Below, piece by piece: positions 1 to 64,000 of a stretch of DNA of 64,000 nt (its first letter is position 1; each line of letters begins with the position of its first letter). The notes below the pieces were generated by a model. The model made no database searches. It saw only the letters and a program-made list of their open reading frames with translations, and was not told the DNA's origin. Position numbers and translations under genes: made by a program. This DNA is from Candidatus Sulfotelmatobacter sp. (GTDB lineage: Bacteria > Acidobacteriota > Terriglobia > Terriglobales > Acidobacteriaceae): NCBI GenBank assembly GCA_025462865.1, contig JAOAPI010000087.1, forward strand, positions 1-64,000, read 5' to 3'.

Positions 1-459
1 GAAGTTGTGCCCTTTGACCAGATCATTCCGCAAGTGCTCGAAGGCAAATACGAGGCTGGACTTATCATCCACGAAGGCCAGTTGACTTATGACAAGGCTG
101 GACTGCACCGCGTTGTAGATCTTGGAAGATGGTGGCAGAAGATGACAGGCCTGCCGTTGCCACTGGGAGGCAATGCAATCCGGCGCGAGCTTGGACCGGA
201 GCTCATCTCCGCGGTCAACGAAGCGTTGCGCAACAGCATTCAATACGCGCTCGATCATCGCGAAGAAGCTCTCTCCTATGCGATGCAGTTTGCCCGCGAT
301 CTCGACCCGCAGACCGCAGACCGGTTTGTCGGTATGTACGTGAACGAGAGGACGCTGGATTACGGTCCGGAGGGACGAGAAGGCGTTGAACGACTGCTTG
401 ATATGGGGCACAAGGCGGGGATCATTGGGCCGAAGGCACGCATCGACTGGGTGGGATGA
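1..459 (+). CDS. mqnD: 1,4-dihydroxy-6-naphthoate synthase MqnD, 3' part
   Basis: The reading frame is open from base 1, so the 5' end lies outside the window; 152 codons remain. The segment has the C-terminal half of the MqnD (periplasmic-binding-protein fold) family: an AGLIIHEGQLTY stretch, then WW, TGLPLPLGGN and the RRELG motif. In the futalosine route of menaquinone synthesis MqnD splits cyclic dehypoxanthinylfutalosine to give 1,4-dihydroxy-6-naphthoate in the cytoplasm. No other mqn gene is visible in the window. The identity is clear from the motifs; the true start cannot be seen. Confidence 0.9.
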   Translation, partial: EVVPFDQIIPQVLEGKYEAGLIIHEGQLTYDKAGLHRVVDLGRWWQKMTGLPLPLGGNAIRRELGPELISAVNEALRNSIQYALDHREEALSYAMQFARDLDPQTADRFVGMYVNERTLDYGPEGREGVERLLDMGHKAGIIGPKARIDWVG

Positions 460-460
460 G

Positions 461-609
461 AGCTTTTAGCTTTTAACTTTTAACCGTACGTTTTTGAAAA
501 TTAAAACTTCGTAGTGATGCGCTCGCCAAGACCATTGCCTGATTGTTAATCCGTTGGTACGGATTGCCGAGATTTCAAGAAAGAGCTAAAGGCTTAAGAG
601 CTAAAAGCT
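461..609. repeat. 11-bp inverted repeat around the mqnD-HAD gap
   Basis: AGCTTTTAGCT at 461-471 and its exact reverse complement AGCTAAAAGCT at 599-609 flank the gap between mqnD and the next gene. Both arms sit in longer A/T-rich strings made of variants of AGCTAAAAGC. The arms are too far apart for a simple terminator. They look like a short dispersed repeat family. The right arm touches the TTG start proposed for the HAD gene. Confidence 0.5.
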
Positions 610-1302
610 TTGCATCCCCAGACGCTGCTGATCGACGCGGACGATACGCTTTGGGAAAATAACATCTACTTCGAACGAGCCATCGTCAGCTTTATTTCGT
701 TTCTCAATCATCACGAATTTTCCGGCGAGCAAGTCCGCGAAGTGCTCAACGATGTGGAGCGAGAGTGCATTGTGAAGCATGGATACGGACTGCACAGCTT
801 TGCGCACGCACTGGTGGATACGTTTGAGCGGCTGAGCGTAAGACCGGTCACGCCGGAGTTGCACGCTCAGATCCACAGTTTTGCACACACAGTCGCAGAT
901 CATCCGATAGAGCTTCTGCCGGAAGTTTCTGAAACGCTGGAGTATCTTTCCGCCCGGCATCGGCTCATCCTGATGACAAAGGGTGCGATCGTGGAGCAAA
1001 CGGGAAAGATCGAGCGATCCGGTTTGAAACAGTATTTCGGGGAAACCGAAATCGTCGCCGAAAAGCATTCAGCGGCTTATCAATCGATGATCAAACAACA
1101 TGGGCTCGCTCGCGAATCCACGTGGATGATCGGGAACAGTCCGAAGTCCGACATTAATCCCGCGCTGGCCGCAGGTTTGCACGCGGTGTTCGTTCCGCAC
1201 GGCAATACCTGGATTCTGGAGCATGAAGAAGTGGAAGCGGCATTACCACCGCAACGGCTGTTGATTGTGGGCCGCTTCGCGGAATTGCGCGAGCATTTCT
1301 AG
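610..1302 (+). CDS. HAD-superfamily hydrolase
   Basis: A 230-residue protein with all four HAD motifs: DADDT at residues 9-13 (nucleophile D9, acid/base D11), a TKG motif II near 123, a lysine near 150, and GNSPKSDINPA as motif IV. The all-alpha cap between motifs I and II fits a phosphoglycolate-phosphatase-like (C1 cap) phosphohydrolase. Substrate cannot be told from sequence. The start is taken at TTG 610 because an in-frame stop lies just upstream (595-597) and the DxD motif begins nine residues later. No good ribosome-binding site is visible, so the start is weakly supported. Confidence 0.8.
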   Translation: MHPQTLLIDADDTLWENNIYFERAIVSFISFLNHHEFSGEQVREVLNDVERECIVKHGYGLHSFAHALVDTFERLSVRPVTPELHAQIHSFAHTVADHPIELLPEVSETLEYLSARHRLILMTKGAIVEQTGKIERSGLKQYFGETEIVAEKHSAAYQSMIKQHGLARESTWMIGNSPKSDINPALAAGLHAVFVPHGNTWILEHEEVEAALPPQRLLIVGRFAELREHF

Positions 1303-1442
1303 TCTCTACGTGCAACCCAGAATCAGACTCGTCACTCGTTTTACCTGCGTTACCACGGCACCAAACTAACCAACAAGCGTGGCTCTCGGCGCATGTTCGC
1401 GCATGTTACGCTCAACTTGGCTCGGTTCTCGCGCCGCTAAAC

Positions 1443-2696
1443 GTGACCGTGGAGACCAATAATTTCCGCAGGCTGTTGCGCACCGTGGAAGCTCTCTCCG
1501 AACTGGGGCCCGAGCTCACAGCGGAGCGCGAGTTTTCCGAAACAGCGCGTCGCATGCTCACAGCCGTGATGGAGGCATCGGGTGCGCGCGAAGGCGCGCT
1601 TTTTATTTTCAACGAAAAACCCACAATGCTTACATCGGTGGCGGCCGAAGGTTTCGTGATGTTGCCCGAACCTGCGTTCATCCCTCTGCTGCCCAAGCAT
1701 GTCCACGCTCTCAGTGCGGCCCGCAGCCCGATTGTGCTGAACGCCTCCACCTATTCCGTGTTTCTTAGTTCCAACGGCAACGTGGCTCCCGAGCTTTTCA
1801 AGTGCGTGGCCCCGCTCAGAGCCGCGGGGAAACTGGCGGGCGTTGTGGCTTTGGGGCGGCGGCCGGGAGACGCGGCTTACGAAGCAGCCGAACTGGATGC
1901 GATGGATTTACTGTGCAGCTATATTGGGCTGGCAGTGCAGAATCACGCACTGACGCAGACGCTGGCGCAACGCGTAACGGAAAATCTGCGCCTGATGGCT
2001 TCTCTGCACGGATTTTATGACACGGCTCTCGAGGCCTTCGCAACTGCGATTGATGTAAAGCATGTCAACATTCACGGTCACTCGTTGCGCGTGGGCCGCT
2101 ATGCCGCCGCCATCGGCGAGGCTATGGGCGTCGATGCCGGCGAGATGGCGGCCCTGCGCAGCGCGGGCTACCTGCACGATATTGGCAAGGTTGCGGTCGA
2201 CCGCCGCTTGTTCGGGAAGCCAGGGGCGCTGGACCCCGAGGAATTTCGCGAGATGGCGGACCACACTGTTGTCGGTTATCAGATTGTCAAAAGCGTGGAG
2301 TTCCCCTGGCCTAAGATTCACGAGTCGGTGCGCTGGCATCATGAGCGAGGTGATGGATCAGGTTATCCGGATGCGCTGACTGGCGAAGAATTGCCTATGC
2401 CGGTGCGGATCATGGCGCTGGCCGACACTTTCGACGCCATGACAAGTACGCGTCCCTATCGCGAACCGCTTTCGCTGGGGGGAGCACTGAATGATCTGGT
2501 GCGACTGACGCCGCAGAAGTATGATCCCAACGTGGTGCAGGCACTGCTGATCCAGGTGCGGCGGGATGCCGTGGGCAGCAATCGAACTCCGCTGTTGGCG
2601 GACCACATGGCGGTGAACATTGCTCCCGGCGATGTAGACCAGATGGCCGCGACTTTGCAACACAAAGTCAGCCACGGCAAGACGTATCTTACTTAG
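1443..2696 (+). CDS. GAF + HD-GYP domain phosphodiesterase
   Basis: A 417-residue cytoplasmic protein with no membrane segment. Residues about 25-175 form a GAF-like sensory region. The C-terminal half is an HD-GYP domain: HD at 245-246 in YLHDIGKV, then HHERxDGSGYP with GYP at 307-309. HD-GYP proteins hydrolyse cyclic di-GMP, and some act on 3',3'-cGAMP. With the key residues intact it should be active. The two PilZ proteins in the window are plausible members of the same signalling network, but no direct link is shown. GTG start; the N-terminus is otherwise unremarkable. Confidence 0.9.
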   Translation: MTVETNNFRRLLRTVEALSELGPELTAEREFSETARRMLTAVMEASGAREGALFIFNEKPTMLTSVAAEGFVMLPEPAFIPLLPKHVHALSAARSPIVLNASTYSVFLSSNGNVAPELFKCVAPLRAAGKLAGVVALGRRPGDAAYEAAELDAMDLLCSYIGLAVQNHALTQTLAQRVTENLRLMASLHGFYDTALEAFATAIDVKHVNIHGHSLRVGRYAAAIGEAMGVDAGEMAALRSAGYLHDIGKVAVDRRLFGKPGALDPEEFREMADHTVVGYQIVKSVEFPWPKIHESVRWHHERGDGSGYPDALTGEELPMPVRIMALADTFDAMTSTRPYREPLSLGGALNDLVRLTPQKYDPNVVQALLIQVRRDAVGSNRTPLLADHMAVNIAPGDVDQMAATLQHKVSHGKTYLT

Positions 2697-2723
2697 CTTC
2701 TGGCTTCTGGCTTCTGGCTTCTG
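2696..2723. repeat. (GCTTCTG)x4 tandem heptamer repeat
   Basis: Four exact copies of GCTTCTG follow one another, overlapping the last base of the HD-GYP stop codon and ending before GCTAGAGGC. Seven is not a multiple of three, so the array is intergenic in character. It resembles the short heptamer strings seen between genes in some acidobacterial genomes and may vary in copy number by slippage. Confidence 0.85.
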
Positions 2724-2853
2724 GCTAGAGGCTTAGCCGGTGACTCCCGCTTCCCAATACTTCCTATCCCGTTCGACGCCGCAACAGCAACTTTCTTTAT
2801 CCATTTGGGTTGATAATTGGAGGAGTTTCTCGCCCGTTTTTTCTGGGAGTTTC

Positions 2854-5037
2854 ATGACTTCATTCCGTTCCAAATTCGCTACCTTCTTTCTCTGTGTCGG
2901 CCTGGCATGCGCAGTGCCGCAGCTGCTTGCCAGGAAAAATGAAAAAGACCACGCGGCGTCGGGAGCAAGTGATCAGAGGCGTGCAATGCAAGCGCTTAAT
3001 CGCCTGACCTTCGGTGCGCGCGTCGGAGATGTGCAACAGGTGATGGCGATGGGCGTCGAGAAGTGGATCGACCTGCAACTTCACCCAGAGAAGATCGACG
3101 ATAGTGCCCTCAACTCTCGTTTGGCGCCGCTTGCTACGCTTCGCATGAGCACGAAAGAGATTGCCGAGGACTTTCCCAATCCGCAATTGCTCAATCAGGT
3201 GATGAATGGCAGACGATCGATGCCGTCGGATCCGATACGGCGCGCAATCTACAAGGTGCAACTCGCGCGCTTCCAAGACCGCAAGAACGAAGCCGGCAAG
3301 AACGCGTCGATAGTCGCTGCGGACAGGCCCGGTAATACTGCCAGTGAGCGCTCGGCGATGACAGCAAACACAGCTCAAGAGAGTGCAGGTGCGAACGCGC
3401 AAAATACTGGAATGACCGCAGCAGCCAGCGACACCACGCCCTCCGCAGGTATCGACGCTTCCGCTGACATGAACGCTTCCGGCAACGAGAATATGATGGC
3501 GGCCAGTGCACCACCGGCAGCACCAGTAAAGATGACGCCGGAGGAAGAGGCGCAGGCGCGGCGTCGCGAAGATCAACTTTATGCCGACCTCGAAGTGCAG
3601 CAATTGCCGAGCCTTCCCCCGGATCAGCGCTTCAAGAAAATTCTCGACATGCCGACGGCATCGCAGGTGGCATTTGCGGAGTCTCTGCGCGGGGGTAAGG
3701 GTCTTGCGTTTCTGGAAGGGTTGAGCCCGAAGCAGAGGGAAACTTTGCTGGCGATGAATAATCCATTGGGTGTGGTTACAAACGAATTGGCGCAGGCGAA
3801 ACTTTTGCGTGCCGTCTACAGTCAACGCCAGTTGGACGAAGTGATGACCGATTTCTGGGTCAACCACTTCAATGTATTTATAGACAAGGGACTCGACCGC
3901 CTCCTGGTGACCAGCTATGAACGGGATGTGATCCGTCCGCGTGCCCTTGGCAAATTCGAGGACTTGCTTGTAGCCACGGCGAAAAGTCCAGCCATGTTGT
4001 TCTACCTGGACAATTGGCTGAGCGTTGGACCAAACTCGGTGCGAGCTGTCGGACCTCCTCCGCGTCCCTATGGACGCTACGGGCGCCGCTATCCACCGCA
4101 GCAGCCGCAGCGGAATCAAGGCAGGCGGCCCAGCGGCCTGAATGAAAACTACGGACGCGAGCTTCTGGAACTTCACACGTTGAGCGTGAATGGCGGTTAC
4201 TCGCAGCGTGATGTAACTGAAGTCGCGAAAGTTTTTACGGGATGGACCATCGACAAGCCAGCCGAAGGCGGTGAATTCAAGTACGAGCCACGCATGCATG
4301 AACCCGGCTCCAAGCTTGTACTGGGACATCGCATTAAATCCAAGGGTGAAGGGGAGGGGCTGGAAGTGCTGCACCTGCTGGCCACCAATCCGCAGACGGC
4401 GCACTTCATTTCGCTGAAGCTGGCGGAACGCTTTGTGTCGGACAACCCGCCTCCGGCTCTGGTCGATCGAATGGCGAAAACATTTTTGAACAAGAAGGGC
4501 GACATCCGCGAGGTGTTGAGCACACTGTTCCACTCACCGGAATTCTGGGACGATGGAACTTACCGCGCCAAGGTGAAGACGCCGTTTGAATTCGTCGCGT
4601 CTGCGTTGCGAGCCACGGGGGCTGAGGTGGAGGATGCGTTACCCTTGACCAGGCAGCTCGCTAACATGGGAATGCCTCTTTACGGTGCCCAGCCACCCAG
4701 CGGCTATTCGATGAAAGCGGAAACGTGGGTAAGTTCCTCGGCATTGCTCAATCGGATGAATTTTGCGCTGGCTTTAACCGGCGGCAAGATGCGAGGAGTG
4801 AAGGTCGACGCTGCTCACTTAGATGGAAGTGCTGTAGCCGGAAATCCTGCGCCCACGGGCGCAAGCGAAACGCTCTCCACACTGGAGGGCGAATTAGTGG
4901 CCGGCGGTGTTTCCCAGCAGACCCACGATTCGATTGTGACGCAGGTGCAGACGTCCGAAAAGAGTTCAGCTCATTCGCCCGATGTGAGTATGATCGGGGG
5001 GCTGCTGCTGGGTTCGCCGGAGTTCCAAAGAAGATAA
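2854..5037 (+). CDS. DUF1800 domain secreted protein
   Basis: A 727-residue protein. The start is set at ATG 2854, not the in-frame GTG 2740, because GGGAG lies five bases upstream and a signal peptide then begins directly (hydrophobic residues about 9-21, ending ...QLLARK). DUF1800 features: RLTFGARVGDV near the N-terminus, DFWVNHFNVF in the middle, ENYGRELLELHTLSV and VAKVFTGWT further on. A low-complexity Ala/Asn/Met-rich insert spans about 165-230, and a Pro/Arg-rich patch precedes the ENYGRELLEL motif. Biochemical function is unknown. DUF1800 genes are usually followed by DUF1501 genes, as here, which suggests the two products act together outside the cytoplasm. Confidence 0.88.
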   Translation: MTSFRSKFATFFLCVGLACAVPQLLARKNEKDHAASGASDQRRAMQALNRLTFGARVGDVQQVMAMGVEKWIDLQLHPEKIDDSALNSRLAPLATLRMSTKEIAEDFPNPQLLNQVMNGRRSMPSDPIRRAIYKVQLARFQDRKNEAGKNASIVAADRPGNTASERSAMTANTAQESAGANAQNTGMTAAASDTTPSAGIDASADMNASGNENMMAASAPPAAPVKMTPEEEAQARRREDQLYADLEVQQLPSLPPDQRFKKILDMPTASQVAFAESLRGGKGLAFLEGLSPKQRETLLAMNNPLGVVTNELAQAKLLRAVYSQRQLDEVMTDFWVNHFNVFIDKGLDRLLVTSYERDVIRPRALGKFEDLLVATAKSPAMLFYLDNWLSVGPNSVRAVGPPPRPYGRYGRRYPPQQPQRNQGRRPSGLNENYGRELLELHTLSVNGGYSQRDVTEVAKVFTGWTIDKPAEGGEFKYEPRMHEPGSKLVLGHRIKSKGEGEGLEVLHLLATNPQTAHFISLKLAERFVSDNPPPALVDRMAKTFLNKKGDIREVLSTLFHSPEFWDDGTYRAKVKTPFEFVASALRATGAEVEDALPLTRQLANMGMPLYGAQPPSGYSMKAETWVSSSALLNRMNFALALTGGKMRGVKVDAAHLDGSAVAGNPAPTGASETLSTLEGELVAGGVSQQTHDSIVTQVQTSEKSSAHSPDVSMIGGLLLGSPEFQRR

Positions 5038-5080
5038 ATGCCAATGTGGAGACGTGGCTAAGGGCGTCCTGGCGGACAAA

Positions 5081-5100
5081 AGACGTAGCAAGCTACGTCT
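5081..5100. repeat. Perfect 20-bp palindromic hairpin AGACGTAGC-AA-GCTACGTCT
   Basis: A nine-base perfect stem with a two-base loop in the short gap between the DUF1800 and DUF1501 genes. There is no T-tract, so it is not a standard terminator. The sequence has the look of a dispersed palindromic repeat. It sits in the presumed transcript leader of the DUF1501 gene, 17 bases before its start. Confidence 0.7.
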
Positions 5101-5117
5101 CTACGAAACATTCTTTT

Positions 5118-6362
5118 ATGGGTATTACACGTCGAATTTTTCTTCGTAACAGTGCGCTGACCGTTGTGGGTACGGCGGCGGTGCCGAGCTTTCTCGCGCG
5201 CGCCGCGTGGGGAGCGGCGGAGCCGGCTACCCGCACCAAGCGCCTGGTAGTGATTTTCCAGCGCGGTGCGGCTGACGGTCTCAATATTGTGGTGCCTCAC
5301 GCGGAGCCGCAGTATTACGCCATGCGGCCGAGCATCAGCATTCCGCGCAAGGACGTGATCGATCTCGACGGATTCTTTGGTCTGCACCCTTCGCTGGCGC
5401 CGTTCAAACCGCTGTGGCAACAGCGTCAACTGGCCATTGTGCATGCGGCCGGATCGCCCGATCCCAACCGTTCGCACTTCGATGCGCAGGATTTCATGGA
5501 GTCCGGAACTCCCGGCATGAAGGCCACTGATGATGGATGGCTCAATCGTTCACTACGCAATCTGCAGCATGGGTCGCCGAGATCTCCGTTCGAAGCCATT
5601 TCCATGGGCCCTTCGATTCCGAGAATTTTGAGTGGCCTGGAACCCGCCGTCGCACTGAATAGCATCAACGACTTCACGGTGGGCGGCCACAATGGTAAAG
5701 CTTCACCGCTGGCAAGCACGTTCGAGGCGATGTACGGGCACTCGCTTGATACCGTGCTTCACAGCACGGGCGAAGAGACTTTTGACGCCGTGAAGATGCT
5801 GAAGTCCGCTGACCCCGCGAAGTACCAGCCCGCGCCCGGCGCCGATTATCCGCGTGGACGCTTTGGCGACAGCATGCGACAGCTGGCGCAACTCATTAAG
5901 GCAAATCTCGGAGTTCAAGTGGCGTTTGCTGACGTTGGGGGCTGGGACCATCACGTCAACGAAGGCGCAACTCAGGGACAGATTGCCACTGTGTTGCGCG
6001 ACTTCTCGCAATCCCTGGCCGCGTTCTGGACCGACCTTGGAGACCTTGGAGAAGACACGGTAGTTGTAACCATGTCGGAGTTCGGCCGCACCGCACGCGA
6101 AAACGGCAACCGCGGCACCGATCACGGCCATGCCAACGTGATGTTCGTGTTGGGTGGGCCGGTGAAGGGCGGTAAGGTTTACGGACGCTGGCCCGGTCTC
6201 GATCAATCGCAGTTGTATGAAGGGCGCGATCTGGCGTTGACCACGGATTTTCGACAAGTGCTTGGCGAAGCCGTAGCGCGCCACATGGGGAACAAGAATT
6301 TGAGTGAAGTGTTTCCGGGGTACGAGAATCAGCCGGGAAAATTCCTGCGCTATCTGGGTTGA
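5118..6362 (+). CDS. DUF1501 protein, Tat-exported
   Basis: A 414-residue protein placed at ATG 5118, because a twin-arginine signal follows at once: TRRIFLRNSAL, then a hydrophobic run ending in ARAAWGA. The frame is open further upstream but there it overlaps the DUF1800 gene. The body matches the DUF1501 (sulfatase/alkaline-phosphatase-like fold) family: FQRGAADGLNIVVPH, PNRSHFDAQDFMESG, DVGGWDHHVNEG and MSEFGRTARENGNRGTDHGH. The His/Asp-rich motifs suggest a metal site. Tat export implies folding, perhaps with cofactor, before export. It follows the DUF1800 gene by 80 bases and is probably its operon partner. Catalytic role unknown. Confidence 0.88.
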   Translation: MGITRRIFLRNSALTVVGTAAVPSFLARAAWGAAEPATRTKRLVVIFQRGAADGLNIVVPHAEPQYYAMRPSISIPRKDVIDLDGFFGLHPSLAPFKPLWQQRQLAIVHAAGSPDPNRSHFDAQDFMESGTPGMKATDDGWLNRSLRNLQHGSPRSPFEAISMGPSIPRILSGLEPAVALNSINDFTVGGHNGKASPLASTFEAMYGHSLDTVLHSTGEETFDAVKMLKSADPAKYQPAPGADYPRGRFGDSMRQLAQLIKANLGVQVAFADVGGWDHHVNEGATQGQIATVLRDFSQSLAAFWTDLGDLGEDTVVVTMSEFGRTARENGNRGTDHGHANVMFVLGGPVKGGKVYGRWPGLDQSQLYEGRDLALTTDFRQVLGEAVARHMGNKNLSEVFPGYENQPGKFLRYLG

Positions 6363-6380
6363 GCCCGTCCCGCGCTCAGA

Positions 6381-7067
6381 CTACCCGCCGTCGTGGATTG
6401 ATTCCCCGAATGCCTGGGCCTGAATCCCATGTTCTCGAGTGTAGTCGATCCAGGCTTCCGCGCTGAGAAACGTGATTGTGAATCCCAGCCAAAATGCGAT
6501 CCCAAAGAATTCGTGCGGCGTGAGCTTGCGAAAGGCGAAGAACATGCCAACGATCGGCCTGGTGGTGGCGACTCCCAGGCCAATGCCGTAGGCGCGGATC
6601 ATCCACTCGCGATGTTTCGCCACTTCCTTGCGGCGGATGTGCCTGTAACCCTTGATAAGGCAAAACAAGAACAGAATGCCGAACAGTGTGGTCGCCGCGG
6701 TTTCATTTGGTCCTCCGATATTCATGGTGAAACTCATCACCAGTGCTGAAATTCCAATCACCAAGCCTGAGACAACCAGAACTTTTCCCAGCCAGCGATG
6801 TATACGAAGATGCTTATTTCGGATATTGGGAACGAACTGCAGCAAAGCGAGGACGAGAAATAGAGCTCCTGGAATGATATGCACGAGCGTCAATGACATG
6901 TGCCGGGCAAAACCTGCGTCCAGTGCCGCGGCCGGAGGATACTTTCCGGCGAACACTCCGGGCCAGAACAAGACAAGCGCTCGCCGGGTTGCGGCAGCAA
7001 AGCCGCTCACTGCCAGAACAATCACTCCGCTCCAGATGAAGCGAGATGCTTGTCGTCGTCCTGCCAT
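6381..7067 (-). CDS. DUF2306 multi-pass membrane protein
   Basis: A 228-residue integral membrane protein with about six hydrophobic segments. DUF2306 hallmarks are conserved histidines at segment ends (HIIPGALFLVLA, HRWLGKVLVVSG, KHREWMIRAYG), in a pattern reminiscent of haem or metal ligands. Start at 7067 is chosen over an upstream in-frame codon at 7091, because GGGAG precedes it by six bases. It ends 18 bases from the convergent DUF1501 gene. Function unknown. Confidence 0.8.
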   Translation of the reverse strand: MAGRRQASRFIWSGVIVLAVSGFAAATRRALVLFWPGVFAGKYPPAAALDAGFARHMSLTLVHIIPGALFLVLALLQFVPNIRNKHLRIHRWLGKVLVVSGLVIGISALVMSFTMNIGGPNETAATTLFGILFLFCLIKGYRHIRRKEVAKHREWMIRAYGIGLGVATTRPIVGMFFAFRKLTPHEFFGIAFWLGFTITFLSAEAWIDYTREHGIQAQAFGESIHDGG

Positions 7068-7115
7068 GAACTCTCCCGATCGAATCCTCAAGGAAGTCCG
7101 ATCTGTTTCTCGTCG

Positions 7116-7898
7116 TCAGAGCATCACGCGTCCGCCGGCGACATCGAGCGTTACCCCGGTGATCCAGGATGAACTGTCTGACGCCAAAAACAACGCAGCT
7201 GACGCTATGTCCTCAGGAACACCAAGGCGGCCCAAGGGATGCATAGCCGCGATCTCCTTTTGCTGTGCCTCTGGCATGTGCCGACTGGTTCGCTCCGTCA
7301 GCACGGCGGACGGACTGATGCAGTTCACGCGGATCCCGTACTTCCCCATATCGTTGGCCAGATTGCGCGACAGCATGACGATGCCCGCCTTGGCCGCCGA
7401 GTAGGGAGCGGGAGCTGCCGAAGGCAACCGGCCCGCAGTCGAGGCCATAGTAATGATCGCACCGCGTCGCCGCTCGATCATCCCCGGAAGAAAACTCTTA
7501 ACGGTCAGAAATGTGGCCGTGAGATTCCCGTTGATTACCGACTGCCACTCTTCCTCGCTTACTTTCTCTACTGGGCCGGGACGGACAATCCCTCCACCGG
7601 CGAAGGCGGCCAGCACGTCAACCGGACCGAGTTCGTTTTCTACCTTCTGCCGCATTTGCTCGACCGCGGAGAAATCCGTGCAGTCGGCGGCGACGCCGAT
7701 TGCGCGTCCACCTTTGGCTTGAATTTCAGCTACTATCGCGTCGGTGGCGGCGGTGTCGCGGCCGTTTACTGCGACCTGCGCGCCATTGCTGGCTAAAGCT
7801 CGGGCCGTCGACGCGCCGATTCCGCGAGAGCCACCAGTAACAATGACGACCTTGTCCGCCAGGTCCGAGTACGTAGCAAGATGATGAATTGAGTTCAT
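7116..7898 (-). CDS. SDR-family NAD(P)-dependent oxidoreductase
   Basis: A 260-residue classical short-chain dehydrogenase. The nucleotide-binding TGGSRGIG is at 21-28, AFAGGG stands in place of the usual NNAG, and the catalytic Ser153, Tyr166 and Lys170 (YSAAK) are all present. The C-terminal SSWITGVTLDVAGG motif is typical of the FabG-like branch. AGGAG lies just upstream of the ATG. Substrate is unknown. It is transcribed away from the TetR gene, the usual arrangement for a TetR-controlled enzyme. The DUF2306 gene lies 48 bases downstream on the same strand and may be cotranscribed. Confidence 0.9.
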   Translation of the reverse strand: MNSIHHLATYSDLADKVVIVTGGSRGIGASTARALASNGAQVAVNGRDTAATDAIVAEIQAKGGRAIGVAADCTDFSAVEQMRQKVENELGPVDVLAAFAGGGIVRPGPVEKVSEEEWQSVINGNLTATFLTVKSFLPGMIERRRGAIITMASTAGRLPSAAPAPYSAAKAGIVMLSRNLANDMGKYGIRVNCISPSAVLTERTSRHMPEAQQKEIAAMHPLGRLGVPEDIASAALFLASDSSSWITGVTLDVAGGRVML

Positions 7899-7914
7899 GG
7901 GCGACTTCTCCTGT

Positions 7915-7945
7915 TGTAATTATACATACTGTATGATTAATATAT
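7915..7945. promoter_or_regulatory. Operator/promoter region between SDR and TetR genes
   Basis: The short divergent gap holds CATAC-T-GTATG at 7925-7935, inside a longer imperfect dyad (ATTATACATAC / GTATGATTAAT). This is the size and type of site bound by TetR dimers. TATGAT at 7932-7937 can serve as a -10 element for the TetR gene. The site would let one repressor control both genes. Binding is inferred from layout only. Confidence 0.5.
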
Positions 7946-7990
7946 GAGCGAGAGGTTGCAAAATTTAAATTGAGTCCTCGCCCTTATCAC

Positions 7991-8599
7991 ATGGAACGCC
8001 GCGAAGTCATGGTGGGTAAAACCCGGGCACGGGTGCTGACTGCAGCGCGCGAGTTACTGCTGCTAAAGGACTTCTCAGGTTTCAGCATGGAAGCAGTTGC
8101 GCGGCGGGCAGACGTTTCACGACTGACGCTGTACTACCAGTTCAAATCGAAGGCAGGGCTGCTGGAAGCGCTTTACGACCACATTGCCCGGCGCGGCAAG
8201 ATGGAACAACTGGCCGACGTGTTTCGCCATGGCTCCGATCCGCTGGCGACGTTGCACGATTATATCCGGGTGTTTGCGAACTTCTGGGCATCGGATCGGG
8301 GCGCAATTCGCCGACTTCACGGTCTGGCATCAATCGATCCAGATATTGGGAAAGGACTGCAAGCTCGCAACGAACGTCGGCGGCAGGGCGTGCAAACTAT
8401 CGTAGAACGTTATTCCAGGGTCTATCCGGCTCTAAGTTCCGCCAGGAAAGCAATCGTCATCGACACGATCCAAATGCTGACCAGCTTCGAGACGTTCGAC
8501 GCGCTGGCTGGAAGCTCCCGCAACATGGACGATGTGGTAAGCATTATTCAAGAGCATGTCCATCATGCGGTTGGGTACGCAGGCAAAGCACCTCTCTGA
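7991..8599 (+). CDS. TetR/AcrR-family transcriptional regulator
   Basis: A protein of about 202 residues with an N-terminal TetR HTH: TRARVLTAARELL, GFSMEAVARRADVS and LYYQFKSKAGLLEALYDHI. The C-terminal ligand domain is unlike any group I recognise. ATG 7991 is chosen; TTG 7970 and ATG 8009 are also possible, and none has a clear ribosome-binding site. Divergent from the SDR gene with a dyad between them, it is probably its repressor. Confidence 0.85.
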   Translation: MERREVMVGKTRARVLTAARELLLLKDFSGFSMEAVARRADVSRLTLYYQFKSKAGLLEALYDHIARRGKMEQLADVFRHGSDPLATLHDYIRVFANFWASDRGAIRRLHGLASIDPDIGKGLQARNERRRQGVQTIVERYSRVYPALSSARKAIVIDTIQMLTSFETFDALAGSSRNMDDVVSIIQEHVHHAVGYAGKAPL

Positions 8600-8634
8600 A
8601 AAGATATAGTCCGCTGAGGAGGTGAGTCTAACGG

Positions 8635-8943
8635 CTACATCTCGATCAGCACTTCACCATTTTCGATTTTGAGGGGATACACAGCCACTTTTGCGCTGGG
8701 ATTCTGCTCGGCCGCCCCAGTCTTCACGTCCCAGGCCCAGCCGTGCCACGGGCACACAACCTTGCCACCTTCGATCATTCCCTGCCCCAGCGGGCCGCCG
8801 CGATGCAGGCAGACGTTGTCCATGGCGCTGAACGTTCCGTTCACATTGGCAACGCAGATCGTTTTCGCACCGCAAGGAAATTCTTTGGCTTCGTCTGGAG
8901 GCGGGAGTTCGGATTCGGTGGTTAGCTTCGTGAAGTTCGGCAT
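8635..8943 (-). CDS. Rieske [2Fe-2S] ferredoxin
   Basis: A 102-residue soluble Rieske protein of the NirD/ferredoxin type. Cluster ligands are visible as C45-x-H47 (CLHRGGPLG) and C64-xx-H67 (CPWHGW). No signal peptide or membrane anchor, so it should be cytoplasmic. Such proteins pass electrons to oxygenases or other reductases, but no partner oxygenase is adjacent. It follows the nuoB gene by 33 bases on the same strand and is probably cotranscribed with it. Confidence 0.9.
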   Translation of the reverse strand: MPNFTKLTTESELPPPDEAKEFPCGAKTICVANVNGTFSAMDNVCLHRGGPLGQGMIEGGKVVCPWHGWAWDVKTGAAEQNPSAKVAVYPLKIENGEVLIEM

Positions 8944-8976
8944 TGCAGTAGATTTTCTCGAGGTGATCGCTGACAG

Positions 8977-9537
8977 CTACTTTGGCTGCAGGGTCTGCGC
9001 GATCATGACCTGGCGCTTAAAGTTTTCCAGCATGTTCGGATCAAGACGAACCTCCGTGGGCCTCTTTGCCAGCGTCATGGTATCGATTTTGTCTTGCAGC
9101 TTCAGCAGCGCGTAGAAAAGATTTTCCGGCCGCGGGGGACATCCGGTTACATAAACATCCGTCGGGACGATTTTGTCGACACCCTGCAAGACCGCATAAG
9201 TATTGAAGGGACCGCCCACGGACGAACATGCGCCCATCGAGATCACCCACTTCGGGTCCGGCATCTGGTCGTAGATACGCTTCACCACGGGCGCCATCTT
9301 CAAGGTCACAGTACCGGCGACGATCATCAAATCGCTCTGCCGCGGGCTGGGACGAAACACTTCCGAGCCAAAACGCGCGATGTCAAAGCGCGCGGTGGAC
9401 GAAGCTATCATTTCGATCGCGCAGCAAGCCAACCCGAACGTCATCGGCCACACGGCAGACTTCCGCGCCCAGTTAAAGACGTAGTCCACTGTGCTGATCA
9501 TGAAATTCTTTTCGAACTTGTTTTGCAGCCAGCCCAT
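8977..9537 (-). CDS. nuoB: NADH-quinone oxidoreductase subunit B (NuoB)
   Basis: A 186-residue NuoB/PSST homologue. The four ligands of cluster N2 are present: C38-C39 (GLACCAIEM), C104 (GACSSVGG) and C133 (GCPPRPE). The start is set at 9537, where GAGGAG lies upstream and the usual [11 protein letters not shown] beginning follows; an upstream GTG at 9579 is less likely. NuoB is the peripheral-arm subunit facing the quinone site of complex I. It is alone here: nuoA, nuoC and nuoD, its normal neighbours, are absent, and a Rieske ferredoxin follows. Confidence 0.92.
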
Positions 9538-9673
9538 AGGCTCCTCGTGTGCATCCGTGCGGACTTCCGCTCGTACCACCGCGGAACCGCCACTAGAGCA
9601 GTTTACCCTACGAGCGCCTCCGAGAGGATGTCAAACGCCACAGAGTTGTAGTGAGCTGCCAGGAGCGAGATTT

Positions 9674-10987
9674 TTATATCAGCGCGTACAAGTTTCCGTC
9701 AGCACTGCCGACATAGATCGTGCGGTCCACCACCACCGGCGAAGAGAGAATAGTCCCAACGGCCATCATCTTGGTGACCCCGGTGACGATGTCGTCGTAG
9801 AAGTCAGATTGAAAGGCTGCTTCGTAGTTCGGGGTTCCATCGGCCTTGGTCCAAGCGGGCGCGTTCTGTTTGGCGCCATCAGTCTCGAATGTCCAGGATG
9901 TCTTTTGGCTCGAGAGGTCGATGGCGATCAGCTTGCCCATGTGCGAACCGAGGTACAACATGTTTCCAGCAATAGCGGGTGAGGAGAACATTGGCCATCC
10001 CTGGAATTTGAGGGAGAAGATGGCGCTACCAGTCTTGGCGTCCAGCGCGTAAAGCAAACTTGAGTCGGAAGTTGCGAAATACACTTTTCCGTCCTTGACC
10101 GCAGGTGAGCCGATCACCCACGAACCATGATTCGAGAAAGCCCATTTTTTCTGGCCCGTCACTGCGTCGAGAGCGTAGAAGTTCGAATCGCGGCAGCCGA
10201 AATAGACCGTCCCATCAACCACCGCTGCCGAGGACTGAATGCCGACTTGGTTGTGAGTGTCGGGATCTTCGCCCGTCTTAAATCGCCATTTTTCTTTTCC
10301 GGTGGCCGCGTCGAGGGCATAGAAGTAACTGTCCCAACTTCCGATGAATAGCGTGCCGCTGGCGAGCGCGGGAGACGCGTGCACCACGTCGCCGGTCTTG
10401 AACTTCCACTTCAAAGCACCCGAGGTTGCGTCGAGGGCATAGATGTTTCCGTCCCCGCTGCCGAAAAATACTGCTCCCCTCCATACCACCGGTGACGAAA
10501 GATAAAAATCGAACGGGTCAGGCATGGTTTCGGCTGCCGGTTGCGAGCCGTGCAGATGCGTGGCCGCAAAGCGCCGCTCGCCGCCGGTTTGAAACTTCCA
10601 GGTCAGATGGCCAGTCGCTGTACTGACAGCGTAGAAATTTCCATCGTACGCGCCGAAGTAAACTATTCCGTCCGCCACCGCCGGAGATGACGTGATCCGG
10701 CTCTTGGCGGCGAACTTCCACTTCAGCGTCCCAGTCTCTCGGTCGATGGCATAAAAGTTTCCATCCGTACTGCCTGCAAAAATTACGCCGCCGGAAACCG
10801 CGGGAGAGGAAATCACTTGCCCATCGGTATGGAACTTCCATTTGACCTGACTGAATTTTGCCACTCCGGAATCGTCGTAAACGCCACTGTGCTCTGGATT
10901 GCCGCGGAACATGGACGCATCCGCACAGAACGCCGGCAGGCTAACGGAGAAAGAAAGCGCAAGTCCCAGGAAAAGCCTTAGCCGCAT
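9674..10987 (-). CDS. Secreted PQQ-type beta-propeller repeat protein
   Basis: A 437-residue protein with a signal peptide (MRLRLFLGLALSF to AFCAD), followed by seven or eight propeller blades. Each blade repeats a pattern like SSPAVxDGxVYFGxxDGNFYALDxxTGxxKWxF, the BamB/PQQ-dehydrogenase blade consensus. The start is set at the ATG that opens the signal peptide, with AAAGG upstream; an upstream extension has no coding character. No PQQ-binding catalytic residues can be assigned, so an enzymatic role is not claimed. The blades are very alike, suggesting recent internal duplication. Confidence 0.88.
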   Translation of the reverse strand: MRLRLFLGLALSFSVSLPAFCADASMFRGNPEHSGVYDDSGVAKFSQVKWKFHTDGQVISSPAVSGGVIFAGSTDGNFYAIDRETGTLKWKFAAKSRITSSPAVADGIVYFGAYDGNFYAVSTATGHLTWKFQTGGERRFAATHLHGSQPAAETMPDPFDFYLSSPVVWRGAVFFGSGDGNIYALDATSGALKWKFKTGDVVHASPALASGTLFIGSWDSYFYALDAATGKEKWRFKTGEDPDTHNQVGIQSSAAVVDGTVYFGCRDSNFYALDAVTGQKKWAFSNHGSWVIGSPAVKDGKVYFATSDSSLLYALDAKTGSAIFSLKFQGWPMFSSPAIAGNMLYLGSHMGKLIAIDLSSQKTSWTFETDGAKQNAPAWTKADGTPNYEAAFQSDFYDDIVTGVTKMMAVGTILSSPVVVDRTIYVGSADGNLYALI

Positions 10988-11148
10988 AGACGACCTTTTC
11001 AATATGAGATTTAGTAACGAGACACCATGGAACACGCGTCGGACGCCCGTGTGATTGGACGCGGCACGGCTGGTTCGGTTAGTGCTTCGGCTACTCGCGC
11101 GGCGCGATTTGCTCCGGCGCTTCCGCTCAGCTACAAATAGAGTCACTC

Positions 11149-12471
11149 ATGGATTCAACGCCCGCCGTGGCTCCCGGCCGCGAACGCACTCTTACTGCAC
11201 TCGCCAGCGCCTGGCTAGATATTCGTACGTCGCTGTTTTGGATGGTGGTGATCGCGTTATTTCTACGCGTTGGATGGATTCTTATTGGCCACACTTACAA
11301 GTTCAAAAACATCGAAAACAACTTCGGCTTCGGCTGGGAGATGGGCCGCATCGGCGCGTCCATCGCTTCGCGGCATGGTTTCAGCAACCCTTTTGGCGCG
11401 CCAACCGGCCCGACCGCCTGGGAGCCGCCACTGTATCCGTACCTGATAGCGGGAGTGTTTCGTATATTCGGCACCTATTCCCGTGCGTCGGCCTTCGTGC
11501 TGCTGACCATCAACAGTGTGTTCTCAGCGTTGACCTGTATTCCGATATTTCTGATCGCACGTCGGATTTTTTCCGAGAAGGTTGCCGTGGGCTCAGCCTG
11601 GACCTGGGCGCTGCTTCCCTACGTAATGTATTGGTGCACGCGTTGGGTGTGGGAAACAAGTTTTTCAGCGTTCCTGATGGCCATCATTTTCTGGCTAACG
11701 CTTACTCTGCAAGATCGTGACGGGCTAAAACCATGGATCTGGTTCGGGCTGCTCTGGGGCGTTGCGGCGCTGAGCAGCACAGTACTACTCTCGTTCCTGC
11801 CGGCATCAGGGCTGTGGGCCTGGTATCACCGCGCCAGACGCGGCAAACCGTCATTGGCGGGAGTGACATTAGCGTCGCTGATTTTCATTGCTTGCATCAG
11901 TCCATGGATTGCGCGCAACTATCAGACCTTCGGCAAGTTCATTTTCATCCGCGACAACTTCGGCGCGGAATTGCGTCTGGGGAATGGCAACGGAGCCGAC
12001 GGCACCTGGATGCAGTACCTGCATCCCACGCAGGACCTCTACGCCATGCGTCAGTACACCACGATGGGCGAACTGGGCTACGTGGCGCTGCGCAAGCGGC
12101 AGGCTGTCGATTACATCAAGGCGGACTACGGTCGCTTTGCCCTGCTTTGTCTTAAGCGCTTCATTTACTTTTGGGCTGGACCGCCGCGGCTGGCAAAAAT
12201 CTGGTGGCTGGCCCAGGTGAAAAATTCACTTTTTCTGGCATCTTCCGTGTTGACCTTCTGGGGCCTCGGACGAGCCCTGCGGAAGCGCAAACCGGCTGCG
12301 TGGCTGTTTTTCTGGGTGATCTTGTTATATCCCGCGATTTATTACGTAGTGTTCCCCGGACAGCGCTACCGGCATCCGATTGAACCGGAGATGACGATCC
12401 TGGGGGTCTACTTGCTGAGTGAAGCGGGCCTCGTTGCTCGAGCCAAAGATGCGCCGGCGCGCGTGGAATAG
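11149..12471 (+). CDS. GT39-like membrane glycosyltransferase
   Basis: A 440-residue integral membrane protein with about ten hydrophobic segments. The first periplasmic loop has the acidic/aromatic residues and WEPPLYPYLIAGVF stretch typical of ArnT/PMT-type (GT-C fold) enzymes that use polyprenyl-phosphate sugars. A C-terminal YRHPIEP segment is usual in bacterial family members. Donor and acceptor are unknown. No operon partners: the PQQ-type gene is divergent and a DUF4097 gene follows after 126 bases. Confidence 0.78.
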   Translation: MDSTPAVAPGRERTLTALASAWLDIRTSLFWMVVIALFLRVGWILIGHTYKFKNIENNFGFGWEMGRIGASIASRHGFSNPFGAPTGPTAWEPPLYPYLIAGVFRIFGTYSRASAFVLLTINSVFSALTCIPIFLIARRIFSEKVAVGSAWTWALLPYVMYWCTRWVWETSFSAFLMAIIFWLTLTLQDRDGLKPWIWFGLLWGVAALSSTVLLSFLPASGLWAWYHRARRGKPSLAGVTLASLIFIACISPWIARNYQTFGKFIFIRDNFGAELRLGNGNGADGTWMQYLHPTQDLYAMRQYTTMGELGYVALRKRQAVDYIKADYGRFALLCLKRFIYFWAGPPRLAKIWWLAQVKNSLFLASSVLTFWGLGRALRKRKPAAWLFFWVILLYPAIYYVVFPGQRYRHPIEPEMTILGVYLLSEAGLVARAKDAPARVE

Positions 12472-12597
12472 CCAAGTCAATAAGGGCTCTGCAGAAGGGT
12501 GACCTTCATACACGGCGGAAGCTGAATGCGGGCTTTTCTGGAGGCTTCTCACCAATTGCGAACTGCTGCGTCTAACGTTTTGGAAAGGGAGGGAGCT

Positions 12598-13479
12598 ATG
12601 AATCGTCAACGCCAATTTCCACTACGGTCGGGCGCCATTTTGGGCACCGTGTGTGCTCTTTTTATCCTCGCCCTAGGCGCGGGCGCCTCCGATCACTCGG
12701 CAGCATTCACCGAAGAGTTTCATCAGACCTACACCATCTCTCCTAACGGCCGCGTCGAACTCGACAATATCAATGGCGCGGTGCATATTTCAAGTTGGGA
12801 TGGCAATGAAGTCAAGGTAGACGCCGTGAAATACGCCGGAACAAAGGAAAGACTGGATGAGGCGCGCATCGAGATCGAGTCTGGAAAAGACCGTATTTCG
12901 ATTCGCACAAAGTATCCCGACCACGATCACACGTTCAATTGGGGATCGAGCGACAATCCTGCCGGCGTCGAATATACGCTGACAGTGCCACGCAACATCC
13001 GGCTGGACGAAATCAAACTGATCAACGGCTCTCTGGATATAAACGGCGTCAACGGCGAAGTGCGAGCCTCGTGTATCAATGGCCGACTTGAAGCGCGCAA
13101 CCTGACGGGGCGCGCCGAATTATCCACGATCAACGGACATCTGGATGCGCGATTTGATGAACTTCCGGGTTCGTCCGTCGAACTGAAATCGGTGAATGGG
13201 TCGTTGGAGTTGACGATTCCTTCCGACTCGAAAGGCCAAATCGAGGCCAGTACAGTCTCCGGCGGAATCGAGAATGAGTTTGGGCTGCACGTGAATCATC
13301 ACCGTTACGTCGGCCATGAACTGCGTGGAGAGTTGGGCACCGGCGGGCCAAGGATCAGATTGGAGAATGTAAATGGCCGGATTGAGATCCGTCACGCCTC
13401 TGATGGCCGCGCCCTGAGCCCGGTGAAGGACTTGAGCCATCGCGATCGTGACAACGATGATGACGATAGCGAAATCTAG
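12598..13479 (+). CDS. DUF4097 secreted beta-strand repeat protein
   Basis: A 293-residue exported protein. The start at 12598 is supported by AGGGAGGGAGCT directly before ATG, and by the signal peptide that follows (hydrophobic 13-30, ending near GAGASD). The body is a right-handed beta-solenoid of short repeats such as INGSLDINGVNG and INGRLEARNLTG, typical of DUF4097 putative adhesins. The C-terminus is strongly charged (RDRDNDDDDSEI). Function is unproven. A second DUF4097-like gene occurs at 40776-41411. Confidence 0.85.
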   Translation: MNRQRQFPLRSGAILGTVCALFILALGAGASDHSAAFTEEFHQTYTISPNGRVELDNINGAVHISSWDGNEVKVDAVKYAGTKERLDEARIEIESGKDRISIRTKYPDHDHTFNWGSSDNPAGVEYTLTVPRNIRLDEIKLINGSLDINGVNGEVRASCINGRLEARNLTGRAELSTINGHLDARFDELPGSSVELKSVNGSLELTIPSDSKGQIEASTVSGGIENEFGLHVNHHRYVGHELRGELGTGGPRIRLENVNGRIEIRHASDGRALSPVKDLSHRDRDNDDDDSEI

Positions 13480-13491
13480 TATTTAGACGAA

Positions 13492-14241
13492 TCAATAGAT
13501 CGTGTATCCGGGAGCCGGCGTCCGCAGATCAGGCTTTGAAGCCATTAGGAGCAATGCGCCCTCGCGCTTGAACGCCCGCAGGTCGTCCAGACTGTGGAAC
13601 GATTTCGTCTGGTAATCATCGGGAGTGGGCGTGTCATCGGCAATGCGGCAAGCCTCCACATTCTCGAAGGCGTGTTTCTTCAGCAGCTCGATGTATTCCG
13701 CCTGCGATCGCACGTGCACGGGAACCTTCAGCTTGTTTACCCACTGCAGCGAATACTGATTATCTTTATATAGATTGATGAGGATGAATAATCTTCCGCG
13801 CGGCGCCATCACGCGAAACAGCTCCATCAAGGCGCGGTCCTGATCGGCATAGTAATAAAACGACTCGACTGACAAGACCTTGTCAAAGAAGTTTTCTTCC
13901 CACGGTATTTGCTGCGCCGATCCCCAGACGTAAAGCACATTGTCAAAGTCCTTCGATGCAGTCCTCGCCTCGCGAATCATCTCGTCGGAAACGTCGAGGC
14001 CAACGACTTGGCCGAAGCCGTCGGGGCCTTCGCCCACCAGCCGTGCCAACAGGCGCGTCGCCCATCCTGAGCCGCAACCCAAGTCAAGCACGCGTTCTCC
14101 AGGACGCAGGTTCATCCGGCGAATCGTCTTCGCAGTGATATCGAGATGATGGTTTTCCATCTTCGGGCCCTCGCCGGCAACGGCCCAGCGATTGAATTCC
14201 TGTTGCAGTTTCTCATCCGGAGTCAGGGGTTTGTCAGGCAA
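13492..14241 (-). CDS. Class I SAM-dependent methyltransferase
   Basis: A 249-residue methyltransferase with motif I VLDLGCGSGWAT near 51-62, GLDVSDEMI as the acidic-loop motif and a conserved FNRWA segment at the N-terminus. Substrate unknown. The start codon is TTG at 14241, overlapping the stop of the upstream nitrilase gene by eight bases. This argues for translational coupling and explains the weak start codon. The next ATG (residue 28) would remove conserved N-terminal sequence. Confidence 0.82.
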   Translation of the reverse strand: MPDKPLTPDEKLQQEFNRWAVAGEGPKMENHHLDITAKTIRRMNLRPGERVLDLGCGSGWATRLLARLVGEGPDGFGQVVGLDVSDEMIREARTASKDFDNVLYVWGSAQQIPWEENFFDKVLSVESFYYYADQDRALMELFRVMAPRGRLFILINLYKDNQYSLQWVNKLKVPVHVRSQAEYIELLKKHAFENVEACRIADDTPTPDDYQTKSFHSLDDLRAFKREGALLLMASKPDLRTPAPGYTIY

Positions 14242-15232
14242 GGCGATTCCCTTCCGAAGTGTCTTGAGTGGTCACCGGTTCTTTGGGACGTTCGTCCACC
14301 TGGAGGTGAAAGATATCCGGACGCGCGTAGTGGCCAACGACGTCCAAGTCAAATTTTCCCCGGATGATCTGCGCGCGGTCGATCTCGGCGGTCAGAATCG
14401 CTTCGCCCTCAGTGTTGGGTCCAGCGAGAAAATTACCGAAGGGGTCGACGATGCAACTTCCACCGCGGGTTACGACCACGTCCGGATCATCTCCAAAGGC
14501 TGAACAATAATCAGCCGGAAAATCGCGCCGTCGATTGAACTGATTGCAGGAGAGAACGAAGCAACGGCCCTCGACTGCAACATGGCGCATGGAGGCGATC
14601 CACGAGTCGCGTGAATCGGCGGTAGGAGCGCAATACAGCTCTACACCTTTGGCGTACATCGCTGCCCGCATCAGGGGCAGATAATTTTCCCAACAGATCA
14701 CGGCACCCAGCTTCCCTAGCACGGTCTCAAACACCGGCATCGTCGAACCGTCACCAAAACCCCAGACCAAGCGCTCCAACGCGGTGGGCATCACCTTCCG
14801 GTGCTTACCCAGGTAGCTGCCATCCGGTGCAAAAAACAATACGGTGCAGTAGAGAGTGCCGCCTTCCCGCTCAACGACACCCACTACCAGGTAGATCCCG
14901 TACGTTTTTGCCGTCCGTCCGAGGGCGTTCACGGCGGGGCCTGGAACATCCACACTGCTCTCCCAATAACGGCGAAACTGCTCTCGCCCTTCGTCCGAAC
15001 GCGAACCCATAACCGTTCCGAAATTGAGACCGCGAGGATAAGCTGAGACAAACGCTTCAGGAAACAAAACGAGACGCGCGCCTTTTTCGGCAGCTTGACG
15101 GGTAAGGTCGTCGACCTTTTCGAGAGTGCGTTCCCGGTTGAACGCCACCGGGGCCGCCTGCACTACAGCTACCTGGAATTTTTCAGAGCCGGATGCCTGG
15201 TCCATTTCTCGCAATCCATCCTTCACGCTCAT
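14234..15232 (-). CDS. Carbon-nitrogen hydrolase (nitrilase family)
   Basis: A 332-residue cytoplasmic enzyme with the nitrilase catalytic set: Glu59 (FPEAF), Lys146 (GKHRKV) and Cys180 (ICWENY). The length and AVICWENYLPLMR match the nitrilase/cyanide-hydratase branch, which turns nitriles into acids or amides. The start is set at 15232 after GAGAGGG; an in-frame extension to 15373 has no support. The methyltransferase gene overlaps its end, so the two products may act in one pathway. Confidence 0.88.
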   Translation of the reverse strand: MSVKDGLREMDQASGSEKFQVAVVQAAPVAFNRERTLEKVDDLTRQAAEKGARLVLFPEAFVSAYPRGLNFGTVMGSRSDEGREQFRRYWESSVDVPGPAVNALGRTAKTYGIYLVVGVVEREGGTLYCTVLFFAPDGSYLGKHRKVMPTALERLVWGFGDGSTMPVFETVLGKLGAVICWENYLPLMRAAMYAKGVELYCAPTADSRDSWIASMRHVAVEGRCFVLSCNQFNRRRDFPADYCSAFGDDPDVVVTRGGSCIVDPFGNFLAGPNTEGEAILTAEIDRAQIIRGKFDLDVVGHYARPDIFHLQVDERPKEPVTTQDTSEGNRLA

Positions 15233-15394
15233 TTCGCCCTCTCTGCGATCTGCACGAGCACGCAGAGTACTATAAATTCTCCGGACGGATCCTCCATTCG
15301 GAGCATTTTTCACCCAGAACACCGAACAGGTTTGTGAGGCCACCGGAGCAACAAAAGACGCGACCACTGCCACTATGCTACAGTTTTCCTCCTA

Positions 15395-15565
15395 ATGGCG
15401 ACACGCCCTCAGAACCCCGCGCCAGAGCCCGATCCAGCATCGCTCTACTGCCCGAACTGCGCCGAAGAGGTGAATGATCCGCTGACGTGCGGCGACTGCT
15501 CGTCTGTTATCTGCCGGCGCTGCGGAACGGCGCTGGAAACCTCCGACGAACTCGGAATGGGATAA
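15395..15565 (+). CDS. Zinc-ribbon microprotein (56 aa)
   Basis: A short gene encoding MATRPQNPAPEPDP..., followed by three CxxC pairs: CPNC, CGDC and CRRC. This is a treble-clef/zinc-ribbon arrangement able to bind one or two zinc ions. It has no membrane segment. The TAA stop overlaps the ATG of the amino-acid permease (TAATG at 15563-15567), so the genes are very likely cotranscribed and translationally coupled. There is no good ribosome-binding site (the upstream bases are CCTCCT). No enzymatic function can be assigned. The dense Cys spacing and the overlap make a real gene likely. Confidence 0.75.
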   Translation: MATRPQNPAPEPDPASLYCPNCAEEVNDPLTCGDCSSVICRRCGTALETSDELGMG

Positions 15566-17001
15566 TGGACGCTAGCGCCCCCGCCGAACCCGCACCGATC
15601 GATTCCCAGACCGCTCCCACCCAACCGACTCTGGTTCGCGGACTCAACTTGCTTGATTCCGTGCTGCTGCTCGTCAGCGGCATCATCGGCTCTTCGATTT
15701 TCCTCACCGCCAAAGACATTGCCGGGCCGCTGCCTCAGCCCATGCTGTTTTTGCTGGTATGGGTGATCGGCGGCGTAGTTTCACTCTTCGGCTGTGCTGC
15801 CTTCGCTGAGCTCGGATCCATGTTCCCGGAGTCAGGGGGGCAGTATGTCTATCTTCGCGAGGCCTATGGCGATCTGGTGGCATTTCTTTACGGGTGGATG
15901 CTGTTCTCGGTTGCCAACGGGGGAACGATCGCGGCGCTCTCCGTGGCTTCGGCCGCGTATACAGGACAAGTATTCCCCATCGTTTCGCAAGAGCACATAA
16001 TCTTCTCGCTCGCGGGCATCACGCTTACGCGGGCGCACGTGTTCGGCCTGCTTCTCATCGCAGTTCTTACCTATGTCAACGTGGTGGGTTTGCGCTGGGG
16101 AGCGCTGCTGCAGAATATTTCCACGTGGACCAAGTTCGCGGCCATGGCGGCGTTTGTGCTGCTTGGGTTCGCCATCGGCAAAGGCGACTGGTCGCACTTC
16201 GGGGCGCACGGCGTGGGGCTCGGCCTAGGACTTCATCCGGGGCAGTTTCTCTCCGCCTTCGGGGTCGCATTGATTGCCGTCTACTTTGCATACGACGGAT
16301 GGGTCTACATCACATGGGTGGCGGGCGAAGTAAAACAGCCACGCCGCAATGTGCCGCTGGCGATGGTGCTGGGCGTGATTGTGGTCGGCGTGATTTATAT
16401 CGCCATGAACATGGCTTATCTTTACGCGTTGCCGCTCGGCGAGATTGCGCAACATGAAACCATCGCCCATGCGGCCGCGGTCGCAATGTTTTCTCCGCGA
16501 GTGGCGGTGTGGCTCTCGCTGCTGATCGCGGTTTCCTGCTTTAGCGCGGCGGCAACGTGTACGCTCTCCGGGGCGCGCGTGTATCTAGCCATGGCCCAGG
16601 ACGGAGTGTTCTTCAAGCGCATGGCGGTCATTCATCCCAAGTGGCGCACGCCCGCCTTCAGCCTGATCGGACAAGGCATCTGGGCCGCCCTGCTCACGAT
16701 CAGCGGACGCTACGACCAGCTCTATACCTATGTCATCTTCGGCATGGTGCTCTCCTACACGCTGACGGTTATCGGAATGTTTCTGTTGCGCTGGAAGCGT
16801 CCCGAGGTTCCGCGACCCTACCGCTGTACCGGATATCCCTGGCTGCCCGCGATCTACGTGCTGATCGGCGTCGCCTGGACCGTGAATACGATCATCACCC
16901 GTCCCACAGAAGCTTTTTGGGGTGCCGGGATCGTATTGATCGGCGTGCCTGGATATCTTTATTGGAAGCGCAGCAACCGGAAGATTGCGGCGACGGGGTA
17001 G
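15565..17001 (+). CDS. APC-family amino-acid permease
   Basis: A 478-residue transporter with about twelve membrane segments. It has the APC signature near TM1 (LLVSGIIGSSIF) and the FAELGSMFPESGGQYVYLREAYG motif. A cytoplasmic N-terminal tail of about 35 residues is Pro/Ala-rich. The start is set at ATG 15565, which overlaps the stop of the zinc-ribbon gene; an earlier in-frame GTG at 15487 would overlap that gene heavily and is rejected. The substrate is probably an amino acid or polyamine. The Kelch lipoprotein gene begins at the base after its stop. Confidence 0.9.
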   Translation: MDASAPAEPAPIDSQTAPTQPTLVRGLNLLDSVLLLVSGIIGSSIFLTAKDIAGPLPQPMLFLLVWVIGGVVSLFGCAAFAELGSMFPESGGQYVYLREAYGDLVAFLYGWMLFSVANGGTIAALSVASAAYTGQVFPIVSQEHIIFSLAGITLTRAHVFGLLLIAVLTYVNVVGLRWGALLQNISTWTKFAAMAAFVLLGFAIGKGDWSHFGAHGVGLGLGLHPGQFLSAFGVALIAVYFAYDGWVYITWVAGEVKQPRRNVPLAMVLGVIVVGVIYIAMNMAYLYALPLGEIAQHETIAHAAAVAMFSPRVAVWLSLLIAVSCFSAAATCTLSGARVYLAMAQDGVFFKRMAVIHPKWRTPAFSLIGQGIWAALLTISGRYDQLYTYVIFGMVLSYTLTVIGMFLLRWKRPEVPRPYRCTGYPWLPAIYVLIGVAWTVNTIITRPTEAFWGAGIVLIGVPGYLYWKRSNRKIAATG

Positions 17002-18510
17002 ATGATGTTCGAGTACATCGGGAAAACGCGGTCTGTTCCCTTCCTGTCACGTGGGATTTTATTCGCGGTGGTGCTGGCGCTTTTCGGCTGTGGCACGCAC
17101 AACAGTACTACCACCACGACCACACCGCCGCCACAGACCTTGCAGCCGCTCGCGAACCAACCGACGGATGGCGCTGGGTTGGCCTTTCTGTTGACTGATG
17201 GGTCCGTGATGTTCCAAGGGAAAAATCTTTCCGATTGGTCCAAGCTGACGCCTGATGAGTTCGGGAACTACGCCAAGGGAACATGGTCTCCCGTCGCCAG
17301 CCTGCCTGCTGGATATGCGCCTCAGTATTTCGCTTCCGCTGTACTGGCCAACGGGCGGGTGGTGATTGTAGGGGGCGAATACAACAACGGCAATTTTGTA
17401 TTGACCAATCAGGCTGCAATCTACGATCCTCTCGCCGATACCTGGACACCGCTCGCTCCACCGGTGGGATGGGACTACATCGGCGACTCGCCATCGGCGG
17501 TATTGCCTAACGGTCAATTTTTGGTAGGAAGAAAACTTGATATGCAGATGGCCGTTCTGGATCCCGCGACGCTCCAATGGACGGCGGCGGGGTCCGCGGA
17601 CAAAAGCGATTTCAATGCCGAAGAGGGCTGGACTCTGTTACCAGACGGTTCCCTGCTAACCGTCGACGTAAAGAATGCTCCAAACTCTGAGAGGTACATT
17701 TCGTCGATCGGAACGTGGATAAGTGCGGGCAGCACAATTGTGGATTTGCACCTGCCCGGTTCCGGTTGTCTGGTTTATGGCGGTGGTTGTTACAATCCCC
17801 CGGGCGAGGTTGGTCCAGCAGTGCTTCGCCCCGATGGCACGGTCTTCGCGACCGGCGCCAAATCGACCGCTGGTCCGGGCCACACGGCGGTTTACATTCC
17901 GCCGACTGTTCCTACGGGTGCGGGTACATGGACAGCCGGGCCAGATTTTCCTAACAACGATAACGCCGGTGATTCGTTTGCCGTGCTCTTACCAAGCGGC
18001 AACGTGCTGGTAGAGGGCAATTCCGGGACGCTATATGAGTTCGATGGCCAGAAGTTTATTTCCGGCAGTCAAGTGGCGCCCGGCAGCAGCTTGCTGGTAC
18101 TGCCTTCCGCAGACGTGATCGTTGGCGGCGCCACGGTTCAGATTTCTCCGGCGGCGGGAAACCCTTTGGCCTCCTGGTCGCCGGCGATCACGACGTTTCC
18201 GGCAAGCGTCACGCGAGGCGCAACGTATAGCGTCTCCGGCACACAGTTCAATGGCTTGTCACAAGCGGCCGGATTTGGAGATGAGAACGAGACCGCCACG
18301 AACTATCCCCTGGTGCGCATTACCAATCAGGCCACCGGGCACGTTTTTTATGCCCGCACTCACGACCACAGCACGATGGCGGTCGCAACCGGCGGCTTGA
18401 TTGTTTCGACAAATTTTGATGTGCCGTCGGGCATGGAAACCGGCGCTAGTTCGCTTCAGGTAGTGGCTAACGGCATTGCATCTGTAGGCGTTAACATCAC
18501 CGTGAATTAG
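17002..18510 (+). CDS. Kelch-repeat lipoprotein
   Basis: A 502-residue protein with a lipoprotein signal (LALFGC, Cys30) and a Thr/Pro-rich linker. Kelch-like blades follow (VANGRVVIVGGEYNN-type and YDPLADTWTPL). The C-terminal 120 residues (SYSVSGTQFNGLSQ-like, NYPLVRITN, ARTHDHST) resemble the C-terminal beta-sandwich of galactose-oxidase-like proteins. The copper ligands of that family are not all identifiable, so oxidase activity is not claimed. It begins immediately after the permease stop and is probably in the same transcript. Confidence 0.83.
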   Translation: MMFEYIGKTRSVPFLSRGILFAVVLALFGCGTHNSTTTTTTPPPQTLQPLANQPTDGAGLAFLLTDGSVMFQGKNLSDWSKLTPDEFGNYAKGTWSPVASLPAGYAPQYFASAVLANGRVVIVGGEYNNGNFVLTNQAAIYDPLADTWTPLAPPVGWDYIGDSPSAVLPNGQFLVGRKLDMQMAVLDPATLQWTAAGSADKSDFNAEEGWTLLPDGSLLTVDVKNAPNSERYISSIGTWISAGSTIVDLHLPGSGCLVYGGGCYNPPGEVGPAVLRPDGTVFATGAKSTAGPGHTAVYIPPTVPTGAGTWTAGPDFPNNDNAGDSFAVLLPSGNVLVEGNSGTLYEFDGQKFISGSQVAPGSSLLVLPSADVIVGGATVQISPAAGNPLASWSPAITTFPASVTRGATYSVSGTQFNGLSQAAGFGDENETATNYPLVRITNQATGHVFYARTHDHSTMAVATGGLIVSTNFDVPSGMETGASSLQVVANGIASVGVNITVN

Positions 18511-18666
18511 AAGCATTCTGTTTCGATCGAATGACGGTTTGATTCCTCGCGTGAACGACCCGGTATGACGCCAGTAACTTTATCTTCCACCCCCTCTTGC
18601 AGTACCTTGGTGTAGTGACCACGGGTTCGTAGTCGTGTGCGCCTTTGCGCTTTCCCTGGAGAAGAT

Positions 18667-20955
18667 ATGAGCCGTCCCGTTGCCCTCCGCTTGCTGCTTA
18701 TCGGATTTCTTATCACCGGCCTGTTTACCGGCTGCTCCCGTGATCCTAATGTGCGCAAGCAGAAGTTTCTGGAGAGCGGCAACCGTTATCGTGACAAGGG
18801 CAAGTTCCGGGAAGCGGCCATCCAGTATTCCAATGCCTTGCAAATGGATACGCGCTTTGCGGAAGCGCATTATCAGTTGGGCGAGGCTTATCTCAAGCTC
18901 AGAGACTATAACCGCGCCTACGCCGAACTTTCGCGCGCGGTAGAACTGGTACCGGACAATTATCCTGCGCACGTTGAGCTGGCGAACCTGCTGATCGGTG
19001 CACGACAGCCCAAACAGGCACAGGTTCATCTGGATCTGTTGCGTGAGAAGCAACCCAACAATCCCGACACCTACCTGGCATGGGCAAACTTTTATGCTTC
19101 ACAAGACAACCTGGGGTCGGCACTCCAGGAAATGCAGAAAGGGATAGCCGCTGATCCCGCCCGCGCTGACTCATATTTGAGCCTCGCGCTGCTTCAGGTT
19201 CGTGCCAATTTAACCGACCAGGCCGAGATCAATTTCAAGAAGGCCACGGAAGTGGATCCCAAGAATGTGAACGCGCAAGTGGCTTTGGGAATCTTCTATC
19301 AGTCACGCAATCGCACGGCGGAAGCGGAGAAGCAATTTAAGCACGCCATTGAGGTGGACCCCAAAAACCCTGGTTCGCGGGCATCTTACGTCCGCTTGCT
19401 AATGGCGGAAGGCAAGAAACCTGAAGCCGAGACGTACTTGAAGCAGTCGAAAACCGAATTTCCTGACAATTCGGAAGGCTACCGCATGCTGGGCGATTTT
19501 TATTTCGCCAACAACGAGCTCGACAAAGCCACAGCCGAATACGAGGCGTTGTATCACGACCATTCAAAGGATCTTCAGGTCAAGAAGAATTACATTCAAC
19601 TTCTCATCCTGAAGAACCGGCTGGACGAAGCCACCAAACTGAATGACGAAATCCTGAAAAGCACTCCACGGGATGCCGAGGCGCTGGTTTATCGAGGGCA
19701 GGTGAAGCTCCGCCAAAACGATGCCCGAGGCGCGGTGGATTCATTGCAGCAGGCGGTCAAGAGTGATTCCAACAATGGAATCGCCCATTATCAGCTTGGG
19801 CTCGCCTTCGACATGCAGCACGACGAAGCTCAGGCCGAGTCGGAGTTGCGCGAGGCGGTGCGGCTGCGTCCCGATCTCACAGACGCGCAACGCGCATTAG
19901 CCACTCTGGAACTTCGCCGCGGAGATGTCGATGCTCTCACCCAAACCGCTCAACTAATTATCAGCGGAGCTCCCAATGCGCCCGACGGCTACCTGCTGCG
20001 GGCTGTGGCCGAGATGAGTCGCAAAAAATACTCGGATGCGGAACAGGACATGCGGAAAGCTGCCCAGGTAGCTCCAAACAATCCCGCACCCTACGTGCAG
20101 ATGGGGAATTTGCACCAGGTGCAGAAGCAGTATGGAGAGGCGATCAAGTCGTATCAGCAAGCGTTGGACAAGGATCCCGCGTCCACCGACGGGCTGCAAG
20201 GAGTGATGAATACCTACCTTGTCCAGAAGCAGCTCGATCAGGCCATTGGCGCGGCAAAGGCTCAGATCGCCAAATCACCGAACGTCAGCGGATTCTATGA
20301 TCTGCTGGGCACGGCTTTGTTCGAGAAAAAAGATTTGAAAGGCGCCGAGGCCGCCTTTAACAAGGCAGTCGAACTGGACAAAAATAATTCCGACGCGCTT
20401 CTCAAACTAGCGCAGGCACAAGCCGCCGACGGTTCGGTGAACCAGGCGCTCGCGACCTATCAGCAATCTATTAAGGACCATCCACGCGAGATTTCGTTCT
20501 ACATTCTCGCGGGGATGATGTACGAATCGCAGAACAATTGGGACCAGGCCAAATCGATGTATCAGCAGGCGTTGAATATTCAGCACGATAATCCGCTGGC
20601 CTCCAACAATCTTGCTTATGTGATGTTGCAACAGGGTGGCAATGTTGACGTGGCTCTAGCGATGGCGCAGACGGCGCGGCGCGGCATGCCCGATTCGCCG
20701 AACGCCGCCGACACCCTGGGCTGGGCTTATTACCAGAAGGGCGTCTACCAAACCGCAATTGATATGTTCCAGGAATCCCTGCGGCTGAACGCGAAAAAAG
20801 GCGGCACGGACGACCCGACGGTACATTACCATCTGGGACTCGCCTATCAGAAAGCCAACCAGCCGGTGCAGGCTCGGCAGCAACTGGAGCGTGCGCTGAA
20901 GATCAGCCCGAATCACAGTGATGCGCGGAAGGCTTTGTCGGAGTTGCGCGGGTAG
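18667..20955 (+). CDS. Large TPR lipoprotein
   Basis: A 762-residue protein with a lipobox (GLFTGC, Cys23) and TPR units over the rest of its length, about eighteen to twenty by eye (for example AIQYSNALQMDTRFAEAHYQLGEAYL). This resembles the PEP-CTERM/XrtA-linked TPR lipoproteins and other envelope scaffolds. No exosortase gene is present, so that link is not made. Start at 18667 with GGAGA upstream and the signal peptide following. Monocistronic to judge from the flanks. Confidence 0.85.
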   Translation: MSRPVALRLLLIGFLITGLFTGCSRDPNVRKQKFLESGNRYRDKGKFREAAIQYSNALQMDTRFAEAHYQLGEAYLKLRDYNRAYAELSRAVELVPDNYPAHVELANLLIGARQPKQAQVHLDLLREKQPNNPDTYLAWANFYASQDNLGSALQEMQKGIAADPARADSYLSLALLQVRANLTDQAEINFKKATEVDPKNVNAQVALGIFYQSRNRTAEAEKQFKHAIEVDPKNPGSRASYVRLLMAEGKKPEAETYLKQSKTEFPDNSEGYRMLGDFYFANNELDKATAEYEALYHDHSKDLQVKKNYIQLLILKNRLDEATKLNDEILKSTPRDAEALVYRGQVKLRQNDARGAVDSLQQAVKSDSNNGIAHYQLGLAFDMQHDEAQAESELREAVRLRPDLTDAQRALATLELRRGDVDALTQTAQLIISGAPNAPDGYLLRAVAEMSRKKYSDAEQDMRKAAQVAPNNPAPYVQMGNLHQVQKQYGEAIKSYQQALDKDPASTDGLQGVMNTYLVQKQLDQAIGAAKAQIAKSPNVSGFYDLLGTALFEKKDLKGAEAAFNKAVELDKNNSDALLKLAQAQAADGSVNQALATYQQSIKDHPREISFYILAGMMYESQNNWDQAKSMYQQALNIQHDNPLASNNLAYVMLQQGGNVDVALAMAQTARRGMPDSPNAADTLGWAYYQKGVYQTAIDMFQESLRLNAKKGGTDDPTVHYHLGLAYQKANQPVQARQQLERALKISPNHSDARKALSELRG

Positions 20956-21010
20956 CGACCACAGCGCTGTCCTGCTGCGGCGTGACCTTACTCCTCAGTC
21001 TTTTCAATCG

Positions 21011-22081
21011 TCAGTCGGCGGCGATGGTATGGCTGACAGTTTCGCCGGGCTGCGGTCGCCGCGGAGCGCGGTTCGAGGGCAGGCCGGCGTCGCGGATCTT
21101 GTAGAGCAAGGCGCGATAGCTGATGTTGAGGGCGCGGGCTGCCTGTTTGCGATTCCAGTGATGATGCTGGAGAACTTTTAAGATAATCTTTCCTTCAAGT
21201 TCGCGCACCGCCTGGCGCGTGATCTTCTTCAGCGAGATTGGCCCATCGACGGAAATGTCGGCACTGAAGAAATCCTGTTCATGGGGACGCAGATCGCCGG
21301 AGATGGATTCTTCAGTTCCCAGAATGACGTAGCGCTTCATCAGATTTTCCAGCTCGCGCACATTGCCCGGCCAGTGATATTTCTTCAGCGCATTCATCAA
21401 ATCGGCGGAAGGGTGCACGGCACGCGAATTGAATTTCCGGTTGTGATATTCCAGAAAATAGCTGACCAGTTGCGGAATGTCGGCAGCGCGCTCCCGCAGT
21501 GACGGCATGTGAAGGTTCACAACGTTAATGCGGTAGAAGAGATCTGACCGGAACGACCCGTTAGCGATTTCCTCTTCCAGTTTCCTATTTGTGGCGCAGA
21601 CCACCCGGACTTCGACTTTCTTGTCTTCCTGCGCGCCAATGCGGCAAAATTGGCCGTCCTGCAGCAGTTGCAGGAGTTTCGACTGCAAGGCCATATCCAG
21701 TTCTGAAATTTCATCGAGGAACAGCGTGCCGCGGTGTGCCATCTCGACGCGGCCGGGCTTCGTGCCATAGGCGCCGGTGAAGGCTCCCTTCTCGTAGCCG
21801 AACAGCTCGCTTTCAAGCAGCGTTCCGGGAATCGCTGGGCAGTTCACCTTAACCCAGGGACCAGTCTTCCATGGCGAGGAGGCGTGGATCATGCGGGCAA
21901 TGATGTCCTTGCCCGTGCCGCTCTCCCCGTGGATAAGTACGGGGACGTTAGCGCCGGCAATCTTGGAGAGGCGGTCGCGGAGCGCCCGCATCGCCTCCGT
22001 GGATCCGAAAACCACAGAGTCGGGAGGCATCTCGCCTAGGGGCTGGATTAACGGGCTGACAGGATTCGATGTAGTGCTCAT
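21011..22081 (-). CDS. Sigma-54-dependent activator without receiver domain
   Basis: A 356-residue enhancer-binding protein. A short N-terminal tail of about 25 residues leads straight into the AAA+ domain: Walker A GESGTGKD at 52-59, the sigma-54-contacting GAFTGA at 99-104, and LFLDEISE as Walker B. A Fis-type HTH lies at about 305-330 (WNRKQAARALNISYRALLYKI). It lacks a receiver or other sensor domain, as in PspF-type activators, so control must come from expression level or a partner protein. The second activator in this island ends in a very similar HTH, so their sites may overlap. Confidence 0.92.
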   Translation of the reverse strand: MSTTSNPVSPLIQPLGEMPPDSVVFGSTEAMRALRDRLSKIAGANVPVLIHGESGTGKDIIARMIHASSPWKTGPWVKVNCPAIPGTLLESELFGYEKGAFTGAYGTKPGRVEMAHRGTLFLDEISELDMALQSKLLQLLQDGQFCRIGAQEDKKVEVRVVCATNRKLEEEIANGSFRSDLFYRINVVNLHMPSLRERAADIPQLVSYFLEYHNRKFNSRAVHPSADLMNALKKYHWPGNVRELENLMKRYVILGTEESISGDLRPHEQDFFSADISVDGPISLKKITRQAVRELEGKIILKVLQHHHWNRKQAARALNISYRALLYKIRDAGLPSNRAPRRPQPGETVSHTIAAD

Positions 22082-22295
22082 AAGTGTTCCTGGCTTTAGC
22101 AGCCTAGGATTACCCTCTGATGTGCATCCTGAGAACCAAACGCAGAGGGAGAGGACACGTACGCCATCAGGCTAGTCTATCTGATTGATGAAAAGCAACT
22201 TACCAAAGGTGCAGAGGGAAGAGATTGAGTAATCAGGAAGTCCAAAAAGCGGAGTAGAACCGAGGATAAGCGAGGGCAACCGAGGGAAAACATTT

Positions 22296-22685
22296 TCACA
22301 CAGAGGAAGCGAGTTTCCTTCGCACACGTTTGCCAGTCACCCTGGAATTGACTAGTGGCCGGGAAAACTTTAGCGCAATCAGGTTGTAGCCTTCCCCGTG
22401 CTGCATCCGCAATACTCTGGCCCGGAGATTTCGCGCGACACGGGGCAAAGATGTCAGTACCGCCAAAGGAGCGCTGGGAATCTCGAGCGAAACATGCGAC
22501 GTGGAGGGGATTGAGCGCCGAACCGCAACCAGCATTCCGCCCGCGGAAACATTCAGCGCGGTTGCGAACTCCAGGAATTCCTTCTCAGTCTCGGACTGAG
22601 TTCTGACAAAAACGGGAATGGCTAGAGGGAGGCGCGGCCATTGTCTACGCTCTGCTGCCGGAGTCTTGCCGCCCAAACGCACCAT
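22296..22685 (-). CDS. PilZ domain protein
   Basis: A 129-residue single-domain PilZ protein. The c-di-GMP-binding RRxxR-like segment reads ERRQWPRLPL, and the second motif is NVSAGGM (usual NxSxxG). The C-terminus is Arg/Lys-rich. GGGAGG lies directly before the ATG. It lies between the two sigma-54 activators and is divergent from the kinase-regulator pair. Partner unknown. Confidence 0.82.
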   Translation of the reverse strand: MVRLGGKTPAAERRQWPRLPLAIPVFVRTQSETEKEFLEFATALNVSAGGMLVAVRRSIPSTSHVSLEIPSAPLAVLTSLPRVARNLRARVLRMQHGEGYNLIALKFSRPLVNSRVTGKRVRRKLASSV

Positions 22686-22741
22686 TCCTCCCTTTTCTTA
22701 ATTCAACAATCCAAGCATCTTAGGGGCCAAAGCCCAAGTTA

Positions 22742-22801
22742 GGGGTAAAATCCCGGGCGTTTCACATGTGAAAACCCGTAAACCAAGGGGTAATACCGGG
22801 C
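22742..22801. promoter_or_regulatory. 14-bp palindrome TTTCACATGTGAAA flanked by two similar direct repeats
   Basis: The palindrome occupies 22760-22773. Further out CGGG and CCCG can also pair, giving a long dyad. On either side are related direct repeats, GGGGTAAAATCCCGGGC at 22742-22758 and GGGGTAATACCGGGC at 22787-22801. This 355-base gap separates the PilZ gene from the divergent histidine kinase gene and is otherwise non-coding. It is a likely protein-binding site; the protein is unknown, and one of the neighbouring Fis-HTH activators is a candidate. Confidence 0.55.
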
Positions 22802-22950
22802 ACGGGAACTACTAAAGCCGTAAAATCACGCACTTTTTCTTCTTTTCGATTTTCGTAAGTTCGGGTATTTGGGGCCGGGGCAATAACAATTCAGACCGGA
22901 GGGTGAGTGCAACGTTTTGCTACACTTGGGTAATCAGCTTTCATTTTTGG

Positions 22951-22980
22951 TTGACAAGGAAAACTGAGCTGGCATACGAT
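22951..22980 (+). promoter_or_regulatory. Sigma-70-type promoter of kinase-regulator operon
   Basis: A perfect -35 TTGACA at 22951-22956 and -10 TACGAT at 22975-22980 with an 18-base spacer. A start near 22987 would leave about 55 bases of leader before the histidine kinase. It suggests housekeeping expression of the two-component pair. Confidence 0.6.
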
Positions 22981-23041
22981 TTTGTTACTGCATTCTTGCC
23001 CTGACAAGGGCAGGTCGTCCCCCCTTTTGCGTTAGACCGCT

Positions 23042-23974
23042 GTGCCCCTTATGGCCACCGTCCAAAAGAACATATGTGTCCCTGAGGCAGATGGGGCAAA
23101 ATCCCGCACAGCCGAGGCATCTGTCCCCGGAGAAGGACTCCCGACTCCATCTGACTTGCCTCAGGCATATTACGAATTGCAGGAGCGTTTCCAGCGCACC
23201 ACCAACGCGCTTGGATCGGCTGCACACGATCTTAAAACGCCACTAGCGATTTTGAATGGATACGTTGAACTGCTGCAGAGCGAGAAATTGGGCCCGTTGA
23301 ATGCGCGCCAGCGGGAAGTGCTGGGCGACATGGAAGCGAGCGGCAAGCGGCTTCAACAATTCATCCAGGATTTCCTCACCTATAGCGCGCTTGAAACCGG
23401 TGGATTGAAGATGCGCTTCGAGATGGGCAACCTGAACGATTGCCTGTCCGATGTTTGCCGGCTGTGGTCGGCCCGCTTTCAGGAGAAGGGACTGGCGCTT
23501 TACTTTTTAGCGAACGACAAGTTGCCCACATTCCTTTTCGATTCTCCCAAGCTGCAGCGAGTCATCTCTAATCTATTGGAGAACTCTTTCAAATTCGTTC
23601 CTCAGGGCGGGACGGTCTGGTTGCACGCGGAACCCAACATGTGGGAGCGCCGTGCCACGGCCCAGCCAGCAACATCGGAGGAACGACGCCGACTCGAGAC
23701 TTCGCAACCAAATTCTGTGAAGGTGAGCGTCTCCGATACGGGTCCGGGAATTCCCGCGGAGTTTCATCAGGAAGTTTTCGATGATTTCTTCCGGCTTCCG
23801 GGCAATGAAAATCAGGAAGGTATGGGTCTGGGATTGGCTATTGTGCGCCGGTTGGTGCAGGGGATGGGCGGAAAAGTCTGGGTAGAAAGCGATTCCGGCG
23901 CGGGATGCAAATTCTCGTTCCTGATTCCTTTCAACCCTTCTCCGAATCTAACCAGCAAAGGAAAGAATCGATGA
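23042..23974 (+). CDS. Soluble sensor histidine kinase
   Basis: A 310-residue kinase with no membrane segment and only about 50 residues before the HisKA domain, so no separate sensor domain. The phospho-acceptor is His62 in HDLKTP. N box NLLENSFKF, G1 DTGPGIP and G2 GMGLGLAI are intact. An unusual polar insert of about 30 residues (WERRATAQ onward) lies between the N and G1 boxes. GTG 23042 is used; ATG 23051 is an alternative start. Its stop overlaps the regulator start (ATGA at 23971-23974), so it is the cognate kinase. The input signal may come through a partner protein. Confidence 0.9.
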   Translation: MPLMATVQKNICVPEADGAKSRTAEASVPGEGLPTPSDLPQAYYELQERFQRTTNALGSAAHDLKTPLAILNGYVELLQSEKLGPLNARQREVLGDMEASGKRLQQFIQDFLTYSALETGGLKMRFEMGNLNDCLSDVCRLWSARFQEKGLALYFLANDKLPTFLFDSPKLQRVISNLLENSFKFVPQGGTVWLHAEPNMWERRATAQPATSEERRRLETSQPNSVKVSVSDTGPGIPAEFHQEVFDDFFRLPGNENQEGMGLGLAIVRRLVQGMGGKVWVESDSGAGCKFSFLIPFNPSPNLTSKGKNR

Positions 23975-25383
23975 CGGATAGCGCCAAGATTCTTCTAGTG
24001 GATGACGAACCGGCAATGCTCCGCTACATCCGGACCTTGCTTGAGGTCGACGACTACAAAGTGGAGACCGCGTCAACCGGGGAAGAAGCTCTACAGCGAG
24101 TGGACAAAGGACTGGAGCCCGACCTTGTACTACTCGACGTCTTAATGCCGGGCATTGATGGATTGGAAACGCTGGAGCAACTTCGCAAGAAGCGGCCCGG
24201 AGTGAAAGTCGTAATGCTTTCCTGTGTCAACGACACCAAGAAGGTCGTGCAGGCCATGCGGCTGGGAGCGCATGATTACCTTACCAAACCGTTTCAGAAA
24301 GCTGAGTTAGATGCGGTGATCGATCAGTGTCTTGGTCAAGGCAAAACGCCGGTAGGCGGAGAAGTCGAGGAAGTCGGCGAAGACACCTTCTTCATAGCAG
24401 CAAGTCCGGCCATGCGGAAGATCCGCTCACAAGCCGCGCTAGTGGCTCACGTAGATATTCCGGTGCTATTGCTTGGCGAAAGCGGAACCGGAAAAGAAGT
24501 GCTGGCTCGCCTGATTCACAAACTCTCCCAGCGCGCCCATCGTACCTTCTTGAAGGTAAATTGCGCAGCTGTTCCGGCGGATCTGCTGGAAAGTGAACTA
24601 TTCGGATATGAGCCGGGAGCATTTACCGGGGCGACCCACGCCAAGCCTGGAAAATTCGAACTGTGCAATAAAGGAACAATTCTTCTCGACGAAATCGGAG
24701 AGATGCCACCGCAGTTGCAGGCCAAATTGCTGCACGTTTTGCAAGACCAGCATTTCTCGCGGCTGGGCAGTCGGTCCGTGATCAAGGTGGATGTGCGCAT
24801 TCTGGCGGCAACGAACATCGACATTCCGCAGGCGTTGGCCTCCAAGCGATTGCGCGAAGATCTTTACTACCGTCTCAACGCATTTACTCTGCAACTTCCG
24901 CCGCTGCGCGAACGTAAGGAAGAAATTCCGATTCTGCTGAAGCACTTCATGACGCGCATGGCCGAGCGCTACGCGCGGCCGCAGCTTCCGCTTTCCCCCA
25001 AGCTCCTCGAGGCCTGCCAGGCACATTCCTGGCCGGGCAATTTGCGCGAGCTGAATAATTTTCTCAAACGCTATTTGATACTTGGGGACGAGAATCTCGC
25101 CGCGGCCGAACTGCAACCTCGGCATGATGGCAATGGCGGAGCTGGAGCCCGCGGAGATTCAGGAGCGAAAGGTGAAGCCAGCGGTGGATTAAAATCTCTA
25201 GCGCGCAGTGCGAAGGACGAAGCCGAAGGCGAAGCCATCCGGCAGGCGCTTGAGCAAACCAACTGGAACCGCAAGCAGGCAGCTGCCCTGCTGCAAATCA
25301 GTTACAAAGCTCTTCTTTATAAAATTCGGCAATATGGAATCGCCGAAGCCAAAGGCCATCACAAACTTTCCGCCGGGGCCTAA
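23971..25383 (+). CDS. NtrC-family sigma-54 response regulator
   Basis: A 470-residue protein. The receiver domain is at 1-120, with acidic D11/D12, phospho-acceptor D56, and K106 in YLTKPF. The AAA+ domain has GESGTGKE at 169-176 and GAFTGA at 216-221. A Gly/Ala-rich linker and a Fis HTH (WNRKQAAALLQISYKALL) complete it. The start is ATG 23971, overlapping the kinase stop by four bases with AAAGGAAAG upstream; the longer open frame is rejected. It activates sigma-54 promoters when phosphorylated. Targets are unknown. Confidence 0.94.
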   Translation: MTDSAKILLVDDEPAMLRYIRTLLEVDDYKVETASTGEEALQRVDKGLEPDLVLLDVLMPGIDGLETLEQLRKKRPGVKVVMLSCVNDTKKVVQAMRLGAHDYLTKPFQKAELDAVIDQCLGQGKTPVGGEVEEVGEDTFFIAASPAMRKIRSQAALVAHVDIPVLLLGESGTGKEVLARLIHKLSQRAHRTFLKVNCAAVPADLLESELFGYEPGAFTGATHAKPGKFELCNKGTILLDEIGEMPPQLQAKLLHVLQDQHFSRLGSRSVIKVDVRILAATNIDIPQALASKRLREDLYYRLNAFTLQLPPLRERKEEIPILLKHFMTRMAERYARPQLPLSPKLLEACQAHSWPGNLRELNNFLKRYLILGDENLAAAELQPRHDGNGGAGARGDSGAKGEASGGLKSLARSAKDEAEGEAIRQALEQTNWNRKQAAALLQISYKALLYKIRQYGIAEAKGHHKLSAGA

Positions 25384-25408
25384 AGCCTCAACTACTGAAC
25401 CAACTCCT

Positions 25409-28400
25409 TTACGGAGTCACTGAAAGCTGGAAGCCCGCGCTTTTCGTCAGCGATCCTGAAGTGGCCGTGACCGTCATAGAGTAGGTCCCGGTGGGAGTTC
25501 CGCTGACTTGTGCCGGCGTCTTGGTGCTGCTGCTGCACGATGGCTGGAGCAGAACCAACGCAAAGAGCATGGAGAGAGCCAGCAAACCTATCCAGCGCCT
25601 TCGTAGCCGTTTGCTTCCCGCACTGATTCCCAACAGACTAATCCCTGGAACCATCAGCCACAGCGCATACAGTGGACCGTGCCAGCCTCTGCTGGCGACC
25701 GTCGTCACAGGTTGCGGGGTCGTGGTCAAGTTCAGGGTCGCGGACTGAGGGCCGTTCAGCGGACCAAGTGTGCTCGAAGTAAAGTTGCACGCTGCGCCGG
25801 TGGGAGGAGCGCTGCAGGTCAGCGAGACGTTGCCTCCAAACGACGGCTGCGGAGTTACCTGAACTGTATATTGCGCCACCCCGCCCGCTGCTACAGTTCG
25901 GCTGGAGGGGCTGATTCCCATGGAAAAACCGCCCGCCTGGAACGAAGCGATCGCGGGAGTTATGTTGGTATTCGTATTATTTATCTTTATGACCTGAGCC
26001 GTTGCCGAACACGCGGTGCAGGGCCCGGTTGGCGTTACCGCGAAGTTGACCGAAGAAGTGGAACCGGCTTGGAGAGTAGGAATGGTGCAAACCACCATAT
26101 TGCTGACCGGCGTGCTGCAACTGCCAGAACCCGCGGTAGCGCTGTTGAAGGTAACTCCGCTGGAAACCGAACCGCTCACGAAGACGCCCGTAGCGAGATC
26201 CGGTCCCTGATTAGTGACGGTGAAAGTTATCGTCAGTTGGTTCCCCGCGCTCACGATGCCCGTCGTTGAGAAGGTGGGCGCCGTGCAGGTAATGCAAACA
26301 CTTGGCGCGGGAACCAATTCGGCGACGAACGCGTCGCTTGGACCATTGAGAGTGGTCTGCAATCCATTTTGGGTCTGAAAATTCGTAGAGGTGGTGTCGC
26401 CCGCAAAATAAGTGTTCAGGGAGACAGGATCCACGACAATACTGGTACCGCGGTCCACGCCATTGCCGCCGAAATAAGAGACAAAAGAGCCGACCCCATT
26501 CACGCTCGTAGTCGTAGTCGTGTTAAGGCTCGCAAAGAAAGCATTCTGGATGCCGCTGAGCGCCCCTTGAAGGGGATTCGGAGTGGTTGCGGGAAAATTC
26601 GTCGAGTTCGTGGCCCCGGTTAGCAGCGCATCGCCCGCTGTATCGACAGTGATCGCAGACCCACTTTCGTTTAGGCTTCCGCCCAGGTATGAAAGATACG
26701 CGAGGCCTACGTTGACTTGAGTTCCATTCGTGCTCACAACAGGGTTGTTAAAGCGCGCGACATAGGCGTCGGTATTCGTTGTAGTCTGCGCGGGACACTG
26801 CGAGGTTGCCGAGACCACGATTCCGGGATTGTTCAGGCACCCTTGAAAGGCTTGCATGCCGATGGGAAGCACGAAATCCGCGGAATTAGTCGTGCCGGTG
26901 AGATAAATGTTGGCAGCGCCGGAATCAATCGCAACAGCGGTGCTTGAGTCCGCTGCCGTTCCTCCGAGGTAAGTCGAGAAAAGCAACTGAGTGCCAGCTT
27001 GTGCATTTGGGTTGAGTTTGGCGAGAAAAGCGTCCGTCGGATACGGAGTTGTGGCCGGAGCGGAACATGGGTTGGGATTGGCGAGGATCGTCGGCGGAGG
27101 CGTATCCAGACAGGGTTGGTAGGCGTTCAGAACGGGGAAATCCGTTGATAAGGTGCTGCCACCGAATGAGCCCTGGCCGCTGTTGTAGAAGTTCGTGGTC
27201 CCGGTGAAGTACATGTTGCCGGTGGAGTCGACCGCGATACCGCCGCCCACAGCGACGGTGCCGGAGGACACCACCCCGCCGCCGAAGTACGTTGAGTAGG
27301 CGATGCTCGCCACCCCCGGGGCTTTGGTATTTACCTTAGTCGCGAAGAACTGAATGGGTCCATTGGGCGTGACCTGAAAAGGCACCGGCAATTGTGTTGC
27401 AGGAAAGTCCACGGGCACGGGAGAAATCGCCGGGGCGTCGTTCGAAGTGGTAGTGCCGGTGAGGAATACATCGCCATTCGCATCGATCGTCATCCCGCTG
27501 GCCTGGTCGTTGCCATTGCCGGAAAGATACGAAGAGTAAGTAAGCGCCGAACCTGCCGCATTCAGCACGCTGACAAATACTGACGTGCAGGTAATGGACG
27601 CACACTGCGTACCCTTTGTTTCCGGCGCAGTCTGGTAGGGAATGCCGCCGGTAGGAAAGTCCGCGGAACTAGTGTTGCCCACGATGTATGCATTACCGCC
27701 TCCGTCGACACCGATGCCCGCACTTGTGTCCGATCCACTGCCTCCGATAAACGCCTCATATGCCACAGTGGGCGGCTGCGACGGACTGATTCTGGCGACG
27801 AAGATGTGGCTTGGACTCGTCGAAGAAAGAGAAAGAGCAGGAGGCAGGAGTGTCTGAGTCGAAGAACTGGTAAATGAGTTTTCCGGCGAACCCAGCGTCG
27901 TGCCAGCGAGATAGATGTTGCCGGCGGGATCGATCGCGACGGAGGGCGAAGTTTCAGAGCCGCTGCCACCAAAGTATGTGGAGAAAAACAGGACCGGATC
28001 GATGACCAGTTCGCGGCTGTGGTCGTAAGCTCCAACCTCGAAACCGATGCGATTCGCGGCGCGCAGAACAAAGTGTCCGGCTACGGGAATGCGGCGGTCC
28101 CCGTCACGCTGGTAAAACTGCGGGGCCTGCAGACGCAAATCACCATCGCTCTTTCCTGTGAGCAGCAAGTCGCCGTGGTTCAACTCTAATTTGCTTGCGC
28201 CGTCAAACTGCAATTCGGCCTGTGAAGGATCGGCGCCGGGCGCAACTTTGAAATCGTATTCCAGGTGGCCCTGGTTTCCGTAAAATACAAGATCAATTCC
28301 TGGATACACGCGGCGATAGCGAACCCCGCCAAACTGCGGAATGCCACTGCGCCAGCTGTGTGGATCGTTGCCTACAAAATAATTGCTCTTACCCGGCAGC

Positions 28401-28849
28401 GGATCGGTTCCTGAAACGAGTGTGCCAGCATCGGCGCCTACCAGCTTCATGCGAACAAAATGTTCTGCTCGTCCCGGCGACGAATGCGCTGTCCGCATTC
28501 CGAGAACGGCCCCAGACTGATTCAAAAAAAGACTGTAGCCCGCGCCTCGGGCTACAAATTTCATTCCAGGATCGGCCTGACCCTGGTTCGGTTCGAAGAT
28601 TAACGGAAGCTGTCCCAGAAGAGCGCGGGCGTCAGGCTTTGCATGCGAGGAGAATCGCGAGGGGGAAGAATGCGAGAAGGCCGGAATCGGCGAGGCCGCC
28701 ATCTGCGTTGCCATGACATTCTGGGCGGGGCGGGAACCTGTTCCAAGAAGTGCCAAACCTGCCAACAGCAAGACCACTACTGACGCCAACGCACGCACTA
28801 ACACGGGCCTGCTTCCCGAAGTTCTTCCCAACCGACGGCCATTTCCCAT
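25409..28849 (-). CDS. Giant SBBP-repeat surface protein
   Basis: A 1146-residue exported protein. The start at 28849 is chosen because CGGAGGA lies upstream and a basic n-region plus hydrophobic signal (RALASVVVLLLAGLALLG) follows; upstream ATGs lack such sites. Residues about 75-300 form the beta-rich domain that usually precedes SBBP repeats (LPLIFEPNQGQ, YFVGNDPHSWRSGIP, YPGIDLVFYG). About ten SBBP blades follow (pattern SYLGGxxxDxxxxIAVDxxGNxYLTGxT). Next come a DUF11-like domain and an Ig-like domain interrupted by two membrane segments (about 25535-25687), after which a last Ig strand pair closes the protein. The signal peptide and C-terminal hydrophobic hairpin suggest an envelope-anchored surface protein. 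Confidence 0.87.
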   Translation of the reverse strand: MGNGRRLGRTSGSRPVLVRALASVVVLLLAGLALLGTGSRPAQNVMATQMAASPIPAFSHSSPSRFSSHAKPDARALLGQLPLIFEPNQGQADPGMKFVARGAGYSLFLNQSGAVLGMRTAHSSPGRAEHFVRMKLVGADAGTLVSGTDPLPGKSNYFVGNDPHSWRSGIPQFGGVRYRRVYPGIDLVFYGNQGHLEYDFKVAPGADPSQAELQFDGASKLELNHGDLLLTGKSDGDLRLQAPQFYQRDGDRRIPVAGHFVLRAANRIGFEVGAYDHSRELVIDPVLFFSTYFGGSGSETSPSVAIDPAGNIYLAGTTLGSPENSFTSSSTQTLLPPALSLSSTSPSHIFVARISPSQPPTVAYEAFIGGSGSDTSAGIGVDGGGNAYIVGNTSSADFPTGGIPYQTAPETKGTQCASITCTSVFVSVLNAAGSALTYSSYLSGNGNDQASGMTIDANGDVFLTGTTTSNDAPAISPVPVDFPATQLPVPFQVTPNGPIQFFATKVNTKAPGVASIAYSTYFGGGVVSSGTVAVGGGIAVDSTGNMYFTGTTNFYNSGQGSFGGSTLSTDFPVLNAYQPCLDTPPPTILANPNPCSAPATTPYPTDAFLAKLNPNAQAGTQLLFSTYLGGTAADSSTAVAIDSGAANIYLTGTTNSADFVLPIGMQAFQGCLNNPGIVVSATSQCPAQTTTNTDAYVARFNNPVVSTNGTQVNVGLAYLSYLGGSLNESGSAITVDTAGDALLTGATNSTNFPATTPNPLQGALSGIQNAFFASLNTTTTTSVNGVGSFVSYFGGNGVDRGTSIVVDPVSLNTYFAGDTTSTNFQTQNGLQTTLNGPSDAFVAELVPAPSVCITCTAPTFSTTGIVSAGNQLTITFTVTNQGPDLATGVFVSGSVSSGVTFNSATAGSGSCSTPVSNMVVCTIPTLQAGSTSSVNFAVTPTGPCTACSATAQVIKINNTNTNITPAIASFQAGGFSMGISPSSRTVAAGGVAQYTVQVTPQPSFGGNVSLTCSAPPTGAACNFTSSTLGPLNGPQSATLNLTTTPQPVTTVASRGWHGPLYALWLMVPGISLLGISAGSKRLRRRWIGLLALSMLFALVLLQPSCSSSTKTPAQVSGTPTGTYSMTVTATSGSLTKSAGFQLSVTP

Positions 28850-29297
28850 TACGCTTTTCCTCCGATTCATACCGAACATTTGGAGAGAGTGAAAACGACG
28901 CGCGAGAAAGTGCCCCGGCGCCGGCGAAACCGCCCGCTGCTGACGTGTCACTAGGAGCTGTTGGAAAACAAACAACTACTTAAACATCTGACGGATAGCC
29001 AAGTCAAGCGAGCGCAACGCGCAAGCATGCTCACGAGCTGTCAGATGCATTCCGGGTTGAGGAAAGATGCCGAGCGTGGCACGAAAGTGGCGTGAAGGAA
29101 GTTGCAACTCAGAAAGTGGTGCAGGTTCTTGATCGCCAAGCGTGTACTGAATCAGTTCGTGGAGCCTTTTTGCTCTTGCAAAGCGCTGGCAATTCTATAC
29201 ATTGGAAAGAACCAAGGCCTGCCGTTAGGCGGCGGGGCCTTGCCCTCCCAGCCTGAAAGTTTTTCCGTGCCGTGGCGGCTCGGCTTTCGTTAAAACA
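28850..29297. other. Non-coding gap with one candidate promoter
   Basis: About 450 bases divide the divergent SBBP gene and the second PilZ gene. Apart from the sigma-54-like promoter at 29077-29091 and a G/C-rich segment near 29216-29290 that may form hairpins, nothing is recognised. A 63-codon open frame inside it (29102-29293) has no coding character. Confidence 0.5.
29077..29091 (+). promoter_or_regulatory. Sigma-54-like promoter TGGCACG-AAAG-TGGC
   Basis: The -24 element TGGCACG is a full match, and the -12 element TGGC differs from TTGC by one base. GG and GC stand at the required ten-base spacing. It points at the PilZ gene, whose start lies about 200 bases downstream. Two sigma-54 activators are encoded a few kilobases away, which makes it a reasonable target, but this is inferred. 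Confidence 0.45.
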
Positions 29298-29696
29298 ATG
29301 CTTTCGGAAAATATACCGCGGATGCAGGCGGACTCTCACGAACGGCGGACGACGCGGCGCTTCGATATGCGCCTGCCGGCCGTGGTCCGTTTGGAGCAGG
29401 AAGAAGAATTTCAGACCGAAACTCAGAACGTAAGCGCGCGAGGAGTTTTTTTCTACCTTAATCGTACGCTTCCCACCGGAACCCGATTTGAAGTCACGCT
29501 TACTTTTCCACCCCACATCACTCTGACCGATGCAGTTCGCGTGCGCTTCACAGCGCGAGTGATCCGCTCGGAGTCGCCGCTTCCCTCATCGCGCATTGGA
29601 ACCGCCGCGATGATCGAGGATTATGAATTCCTTCGTTCCGGCGGCAACACGGACTTCCTGAGCGCCCTGCAAAAAGAGTGGAAAGCGACGAACTGA
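29298..29696 (+). CDS. PilZ domain protein
   Basis: A 132-residue PilZ protein: ERRTTRRFDMRLP contains the RxxxR c-di-GMP-binding motif, and NVSARGVFFYL is the second motif (DxSxxG type, with Asn and Arg in place of the usual residues). The rest is beta-barrel. ATG start with no strong ribosome-binding site. A candidate sigma-54 promoter lies upstream. It differs enough from the PilZ protein at 22296 that the two are not recent duplicates. Confidence 0.8.
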   Translation: MLSENIPRMQADSHERRTTRRFDMRLPAVVRLEQEEEFQTETQNVSARGVFFYLNRTLPTGTRFEVTLTFPPHITLTDAVRVRFTARVIRSESPLPSSRIGTAAMIEDYEFLRSGGNTDFLSALQKEWKATN

Positions 29697-29796
29697 AGAA
29701 GCGGCATCCGCCTTCCGGCCGCCGGATCTAAGAGTTTGCATCCCAGCCGTGCAGATTGTTTACCCGAAACATTTACCGGAAACCGGACGCCGCGTC

Positions 29797-29922
29797 TTAC
29801 TTTCCCAGATCGTTCATCTGACGTTTCAAGCGGCGGTATCGGCGGACGAGGCTTCCAACATACAGGCCGTGAATCAGCCAGGTGGCGATGTAGGCGGCGT
29901 ACAAGAATTTGATGGAATTCAT
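29797..29922 (-). CDS. ccmD: CcmD-like heme exporter accessory protein (41 aa)
   Basis: A tiny gene. One membrane helix (FLYAAYIATWLIHGLYV) is followed by a basic cytoplasmic tail (VRRYRRLKRQ), the standard CcmD form, in which CcmD holds holo-CcmE release together with CcmABC. Its ATG overlaps the ccmC stop by four bases (ATGA at 29919-29922), and it ends the ccm operon. Position and topology together make the assignment firm despite the length. Confidence 0.85.
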   Translation of the reverse strand: MNSIKFLYAAYIATWLIHGLYVGSLVRRYRRLKRQMNDLGK

Positions 29923-30668
29923 TGAGGTCCCATGCTTGATTGAGTCTTCTCCGGCGGAAGCTTCACGGGTGCGGACTGCGAGGATGGAACCGTATCGCCA
30001 AGTAAGGATTCAAGCGCCTGAGCCTCCTCGACTTTCCGCTCCAACCACTCGAGGCGATAGCGCACCCAGCAGAGCAAAAAGGCAAGGCAAGAGAACGCCA
30101 GCCAGTTGATCAGCAGCACATGCAACATCCGCGGATCAATGGAACCGCCGCCGCCGATCACAGGTTGAGGATGTTGAGTGCGGAAGAACCAGATCGAGAA
30201 ATAGACCAGGGGCACATCGAGAGCGCCAAGAACCGCCAGCACCGCCGCCAGCTTCGGTGTCTGCGAGCTTTCCGAGAATCTCCGAAGCACGAGATAGCTG
30301 ACGTAAATCAGCCATAAAACCAGCGTGGTGGTCAGGCGAATGTCCCAGGTCCACCAGATGCCCCACACCGGGCGCGCCCAGATGGGTCCGGTCACCAACA
30401 CAACCGTGCAGAAGAGCACGCCGACTTCGGCCGCGACAACGGCCACGGCATCAGCCTTGGCATTCCGACGAACCAGGTAAATGATCGACGCGACCAGGTT
30501 CACGAAGAACAGCAAGAACGCCGTCCACGCCGAGGGCACATGATAGTAGAAGATGCGCTGAACATCGCCCATGGTCCGCTCCATGGGAGCAACCCAGATC
30601 GCTTCGTAAAAGGCGTATGCCAGCAGCAAGGCCGTAAGAGCCGCGAAGATGGGGAAGGCCCGTTTCAT
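29919..30668 (-). CDS. ccmC: Heme handling membrane protein CcmC
   Basis: A 249-residue protein with about six membrane segments. It has the WWTWD heme-handling motif (GIWWTWDIRLTT) and flanking histidines (YYHVPSAW and HVLLINW) expected in CcmC. The start is ATG 30668, overlapping the ccmB stop (ATGA); a longer open frame to 30914 lies inside ccmB and is rejected. CcmC presents heme to CcmE on the outer face of the membrane. An extra tail of about 40 polar residues extends beyond the last helix. Confidence 0.92.
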   Translation of the reverse strand: MKRAFPIFAALTALLLAYAFYEAIWVAPMERTMGDVQRIFYYHVPSAWTAFLLFFVNLVASIIYLVRRNAKADAVAVVAAEVGVLFCTVVLVTGPIWARPVWGIWWTWDIRLTTTLVLWLIYVSYLVLRRFSESSQTPKLAAVLAVLGALDVPLVYFSIWFFRTQHPQPVIGGGGSIDPRMLHVLLINWLAFSCLAFLLCWVRYRLEWLERKVEEAQALESLLGDTVPSSQSAPVKLPPEKTQSSMGPQ

Positions 30669-31342
30669 TCTGCCTGCAGAACGGTTTCGAATAATGCCAG
30701 ACAAGCAGTAGTAAACACCACATCGTAGGTGAGAAGCAATACGATCCAGAAGCGAGCAGCGCCGTCCCCGGAGAGGATGATGCGCGTAGCCTCCACCATC
30801 GATTGCACGGCTGGAATTGAAATGGGAAACAGCAAAAGCGGCAACATGATTTCGCGGCTGCGCGTCCGCAGCGACATGGCCGCGAAAAAAGTTCCGTTGA
30901 CCACTAGAGCCCAAGTTCCTAGCATTGCAACTGGAATTAACTGCCAGGCGGGACCGAGCGCGCGCAGGTTGTAAAAAATCATAAACAAGGGCGCCATCAG
31001 CGATTCCAGCAGGCTAACCAGAATGAAGTTCCCCAGAACCTTCGCCATGAATAGTGCATTTGCCGGCGCTGGAGAAACCCGGTACGCATCCAGTACCTGA
31101 TTGCGCAGTTCCCGCGCCCAAGTCTGATTTAGCGCGACCACAGCGGCGAAAAGGAAGGCGACCCAAATCAGTCCTCCCACGATTTGCCGCGATTCCTCAG
31201 CGTTCGGATCGAAAGAAAAACTGAAGATCACTACCACCAGCAAAGAAAAAAACAGCATGGAGTTGATGGCATCTTTAGAACGCCACTCCAGGCGAATATC
31301 TTTCGTGAGCGTCGCCAGGGTGATGGAACTGAGCGAACTCAT
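30665..31342 (-). CDS. ccmB: Heme exporter permease CcmB
   Basis: A 225-residue membrane protein with six hydrophobic segments and the family start region (KDIRLEWRSKDAINSMLFFSLL) and ALNQTWARELRN motif. With CcmA it forms the ABC complex that frees holo-CcmE from CcmC using ATP. It overlaps ccmA and ccmC by four bases at each end. Confidence 0.93.
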   Translation of the reverse strand: MSSLSSITLATLTKDIRLEWRSKDAINSMLFFSLLVVVIFSFSFDPNAEESRQIVGGLIWVAFLFAAVVALNQTWARELRNQVLDAYRVSPAPANALFMAKVLGNFILVSLLESLMAPLFMIFYNLRALGPAWQLIPVAMLGTWALVVNGTFFAAMSLRTRSREIMLPLLLFPISIPAVQSMVEATRIILSGDGAARFWIVLLLTYDVVFTTACLALFETVLQAE

Positions 31343-32040
31343 TGCTTCCCTGCTTCTGAGTGGTCAGCGGTCAACCGGCGCGTGCGGTCGACAATGTGTC
31401 CCGCCTGCATCCATACAAATTCATCAGCCACGCCTTCCAACAACGCGGCTTGATGCGTGACCACGAAAATAGTCTTGCCTCCGTCGCGCATGGTTTTGAG
31501 CAAGCCAACCATCTCACCTGCTGAGTGCACATCGACATTGGAGAAGGGTTCGTCGAGCAACAGAATCTTTGGGTCATGCAGAATTGCCCGTGCCAGGGAC
31601 ATGCGTTGCCGCATGCCTTGCGAGTACTTCCCTACGGGTCGTGCCAACCCTGGGTCGAGTCCCACGGAGCGAATCACGTGTTGGCAGCGTTCGTCGCCAA
31701 GGATGTCGTAGAGGCGGGCAAAATAGCGCAAGTTTTCCATCCCACTCATCTCGTCGTACAGAAGCGACGGGTGGGCCATGTAGCCGATCTCGCGGCAGGC
31801 CTGGCGGGGATTCTGGCCAAGGATTGAAACTGTGCCGCTAGAGGGATCAGCCAATCCCGCGAGGGCGCGTAATAGAGTGGTCTTCCCTGCCCCGTTGTCG
31901 CCAAGAACGGCGTAGAACTCGCCACTGTCAAATTCTGCGGTGACCCCACGCAAGGCGGCGAAGCGCCCAAACTGCTTAACGAGGTTGCTGACGGAGATGA
32001 TTCCAGCTGCGGCCGGAATCTCAGAGGCGCTCACAGTCAT
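31339..32040 (-). CDS. ccmA: Heme exporter ATP-binding protein CcmA
   Basis: A 233-residue ABC ATPase: Walker A GDNGAGKTT, signature YSQGMRQR, Walker B ILLLDEPF and the H-loop histidine in VVTHQAAL. ATG 32040 is used, as the family N-terminus (ISVSNLVKQFG) follows soon after; GTG 32076 is an alternative and neither has a clear ribosome-binding site. It is about 160 bases downstream of ccmE, the only real gap in this operon. Confidence 0.92.
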   Translation of the reverse strand: MTVSASEIPAAAGIISVSNLVKQFGRFAALRGVTAEFDSGEFYAVLGDNGAGKTTLLRALAGLADPSSGTVSILGQNPRQACREIGYMAHPSLLYDEMSGMENLRYFARLYDILGDERCQHVIRSVGLDPGLARPVGKYSQGMRQRMSLARAILHDPKILLLDEPFSNVDVHSAGEMVGLLKTMRDGGKTIFVVTHQAALLEGVADEFVWMQAGHIVDRTRRLTADHSEAGKQ

Positions 32041-32147
32041 GGGATTCAATTGAAAGGTAGAAGATAGCGAAAGCACGGGGCGAAGTCGAGGAGACGATCA
32101 GCAGGCAAGGGGAAGGGGACTCAGATATTGCGCGCATAATCACAAGT

Positions 32148-32174
32148 TGTCATCCGAGCGAAGTGAGGGACCTT
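32148..32174. repeat. Dispersed-repeat-like string between ccmE and ccmA
   Basis: TGTCATCCGAGCGAAGTGAG continues to GGACCTT and resembles a widely seen intergenic string in bacterial assemblies (close to TGTCATCCTGAGCGAAGC). Only one copy is seen here. It accounts for part of the otherwise empty ccmE-ccmA gap. Confidence 0.35.
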
Positions 32175-32199
32175 GGTTTCTTGTCAGGCTCCGAGCGCT

Positions 32200-32682
32200 T
32201 TAGTTCGAAGCCACCGCAGGCTGACCGGCCGGCTGCACCTGTGTCACGTTCTTTGCCGGCGCGGCCTGCATTTGGTTGCCGGGCTGCTGAGGAGCGTATT
32301 TCGACGCACACTTGGCCTGCAGCGCCTTGGCATGAAAAATGCCATCATGCCCGAAGCTGCCATCGGCAAGCGCCTGAGAATCATCTTTGAACGTGTCGGG
32401 AGGCGCTTCGGTCCCGGTGTAATCCACAGAAAGGAGCTGCTCTTGTTCAACCAACACGAACTGAACGTGGGTACCCGTTCGTTTGATTGAGCCAGGTTGC
32501 ACATTCCCCGCCACGCGCAGGCGCTTGGTGTAAGCGCCGTTGCCCATTTTGTGCAGCTCGCTGATGGTGACGTAGTAGCTTTTGCTGTCCTGCACTCCGG
32601 TATACGCGAGATAACCCAGCAGAAAAACAATCACAACCGTTGCCGCGCCGAACTTGAGATAGGTTTTACCTTGGCTGGACAT
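32200..32682 (-). CDS. ccmE: Heme chaperone CcmE, CxxxY type
   Basis: A 160-residue CcmE: one N-terminal membrane anchor (about 10-30) and an OB-fold periplasmic domain with LRVAGNV, FVLVEQEQLLSVDYTG and PDTFKD. The heme-attachment site normally reads HxxxY; here residues 125-129 read CASKY, so Cys125 replaces the His (codon at 32308-32310). This matches the CcmE variant described in Desulfovibrio and archaea, which binds heme through Cys. The tail is Gln/Pro/Ala-rich. First gene of the ccm operon. Confidence 0.9.
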   Translation of the reverse strand: MSSQGKTYLKFGAATVVIVFLLGYLAYTGVQDSKSYYVTISELHKMGNGAYTKRLRVAGNVQPGSIKRTGTHVQFVLVEQEQLLSVDYTGTEAPPDTFKDDSQALADGSFGHDGIFHAKALQAKCASKYAPQQPGNQMQAAPAKNVTQVQPAGQPAVASN

Positions 32683-32928
32683 AAACCACCACCCTACGTG
32701 CTCTCCTGACTTTACTTGACGCCAAACCCATAATCAAGGTTGCGCTTTGTCAAAATTAAATGCATTGAAAGTGGGAAGGAGAGAGCAACTCGAAAATGCG
32801 GTAATAATCCCGGAAGATCAAAACCCCCGCCCTTGCATCTCTATAGAACGGCGACGCAGGGACGCGGGAGGCACTGCGCCGGCGCCTGTCTCGTTGTCCG
32901 ATAGAATGACAACAGTAAGCACAACCCT

Positions 32929-33486
32929 ATGATTCATCCCTGGCACGACGTGACTCCCGGCGACAAGCTGCCGAAAGAATTTGATTGCGTGATCGAGATT
33001 CCGTTTGGATCGAGCGTCAAATATGAACTGGATAAAGCCAGCGGCCTGATCAAGCTGGATCGCGTTCTCTACTCGGCCGTCTACTATCCAGCAAACTATG
33101 GATTCATTCCGCAGACGCTGGCGGAAGACGACGATCCGCTCGACGTTCTCGTGCTGTGCCAGGAAACCGTGGTGCCGCTGACGATTATTCACTCTCGCGC
33201 CATTGGGCTGATGACGATGCTGGATGCGGGCAAGCAGGATCACAAGATCATCGCTATCGCCACCGAAGACCCTGAGTTCAACTCCTACCACGAGGCCGCG
33301 GAGATGCCGCCGCACCGCCTGATCATGCTGCGACGCTTCTTTCAGGATTACAAGCTGCTCGAAGGCAAGGCCGTCGAGGTGGATGAGATACGCCCCGCCT
33401 CTGAAGCGTACCCCATCGTGCTCGACGCGCTGCACCGCTACAGCGAACAGCGGCGCAAGGGGTTCCAGGGAGCCAATAAGCCCTGA
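32929..33486 (+). CDS. ppa: Inorganic pyrophosphatase, family I
   Basis: A 185-residue soluble enzyme that hydrolyses pyrophosphate to phosphate. The family I metal-binding signature DDDPLDVLV is present, with [25 protein letters not shown] and RRFFQDYK around it. TAGAAT at 32902-32907 can act as a -10 element. ATG start, single-gene unit. Confidence 0.94.
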
Positions 33487-33491
33487 ACCGC

Positions 33492-34232
33492 TTACGCACC
33501 CTTGAATACGAAACTGATTTCCTTGGTCTCGTTTTCGCCAATTGTGATTGTCTGGGTCGATGTGCCTAACTTCTCGTGCCACGCCTTAATCGTATAAGTT
33601 CCCGGTGGCAGACTATTGAGGTCAAAGTTGCCGTCTTTGCCGGTCACCGCGAAATACGGGTGCTTGAACACAGCAATGTAGCCGTGCATCCAAGGATGCA
33701 GGTTGCACTTCACTGGAATCGCGATCTCTTCCCGCGCAAAAGTCTCGTCAACGCTTGATCCCGGGGGTTCCGCCTTGTTCCATTCACGGTTATTCGCAGG
33801 CGTGGGATGAATGTTGTGCGACGTGGAATCGTCATTCACCACGTGCAGTGGCTGATTCGCCCGCACCGCCAGAACATGCGGCTGATACATGCAGGCCTTC
33901 TGTTCGACCACAACGGGCTGGGTGGGGACCTCAAACGTCCGATCGCCGAGCCCCTCGGCAACATAGACCACCACATTTTCCAGATCACCCTTCGAGTTGG
34001 CCAAGACATCCTGTGAAAAAACGGGGGAGGGATGTTGTTTGGCACAGCTCGGGTCTGCGGACATGCTGACTGGTTTGGGTTTCGGAACCGTACCTTCGAA
34101 CCTCACTACTCCTTTTAAGCTCGCGCCGCCGCTTGCAGTGGCGCGACCTCCAGCTTTCAGCGCGTAAGGGCTGGAGATGAAAAATGTAATAACAAGAGTT
34201 AAAATAGTAGTAGCCAACTTTTTCGGATACAT
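33492..34232 (-). CDS. Secreted cupredoxin-like / carboxypeptidase-regulatory domain protein
   Basis: A 246-residue protein with a signal peptide (hydrophobic 9-20). The middle has a plastocyanin-like copper site: His139 (DSTSHNIH), then Cys176-x2-His179-x2-Met182 in CNLHPWM. The C-terminal 60 residues (GKDGNFDLNSLPPGTYTIKAWH) form a carboxypeptidase-regulatory-like beta-sandwich. It probably carries a type 1 copper and works in periplasmic electron transfer. Whether copper binds is inferred from the ligands. Confidence 0.75.
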   Translation of the reverse strand: MYPKKLATTILTLVITFFISSPYALKAGGRATASGGASLKGVVRFEGTVPKPKPVSMSADPSCAKQHPSPVFSQDVLANSKGDLENVVVYVAEGLGDRTFEVPTQPVVVEQKACMYQPHVLAVRANQPLHVVNDDSTSHNIHPTPANNREWNKAEPPGSSVDETFAREEIAIPVKCNLHPWMHGYIAVFKHPYFAVTGKDGNFDLNSLPPGTYTIKAWHEKLGTSTQTITIGENETKEISFVFKGA

Positions 34233-34293
34233 GACAGCTCACCTCAAATCAAAATTCGTTTCAAAAGTGTCGTCACGCTCTGGAGGCGGACTT

Positions 34294-34599
34294 TTAGTCG
34301 GCCGGCTGAGCAATCTCCCCGTTTAATTGCGCGAGGGTCTCGTTGTATCCACGGCGATATCCGGCCGCGAACATGGACCGATCCTGGTTTGTGGACCAGC
34401 GGCCGACAGCGGGACGCAAGCGCTGACCATGCTCAGCCGCGAGTCTTCCAACGTAGAGTCCGTCGCGGAATGCGCCATCGGCTGCAAAGCGCGCTTCGGA
34501 ACCTTCGCTTGGCTGTATGGTTTGGCCGCTGTTGGCCAGAAGCGCAGTCGCGCCCAGGCACAGGACAACCGCAAATACGCAGATCGAGAGTTTCTTCAT
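34294..34599 (-). CDS. Small secreted protein, unrecognised
   Basis: A 101-residue protein placed at ATG 34599, which has AGGAGA upstream and a signal peptide following (MKKLSICVFAVVLCLG to LLANS). The mature part has a short conserved-looking core: FRDGLYVGRLAAEHG, WSTNQDRSMFAAGYRRGY. I do not recognise the family. It is next to the cupredoxin-like gene (61 bases) on the same strand. Confidence 0.65.
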   Translation of the reverse strand: MKKLSICVFAVVLCLGATALLANSGQTIQPSEGSEARFAADGAFRDGLYVGRLAAEHGQRLRPAVGRWSTNQDRSMFAAGYRRGYNETLAQLNGEIAQPAD

Positions 34600-34822
34600 G
34601 ATGTCTCCTTCTCGGTTTATTGAAGTTCCGGCCAGCGCAGGGGCAGGGCGGCGCATTGGGCGTTATCAAAGAGAGAACGGCCCAAATCACTTATTCAGTT
34701 CGCAGGGGTCTTCGATCGAAGTGAATCCAGAGTAGGCAATGCACAAAGTGGGATTGTCACCGGCGGGTCAAGCTTGAGTCATTTTGTCGTCAGGAGTTCG
34801 TCAAGATCTTGTCAGACAAAAA

Positions 34823-34847
34823 AAGCCCGGCGGAATCAGCCGGGCTT
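34823..34847 (-). terminator. Rho-independent terminator of M13 peptidase gene
   Basis: AAGCCCGGC / GCCGGGCTT stem of nine bases with a seven-base loop. On the minus strand it is followed by a run of T residues. It lies 31 bases beyond the stop of the metallopeptidase gene, in the right orientation. Confidence 0.9.
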
Positions 34848-34877
34848 CTTTACGAGAAGATTTATTTGAGTGTTGTT

Positions 34878-36920
34878 TCACCAAACGTGGCAGGCGTTCT
34901 CAGCGACCATGGGCTGTCCTGCCTTGCATCCCCAAGCCTTTTGAAATTCAGACATGTTTTGCACCACGCCGTCGACGCGATACTTTCCCGGCGAATGAGG
35001 ATCAGTGAGTACTCGGGTGCGCGCGACCTCGGGACGGCGCTTCTCGCACCACACGCGAGCGAAACCAAGAAAGAAGCGCTGTTCCGGGGTGTAGCCGTCG
35101 ATCTTCCTTCCTTCTTTTCCGGTCTTGTCGTCGGCGATCATGTGTTCGAGCGCCATCAAGGCGATGCGCGCGCCGCCGTTATCGGCGGTGTTTTCGCCCA
35201 GAGTAAGTTTGCCGTTCAGCTTGAGGTCGTCGACGGCGACGAAGTTTGAGTATTCATCGGCCACGCAACTGGCGCGCTTCTCGAACTCCTTGCCATCTTG
35301 CTCCGTCCACCAGTCGTGCAGATTTCCCTGCGGATCATATTTGCGGCCTTGATCGTCGAAGCCGTGAGTAAGTTCATGACCGATGACGAGACCGATGCCG
35401 CCAAAGTTGACGCTATCGTCCATGTTCTTGTCGAAAAATGGCGGCTGCAGAATGCCCGCCGGGAACACGATTTCGTTGAACGACGCGCTGTAGTAGGCAT
35501 TCACCGTGGGAGGCGTCATGCCCCACTCCTTGCGGTCAAGCGGCTTGTCGATCTTGGCAATGACGCGTTTCGACTCGAATGTATTGGCGCGGGCGATGTT
35601 GCCCAGGAGATCGTCAGGCTTGATTGCCACTGAACTATAGTCGCGGTAAACCTCGGGATAGCCAATCTTATTGCGAATGGCATCCAGCTTCACTTTGGCC
35701 TGCTTCTTGGTCTCGTCGCTCATCCACGAAAGATCGTGAACGTCTTCGGCGAGCGACTTCTCGAGAGCGTCCACCATCTTGAGCATGCGCTGCTTGCCTT
35801 CCGGGCCGAACGTCACGTCCACATATCTCTGCCCCAGCGCCTCGCCAAGTTCGCGATCAGTTAGGTTGACACAACGCTTCCAGCGCGCCTGAATTTCTTT
35901 CTGGCCGGTGAGGTTCTGCTGAAACTTAAAGTTGGCGTCGACGAACGGTTGTGAAAGCCAGGGAGCCGCGGAGTTGAGCGCGTGCCAGCTAACATACGTC
36001 TTGAGCGAATCGAGAGATTCGGATTCCAGGACACCGTTGACCTGCTTGAAGAAATCAGGATTCGTCACATTGAGCTGCGAGAAGTTGGGAGCACCAACCG
36101 CGACGAAGTAGCGATTAAGGTAGAAATCTGGTCCGAGGGCAATCGCCGCGTCGCGACTCATCTTGTGGTCGCGATTCTTGGGATCGCGGCGCGCGGTGCG
36201 GTCCATCGAAGCTTTGGCCAATGCGGTCTCAATCCGCAATACAGTTTGTGCGGAGTCGGCCGCCTGTTGCGGCGTCTGCCCCGCAAGCGTAAAGACCTGG
36301 GTGGCATACTCCAGCAGATGCTGACGCATCTCTTTCATCTTCGGATTGTCTTCTTTTATGTAGTAGTCGCGATCGGGCAGTGACAGTCCGCCCTGGTCGA
36401 TATAGGCAATAACCTGATCGGCATTGTGCAGGTCGGAGGATGAATAAAAATTGAAAAGCGAGCCCGCGCCGACCAGGTCGAGGTGGCCGAGCTCCTCAAT
36501 CAGCGCCCCCTTGTCTTGCACTGCGGCCACGCGATCGAGTTCCGGCTTGACTGCTGCGATGCCTTTTGCGTTCACAGTCTTCTCGTCCATGCAGGAGGCA
36601 TACAGGTCGCCGATTCTCTGGTCGACGCCATCGCGGCTGGGGCTATTCGCCATGGCTTTTTCCAGTATGCCGTGCTCGATATCAAGATTGCGTTCGTGGA
36701 GTTCTACAAAGCTCACCCACTGCGACTGGTCGGGAGGAATTTCAGAGTTCTTGATCCAGTTGCCGCACGCGTACTGGTAGAAGTCCACGCAAGGGTCGAC
36801 TGTTTTATCGATGGTATCGAGACTGAAGCCAGGAGCGGGTCGGGCCGGGGAAGATGTTTGAGCGAGACCCACAGCGGCGACAAAAAGTAGCAAGGCCGGA
36901 AAGATGCGGAGGACTTTCAT
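34878..36920 (-). CDS. M13 (neprilysin-family) zinc metallopeptidase, secreted
   Basis: A 680-residue protein with a signal peptide (LRIFPALLLFVAAVGLA). The catalytic zinc site is intact: H515-E-x-x-H519 in HELTHGFDD and the third ligand Glu576 in GENTADNGG. The N-terminal region (DPCVDFYQYACGNW) and NAYYSASFNEIVFPAGILQ are M13 hallmarks, and the protein has the usual M13 length. It ends in CHVW, the C-terminal motif normal for M13. It probably digests peptides outside the cytoplasm. Single gene with its own terminator. Confidence 0.94.
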   Translation of the reverse strand: MKVLRIFPALLLFVAAVGLAQTSSPARPAPGFSLDTIDKTVDPCVDFYQYACGNWIKNSEIPPDQSQWVSFVELHERNLDIEHGILEKAMANSPSRDGVDQRIGDLYASCMDEKTVNAKGIAAVKPELDRVAAVQDKGALIEELGHLDLVGAGSLFNFYSSSDLHNADQVIAYIDQGGLSLPDRDYYIKEDNPKMKEMRQHLLEYATQVFTLAGQTPQQAADSAQTVLRIETALAKASMDRTARRDPKNRDHKMSRDAAIALGPDFYLNRYFVAVGAPNFSQLNVTNPDFFKQVNGVLESESLDSLKTYVSWHALNSAAPWLSQPFVDANFKFQQNLTGQKEIQARWKRCVNLTDRELGEALGQRYVDVTFGPEGKQRMLKMVDALEKSLAEDVHDLSWMSDETKKQAKVKLDAIRNKIGYPEVYRDYSSVAIKPDDLLGNIARANTFESKRVIAKIDKPLDRKEWGMTPPTVNAYYSASFNEIVFPAGILQPPFFDKNMDDSVNFGGIGLVIGHELTHGFDDQGRKYDPQGNLHDWWTEQDGKEFEKRASCVADEYSNFVAVDDLKLNGKLTLGENTADNGGARIALMALEHMIADDKTGKEGRKIDGYTPEQRFFLGFARVWCEKRRPEVARTRVLTDPHSPGKYRVDGVVQNMSEFQKAWGCKAGQPMVAENACHVW

Positions 36921-37045
36921 ATGAGGAAGCTCCTTTGGAAGACGGAGAAAATTCTAAGCCTTGCACTCTAATCGGAGCAAGGTCTCGAGCTTCACACTGA
37001 AGATTTCGACGGACTTGGTTAGAATTTACCCGCGTCGAAATTTGA

Positions 37046-38575
<1,530 letters not shown>

Positions 38576-38589
38576 CGAGCGCTACGAAT

Positions 38590-38670
38590 CACGTAGCCCC
38601 GGATGCATTCGTCCGGGGCCAACCATCGCACATTGAATGCGGGCGGACGAATGCGTCCGCCGCTACGCGT
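38590..38670. repeat. REP/BIME unit, copy 1 (two hairpins)
   Basis: Two hairpins in inverted relation: GCCCCGGA-(8)-TCCGGGGC at 38596-38619 and GGCGGAC-(6)-GTCCGCC at 38642-38661. Their inner parts (GCATTCGTCC and GGACGAATGC) are reverse complements, and the outer parts (CGTAG / CTACG) also pair, so the whole unit is a composite palindrome. It is the first of two copies bracketing the transposase gene. Confidence 0.85.
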
Positions 38671-38746
38671 TCCTGTTTGGGAAAGACCCGTATAATTCGC
38701 CTCACTTTCCTGACAGCTTCGCCGTGATGGCAGAATAATTTCTGTC

Positions 38747-39241
38747 GTGACCTTCTATCGTCGCAACCTCCCGCATCTTCAGCGCGACTACAAACCGCAC
38801 TTCATAACATTCGTTACTAAATTCCGCCAGGTGCTGCCAGACTGGGCTCGGGACATCACCTTCGGCTGCTGCTTGCACGATCACGGAATCAGATACTCAC
38901 TGCATGTCGCTGTCGTCATGCCCGATCATGTGCATCTGATTCTTACTCCACTAACCGACCAAAAACGTCGCATCATCATTTCACTGATCGAGATTATGAG
39001 AGCCATCAAGGGCGCTTCCGGACGAACCATCAATCAGCGCCTCCGACTGCATGGCGCCGTGTGGCAAGAGGAATCGTTCGATCATGTGCTGCGCTCGTCA
39101 GAAAATCTCGATGCCAAGATCGACTACATTCTCCAGAAACCCGTGCGGGCAGGGCTAGTGCGAGACTGGCAAATGTATCCCTGGGTGTGGCGGAGACCGC
39201 TGGCAAATCCCTACGCTTCCCCGAAGAGCCGCCCGGCATAA
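38747..39241 (+). CDS. REP-associated tyrosine transposase (RAYT, IS200-like)
   Basis: A 164-residue HUH-superfamily enzyme: His61-Val-His63 in MPDHVHLIL, catalytic Tyr127 in KIDYILQKPVRAGL. RAYTs cut and join single-stranded REP hairpins. The gene is intact, starts with GTG and is bracketed by two copies of the same REP unit, the normal setting for an active RAYT. It is a single domesticated-type transposase, not a full insertion sequence with its own terminal repeats. Confidence 0.92.
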   Translation: MTFYRRNLPHLQRDYKPHFITFVTKFRQVLPDWARDITFGCCLHDHGIRYSLHVAVVMPDHVHLILTPLTDQKRRIIISLIEIMRAIKGASGRTINQRLRLHGAVWQEESFDHVLRSSENLDAKIDYILQKPVRAGLVRDWQMYPWVWRRPLANPYASPKSRPA

Positions 39242-39245
39242 CAAA

Positions 39246-39325
39246 TCACGTAGCCCCGGACGCATTCGTCCGGGGCAAGCATTACTCATTCAATGCGGGC
39301 GGACGAATGCGTCCGCCGCCACGCA
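39246..39325. repeat. REP/BIME unit, copy 2 (two hairpins)
   Basis: Same orientation and design as copy 1: GCCCCGGAC-(6)-GTCCGGGGC at 39253-39276 and GGCGGAC-(6)-GTCCGCC at 39298-39317. The two units share the ATCACGTAGCCCCGGA start, the AATGCGGGCGG centre and the CGTCCGCCGC end, with differences in the spacer. It starts a few bases after the RAYT stop. Confidence 0.85.
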
Positions 39326-39362
39326 TTCCGATTAGGTGCCGACAAGAGTTCGTTTACGCCCC

Positions 39363-39410
39363 ATGAATTATTCGTCGCATGTGGATGAGTACAACAAGGA
39401 GGTGCATGGG
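39363..39410 (+). pseudogene. Remnant of thiC 3' coding region
   Basis: 48 bases starting ATGAATTATTCGTCG align without gaps to thiC codons 453-468 (38474-38521) with 41 identities. Five of the differences lie at third codon positions and four of those are silent, so the piece diverged while still under protein-level selection, before it was cut off from its gene. It encodes MNYSSHVDEYNKEVHG; similarity is lost on both sides. It lies just beyond the second REP unit. Confidence 0.8.
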
Positions 39411-39538
39411 CTGGCTCGCGTTGTGGAGTACCCGCTCCAGAACCGCTGTAGGAGTGCGTCTCTTCTCAGGTCTATTCCGTAGACGACAACCTGCCTTCCC
39501 TCGGGTTCATCTTATCCGCCGACCGCTTGGAGGGAAGT

Positions 39539-40702
39539 ATGTCCCGCGTGCTTTGTCTGCTGCTTTGTGTCTCTTCTTTCGCCCTCGCACAAAACTCAAA
39601 CACTCAAAGCAATGGCTCGGCGCCATCCCCGGCAGTGCAAGTCGTCTATACGATCGACGGCTCGACTCTGACCACATACAATATTGATCCGCAGACTCTT
39701 CAAGCCGCCGAGGTTGGGACCATCACCCCTAGTGAATCGACCTATCCCTACCTGATCACATCGCCCAACGGGCGTTTTCTTTACTACGAAGCCGTTCAGG
39801 ATTACTCCGGCACCGGTCGCAATTTATACGTTTACGACACCAACGGGTCGGGCCTGCCGGGCACAACACCCGTACAAAAAATCAAGGCCCAATGGTTGTT
39901 TGGAATGGCGACGCATCCGAACGGCCAATTTCTGTATATGGTGGCACAAGGCAGCAGCTCAAATGGTTTCACGCCGTACGCCATTGTGCGATCTCTGATC
40001 GATCAGAATAACGGAAAGCTCAGTCAAAACGTCACCGAAGCGACCTACCGTCTTGAATCAGGCACCAGTTTTTGCAGTCCAACGATTCTGGGATTCAATA
40101 CCGCAGGCACCATCATGTACGACGCAGTTTATTGCAGTTATCCGCACGGAACCAGCGCCGCGACGTATTACGCGCGTTCGCTTGACTTGCAAACCGGCGC
40201 TTTTGGGGGCGGACCAGCAGCTCTATACCTGGACTATTACGCAGGCAGCGGGTACGAGAACGTTCAATTCCGAAACCAGCTTATGTTCGACTTTACCCAA
40301 ACTGAGTTCTCCGGCGACTATGTGAATATCTATCGGGTGCAGCAAACTCTGGGCACGCCACTTGTGAACTGCACCTCTACGATGTGGACGGTTTGCGGGA
40401 ATTTTGTCTACGCCCTCGCGCATCCATCCGGCCGGTATGTTTTTCTGTTTGACTCCACAAACATCACCGACATCGCCCGGGTCAACCTGAGTACGCAGCA
40501 AATCACGCAGACCAGCTCGATTCCCTACGAGGTCCAGCAATTCAGCCCGGACGGCACGATCGCTTACGGTGTCAACGATGTGAACGGTGCACTAGACATC
40601 GAAATTTATGGATTCAGTTCAGCCTCGGGTCAGGTTACTCAGGGCGGCACAATCAGCGTGCCTTCAGATCTCGATTCGTGGTTCGCCGCGGAGCGATACT
40701 GA
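39539..40702 (+). CDS. Secreted lactonase-like beta-propeller protein
   Basis: A 387-residue exported protein. The start at 39539 follows GGAGGGAAGT and opens a signal peptide (MSRVLCLLLCVSSFALAQ). The rest shows propeller blades of the YVTN/lactonase type (ITSPNGRFLYY, THPNGQFLYMVAQG, HPSGRYVFLFD, FSPDGTIAYGV). Four cysteines in the mature part may pair. No catalytic site is assigned; the family includes lactonases and many non-enzymatic surface proteins. Confidence 0.78.
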   Translation: MSRVLCLLLCVSSFALAQNSNTQSNGSAPSPAVQVVYTIDGSTLTTYNIDPQTLQAAEVGTITPSESTYPYLITSPNGRFLYYEAVQDYSGTGRNLYVYDTNGSGLPGTTPVQKIKAQWLFGMATHPNGQFLYMVAQGSSSNGFTPYAIVRSLIDQNNGKLSQNVTEATYRLESGTSFCSPTILGFNTAGTIMYDAVYCSYPHGTSAATYYARSLDLQTGAFGGGPAALYLDYYAGSGYENVQFRNQLMFDFTQTEFSGDYVNIYRVQQTLGTPLVNCTSTMWTVCGNFVYALAHPSGRYVFLFDSTNITDIARVNLSTQQITQTSSIPYEVQQFSPDGTIAYGVNDVNGALDIEIYGFSSASGQVTQGGTISVPSDLDSWFAAERY

Positions 40703-40775
40703 ACGGCTCTTTTCAATGGGGCCAGGTTTATCTTTGACCGTACACTCGCTCCCGCCACCGGAGCAGCCCCACTTC

Positions 40776-41411
40776 TCACTTCCCTTCGAGGGTAATGTCT
40801 CCCACGCCGACGTGGGCTCGCAGTTCGTATTTGCCGTCGCCGTGATACTTGAGAGTTTTGCCGAGCCAGCCGCTGGTTTCGCCGTAGCCGTTGCCGTTCA
40901 CATCTCCAATGCCGGCGCTGGCATTGACCAGATGATAGGATGCGCCTCCGATTGCGACGCGAATATCGCCCACGCCTAATTCGAGATCCTTGTCGCCCTC
41001 GATAGCCTCTACCGTGAGGTCCCCGACTTTTTCGTGAACATCGAGGTTGGAGTTCTGCGGTACCTCAAGTTCCACTTCAAACTGCGTGTTCCCGCCAGAG
41101 GGAGCACGAAACTCGATTCTCGCGTCACGGCCGCTGACTTCGATATCCACGTGCGCATCTTTCACGTGACTTTCGCGGCGTGATTTGACGGTGTAGTGCA
41201 GACGGATCTTGTTGGAGTCTCCATGCACAATGCGTACGTCGCCCACACTCAAGCGTACGTGTACCAGACCGCCGGCCACGAAGTCGCGAACTTCGTCGTG
41301 AGTTTCTTCGTAATCCCAGTGGTCCGAGGCCGAACAAAGCGGCACCAACACCAGCAGAAGAAGTAGTGTTTTGTTGACGGTCGCCAAGAGAATGGAAGAC
41401 CTTCCGGGCAT
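40776..41411 (-). CDS. DUF4097-like secreted protein
   Basis: A 211-residue exported protein. ATG 41411 follows GGAGGTGTTT and opens a signal peptide (hydrophobic about 13-28, ending near CSAS). The mature part is a beta-solenoid with repeats such as VGDVRIVHGD, VGDLTVEAIEG and VGDIRVAIGG, as in DUF4097. It is shorter than its counterpart at 12598 and lacks that protein's acidic tail. Function unknown. Confidence 0.75.
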   Translation of the reverse strand: MPGRSSILLATVNKTLLLLLVLVPLCSASDHWDYEETHDEVRDFVAGGLVHVRLSVGDVRIVHGDSNKIRLHYTVKSRRESHVKDAHVDIEVSGRDARIEFRAPSGGNTQFEVELEVPQNSNLDVHEKVGDLTVEAIEGDKDLELGVGDIRVAIGGASYHLVNASAGIGDVNGNGYGETSGWLGKTLKYHGDGKYELRAHVGVGDITLEGK

Positions 41412-41533
41412 AAACACCTCCGGGGCGCGTCGGCGCCTGTTTGTGATACGAGCGGGCTACAGCCGTGGTTCCCTCAAAATTGGGGTTAGATGGAGGCAGT
41501 CGCAGACAAAAGTGCCCGCGCGCCACGAGCAAA

Positions 41534-42181
41534 TTAGCTGTGGAAGTCCGCGACGCCGTCCCACACCAGTTGGACGGCGATGGCGAGAATCAGGAAGCCG
41601 AAAATCTTATTGATGGCGCCGACCGCATTGGGTCCCAGCCGCCGCACCAACGGCCCTCCTAACCAGAAGAAAAGAAAAACCGTCAGCGCAATCGCGGCGA
41701 TGCCAATGACCATGCCCAGGTATGACGCAGCGTTCTCCACGTTCGCCGCGAGCGCCATCACGACGCCGATGGCTCCTGGGCCCGACATTAGCGGCATAGC
41801 CAGCGGAGTAAGAGAGATGTCTTCTTTGTCCAGCGCCTCGTCGCTTTCTTCGGGCGTTATGCGTGCATGAGAGGTGACCATCCCCCATGCGGTATTCGCA
41901 ACGATCAGCCCGCCGGCAATTTTCAGGACCGGCAGCGAGATGCCGAAGAAATGCAAGACGAAGCGTCCGAAAAAAAGAAATGTGACCAGGATGACGAAGA
42001 CCCAGACTCCGGTTTTCAAGGCCGTGCGCCGGCGGTCTCTGGCCGTCCAGGAAGAGGTCATCGTGAAGAAAATAGGAACTCCGCCGAAAGGGTCGACGAT
42101 GGGAAACAGTGCGAGGAAAGTGGCCGCCGCCGAGTGTGGCAACGTGCGCAGGAATTGCCCGAGAGCGTGCGTGGCGTTCAT
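41534..42181 (-). CDS. MarC-family membrane protein
   Basis: A 215-residue membrane protein with six hydrophobic segments. Family motifs: LFPIVDPFGGVPIF at the start and PLAMPLMSGPGAIGVV in the middle. The family was named from E. coli marC but its role, long thought to be multidrug resistance, is unproven. The start lies three bases after the M28 peptidase stop, so the two are one transcript. Confidence 0.88.
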   Translation of the reverse strand: MNATHALGQFLRTLPHSAAATFLALFPIVDPFGGVPIFFTMTSSWTARDRRRTALKTGVWVFVILVTFLFFGRFVLHFFGISLPVLKIAGGLIVANTAWGMVTSHARITPEESDEALDKEDISLTPLAMPLMSGPGAIGVVMALAANVENAASYLGMVIGIAAIALTVFLFFWLGGPLVRRLGPNAVGAINKIFGFLILAIAVQLVWDGVADFHS

Positions 42182-42184
42182 GAA

Positions 42185-44365
42185 CTAACGGTATCCCTCT
42201 AACACTTTGGCCGCGCGCTCGAGAGCAGCTGTCAGCACTGCGAGTTGCTGCCGCGCCCGCTCCCCGTCCCCTTTGTCGAGAGCTTCGTTTACGCCAGGAA
42301 TCACTACAGCGGCGTAGCCCGTATATTCACCCGGAGCATAGATTGCATGGCGAAACCAGGGACGGTGCGGCAGGCCTTCGGGCACCAGCAAAGCCCTTTC
42401 AGCGCCGAGCAGCGCGCCATTCAGTCTGGTTACGTCTCGCGGCGGATTTTTCTGTTTTGCCAGTATCTTTGCTCCGGCCTGCTGAAACCGCTTCGCAGCG
42501 TCGGCCACGGCATCCATATCGAGCCCGCGGTCACCGAACTTTCCTTCCGCTCTCTTCTTCGCGGCATCGAGATAAGCGGAAATCTCCTTCCCATACTCTT
42601 CGTAGTCATAAGGGAGCACGTCGGCATCGGCCATGCGCAGCACCTCCAGGCCGAACACCCTCGCCATCTGCTGCTCGTAAACGAAGTCGGGATCACCGAA
42701 TTTCTTGAACCAGGCGAAATTGTCGAACACCGAGTGATAGACGCCGTAAGGCCCCGTTGAACTAATGTCGGTTGAGGGCACGCCCAGATGTTGCTGAAAC
42801 GCGCTGTAGTCAGAGCCGCTACCCAGGTCGCCGACAGGGACATCGCTCTTGACATTCGCGGCGGGAAGGCGGCGGGTGTCACCGATAGCTTCTGAGGGTG
42901 ACTGCGTTAAGGAAAGACCCGGCTGATCAAGTTTTAGCCATGCCTCGTAGAGAGTGCCGCCTTTGGGACTGGGCACGGCCCTGGCAATATCGCGCAAGAA
43001 CTGCTTCAAACTCGGAACGGCCGAGGCGCCAAACTTCGGGCCCGAAACCGCCACGTCCATATTGAAATAAGCCGGAGCCGCCACCAGTTCGGATTCATGT
43101 TGCTCGGCCCATTCCGTGGAACCCATCAGGCCTTCTTCTTCACCGTCCCAACTTCCAAAAATCAGGGTGCGCTTCGGCTTCCAGCCTGACTTCAGCAACT
43201 CGCCGACGCCGTGAACGGTTTCGAGCATCGCTGCAGTGCCGCTATTCGGGTCGACCGCGCCGTAGACCCAAGCGTCGCGATGATTTCCTGCGACCACCCA
43301 TGCGTCCGGCGACTCGGTGCCCGGGACGCGGCCAATGACATCCCATAAAGTGCGGAATTGATAATCCTGCTTGAGATGTATTTTTACGCGGACCGGACCC
43401 GGCCCAACGTGATAGGTGAAAGGCAGCGCGCCTTGCCACTCGCGAGGCGAATCGGGTCCGCCGAGGTGTTGGAGAATTGGAGAAGCATCGTGATAAGAAA
43501 GGGGCGTGACAGGAATTTTTGGTATTTGGGCAGATTGCTCAGGTGAAATCCTCTTGCCCTCAGGCAATGAAGGCAGCGAGGCAAATCCCGGAGTTGTAGG
43601 ATCACCGGGAAATTCGAACATGTATCCTACCGACCCGCGCTGCACGGCGGTATCGGGCCGCCATGGGCCATCAGGATATTTGTCACCCTTGCGCCAGCCG
43701 TCGTCGAACGGATCGGAGTAGATAATCACTCCCGCTGCGCCGTGCTGCTGCGCGACGAACGCCTTTACTCCGCGGAAGTTTTGTCCGTAGCGCACCAGGA
43801 CGATCTTGCCGCGCACGTCGATTTTCAGCTTGTCGAGTTTTTCGAAATCCTCCGGCGTCCCATAGTTGGCGTAAACGACTTCGGCCTCGACATCGCCTGA
43901 CGGCGACATACCGTTGAACGGCATAACTACGCGCGGGTCGCCGTCATAGGGATCGCCGTCTACATGCTCGCGTGCAGGACCATGCATTTCGACACCTGCA
44001 GGAGCGGTGATATCCACACTGATTTCGAGGGGATAGTTCATCCACACTTTGTATTCGACGATCTCGGTGTCGAGTCCGGCGGCCCGAAACTTCTGGGCCA
44101 CGTAGTCCGCGGTGGCTTTGTCCTCGGGCGTGCCGGCCATGTGAGGGGCCTGCGTCAGCGTGCGCAGGTGCTCTTCGGCCAACTTTGGGTCAGGTACGGA
44201 AAGAAATCGGGCTTCCGCGGCGTTTTCGGTAGCGGCATCGCGGAATCCGAAGATGGCTTGGGGTGCCGTGGAGGAGGAGGACTCCGTCGCATGGCTAATG
44301 GCGTTAGGCGAAAGGTGTGAAAGGAGAACCGCTGAGCTAAGAAGTGAGGCGAACGATAGTCTCAT
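42185..44365 (-). CDS. M28 peptidase, glutamate-carboxypeptidase-II-like
   Basis: A 726-residue protein of the PSMA/transferrin-receptor branch. A signal peptide (ASLLSSAVLLSHLS) comes first, then a protease-associated domain (GKIVLVRYGQNFRGVKAF), the M28 catalytic domain and a C-terminal helical dimerisation domain. Zinc ligands are visible as GNHRDAW, GAVDPNSGTA, DGEEEGLMG and YHSVFDN. ATG 44365 is used; GTG 44398 is an alternative. It should release C-terminal acidic residues or process peptides outside the cytoplasm, though specificity is not certain. Confidence 0.92.
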   Translation of the reverse strand: MRLSFASLLSSAVLLSHLSPNAISHATESSSSTAPQAIFGFRDAATENAAEARFLSVPDPKLAEEHLRTLTQAPHMAGTPEDKATADYVAQKFRAAGLDTEIVEYKVWMNYPLEISVDITAPAGVEMHGPAREHVDGDPYDGDPRVVMPFNGMSPSGDVEAEVVYANYGTPEDFEKLDKLKIDVRGKIVLVRYGQNFRGVKAFVAQQHGAAGVIIYSDPFDDGWRKGDKYPDGPWRPDTAVQRGSVGYMFEFPGDPTTPGFASLPSLPEGKRISPEQSAQIPKIPVTPLSYHDASPILQHLGGPDSPREWQGALPFTYHVGPGPVRVKIHLKQDYQFRTLWDVIGRVPGTESPDAWVVAGNHRDAWVYGAVDPNSGTAAMLETVHGVGELLKSGWKPKRTLIFGSWDGEEEGLMGSTEWAEQHESELVAAPAYFNMDVAVSGPKFGASAVPSLKQFLRDIARAVPSPKGGTLYEAWLKLDQPGLSLTQSPSEAIGDTRRLPAANVKSDVPVGDLGSGSDYSAFQQHLGVPSTDISSTGPYGVYHSVFDNFAWFKKFGDPDFVYEQQMARVFGLEVLRMADADVLPYDYEEYGKEISAYLDAAKKRAEGKFGDRGLDMDAVADAAKRFQQAGAKILAKQKNPPRDVTRLNGALLGAERALLVPEGLPHRPWFRHAIYAPGEYTGYAAVVIPGVNEALDKGDGERARQQLAVLTAALERAAKVLEGYR

Positions 44366-44447
44366 GAGATCGTGACGTGAAAGTAAGTAAGGTAGCACAG
44401 CCTTCTTTCGAGCTGGGCGCCCAGCCTTGCAATTCCCCCCAACATTC

Positions 44448-44494
44448 TCACTGGGATCACCATCTTCACCATTTTCACCACTTGGTGCTATAAT
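44448..44494 (+). promoter_or_regulatory. vapBC operator (four 9-bp repeats) and -10 element
   Basis: Four TCACYR blocks stand at exact 9-base steps at 44448 (TCACTG), 44457, 44466 and 44475 (TCACCA each), ending in CTTGGTG. TATAAT follows at 44489-44494. Only six bases part it from the ATG, so transcription should begin at or next to the start codon. The array overlaps the -35 position, ideal for self-repression by a ribbon-helix-helix antitoxin. Confidence 0.7.
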
Positions 44495-44500
44495 AAATGC

Positions 44501-44743
44501 ATGAAGCGGGCTACTATGACCCTCCCCGATGATCTAGCTCAAGCCGTCGACGACTATTTGCGGGCCCAGGAGGCCCCACCTGCTCTGACGACCGTGGTAC
44601 AAGCCGCCTTGCGGGAATATCTAGGAGAGCGGGGATTTCTTCGTACTCGCAAACCATTGAAAATCAGGACCGCCAAGCGCGGTAGCGGGCGCAGCGACGT
44701 GAGCGAGAACCATGATTTGTACCTGGCGGGTGTAAAAAAATGA
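44501..44743 (+). CDS. vapB: Ribbon-helix-helix antitoxin (VapB type)
   Basis: An 80-residue protein. The N-terminal RHH fold (RATMTLPDDLAQAVDDYL, then TTVVQAALREYLGER) should bind the operator array; the basic C-terminal tail should mask the toxin. The ATG stands at the predicted transcription start, with no ribosome-binding site. It overlaps the toxin gene by four bases (ATGA). Confidence 0.85.
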   Translation: MKRATMTLPDDLAQAVDDYLRAQEAPPALTTVVQAALREYLGERGFLRTRKPLKIRTAKRGSGRSDVSENHDLYLAGVKK

Positions 44744-45138
44744 CACGTGCTGTCCTGGCAGATACTGGACCGCTCTACGCAGCCGTCGATCCTCACGACG
44801 CACGCCATAAGCAAGCGGTCTCGGAGTTGTGCAAGCTAGATCGCGAGAAACGAGAAATCGTTGTGGCTTACTCGACGCTGCTAGAGGCCTACACAATGGT
44901 TCTGCACCGTCTTGGCCGGGACACCGCCTCGGATTGGCTTACCGACATGGCGGATGCTGCAATGGTCAATCCCACAGCGGAAGACTACCAACGCGCCGCG
45001 GCCAAGATTGCGACGCTGACCGATCAGCCGATCACTTTGTTTGACGCAACGGTCGCGATACTCGCAGCACGACTCAATTTAGAGGTGTGGACCTACGATC
45101 ATCACTTTGATGTGATGCGCGTCGGCGTTTGGCGCTGA
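44740..45138 (+). CDS. vapC: PIN-domain toxin (VapC type ribonuclease)
   Basis: A 132-residue PIN ribonuclease. The acidic metal-binding residues are in place: Asp8 (LADTGPLY), Glu49 (LLEAY), Asp102 (LFDATVA) and Asp120 (YDHHFD). VapC toxins cut tRNA or rRNA; the target of this one is unknown. The start overlaps the antitoxin stop, so translation is coupled. The module is complete. Confidence 0.9.
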   Translation: MTRAVLADTGPLYAAVDPHDARHKQAVSELCKLDREKREIVVAYSTLLEAYTMVLHRLGRDTASDWLTDMADAAMVNPTAEDYQRAAAKIATLTDQPITLFDATVAILAARLNLEVWTYDHHFDVMRVGVWR

Positions 45139-45149
45139 AAGTCGCAGTC

Positions 45150-45422
45150 TTAGCGCCGTATACGACGGAAAATTCCGTAACATGCGAAGCCTGCTGTCCA
45201 TAACAAGACAGCCCCTATCGCCGACGTTTCCAACTGAATAATCGCGTTCTTATGTTGTTGCGTGCGAAGGAGAGCCTCGTTCCGTTGGCTCGGGCTCCTG
45301 CGCCAATCTATGAAAGCTCGATCAAAATCTCGGCGGTGAGAGTTTGGCAGGACAACGTAGAGGACCATCGTAAGCGACAAATACGCTATTGTGCCGAGAA
45401 CTGCCTTCCTTGGTATCAGCAT
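45150..45422 (-). CDS. Small membrane protein downstream of proA
   Basis: A 90-residue protein with two hydrophobic segments (about 8-25 and 68-85) and a basic linker (NSHRRDFDRAFIDWRRSP). The start lies three bases after the proA stop. I do not recognise the family. The tight spacing puts it in the proBA transcript. Confidence 0.6.
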   Translation of the reverse strand: MLIPRKAVLGTIAYLSLTMVLYVVLPNSHRRDFDRAFIDWRRSPSQRNEALLRTQQHKNAIIQLETSAIGAVLLWTAGFACYGIFRRIRR

Positions 45423-45425
45423 GAT

Positions 45426-46679
45426 TCACCGCACCTGCCCCGTCCCCACAATCTCGTACTTCGAAGAAGTGAGTTCAGCGAGCGCGAAAGGGCCGCGACA
45501 GTGGAGTTTCTGGGTGCTGATGCCCATCTCAGCGCCGAAGCCGAACTCGGAGCCGTCGGTGAAACGAGTCGATGCGTTCCAATACACTGCGGCGGAATCG
45601 ACGCCGCGCAGAAACTTGCGCGCGTTCGTCTCGTCGCGCGTCACGATGGAATCGGAGTGCTTGGTGGAATAGTGGTTGATGTGGGCAATCGCTTCATCCA
45701 CGTTCGCAACCACGCGGACGGCCATGCACAGCCGTAAATATTCTTCGTACCAATCCTGGTCGGATGCGGGAGAAATTTTTAGTCCAATTGCCAGGCTGCG
45801 AGATTTCTCATCTCCTCGAACTTCTACACCAGCTTCGATCAGCTTCTTCGCGATCCGCGGGATGTATTCAGCTGCGACGCGCTCATGCACCAGCAATTTC
45901 TCGGCGGCATTGCACACCGACGGCCTTTGGGTCTTGGCGTTGATTACGATTTGGTCTGCCATATCGAAGTCGGCGGAGTCATCGACGAAGATGTGGCAGT
46001 TACCTGCCCCGGTTTCGATCACCGGGACAAACGAATTTTTGGTGACGAACGCAATCAGCTCCGCGCCACCACGCGGAATGATCACATCGACCAACCCGCG
46101 CGCCTGAATGAGTTCCTGCACCGATTCGCGCGTGCTGGAATCGAGGAGTTCGATTGCCCCTTCCGGCACTCCCGGCACGGCGGCGATAATTTCCACCAGG
46201 CATTGATTGCTGCGCGCGGCCTCTTTGCCGCCACGCAATACGATGGCGTTGCCGGTTTTCAAAGCGAGCACGGCGGTATCGACTGTGACGTTCGGGCGCG
46301 ATTCGTAGATAATTCCGATCACACCCAGCGGCACCCGCACTTTGCGGATGCGCAGGCCGTTCGGGCGTGTCCATTCCGCCAACGTTTCGCCGATGGGATC
46401 GGCGAGCGCTGCGACGTCCCGCACTCCTTGCGCCATCTCCTTAATCCGCGCGGTGGTCAGCAGCAAGCGATCGCGCATCGCGCCTTCCAGGCCGGACCGT
46501 TCCATATCTTGATGGTTTGCGACGATAATTTCTTCGGAGCGGGCTTCGATTGCGTCCGCGGTTGCCAGGAGAAGTGCGTTCTTTTCCTCCGTGGAGAGCA
46601 TGGCCAGCTTCGCACTCGCCTGGCGCGCGCGCAAAAGCTTTTCTCTCGTGGAAGCCGGGTTGACAACGGTCGTCGCCAT
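45426..46679 (-). CDS. proA: Gamma-glutamyl phosphate reductase ProA
   Basis: A 417-residue cytoplasmic enzyme for the second step of proline synthesis, reducing glutamyl phosphate to the semialdehyde with NADPH. The catalytic cysteine is in ETGAGNCHIFVD; YESRPNVTVD, RGGKEAARSN and GFGAEMGIST are family marks. Full length. Its ATG stands directly after the proB stop (TAGATG). Confidence 0.96.
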   Translation of the reverse strand: MATTVVNPASTREKLLRARQASAKLAMLSTEEKNALLLATADAIEARSEEIIVANHQDMERSGLEGAMRDRLLLTTARIKEMAQGVRDVAALADPIGETLAEWTRPNGLRIRKVRVPLGVIGIIYESRPNVTVDTAVLALKTGNAIVLRGGKEAARSNQCLVEIIAAVPGVPEGAIELLDSSTRESVQELIQARGLVDVIIPRGGAELIAFVTKNSFVPVIETGAGNCHIFVDDSADFDMADQIVINAKTQRPSVCNAAEKLLVHERVAAEYIPRIAKKLIEAGVEVRGDEKSRSLAIGLKISPASDQDWYEEYLRLCMAVRVVANVDEAIAHINHYSTKHSDSIVTRDETNARKFLRGVDSAAVYWNASTRFTDGSEFGFGAEMGISTQKLHCRGPFALAELTSSKYEIVGTGQVR

Positions 46680-47432
46680 CTACTTTCGTCCTTGCGGCGG
46701 AAAATATGTTCCGACCTTACCTTCCATGCCCAAAGTTATCCCTTGAGGATGTCTTCCATTCACGATGGCAACGTGCACGCCGCCTTCGCTGGCCAGCTTC
46801 GCGGCGCGCAATTTGGAAATCATGCCGCCGCGTCCCAGCGTGCTCTTGCCATTGCATTGCGCTTCCAGCGCGGGAGTGAGTTTGCGTACCACGCGCTGGA
46901 GCCTGGGTTTCTTGCGCCCGTTGGGAACTAGAAAACCATCCACGTTGGTTAGCAGCAGCAGCCAGTCAGCTTTCACTGCCGTGGCAAGCAGGGCGCTCAA
47001 CTCGTCGTTGTCGCCAAAAGCGCCTTCCAACTCACGCACCGATACGCTGTCATTCTCATTCACGATAGGTACTACTCCTAGCGAAAGCAGTTCCGCCAGC
47101 GCATTCTGCAAATTCCGGTAGCGGACCGGAGAAGTGAAGTCATCACTCGAGAGCAGAAGTTGCGCCACCACTTTCTTGCCGAAGAAAAGGCGCTCATAAG
47201 TATGCATCAGCTTGCTTTGTCCGACGGCCGCGCAGGCCTGCATGCCGGGAACACCGCTGGGACGCTTCCGCAGCGCCAGTCCGGACATGCCTGCGGCTAT
47301 CGCGCCGGAGGTGACGATCAAATACTCGTTCTTACCAAGATCGAATTGATCGACCATGGCGCGCAGCAGGTTCGCGTCGATCTGACCTCCCGGCGCGATC
47401 AGGCTGGTGCCGACTTTAATGACGACTCTCAT
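46680..47432 (-). CDS. proB: Glutamate 5-kinase ProB, AAK domain only
   Basis: A 250-residue amino-acid kinase making glutamyl phosphate for proline synthesis. Motifs: VVIKVGTSLI, VTSGAIAAGM, NENDSV and FGDNDELSALLA. It lacks the C-terminal PUA domain of the E. coli enzyme (367 residues). ATG 47432 is used because the kinase fold starts there; an earlier ATG at 47498 would add an unlikely 22-residue lead. No ribosome-binding site is obvious at either. Confidence 0.92.
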   Translation of the reverse strand: MRVVIKVGTSLIAPGGQIDANLLRAMVDQFDLGKNEYLIVTSGAIAAGMSGLALRKRPSGVPGMQACAAVGQSKLMHTYERLFFGKKVVAQLLLSSDDFTSPVRYRNLQNALAELLSLGVVPIVNENDSVSVRELEGAFGDNDELSALLATAVKADWLLLLTNVDGFLVPNGRKKPRLQRVVRKLTPALEAQCNGKSTLGRGGMISKLRAAKLASEGGVHVAIVNGRHPQGITLGMEGKVGTYFPPQGRK

Positions 47433-47624
47433 GCAGGGCAAACTTTCGCTTGGTTGAAATGGTATCGCAATTGGCGCTGGAGGGAGGTTTCGTTTCATTA
47501 CGAATATTCTTATCGATACAAACCGGGCGAGGTACAGGGATCCCGTTGGGGAGGGACAATATCCCTATCCTGCAATTAAAATGGCTTTCTGGCAAGATGA
47601 AAAAAGTTGCCACTTTCAAGGCCT

Positions 47625-48389
47625 ATGCCTGCTTCCAACGCTACCAGCCGCTTTTCTGATCGTGTCGAGAACTATGTACGCTATCGGCCTGGATATCCGC
47701 CGGAGGTTTTGCAGACATTGCGGACTGTGTGCGGCCTATCGCCTCCGCACTTGATCGCCGATATCGCCTCCGGCACCGGCATCTGGACTCGCGAGTTGCT
47801 GGAAAATGGCAACTCAGTTTTTGGGGTCGAGCCAAATGCCGAAATGCGCGCGGCGGGCGAGCGGCTGCTCGATGCGTTTCCTAACTTCACAAGCGTGGCG
47901 GGAACCGCCGAAACTACGACCTTGCCCGATCGGAGTCTAGATTTCGTGACCGCGGCACAGGCGGCGCACTGGTTCGAACGAGCGGGCGCGAGGCAGGAAT
48001 TCATCCGCATCCTGAGGCCTGGTGGTTGGCTGGTGCTGCTGTGGAACGAGCGGCTCACAGATTCGTCACAATTTCTTCGCGAGTACGAACGGTTGCTGCT
48101 GACTTACGGGACTGACTATGAAGACGTCCGGCACGAGCGCACGACTGACGCCGTCAACGAATTTTTCGATCCGGCGCCGTTTCAAGAGCGACAGTTTCCC
48201 ATGAAACAGGAGTTCGACTACGCCGGAGTGGAAGGGAGACTGCTGTCGTCGTCGTATGCGCCGGGGCCGGAACATCCTCAATACGCGGCTATGTTGCAGG
48301 AGTTGCGACGCATCTTCGATGACTGCGCAGTCCATGGTCGGGTCGAATTCGAATACAAGACTCGATTGTATTTCGGACGGCTTAGCTGA
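47625..48389 (+). CDS. Class I SAM-dependent methyltransferase
   Basis: A 254-residue methyltransferase of the UbiE/Methyltransf_11 type: motif I IADIASGTGIWT, GVEPNAEM, then TAAQAAHWFE and RILRPGGWLVLL. The first 30 residues (RFSDRVENYVRYRPGYP) are usual for this group. ATG 47625 is used, with AAGG upstream. Substrate unknown. It is divergent from proB; a TGGCAA / TTGCCA dyad lies in the gap near 47591-47613. Confidence 0.82.
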   Translation: MPASNATSRFSDRVENYVRYRPGYPPEVLQTLRTVCGLSPPHLIADIASGTGIWTRELLENGNSVFGVEPNAEMRAAGERLLDAFPNFTSVAGTAETTTLPDRSLDFVTAAQAAHWFERAGARQEFIRILRPGGWLVLLWNERLTDSSQFLREYERLLLTYGTDYEDVRHERTTDAVNEFFDPAPFQERQFPMKQEFDYAGVEGRLLSSSYAPGPEHPQYAAMLQELRRIFDDCAVHGRVEFEYKTRLYFGRLS

Positions 48390-48393
48390 ATAT

Positions 48394-48486
48394 TCTTCGT
48401 GGACCTTCGTGACCTTTGTGGTTAAGGATTTGAGACGCTTACCGGTGAAAAGATTGACCACGAAGGACACTAAGGTTCACGAAGGA
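48394..48486. repeat. Long imperfect inverted repeat (CTTCGTG / CACGAAG type)
   Basis: CTTCGTGGACC... to ...TTGTGGTT (48394-48422) and ACCACGAAGGAC... to ...CACGAAGG (48458-48486) are imperfect reverse complements with a 35-base spacer. Each arm consists of CCTTCGTG-like units. It lies in the gap between the methyltransferase and the decarboxylase. A strong hairpin without a T-tract; it looks like a dispersed repeat more than a terminator. Confidence 0.65.
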
Positions 48487-48533
48487 AATCCGAATCTGAT
48501 TTGATACCAGTTGCTTCTCTTTTGTTTGAGGTC

Positions 48534-49982
48534 ATGCCAGTGGCTGAAGAAAAGTCTTTTCACATGACGCCGGATGAATTTCGCCGACACGGCCATGCGG
48601 TCGTGGACTGGATTGCCGACTACCACTCGCGCATCGAGTCCTTCCCGGTGCTGTCGCAGGTTAAGCCGGGAGAGATTCGGGCATCGCTTCCGGCGACTCC
48701 GCCGGCGCAGGGCGAGCCGTTCGATGTGCTGCTGAAAGATGTGGAGAAGCTAATTCTTCCCGGGGTCACGCAGTGGCAGTCGCCGAATTTCTTTGCTTAT
48801 TTTCCTTGCAACGCATCGGGGCCCGGCATTCTTGGCGATCTTCTTTCCTCCGGCCTGGGCGTACAGGGAATGCTCTGGTCGACCAGTCCGGCCTGCACGG
48901 AACTTGAAACCCATGTGCTCGATTGGCTGGTAACGATGCTCGGGTTGCCGGAGAAGTTTCTTTCGTCGAGCACGGGTGGGGGCGTCATTCAAGACACGGC
49001 ATCGAGCGCTGCGTTGTGCGCGCTGCTGGCCGCGCGCGAGCGTGCAACGAACTACGCCAGCAATCAGAAAGGATGCGATGGACGCATTGTCGCTTACGCT
49101 TCCACGCAAACACACTCCTCGCTACAGAAGGCGGCAATGATCGCGGGCATTGGAGTCGACAATCTGCGGCTGATCGAAGTCGACGAGAATTTCGCGATGC
49201 GCCCCGATTCTCTCGCGCGCCAGATTGAAATCGACAAGAATGCCGGCCTAGTTCCCTGCTTCGTTTGCGCTACGGTCGGAACTACCTCTTCGAACGCGAT
49301 GGATCCTATCCCGAAGATCGCACGCATCTGCCGCGAGCACAATCTCTGGCTGCACGTGGATGCGGCGATGTCGGGAACAGCGGCGCTTTGTCCCGAGTTT
49401 CGCCATTTCCAAGAGGGAGTCGAACTCGCCGACAGCTACAACTTCAATCCCCATAAGTGGATGTTCACGAATTTTGATTGCAGCTGCTTCTGGGTTGCAG
49501 ACCGGAAAGCGCTGATCCAGACGCTGAGCATTCTGCCGGAATACCTGCGCAACCAGGCTACAGAATCGGGAGCGGTGATCGACTATCGTGATTGGCACAT
49601 CCAACTGGGCCGTCGTTTTCGCTCGTTGAAATTGTGGTTCGTGATCCGTCACTACGGTATTGAGGGTCTGCAGCATCACATTCGCCAGCACGTACAGCTG
49701 GCCCAAGGCTTCGCCGAATGCGTGCGCAACGATTCTCGCTTCGAGCTAGCTGCACCAGTGCCGTTAAACCTGGTCTGCTTTCGCCACAAAGCGGGGGACG
49801 CGGCAAATCAAACCATCATGGACCGCATTAACCGCAGTGGCGACTTATTTCTCACGCACACCAAATTGAATGGGAAGTTCACTCTTCGGCTTTGTGTGGG
49901 ACAGACCAACACACAGGCGCGGCACGTGGAGAAGGCTTGGAAGAGGATTTGCCAGGAAGCGGCGAAGCTTACGCCTGGCTAA
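48534..49982 (+). CDS. PLP-dependent group II decarboxylase (aromatic-amino-acid type)
   Basis: A 482-residue fold-type I PLP enzyme. The PLP lysine is Lys308 in NFNPHKWM; LHVDAAMSGTAALCPE carries the PLP-contacting Asp, and GVIQDTASSA fits the DDC branch. It should decarboxylate an aromatic L-amino acid such as Trp, Tyr, Phe or DOPA; the exact substrate is not given by sequence. ATG 48534 with GAGGT upstream is preferred to ATG 48501. A diverged copy of codons 382-401 occurs at 53231-53290. Confidence 0.9.
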   Translation: MPVAEEKSFHMTPDEFRRHGHAVVDWIADYHSRIESFPVLSQVKPGEIRASLPATPPAQGEPFDVLLKDVEKLILPGVTQWQSPNFFAYFPCNASGPGILGDLLSSGLGVQGMLWSTSPACTELETHVLDWLVTMLGLPEKFLSSSTGGGVIQDTASSAALCALLAARERATNYASNQKGCDGRIVAYASTQTHSSLQKAAMIAGIGVDNLRLIEVDENFAMRPDSLARQIEIDKNAGLVPCFVCATVGTTSSNAMDPIPKIARICREHNLWLHVDAAMSGTAALCPEFRHFQEGVELADSYNFNPHKWMFTNFDCSCFWVADRKALIQTLSILPEYLRNQATESGAVIDYRDWHIQLGRRFRSLKLWFVIRHYGIEGLQHHIRQHVQLAQGFAECVRNDSRFELAAPVPLNLVCFRHKAGDAANQTIMDRINRSGDLFLTHTKLNGKFTLRLCVGQTNTQARHVEKAWKRICQEAAKLTPG

Positions 49983-50029
49983 CCTGTCCCGGATCTTAGT
50001 TACCTTGTGGCATAGCAATTCCTCCCGAC

Positions 50030-50066
50030 GTAACTTGCCGCTCGCCCTAACTGGCAGTAACTTGCC
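50030..50066. repeat. Two GTAACTTGCC direct repeats 27 bp apart
   Basis: Exact ten-base repeats at 50030-50039 and 50057-50066, upstream of the first DUF4034 gene and after the decarboxylase stop. They may be an activator site, or chance. Confidence 0.35.
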
Positions 50067-50099
50067 CACTGAGGACGAATTACTCTCGGGGGATCACCT

Positions 50100-51611
50100 A
50101 TGACAGAAGAATTGTGTACTAAGTCAATCGGAGGCGTTTCTATCCGTTGCTTCAGTTGTTCTTCAGCCGCCCTGAAAAACAGCGTTCTCGGGTTACTACT
50201 AATACTGGTCACGAGCGGCTTCGCCGTGGCAGCCGATCCGAAATCAAATCCCAGCTCATGCAAACTCACTGAGCTAAAAGTCGCCGGCCTGGACGGAAAC
50301 CTGAGCACGGACGTCCATGCGGGAAGGACATATACAGCGACCGTCGCGCACCTCCTGTCGACAGAGAAATTCGAGCAACTCGACTGCTTGGCTGATCATG
50401 CCCGATTAAGCAAGGAAAGATTTGCCGGAGGAGCGTGGAGGCTCCACACGATCTACGTCAGTCTGGATAGCCCGGTCCAATATCCAGTCGCCCACGCTAC
50501 TCCAGCGGAATGGGACGTCCATCTTCAACATCTACAGACGTGGGTGACGGCACGACCCCAATCGATCACGGCGCGAGTTGCCTTAGCTCGTGCGTATCTT
50601 GACTACAGCTACCAGGCGCGAGGGGAAGGAACAAGCGACACCGTGAGCCAAAACGGATGGAAACTCTACAAGGAAAGATCTGCGGAAGCCGAAAGAATAC
50701 TTCAGGAGGCCTCCCGCCTTTCCAATAAGTGCCCGGAGTGGTACACCGCCATGCTGATGGTGGCGCAGAATCTGGGGCGGAGCGCGGCTGAAGCGCGAGT
50801 GCTTTTCGACGAAGCGTTCAAGTTTGAGCCGGATTATTTCTACAATGCTCGCCTCCTTGCCAACTACCTGCAGCCGAAATGGGCCGGCAAAGCGGGCGAA
50901 ACCGATAGGTTCATGCAGGAAATTGCTGATCGCATCGGTGGCGACCAGGGTGACATTTTCTATTTCCAAGTGGCGCTCACTCCTGGCTTGATCTGCGGCT
51001 GTGAAGACGAACCGAAACTGTCGATGGAAAGAATCGAGCGGGGGTTCTCCGCGTCGGAAAAGCAGTACGGTACTTCCATGTTCACCCTCAACAAGATCGC
51101 TTTCGTGGCGGCCAATAGTAAGGACTCCAACTCGATTCTGGCGGACAAAGCGTTGACTCGCATCGGCGAACAGTGGGACGAGGAGACGTGGCAGAAAAAG
51201 GAAAACTTTGATTCGACAAAGCAGTGGGCGACAAAGTGGGCCCCGAGAGCGGCTTTGAGGCTTGCGCAAGAGCAAGCCGCGCAAGCCAATATGCGGACAG
51301 CGGCGGGCGTACATTACAAGGTCGTTTTCGAAAAAACCTACAGGGCGTTGCTGCAGCAATGTGTACGCACTGATGGCAGTACGGTGCAGGAATGGCAGGG
51401 TAAGTTCGATGCGCTCACCGGCGTAGGGACAAATGGCAAATTCGAGGATGGTTCGATCAGTTGGATGGGGCCCGTGGTGATGTGCATGTACCGACAAATG
51501 CTAGCCTCTAAGAAAGACGGTTCTCCGATGTTTCCCGCTCCGCCACAGGCTCCTTATTGGGTAAAACTTGATCTGGATTGGACGGATTTTGCTCCAGTAG
51601 CAGCCAAGTAG
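50100..51611 (+). CDS. DUF4034 secreted protein, paralogue A
   Basis: A 503-residue protein with a signal peptide ending ...TSGFAVAAD (cleavage near residue 44). The body matches DUF4034 as I know it: FEQLDCLADHARLSKERFAGGAW, TARVALARAYLDY, KCPEWYTAMLMVAQN, FEPDYFYNARLLANYL and DRIGGDQGDIFYF. It is helical and TPR-like. The C-terminal PYWVKLDLDWTDFAP block recurs in paralogue B. Function unknown. It is followed by paralogue B after 51 bases. Confidence 0.78.
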   Translation: MTEELCTKSIGGVSIRCFSCSSAALKNSVLGLLLILVTSGFAVAADPKSNPSSCKLTELKVAGLDGNLSTDVHAGRTYTATVAHLLSTEKFEQLDCLADHARLSKERFAGGAWRLHTIYVSLDSPVQYPVAHATPAEWDVHLQHLQTWVTARPQSITARVALARAYLDYSYQARGEGTSDTVSQNGWKLYKERSAEAERILQEASRLSNKCPEWYTAMLMVAQNLGRSAAEARVLFDEAFKFEPDYFYNARLLANYLQPKWAGKAGETDRFMQEIADRIGGDQGDIFYFQVALTPGLICGCEDEPKLSMERIERGFSASEKQYGTSMFTLNKIAFVAANSKDSNSILADKALTRIGEQWDEETWQKKENFDSTKQWATKWAPRAALRLAQEQAAQANMRTAAGVHYKVVFEKTYRALLQQCVRTDGSTVQEWQGKFDALTGVGTNGKFEDGSISWMGPVVMCMYRQMLASKKDGSPMFPAPPQAPYWVKLDLDWTDFAPVAAK

Positions 51612-51662
51612 CGATTCGACATCAACGCGGATCTGCACGCTACCGGCACACACGATTCGAAA

Positions 51663-53198
51663 ATGCGGAGGCCATTTGTGGGTGAGAAGAACTGTGCCAA
51701 CCCGACTGAAAGTTATTTGGTCGGCTGTTCCAATTCTTCGACAACCGCGCTGAGGAGCACCGGTGCACTGCTCCTGCTGACTGTCGTGAGCGGGTTCGTG
51801 GGTTGCCACGGCAATCGCTCCTGGCATAACGGGGCGGCTGGTCAATCCTCGAAAATCAGCGCAAGTGGGAACACCTGTCGAATAAGTGACGAGGAAGAAG
51901 CTGGCTTGACCGTAGATCTAAGCACTGACGTCGGCGCAGCGGCCAGTTACAGAGATACCGTGGCGGGCATGCTGAAGGAAGAGAAGTTCGATGAAATAGA
52001 TTGCCTCGCCGACCGCGTGCGATCGAATAAGGAAAGATTTCCCGGCGGCGCATGGAAACTCCACGAACTCTACCAAGGAGTGTCTGAGCCAGTTCAATAT
52101 CCAGTACATGTCACGCCGGAGGATTGGGACGTACTTCTGAAGCGCCTGCAGGAGTGGGTAGCTGCGCTGCCAAAATCCGTTACCGCTCGCGTCGCGCTGG
52201 CTTCGGCATACCTGGGTTATGCCGCAGACGTACGGGGCGATGGGCGCGCCGATACCGTAAGTGAAGGCGGATGGAAATTGTTTCGGGAGCGCACGGCGGA
52301 AGCTCAGCGACTCCTACAGCAAGCTTCGGCTCTTCGCACCAAGTGCCCTGAATGGTACGTCCAAATGCAGAAGGTAGCTCAGAACATGAATTGGAGCGAG
52401 ACTGAAAAGCGCGCTCTATTCGCCAAAGCGAACAAGTTCGAGCCGGATTATTACTACTATGCCCGGGTTTTCACCAGCGACCTACTACCCAAGTGGGGCG
52501 GAAAGCCAGGAGCTATCGAACAATTTGCAGAGGAGATCGCCGATCGTGTTGGAGGAGATCAGGGCGACATTCTCTATTTCCAGGTGGCGATCGCGAACGA
52601 TGTAACGTGCGGATTTAACCACGATCCACACCTATCCCTGGCAAGGATCGAGAGAGGCTTTGAGGCCTCTGAAAAGCAATACGGAGTCTCCATGGTGAAC
52701 TTGAACCGGATTGCTTTTCTGACAGCTCGTACTCAGCCAGGCGACGCAATCTTCGCCAACAACGTTATGCAGCGCATTGGCGAGCAACGGGACGAGGAGA
52801 CATGGACAAGCCAGGACTTTGAAATGGCCAAGAACTTTGTGGCTTTCATGGGCCCGCGGCTGGCGGTAGAAGCGGCTGCGGACGCGAACATGAAAACCGC
52901 CGAAGGCCTTCGCTACAAAGCGTCTTTCGAAACGCCCTATAAAGAATTGGTACAGCAATGTGTGCGACCTTCGGATGGCGATGTCGGTACCTTCAAGGCA
53001 CTGACGAGCGTGGGCGCCAAGGGGACGGTCGAAGACGTCAGGATTTACTGGAACAGTCCTGCATCCATGTGCGTGTACGAGAAACTACACGCACTGCAGT
53101 TACAGAAGGCGACAGTCTTTCCACCTCCACCGAAAGACCCTTATTGGGTAAGGCTTGATCTGAACTGGGCAGAGTTTGCGCCGGTCTCGTCCAAGTAA
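51663..53198 (+). CDS. DUF4034 protein, paralogue B (probable lipoprotein)
   Basis: A 511-residue tandem paralogue of the gene before it, alignable over nearly its whole length (FDEIDCLADRVRSNKERFPGGAW, FEPDYYYYARVFTSDLLPKWGG, PYWVRLDLNWAEFAP). A hydrophobic stretch at 35-47 ends in FVGC, a plausible lipobox, so this copy may be membrane-anchored while copy A is soluble. Same strand, 51 bases apart; presumably one transcript. No ribosome-binding site stands out. Confidence 0.75.
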   Translation: MRRPFVGEKNCANPTESYLVGCSNSSTTALRSTGALLLLTVVSGFVGCHGNRSWHNGAAGQSSKISASGNTCRISDEEEAGLTVDLSTDVGAAASYRDTVAGMLKEEKFDEIDCLADRVRSNKERFPGGAWKLHELYQGVSEPVQYPVHVTPEDWDVLLKRLQEWVAALPKSVTARVALASAYLGYAADVRGDGRADTVSEGGWKLFRERTAEAQRLLQQASALRTKCPEWYVQMQKVAQNMNWSETEKRALFAKANKFEPDYYYYARVFTSDLLPKWGGKPGAIEQFAEEIADRVGGDQGDILYFQVAIANDVTCGFNHDPHLSLARIERGFEASEKQYGVSMVNLNRIAFLTARTQPGDAIFANNVMQRIGEQRDEETWTSQDFEMAKNFVAFMGPRLAVEAAADANMKTAEGLRYKASFETPYKELVQQCVRPSDGDVGTFKALTSVGAKGTVEDVRIYWNSPASMCVYEKLHALQLQKATVFPPPPKDPYWVRLDLNWAEFAPVSSK

Positions 53199-53230
53199 CG
53201 CTGTTGAATTTGGTACGTAGCGAATCTGGC

Positions 53231-53290
53231 CACATTCGGCAGAATGTACAACTTGCCCAAGGGTTCGCCGAGTGGGTGCGCAACGATTCT
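53231..53290 (+). pseudogene. Remnant of decarboxylase coding sequence
   Basis: 60 bases align without gaps to decarboxylase codons 382-401 (49677-49736) with 52 identities, and the frame is open: HIRQNVQLAQGFAEWVRNDS against HIRQHVQLAQGFAECVRNDS. Weaker similarity further upstream (53202-53218, GTTGAATTTGGTACGT) suggests a longer piece with an internal deletion. The rest of the gene is missing. It lies between the DUF4034 pair and the kinase gene and is too short to be functional. Confidence 0.78.
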
Positions 53291-53308
53291 GCAATTGGAA
53301 CTCTGCGT

Positions 53309-53314
53309 TATAAT
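53309..53314 (+). promoter_or_regulatory. -10 element TATAAT of the kinase gene
   Basis: Consensus TATAAT eleven bases before the ATG at 53326, which would give a leader of about five bases. No ribosome-binding site is visible, so the mRNA may be almost leaderless. It lies just beyond the decarboxylase remnant. Confidence 0.45.
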
Positions 53315-53325
53315 CCAGCGCACCG

Positions 53326-55920
53326 ATGAACCTGACCTCTGGCACTAAACTTGGTCCTTATGAGATTGTCGCGCCTTTGGGCGCGGGCGGCATGGGCGAG
53401 GTGTATCGCGCCCGCGACTCCCGTTTAAAGCGCGAAGTCGCGATCAAGGTTTTGCCACAGGCTTTTTCTCTGGATGCCGACCGATTGCGCCGGTTTGAGC
53501 AAGAAGCGCTCGCCACCGCGGCGCTAAACCATCCAAACATTCTCGCAGTCTTCGACCTTGGCACGAACGAGGGCTCGCCTTATGTGGTGTCGGAGCTACT
53601 CGAAGGAGAGACTCTGCGGGAACGGCTGCGTGGCGGAGCCCTCGCAGTGCGCAAGACTCTGGACTACGCCTTACAAATTGCGCATGGACTGGCCGCCGCC
53701 CACGAAAAAGGGATTGTTCATCGCGACCTGAAGCCGGAAAATTTGTTCATCACCAAAGATGGACGGGTCAAGATTCTCGACTTTGGTCTCGCCAAGCTGA
53801 CTCAGCCGGAATCTGGCGATCACACTTCTCTTCCCACCATGACTCAAGCCACGGAGGCCGGCATGGTGCTGGGCACCGCGGGATATATGTCGCCCGAGCA
53901 AGTGCGAGGCATGACGGTGGATGCGCGCTCCGACATATTCAGCTTTGGAGCGATTCTCTACGAGATGGTCTCGGGCAAGCGGGCGTTTCACCGGGATACG
54001 GCCGCGGACACGATGAGCGCCATCCTGAAGGAAGAACCTCCGGACCTGAGTGAAACCAATCGGAATGTTTCTCCGGCGCTGGAGCGAATTGTGCAGCACT
54101 GCCTGGAGAAGAGTCCCGAGCAACGTTTTCATTCCGCCAGCGATATTGCGTTTGATCTTGAGCATCTCAGCGGGATTTCCAGCACCACAGCGAGGGCCGC
54201 CGCGGCGAAGGTTGGGGGTACGCAACGTGGTAGCAGGATGGCGACCGTCGTAGCGGTTGGTAGCGCCCTTGCGCTTGTGATGCTCGGATTTGGTTGGTGG
54301 CTGGGACAAGGAAGCGGGCATGCTGCTTTAGCGGAATACAAGCAGATCACTTTCCGCACGGGCTCCATTGGAAACGCCCGTTTTACACCCGATGGCGGAA
54401 TTGTTTACAGCGCATCGTGGGATGGAGGAGAAAACCAGCTCTATCTTGCACGCACGGACGATCCAGGCGCGCGTGAACTGGGACTGAAGAACGCTGAACT
54501 GCTATCCATTTCTAAAAGTGGGGAACTGGCGATCCGGCTCAACACGGTGCGGTACGGTGGTTACGCGCGAAGCGGGACGCTGGCGCGGGTTCCGCTGAGC
54601 GGGGGAACTCCGCGGGAAGTGCTGGAGAATGTGCAGGACGCAGATTGGGCTGCGAGCGGCGAAGGTATGGCGGTGGTCCGTTACATTCCGGAGAACAGCC
54701 ACTGGCGATTGGAATACCCCATCGGCAAGGTACTGTTTGACAGCATCGACTGGATCAGCCACCCGAAGATTTCGCCGGATGGCAAGTGGGTGGCGTTTGC
54801 CGATCATGAAAATCCCGGAGGCGACGACGAAGGCTCAGTCGCGGTAATTCGTGCCGATGGCAAGGACAACAACCAGGATAAGAAGCTGTCTTCGGGATGG
54901 GTTTCGCTCGAGGGGATTTTCTGGTCTCAGGACGGAAATGAAATCTGGTTTACGTCGAGCGCCGGCGGCAGCGCCGAAAACCCACACGCCGTGACCCTCT
55001 CGGGCAAGCTCCGGACGATCACAAACGTGCCCGGAGGCATGTGGCTGGAAGATCTGCACAATGGAACGGCGTTAATGGTGACGCATCAGGAGCGGATCGG
55101 AATTCGCGGAATGGCGCCGGGTGGAAAAGAGGAACGTGACCTCGGGTGGTTCGGGTGGTCGATCGTTCGCGACATCAGCCGGGACGGTCACAAGATCGTG
55201 TTTGAAGAGGAAGGTAATGGTGGGGGGCCGAACTACACGGTGTTTTTGCGGGATACGGATGGGTCCCCTCCAGTCCGCATCGGTGAAGGACTTTCTGGAG
55301 CGATCTCCCCGGATAACAAGTGGGTGATCACGAAACCCGCAAAGGGGGGCCCTTTGAGTCTGGTGCCTACGGGAGCGGGAGAGGCAAGACAACTTACTCA
55401 TGACGCCGTCAGCTACGGCGCGGGCCAATGGCTGCCGGACGGGAAACACCTGCTGGCTTCAGGGATTGAAGCCGGCCACGGTGTGCGCGACTACCTGATC
55501 GACGTGAGCAGCGGAGACGCCAAACCTATCACTCCCGAGGGCATCGCAGGCGTCCACCTCTCGCCAGACGGGCAGAGCACGGCGGTGCGAGGCGCCGATG
55601 GGAAATGGGGAGTGTGGAAGTTGGATGGAAACACTATTCGCCTCATCCCGGATTGGGATCTGAGCTATCGCGTGACGGACTGGTCGCCGGACGGAAACTC
55701 GGTATACGCGGCCTCCAGCAAAGCCGACCAGAGGACGGCGAAGCTGTATCGTGTAAATGTCGCTACCGGAAAAATGGAGTTGTGGCGAACCTTCGGCAAT
55801 GGGGCTGGAGCGGGGATCGACGACGTTGGCCCTCCTCGTTTTTCAGCCGATGGGACGGCTTACGCGTACGTCTACGTGCGTGTGCTCGCAGAGGCCTATG
55901 TTGTGACTGGTTTGAAGTAG
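53326..55920 (+). CDS. Membrane Ser/Thr protein kinase with beta-propeller domain
   Basis: An 864-residue protein. The kinase domain at 10-285 is PknB-like: GAGGMGEVY loop, Lys41, catalytic HRDLKPEN (Asp134), DFG at 152-154, and activation segment GTAGYMSPEQ. A membrane helix at about 307-326 leads to an extracytoplasmic part of TolB/PD40-type blades (ISPDGKWVAFADHE, LSPDGQSTAVRG, WSPDGNSVYAAS). This is a common acidobacterial layout that would link an outside ligand to cytoplasmic phosphorylation. Near-leaderless start; it ends 18 bases from the convergent kinase. Confidence 0.93.
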   Translation: MNLTSGTKLGPYEIVAPLGAGGMGEVYRARDSRLKREVAIKVLPQAFSLDADRLRRFEQEALATAALNHPNILAVFDLGTNEGSPYVVSELLEGETLRERLRGGALAVRKTLDYALQIAHGLAAAHEKGIVHRDLKPENLFITKDGRVKILDFGLAKLTQPESGDHTSLPTMTQATEAGMVLGTAGYMSPEQVRGMTVDARSDIFSFGAILYEMVSGKRAFHRDTAADTMSAILKEEPPDLSETNRNVSPALERIVQHCLEKSPEQRFHSASDIAFDLEHLSGISSTTARAAAAKVGGTQRGSRMATVVAVGSALALVMLGFGWWLGQGSGHAALAEYKQITFRTGSIGNARFTPDGGIVYSASWDGGENQLYLARTDDPGARELGLKNAELLSISKSGELAIRLNTVRYGGYARSGTLARVPLSGGTPREVLENVQDADWAASGEGMAVVRYIPENSHWRLEYPIGKVLFDSIDWISHPKISPDGKWVAFADHENPGGDDEGSVAVIRADGKDNNQDKKLSSGWVSLEGIFWSQDGNEIWFTSSAGGSAENPHAVTLSGKLRTITNVPGGMWLEDLHNGTALMVTHQERIGIRGMAPGGKEERDLGWFGWSIVRDISRDGHKIVFEEEGNGGGPNYTVFLRDTDGSPPVRIGEGLSGAISPDNKWVITKPAKGGPLSLVPTGAGEARQLTHDAVSYGAGQWLPDGKHLLASGIEAGHGVRDYLIDVSSGDAKPITPEGIAGVHLSPDGQSTAVRGADGKWGVWKLDGNTIRLIPDWDLSYRVTDWSPDGNSVYAASSKADQRTAKLYRVNVATGKMELWRTFGNGAGAGIDDVGPPRFSADGTAYAYVYVRVLAEAYVVTGLK

Positions 55921-55938
55921 GCGAATTCAGACAACAGG

Positions 55939-58410
55939 TCAGGGCTGCGATCTCTGAGCAAGGAAATCAGACTGGCACTTCTTCGCGGCCGAGAGAATCT
56001 CTGCGAACTCTGGCGTACCTCGCAACTTTGCGAGCAGGGGATCGTTCTGCATCGCGGTGTAGGCGCAATACTTCCCCTCAATCCCACTCTTGAGCACGCG
56101 TAGAGCGGCGTCATTTTTCCCGCAGAAGGCGAATGCGGGTGCGCCCGTGTACCTGTTCTCGGCGTCAGGATTAGCCAGAATTTCGGCTTCGTGTTCCCGG
56201 GCGATCTTATCCACCTCCGATTGAGGCTGGTGGCTCACGCACGCCGCGAGCATCTTGTTCCGGAGATTGGTGCTCCCCAATTTCTCAGCTATTTCCCGCG
56301 CACGTCCCAAATCGCCGGTGTGCAGGTAGTGGCGCACCAAATTCCCCATTACCCATTGCGACCCGGCATCGAGCTGGAGATAGTCCATCGCCCGGGCATA
56401 GTTCCCCTGTTGGTCGAAGCCGAGGGAACAGGAACGGAGCTGGTAGTTTCCGGGATCTAAAGAGAGGGCGGTGTCGCACTCGTGGCCGGACTCGTCGAGC
56501 ACTCCGCCGTAACGCAATACATACGCCATACTGAAGTGAGCAGCGGCGCTCTCCGGATGGCGCGCTGTCAGGGCCTTGGCTTCCTGGTAAGCCTTGACCA
56601 ACTCTCCTCGTTCGACCCGCATGGCGATCAACTGGGCCGCTGCGTCGACCAGGTTTGGATCCAAAGTCAGGGCTTTTTCCAGGGCGGCACTCGCCCGTTG
56701 AAAAATGGCTTCGCCGCCTCCGCCGTATTGCGAATCGTAGTAATATCGCAACCCCAATGTGTACCAAGCTTGGGCGTAGGTGGGGTCTATGCCGACGGCG
56801 CGCTCGAGCATGGCGATGGCATCTCTGTTCGGCTGCGGATCGTGCGGCAGCGCAATGCTGCGAAGATAGAGGTCGTAAGCTTCTTCGCTCTTAGGCCGCG
56901 TGGCGCCTTCCGCGGAATCGGCGCCCGCTCCGAGCCCCGGGACTAGTCCCTGGCGAACTTTCGCCGTGATCTCGGCGCGCATGGCAATCATGTCCGGCGC
57001 GGCCACGGTCATGGTGTCGCGCCAAAGCGTGCGATTGTTCTCGATGTCGATGGCTTCCAGCGTGATCTGAAGTTGCGAGCCTTCTTTAAGAAAGTGCCCC
57101 GTAACCACGTCGGTCACGTGCATAGCGTGGCCGGCTTCCTGCAAATCTTGCGTAGGTGAGTCGTACTTGCTGGTCGTGGCAAACGGACGGATCGTCAGCG
57201 ATTTCACATAGCTGAGTGATGTTGCAATTTCGTCCGCGAGGGCGAGGCGAAGGAAGTCCAGATCCTTGTCGGCGCCCAGATTCTGCAAGGGCAGCACCGC
57301 AACAGTTTTCTGACTCGCAGTGCTGACGACTGGTCCTGGCCGCTGCTTGAAAAACCAAAAGATGGCGGCAAGCGCTGCGATCGTCGCGATGGCCACAACT
57401 GCGCCAATCACTTTGTAGGAGACCTTCTTCTCCGAAGACCTGGTTGTGCCGACAGTGCCGACGGGGCTGCGTTGACCGGAACTCTGCGATCCAGCCCCGG
57501 CGCTTGATTGTTCGCTGGTCGTTGATGCTGGCAATACCGTCCGTCCCGTGTCCGTGTCCCGCTTCAGGCGCCGCAGGTCGCTGCCCATTTCTGAGGCATG
57601 CTGATAACGCAGGCTGTTATCCTTCTCCAGCGCTTTGTTAATAATGTCTTCGAGCTTTGCGGGGACATCGTGATTCAGCCGCACGGCTGCGACCGGCGCA
57701 CGATTCATGATGGCTTCACAAATCACCGCCGAACTCTCTCCATGGAACGGCGTGTCCCCTGTGGCCATCTCGTAGAGGACAGCGCCAAAGGAAAACAAGT
57801 CGGAGCGCGAGTCCAATTCCCGGCCACGCACCTGTTCGGGTGACATGTAGGCCACAGTGCCCAGCATTGTGCCGGGACTGGTGAGGTGCGCCGAGTCCAT
57901 GGTTTTGGTTGCGCCAATTGTCTTGTTGGAAGAACCGGCAGGCGTTACTTTCGCCAGTCCAAAATCGAGAATCTTGGCGTGGCCGCGCTTGGTGACGAAG
58001 ATGTTTGCCGGCTTGATGTCGCGGTGAACAATTCCTTCAGCGTGGGCCACGTCGAGTGCATCGGCAATTTCGATGGCCAGTTGAAGCAGAGTGTCGGTAT
58101 CGAGCGGACGGGATCCAATAGTGTGCTTGAGGGTGAGGCCGTCCAGAAACTCCATGGCGATGAAGGCCTGGCCGCCCTGCTCGTCAATTTCGTAAATGGT
58201 GCAGATGTTGGGGTGGTTCAAGGCGGAAGCGGCCTCGGCCTCACGTTGGAAGCGGGCGAGGGCTTGGGGATCCTTGGCCACAGCATCCGGCAGGAATTTC
58301 AGGGCTACAAAGCGGTGAAGTTTGACATCCTCAGCTTTGTAGACAACACCCATGCCACCGCCACCCAACTTCTCGATCAATCGGTAGTGCGAGATGTTTT
58401 GGCCGACCAC
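55939..58410 (-). CDS. Membrane Ser/Thr protein kinase with TolB-like and TPR domains
   Basis: An 823-residue protein. Kinase domain at 9-280: GGGGMGVVY, Lys38, HRDIKPAN (Asp131), DFG 149-151, [11 protein letters not shown] Ser/Gly-rich linker comes next and a membrane helix at about 333-355. Outside is a TolB-N/FlgO-like domain ([19 protein letters not shown], 368-500), then TPR repeats to the end. GTG start. Convergent with the propeller kinase; the two differ in their extracytoplasmic parts. Confidence 0.93.
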
Positions 58411-58560
58411 TGGCGCTGAATGTTACGTGGGTGACCAAGGCAAGTCAATGAAACGTGGGGTACTGCTGAGTTTCCCGCCCGGCGCGAGAAGCCGTCGAAG
58501 GCCGCTCTCCACAAGATCCAGGTAATCCGCAACACTACGCAGAGCATGAGACTGGTGTTG

Positions 58561-59502
58561 TCAATCCGCTGACATGGGCGCGGGCGCTATGACGGGACGT
58601 GGTTTAGCGGGGATTAGAGTCTCTACTGGCTTCTCCAGCCACTGAAGCACTTCTGGTAGTGCTTTCCGCATGGCCACTTCGCCAGCACGAACCAGTTCAC
58701 TAGCACGTTTGAAATCGTCATAGGCGAAGCCAGCGACGTCGGGCTCGACAACGATGTCCGCGGCACCGCGCCAAACATGGCTCATCTTATCTTGAGCGAT
58801 GGCGAAGGACTGGCCGATCACATCAAAAAGATGACGGGGCGCGCCATCTTTCGACCACTGTCCTTTCAAATGCACCGCCAGCACTCGTTCCGCACCCATC
58901 TCTCGCACGGGAACCGAGGGTACCGGATGGGAGAGCATGCCATCGACCAGCCAATGATCGCGAATATTTACCGGCAAGAACATTCCGGGATAGGCACAAC
59001 TCGCCCGCACTGGATCGATGATCGAGCCTGAGTGAAAGACCACGGCTTCGCCACTATTAAAATCAGTCGCGGTTACGCCCAGAGGAATCAGCAATTCTTC
59101 GAACGTCTTCACTTTCAAAGTACGGGCCAAGAAAGCGATCATGCGATCGTTGGAAGCGAAGCCAAAGCGCGAGACCGTCCAGCGGGCAAAAGTGGTAAAG
59201 CGAACTGAACGTGCAAGGGCCTCAAGCTCTTGCACAGAAACGCCGCTGCAATAAGATGCTCCGATGAGGGCGCCTACGCTGGTGCCCGCGATCAGGCGAA
59301 TGGGGATGCCTTCTTCTTCGAGTACTTTTAGAACTCCAACGTGCGCCATGCCTCGCGCAAAGCCTCCGCCAAGAGCGAGGCCAATGACGGGAGTTCGAGG
59401 CTCAGAGGTCAGGCTCTTTCGCGAGAGCTCCCGCCCAAAGGCCTGTACGGACCGGATGATCTTGCCAATGCTCTTCACCGGCGCACCATTTTTTCCACCC
59501 AC
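58561..59502 (-). CDS. Patatin-like phospholipase (RssA-like)
   Basis: A 313-residue acyl hydrolase. The catalytic dyad is Ser75 in GTSVG and Asp187 in LVDGML; the oxyanion loop GGGFARG precedes. No signal peptide, so cytoplasmic. GTG start at 59502. Substrate probably a lipid ester. It is divergent from the NUDIX gene. Confidence 0.88.
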   Translation of the reverse strand: MGGKNGAPVKSIGKIIRSVQAFGRELSRKSLTSEPRTPVIGLALGGGFARGMAHVGVLKVLEEEGIPIRLIAGTSVGALIGASYCSGVSVQELEALARSVRFTTFARWTVSRFGFASNDRMIAFLARTLKVKTFEELLIPLGVTATDFNSGEAVVFHSGSIIDPVRASCAYPGMFLPVNIRDHWLVDGMLSHPVPSVPVREMGAERVLAVHLKGQWSKDGAPRHLFDVIGQSFAIAQDKMSHVWRGAADIVVEPDVAGFAYDDFKRASELVRAGEVAMRKALPEVLQWLEKPVETLIPAKPRPVIAPAPMSAD

Positions 59503-59658
59503 GTACCGCTATTATTTAGGATGCCATGTGTACCGAGAAAGGTGCAGTCCACTTTGGTGCTACATGAGTTACGAGGGAGATATGCGTTGGTTACTGTACT
59601 ATTACCCCCGTTCGAAGCGCAGGTGACTATCTCCAGCGCTTCTGGTAGTTTCCGGGTT

Positions 59659-60201
59659 ATGGTGCGGGAAATCTCAGCCGGAGGGGTGGTTGTCCGAAAC
59701 CGGAACGGGAACTGGTGGATGGCCGCCATTGAGCCTGCCGGGGACCCTTCTCCGAGTGCAAACCTTCAGCGAGGTTCCAAGCCCAAAACGGTGCTGGCCC
59801 TGCCCAAAGGACTGGTGGATCCTGGTGAAAAGCCGGCGGAAACCGCGATTCGGGAGGTTTACGAGGAAACCGGGATTACCGCCGATCTGATAACCAAGTT
59901 AGATGACATTAAGTATGTCTACACGCGGGCTTGGGGCGACGGCCAGCGTGTCTTCAAAATAGTGAGTTTCTACCTGATGCAGCACCGCTCAGGCCGCATC
60001 AACCACATCGCACCGAACATGCGAATTGAAGTGGCGCGAGCGCGCTGGGTGCTCCTGCAAGAGGCTCCGGACTTGCTTGCTTACAAGGGAGAGAAGCAAA
60101 TAGTCAAGCGGGCATTGGAGTATGTCGCAGCACATCCGGAGTTGCAGAAGCAGGGAGATGCTGAAGTTCCAAAAATACCGCGTCAGAACGCTCCGGGGTA
60201 A
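59659..60201 (+). CDS. NUDIX hydrolase
   Basis: A 180-residue NUDIX protein. The Nudix box (Gx5Ex7REUxEExGU) is complete: GLVDPGEKPAETAI followed by REVYEETGI. The start is set at ATG 59659, where SAGGVVVRN opens the fold; the frame stays open upstream to 59341 without coding character. The substrate is an NDP-X compound of unknown type. Single gene. Confidence 0.86.
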   Translation: MVREISAGGVVVRNRNGNWWMAAIEPAGDPSPSANLQRGSKPKTVLALPKGLVDPGEKPAETAIREVYEETGITADLITKLDDIKYVYTRAWGDGQRVFKIVSFYLMQHRSGRINHIAPNMRIEVARARWVLLQEAPDLLAYKGEKQIVKRALEYVAAHPELQKQGDAEVPKIPRQNAPG

Positions 60202-60243
60202 TCGGCCAGTACGCTGATCACATGCGCGGTCAATTTTCATTAA

Positions 60244-60272
60244 CATTGTTGTCGCGAATACTGGCAACAATG
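60244..60272. promoter_or_regulatory. Inverted repeat CATTGTTG-(13)-CAACAATG upstream of the FadN-like gene
   Basis: An exact eight-base dyad in the 180-base gap between NUDIX and the FadN-like gene, about 110 bases before the latter's start. Without a T-tract it is more likely an operator than a terminator. The regulator is unknown; TetR-type fatty-acid regulators use sites of this kind. Confidence 0.4.
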
Positions 60273-60381
60273 ACTAGACGATGGATAAACTGCCATAGTG
60301 AGATTCCCGACTATTTTGGCTCGACTTTCCTGTGCTCTTCTGCTTCTTCCGTGATCCGAAAATTCTTATTGAGGCTCGATC

Positions 60382-62820
60382 ATGAAACGCATTAATAAAG
60401 TTGCGATCCTCGGCGCTGGGACCATGGGGGCCCGCATTGCGGCGCATTTTGCGAATGCCGGTGTTCCGAGTTATCTGCTCGATATTGTTCCGCCGAATGC
60501 TGAGGGTCCCGCCCGTAACAAAATCGCCGCTGCCGGCCTGGATGCGGCAAAAAAATCGAAGCCTGCGGCTTTCATGGAAGCGTCGCTTGCACGCCTGGTC
60601 ACAGTGGGCAATTTTGAAGATGATCTGAAGAAACTGGCGGAGGTCGATTGGATCATCGAAGCGGTCGTCGAAAATCTTGAGATTAAGCGGGCTCTGCTTA
60701 GTAAAGTCGAAGCCATTCGAAAACCCGGCGCTATCGTTACGACTAACAGCAGCGGGCTGCCTGTGGGAAAAATCTCTGAAGGATTCTCCGATGATTTTCG
60801 CCGAGCCTGGTTTGGAACGCATTTCTTTAATCCTCCGCGCTACATGCGGCTGCTAGAGATTATTCCGACTCCGGAAGCCGACCGGGCGGCGATCGATGCC
60901 GTGTCCCAATTCTGCGATGTGCACTTGGGCAAAGGGGTGGTCATCGCAAAAGACACGCCGAACTTTATCGGCAATCGTATCGGCACGTTTTCGGTGTTGA
61001 ACGTGATGCGCCTGATGCAGGAGATGGATCTAACCATCGAAGATGTGGACGCTCTCACCGGACAGGCCGTGGGCTGGCCGAAGTCAGCAACCTTTCGCAC
61101 CATTGACTTGGTGGGGTTGGACATTCTGGGACACGTGGTCAGCAATATGACTGCGAATGTCCACGACGAACGCAGCGATCTTAGGCTACCCGATTTCTTC
61201 ACGCAAATGCTGCAACGCAAATGGCTGGGCGACAAAACAAAGGTTGGGTTTTACAAGAAAGTAAAAAGCAGCGAGGGAAAAGAAGACGAGCGCATGGCGC
61301 TCGATTGGAAGACGCTCGAATACCATCCCCGGCAGAAGCCCAAGTTTGCCGCTCTCGATATGGCAAAAAACGTCGAAGACACGGGCACGCGCCTGCGAAC
61401 GTTACTCGGCATGGAAGGTAGTGGCCCGCAGACGGGAGACAAGGCAGGTCAGTTTCTGTGGTCAGCACTGTCTGATTTGTGGACCTACTCGGCCAACCGC
61501 GTCCCTGAAATTTCTGATTCGATCGTGGAAATCGACCGAGCCATGCGGCTGGGATTCAACTGGGAACTCGGTCCTTTTGAGCTGTGGGACGCCGCCGGAG
61601 TTGAAGCCACTGTTGCCCGCATGAAAAAAGAAGAAAAACCGGTGGCAGCAAATGCAGAGAGGCTACTGGCCTCGGGCAAGAAGTCCTGGTACGGTGACGA
61701 CCCGAAGACTCCGTCAGGACGCGTTTATTTCGATCTCGCGACCGGGAGCTTGCAGCCTGTTGAAGTTCCCGCAGGGGTGTGGTCGGTCACGGTCGCCAAG
61801 AAATCTAATGGAGTGGTCAAGAAAAATTCCGGAGCGTCCCTGATCGATCTCGGCGACGGTGTGGGCTGCATTGAATTCCATAGCAAGATGAACTCGCTCG
61901 GCTCCGACATTGTCGGATTGATACTTCAAACCTTGAAGCCCGGCGGCCCCGGAGACAACTTCGAGGCTTTCGTTATTACCAACGACGCGACAAATTTCTC
62001 GGTCGGCGCAAACCTCATGCTGCTGCTTATGAGTGTGCAGGAGGAAGAGTGGGATGATGTTGACCTCGCGATCCGACAATTCCAGGGGATGACGCAAGCC
62101 ATAAAATTCTCGCCCAAGCCGGTAGTGGCGTCTGCATTCGGATTATGTCTGGGCGGGGGAACTGAAATCTCACTACACGCTGCGGCGCGCCAGCCGCACG
62201 CCGAGCTTTACACGGGATTAGTGGAAGTGGGAGTGGGCTTGCTTCCTGGCGGCGGTGGATGCAAAGAAATGTTGCTACGCGCCGTCGATGGTGCCACTGC
62301 CGCGCGAGGCGGCAAAGTTTCCGGCGACGCGCTCGTTGGGTCGATTGAGATGTTGGAGGCGATGAAGCGGGCGTTTGAAGCCATCGCCACGGCTAAGGTG
62401 GCCACTTCTGCGCACGAAGCCCGTTCCCTCGGCTTTCTGAACAACAACGACCGCATCAGCATGAATCGGGAGCGCGTGCTGTCTGACGCCAAGGCTCGTG
62501 CTCTCGAACTGGTACGCGCCGGGTACGAGCCACCTGTGCCTCGTATTGACATTCCTGCACCCGGCGAAAACCTTTTGGCAACGCTGAAGATGGGAGTACA
62601 CCTCATGCGGCAGGGCGATTTCATCACCGACTATGAGGTAAAGCTGGGCGGCAAGATTGCTGAGGTTCTGTGCGGCGGCAATGTAACGCCTGGTATGCCG
62701 GTGAGCGAACAGTACATTCTGGATTTGGAACGGGAGGGATTCAAATCTCTCTGCGGCGAGAAAAAGACTCAGGAGAGAATTCAGTACACGCTGAAGACGG
62801 GGAAGACGCTCAGGAATTAA
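60382..62820 (+). CDS. 3-hydroxyacyl-CoA dehydrogenase / enoyl-CoA hydratase (FadN-like)
   Basis: An 812-residue bifunctional beta-oxidation enzyme. The NAD-binding GAGTMG is at 11-16, with FGTHFFNPPRYM and KDTPNFIGNRIG of the dehydrogenase domain. A crotonase (enoyl-CoA hydratase) domain begins near residue 480 (FGLCLGGGTEISLHA, GLVEVGVGLLPGGGG). The order dehydrogenase-then-hydratase matches FadN of Bacillus, not FadB. It should hydrate enoyl-CoA and oxidise 3-hydroxyacyl-CoA. GAGG lies upstream. No thiolase gene follows. Confidence 0.92.
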   Translation: MKRINKVAILGAGTMGARIAAHFANAGVPSYLLDIVPPNAEGPARNKIAAAGLDAAKKSKPAAFMEASLARLVTVGNFEDDLKKLAEVDWIIEAVVENLEIKRALLSKVEAIRKPGAIVTTNSSGLPVGKISEGFSDDFRRAWFGTHFFNPPRYMRLLEIIPTPEADRAAIDAVSQFCDVHLGKGVVIAKDTPNFIGNRIGTFSVLNVMRLMQEMDLTIEDVDALTGQAVGWPKSATFRTIDLVGLDILGHVVSNMTANVHDERSDLRLPDFFTQMLQRKWLGDKTKVGFYKKVKSSEGKEDERMALDWKTLEYHPRQKPKFAALDMAKNVEDTGTRLRTLLGMEGSGPQTGDKAGQFLWSALSDLWTYSANRVPEISDSIVEIDRAMRLGFNWELGPFELWDAAGVEATVARMKKEEKPVAANAERLLASGKKSWYGDDPKTPSGRVYFDLATGSLQPVEVPAGVWSVTVAKKSNGVVKKNSGASLIDLGDGVGCIEFHSKMNSLGSDIVGLILQTLKPGGPGDNFEAFVITNDATNFSVGANLMLLLMSVQEEEWDDVDLAIRQFQGMTQAIKFSPKPVVASAFGLCLGGGTEISLHAAARQPHAELYTGLVEVGVGLLPGGGGCKEMLLRAVDGATAARGGKVSGDALVGSIEMLEAMKRAFEAIATAKVATSAHEARSLGFLNNNDRISMNRERVLSDAKARALELVRAGYEPPVPRIDIPAPGENLLATLKMGVHLMRQGDFITDYEVKLGGKIAEVLCGGNVTPGMPVSEQYILDLEREGFKSLCGEKKTQERIQYTLKTGKTLRN

Positions 62821-62917
62821 CGACACCTTCCCAGATCATTTGCGCGGGACTTTTGCGACTCTTCTTCGTCTAAGCTGGGGCGGCGATCGTGAGAGCCGGA
62901 CGTAACCGAAGGGAAAG

Positions 62918-63676
62918 ATGAAACCCATGAGATTCCGCCTGTCGCTTCTGATTCTCTTGAGCCTAAGCGTCGCCCACGCCAAGGAAGTCCGGAGCGGAGA
63001 GGACGTGTTGCGGGCGATGCACGATCGCTATGCCAAGTCGTGGTACAAAAACTTGACCTTCACTCAAAAAAGCACCACGTACAACGGCGATAAGACCATC
63101 AAAGTGGAAACCTGGTATGAGGCGTTGGAGTTGCCGGCTAAACTGCGCATTGATATTGGGCCTCCAAAAAATGGCGACGGATATCTAATGGTCGATGGAA
63201 CACTCACCATACTCAAGGAAGGCAAGGAGTCGGGTACGCGTCCCCTGGTGAACATGCTTCTGGTGTTGGGATTTGACGTGTATGGACAGTCTCCGGAGAC
63301 AACTGCCAATGTGGTGAAGGCCGAAGGCTACGACCTCAAGAAGGTTCACGAAGACACATGGGAGGGACAGGCGGTTTATGTCGTGGGTGCGGAAAAGGGC
63401 GATCTGAAGTCCAAGCAGTTCTGGGTGGAGAAGAAGCGGCTGCTATTTGTGCGCCTGTTTGAGCCGACGCAGGCTGATCCAAACAAATTTCAGGAAATTC
63501 GTTTTGAAGATTACCGCGAGATGGCCGGAGGATGGGTGGCGGCGCGAGTCGAGGTTTACGCGGACGAGAGAAAAGTGTTCAGCGAAGAATACTCGGACAT
63601 CCAAAGCAACGTGAAGCTCGACCCAGGCACGTTCGATCCCAAGCAATTCAACGCGACCCATTGGGAGAAGCCGTAA
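62918..63676 (+). CDS. LolA-like outer-membrane lipoprotein-sorting protein
   Basis: A 252-residue protein with a signal peptide (RFRLSLLILLSLSVAHAK). The mature part has the half-barrel pattern of LolA-like proteins: MHDRYAKSWYKNLTFTQK, YEALELPAKLRIDI, KKRLLFVRLFEP and EIRFEDYREM. It may bind lipid or lipoprotein, but orthology with LolA is not shown. ATG 62918 (AAGGGAAAG upstream); ATG 62927 is an alternative. Confidence 0.7.
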   Translation: MKPMRFRLSLLILLSLSVAHAKEVRSGEDVLRAMHDRYAKSWYKNLTFTQKSTTYNGDKTIKVETWYEALELPAKLRIDIGPPKNGDGYLMVDGTLTILKEGKESGTRPLVNMLLVLGFDVYGQSPETTANVVKAEGYDLKKVHEDTWEGQAVYVVGAEKGDLKSKQFWVEKKRLLFVRLFEPTQADPNKFQEIRFEDYREMAGGWVAARVEVYADERKVFSEEYSDIQSNVKLDPGTFDPKQFNATHWEKP

Positions 63677-63699
63677 TCTGGTGCTGCGTCGTCGGCTGC

Positions 63700-63705
63700 T
63701 ACAAT
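63700..63705 (+). promoter_or_regulatory. -10 element TACAAT of the DUF3455 gene
   Basis: TACAAT stands seven bases before the ATG at 63713, so transcription should begin at or beside the start codon. This again suggests a leaderless mRNA. Confidence 0.4.
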
Positions 63706-63712
63706 CGCTCTC

Positions 63713-64000
63713 ATGCGAAGACCTCTCCTAGCTGCTGCTGCCGGGCTGTTCGTGTTCATCTCCATCTTTGGAACTTCACTGACAACTGCCCAAGGAAATA
63801 CTCAGAATGACTCTCCGCGAAAAGAGTCTGCTCCGGATGTTCCTGATTCAATTCAGGTTCCCGCCGGCGAAGAGGTAGTGCTGTTCGTGCACGCATCCGG
63901 CTCACAAATCTATGCGTGCCAAGCTGCTGCGGGAGATAGATTCGCCTGGGCTTTGAAAGGTCCTGAAGCTGACCTTCGCGATCGAAACGACAAAATGATT
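63713..64000 (+). CDS. DUF3455 domain protein, 5' part
   Basis: Open to the right edge, 96 codons visible. A signal peptide (LLAAAAGLFVFISIFG to TTAQG) leads to VPAGEEVVLFVHASGSQIY and WALKGPEADLRDRNDK, the family start as I recall it. Function unknown. The 3' end is outside the window. Confidence 0.78.
   Translation, partial: MRRPLLAAAAGLFVFISIFGTSLTTAQGNTQNDSPRKESAPDVPDSIQVPAGEEVVLFVHASGSQIYACQAAAGDRFAWALKGPEADLRDRNDKMI

Follow-up and report, generated by a model that had tools for sequence, protein, structure and literature searches.

The element e14 integrates into the 3′ end of icd, where it displaces the old end of the gene and brings a replacement end with it. Homology-facilitated illegitimate recombination has been proposed to cause displacement in T6SS effector-immunity arrays (PMC5361080), and the same mode, homologous on one side and illegitimate on the other, has been proposed for variable segments (PMC2884548) and reported for conjugation in E. 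coli (PMC3240628). Prokaryotic gene relics and pseudogene fragments are short, non-functional remnants of known genes (PMC522871). Here, a locus is described in which a short internal piece of a decarboxylase gene stands about 3.5 kb downstream of the intact gene, beyond two genes of a variable cargo.

The window, the whole 64,000-nucleotide stretch of DNA that was analysed, lies on contig C144 of the draft genome G000 (189 contigs), whose host is an uncultured soil or peat acidobacterium of Candidatus Sulfotelmatobacter. On the plus strand, a methyltransferase gene is followed by a gene for a PLP-dependent decarboxylase, the DUF4034-like genes A and B, the decarboxylase relic and the Ser/Thr kinase gene KIN; 3′ of KIN, on the minus strand, stand a second kinase gene, KIN2, and then a patatin-like gene (Table 1). 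The interval between the methyltransferase and decarboxylase genes (48389-48500) contains an extragenic inverted repeat of the ACCACGAAGGACAC type, and similar sequence occurs in several related loci. Relics and displaced gene ends are already known kinds of feature, of which the decarboxylase relic is a new example.

Table 1. Features of the decarboxylase locus and of the parallel thiC cases, in window coordinates unless another locus is named.
Feature	Position	Strand	Remarks
Intact PLP-dependent decarboxylase	48537-49982	+	PF00282, E = 5.2e-127; other possible starts at 48501 and 48534
Segment of the intact gene matched by the relic, codons 381-400	49677-49736	+	52/60 identical
Leader of DUF gene A, approximate limits	49999-50076	+	common to DUF relatives at other loci
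DUF4034-like gene A (cargo)	50100-51611	+	PF13226, 18.5 bits against a cut-off of 21.3; 51% identical to B
DUF4034-like gene B (cargo)	51663-53198	+	PF13226, 20.5 bits against a cut-off of 21.3
Decarboxylase relic, core	53231-53290	+	blastn match; no stop codon in the frame of the decarboxylase
Possible extension of the relic beyond a one-base indel	53291-53306	+	14/400 shuffles as good; against the own gene alone not significant
TATAAT, probable -10 box of KIN	53309-53314	+	present in orthologue loci, judged by eye
Ser/Thr kinase KIN	53326-55920	+	PF00069, E = 6.3e-51
Second kinase KIN2	55939-58410	-	PF00069; G035 has KIN2 in the same slot
Patatin-like gene c5, distal limit of the variable slot	58561-59502	-	PF01734, E = 9.2e-30
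thiC 3′-end piece (parallel case), behind thiC and a transposase gene	39358-39410	+	85% over 48 bases to 38474-38521
68-codon ORF/thiC loci	L274 2940-3326; L286 about 1500-1137; L273 2915-3221; L299; L301; L302	L286 minus	

With e14 at icd, the locus shares the succession of intact gene, insert and displaced 3′ part with mostly silent differences, but no integrase is seen between the two decarboxylase copies and the relic lacks the end of the gene. Its likeness to T6SS arrays (PMC5361080) and variable segments (PMC2884548) would lie in a gene-anchored insertion of cargo that pushes parts of the old gene to the far side; unlike in those systems, what is left here is a single internal stretch, truncated on either side, of an enzyme gene of the housekeeping type, with a putative anchor and a putative donor. 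Finally, as a short non-functional remnant of a known gene the locus resembles the gene relics of PMC522871, but its 60 bases show little slow decay, and the source copy appears to have been mostly under coding constraint.

The decarboxylase relic is, with near certainty, real. In a blastn search of its own genome with 53180-53340, the relic core aligned with the intact gene without gaps at 52 of 60 bases (87%, E = 7.9e-14), while the next-best place, self excluded, reached an E-value of 0.85. The pair was also recovered when the window was compared with itself (E = 3.2e-13), and the match extends to the protein level (residues 379-402, E = 5.8e-4). All 20 codons are open in the decarboxylase frame (HIRQNVQLAQGFAEWVRNDS). 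These results bear out the first-pass annotation, which had reported a 60-base match with 52 identities and an open frame at codons 382-401, a numbering that starts from the ATG at 48534; codons are counted here from the GTG at 48537, which makes the relic 381-400. The accompanying view that the fragment derives from a second copy of the decarboxylase is likewise supported. At 60 bases, or about 76 at most, of 1446, the relic cannot encode the full protein.

The first-pass annotation had also proposed an alignment of the flanks for wider similarity, which gave nothing on the left and a weak extension on the right. In particular, 258 of 400 shuffles were as good as the left flank (mean over 75 sequences), and against the own gene alone 3677 of 5000 were. 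On the right, a weak similarity of about 16 bases with a one-base indel is matched by 14 of 400 shuffles (mean over 75 sequences) and, against the own gene alone, by 970 of 5000, which is not significant. The left edge of the relic is sharp, and the weak similarity on the right stops just before the TATAAT of KIN. By eye, this hexamer is found shortly 5′ of the kinase start in all 18 orthologue loci; the output of a consensus promoter scan did not include it and gave no -35 match there. The relic was also considered as the KIN promoter and rejected, the scan having yielded no site within it.

Among 30 decarboxylase loci of the genus, its own included, the relic is closest to its own gene (52/60), followed by that of G016 (48/60). 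Of 57 attachment branches on a fixed tree of 30 taxa, that of G000 suited the relic best, by a margin of 6.9 log units, and SH and AU tests allow the next-best placements of the 60-base sequence. Seven of the eight differences between the relic and its own gene fall at third codon positions (binomial P = 0.0026); the resulting third-position divergence is 7/20, and 65 of 435 species pairs are at or under that level. At residue 395, the relic has a tryptophan, as do all 74 orthologues examined, whereas the intact own gene has a cysteine; at residue 385, the relic has an asparagine where all 74 orthologues have a histidine (80 orthologues were fetched, and six were dropped because the segment aligned too poorly). 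The cysteine codon of the intact gene lies at 49719-49721, and G007, from the other set, also has a cysteine there.

Together, the third-position bias, the open frame and the retained W395 suggest that the two copies diverged mostly while coding, and that the second copy was cut more than slowly decayed. The earlier statement that one copy "has since decayed" gives way here to divergence as coding sequence followed by a cut, on the strength of the third-position bias and the open frame. The H385N change makes it likely that the relic decayed somewhat once cut or that selection had been relaxed beforehand.

A parallel scar, found in the self-comparison of the window, lies about 10 kb from the decarboxylase. 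There, thiC (37118-38575, PF01964) is followed by a REP-like palindrome and then by a Y1-type transposase gene (PF01797), after which the palindrome recurs and a displaced thiC 3′-end piece of 48-53 bases ends the series. Third positions account for six of the nine differences of this piece (48 bases) and, when those of the decarboxylase relic are added, for 13 of 17 (P = 3.4e-4). Across 45 genomes, 40 of them with a thiC match, thiC 3′ pieces behind thiC were also found in G002, G011, G019 and G061, and broken or partial matches in G026, G023 and G012. An ORF of 68 codons lies between thiC and the displaced piece in G002, G011 and G061, the last with a thiC that itself runs into an assembly gap, and, by coordinates, in G062. 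Moreover, the ORF is directly 3′ of thiC in six genomes (G002, G035, G011, G062, G023 and G061), including G035, which has no displaced thiC piece; the other five copies are 89-94% identical in DNA to that of G002, for G061 over 183 bases only. Distant copies (74-77%) occur at other places in G064, G016 and G014. The ORF has no significant Pfam match and is possibly a small mobile cassette. Overall, the cargoes at thiC differ between a transposase, the 68-codon ORF and no recognised gene. Over the last 117 bases of thiC, the identity of G035 to G002 and G011 is 0.89 and 0.87, compared with 0.81-0.89 and 0.78-0.88 in the nine preceding windows; as hints at a donor, such end identities among carriers of the ORF are suggestive only.

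In the sequence sampled, scars of this kind are rare. A scan filtered for gene pieces on the same strand, downstream and outside long frames returned seven hits in G000, where it covered 863,987 bases (the window and 40 partly overlapping stretches). It returned none in related loci, for which 786,716 bases were covered; many of these loci share sequence with one another, and the thiC loci are not among them. The two window scars alone show a third-position excess in the G000 scan, in which three gapped hits are unscored. The remaining hits were set aside. The two at L233 are one repeat pair seen from both strands, and that at L235 consists of repeats; because these hits are gapped, their codon bias is unscored. 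The L246 hit lies inside a longer frame on the opposite strand (11/51), and the L262 hit (6/18) presumably resembles, from its translation, two ExbD/TolR-type paralogues.

The decarboxylase borders a slot whose contents change from genome to genome. The backbone consists of proA-proB, the methyltransferase and the decarboxylase on one side and of patatin, NUDIX and 3-hydroxyacyl-CoA dehydrogenase genes on the other, and the cargo of the decarboxylase-patatin interval (window 49983-58560) varies among the Candidatus Sulfotelmatobacter loci compared. L138, L147, L149 and L173 have nothing or next to nothing in the slot; elsewhere it contains a PIN/antitoxin pair, a pair of APH/RapZ-type and nucleotidyltransferase genes, KIN, KIN2, mixtures of these or other genes, and G033, G061, G014, G028, G036 and G023 have different genes downstream of the decarboxylase. 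KIN occupies the slot in G000, in G025 with the PIN/antitoxin pair between, and in G030 with the APH/RapZ-type and nucleotidyltransferase genes between; for the other 16 genomes that have a close orthologue of KIN, the decarboxylase and KIN are on different contigs. Thus, no genome was found with the decarboxylase immediately 5′ of KIN, and the single decarboxylase directly before the kinase that had been envisaged for genomes without DUF4034 was not encountered, G025 and G030 carrying other genes between the two. The DUF pair is missing from the slot in all other loci compared. The pair looks inserted, because the slot of G025 and G030 has the decarboxylase and the kinase and no DUF pair, which is in keeping with the earlier suggestion that the pair had entered.

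The name DUF4034 is an approximate one, since both A and B score below the Pfam cut-off (Table 1) while the G028 orthologue passes it (24.4 bits). Of 61 genomes, 16 have DUF4034-like relatives, a count that includes G000 itself and one genome with no more than a 36-residue match. Every carrier is one of the 37 genomes of the genus, and none of the 24 outside it has a relative. In the DUF tree, A groups with the copy of G028 (support 0.83) and B with that of G014 (0.98); therefore, the pair is not a recent tandem duplication. The six close relatives compared are all at other loci. A stretch similar to the leader of gene A lies upstream of all six (at most 3 of 300 shuffles each; for G028, only 15 bases), and the sequence downstream of the pair has no counterpart beside any of them. 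On contig C125 of G000, the neighbours of the G025/G013 DUF locus are present and the DUF gene is absent, with no DUF relic in the approximately 450 bases where G025 has the gene. The predicted structure of gene B has a mean pLDDT of 50 and is usable only in its C-terminal domain; this domain (residues ~400-505), confidently modelled, bears a weak resemblance to the C-terminal domains of TolA/TonB (TonB_C, E = 0.087). A comparison of the structure with the PDB gave nothing at an E-value of 0.001 or better, the TolA/TonB matches being weak. A search of a limited collection of papers for DUF4034 surfaced none.

An intact gene, a cargo and a displaced 3′ piece with mostly silent differences fit anchored recombination. 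We give about even chances to the proposal that recombination anchored in the decarboxylase brought in the DUF4034-like pair and left behind the displaced stump of a near-allelic second copy. In this process, DNA from a close relative would have entered by recombination anchored in the decarboxylase, carrying the DUF4034-like pair as cargo, through a homologous junction on the decarboxylase side and an illegitimate one on the far side. The displaced 3′ part of the decarboxylase would have stayed beyond the cargo, and a later deletion would have removed the stump from about codon 405 up to the core promoter of KIN; this second deletion must be assumed because the stump lacks the end of the gene. 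What we infer is the insertion by anchoring, which copy was the resident one, the loss of the stump's end and the succession of these steps.

Counted in favour of an anchored insertion are the genome-wide E-value of the match, the closeness of the relic to its own gene, the third-position bias with the retained W395, the changing cargo of the slot, the DUF relatives at other loci, the leader of gene A, the parallel at thiC and the rarity of such scars. Counted against it are the permissive placement tests, the missing gene end, the H385N change, an intact gene that is not demonstrably mosaic and the lack of a donor: the searches found neither a donor nor a genome with the decarboxylase and the DUF pair and without the relic. 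A mosaic origin of the intact decarboxylase was considered after sliding identities hinted at another nearest clade beyond column 1050, and it was not borne out by trees, in which both parts place G000 with G013/G035 or with G013/G035/G025; a minority-site test was not significant for any of three cuts (P = 0.17, 0.31 and 0.52).

The search for relics was extended to other loci. In 80 decarboxylase loci, some of them just 3-6 kb long and drawn from a collection from which records very near G000 may be absent, no further piece of the gene was found (alignment under 150 residues, E < 1), apart from a 14-residue match in L154 that adjoins the decarboxylase's own start. Upstream of 18 kinase orthologues, in stretches of up to 1.5 kb (54 bases in L064, 467 in L068 and 770 in L073), there was no relic, and the sole decarboxylase match was the intact neighbour in G025.

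The nearness of the relic to its own gene, and the evolution of both copies as coding sequence, are also what would be expected of a tandem duplication within the lineage, in which two working copies stood side by side for long, the DUF pair then came to lie between them, and deletion reduced the second one to a stump. This course of events is possible and rather unlikely: G012 and G001 have pieces of a possible second close copy, but these lie at contig ends, in drafts whose contamination is estimated at 3% and 9%, none of 45 genomes has two full-length close copies, and thiC scars of the same shape also carry cargo. A more doubtful account is that the stump hitch-hiked, the donor block already consisting of the DUF pair and a decarboxylase fragment that were copied in whole. 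The relic does abut the DUF pair, and DUF genes do change place within the genus; however, none of the six DUF relatives compared has matching downstream sequence, and blastn matches of 53199-53325 are to decarboxylase segments and kinase leaders only. The geometry of intact gene, insert and displaced end, together with its recurrence at thiC, recalls a site-specific element that targets the 3′ ends of genes, supplies its own replacement end and would here have carried the DUF pair, but just the DUF pair is annotated between the copies, no integrase-like ORF is listed, and the thiC cargoes differ among cases, all of which makes such an element very improbable. Although the draft is in 189 contigs, chance similarity or an assembly error is scarcely credible, given an E-value of 7.9e-14 against chance and a 13% divergence, with kept frame and third-position bias, that an assembly repeat would not give.

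The relic alone is an ordinary recombination scar and no working gene. Taken with the thiC cases, it points to a simple means of seeing how small accessory genes arrive at places 3′ of conserved ones in uncultured soil Acidobacteria. Extending the anchored insertion proposed at the decarboxylase, we tentatively raise the possibility, itself on the unlikely side, that Candidatus Sulfotelmatobacter has repeatedly placed cargo behind conserved genes (decarboxylase, thiC) by insertions that exchange the 3′ end and leave the old end as a scar, and that the 68-codon ORF has spread in this way across clades at thiC. Displaced gene ends would mark the insertions, and they could be dated and traced to donors. 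If repeated 3′-end exchange is true, gene flow from one species to another could be read from the scars.
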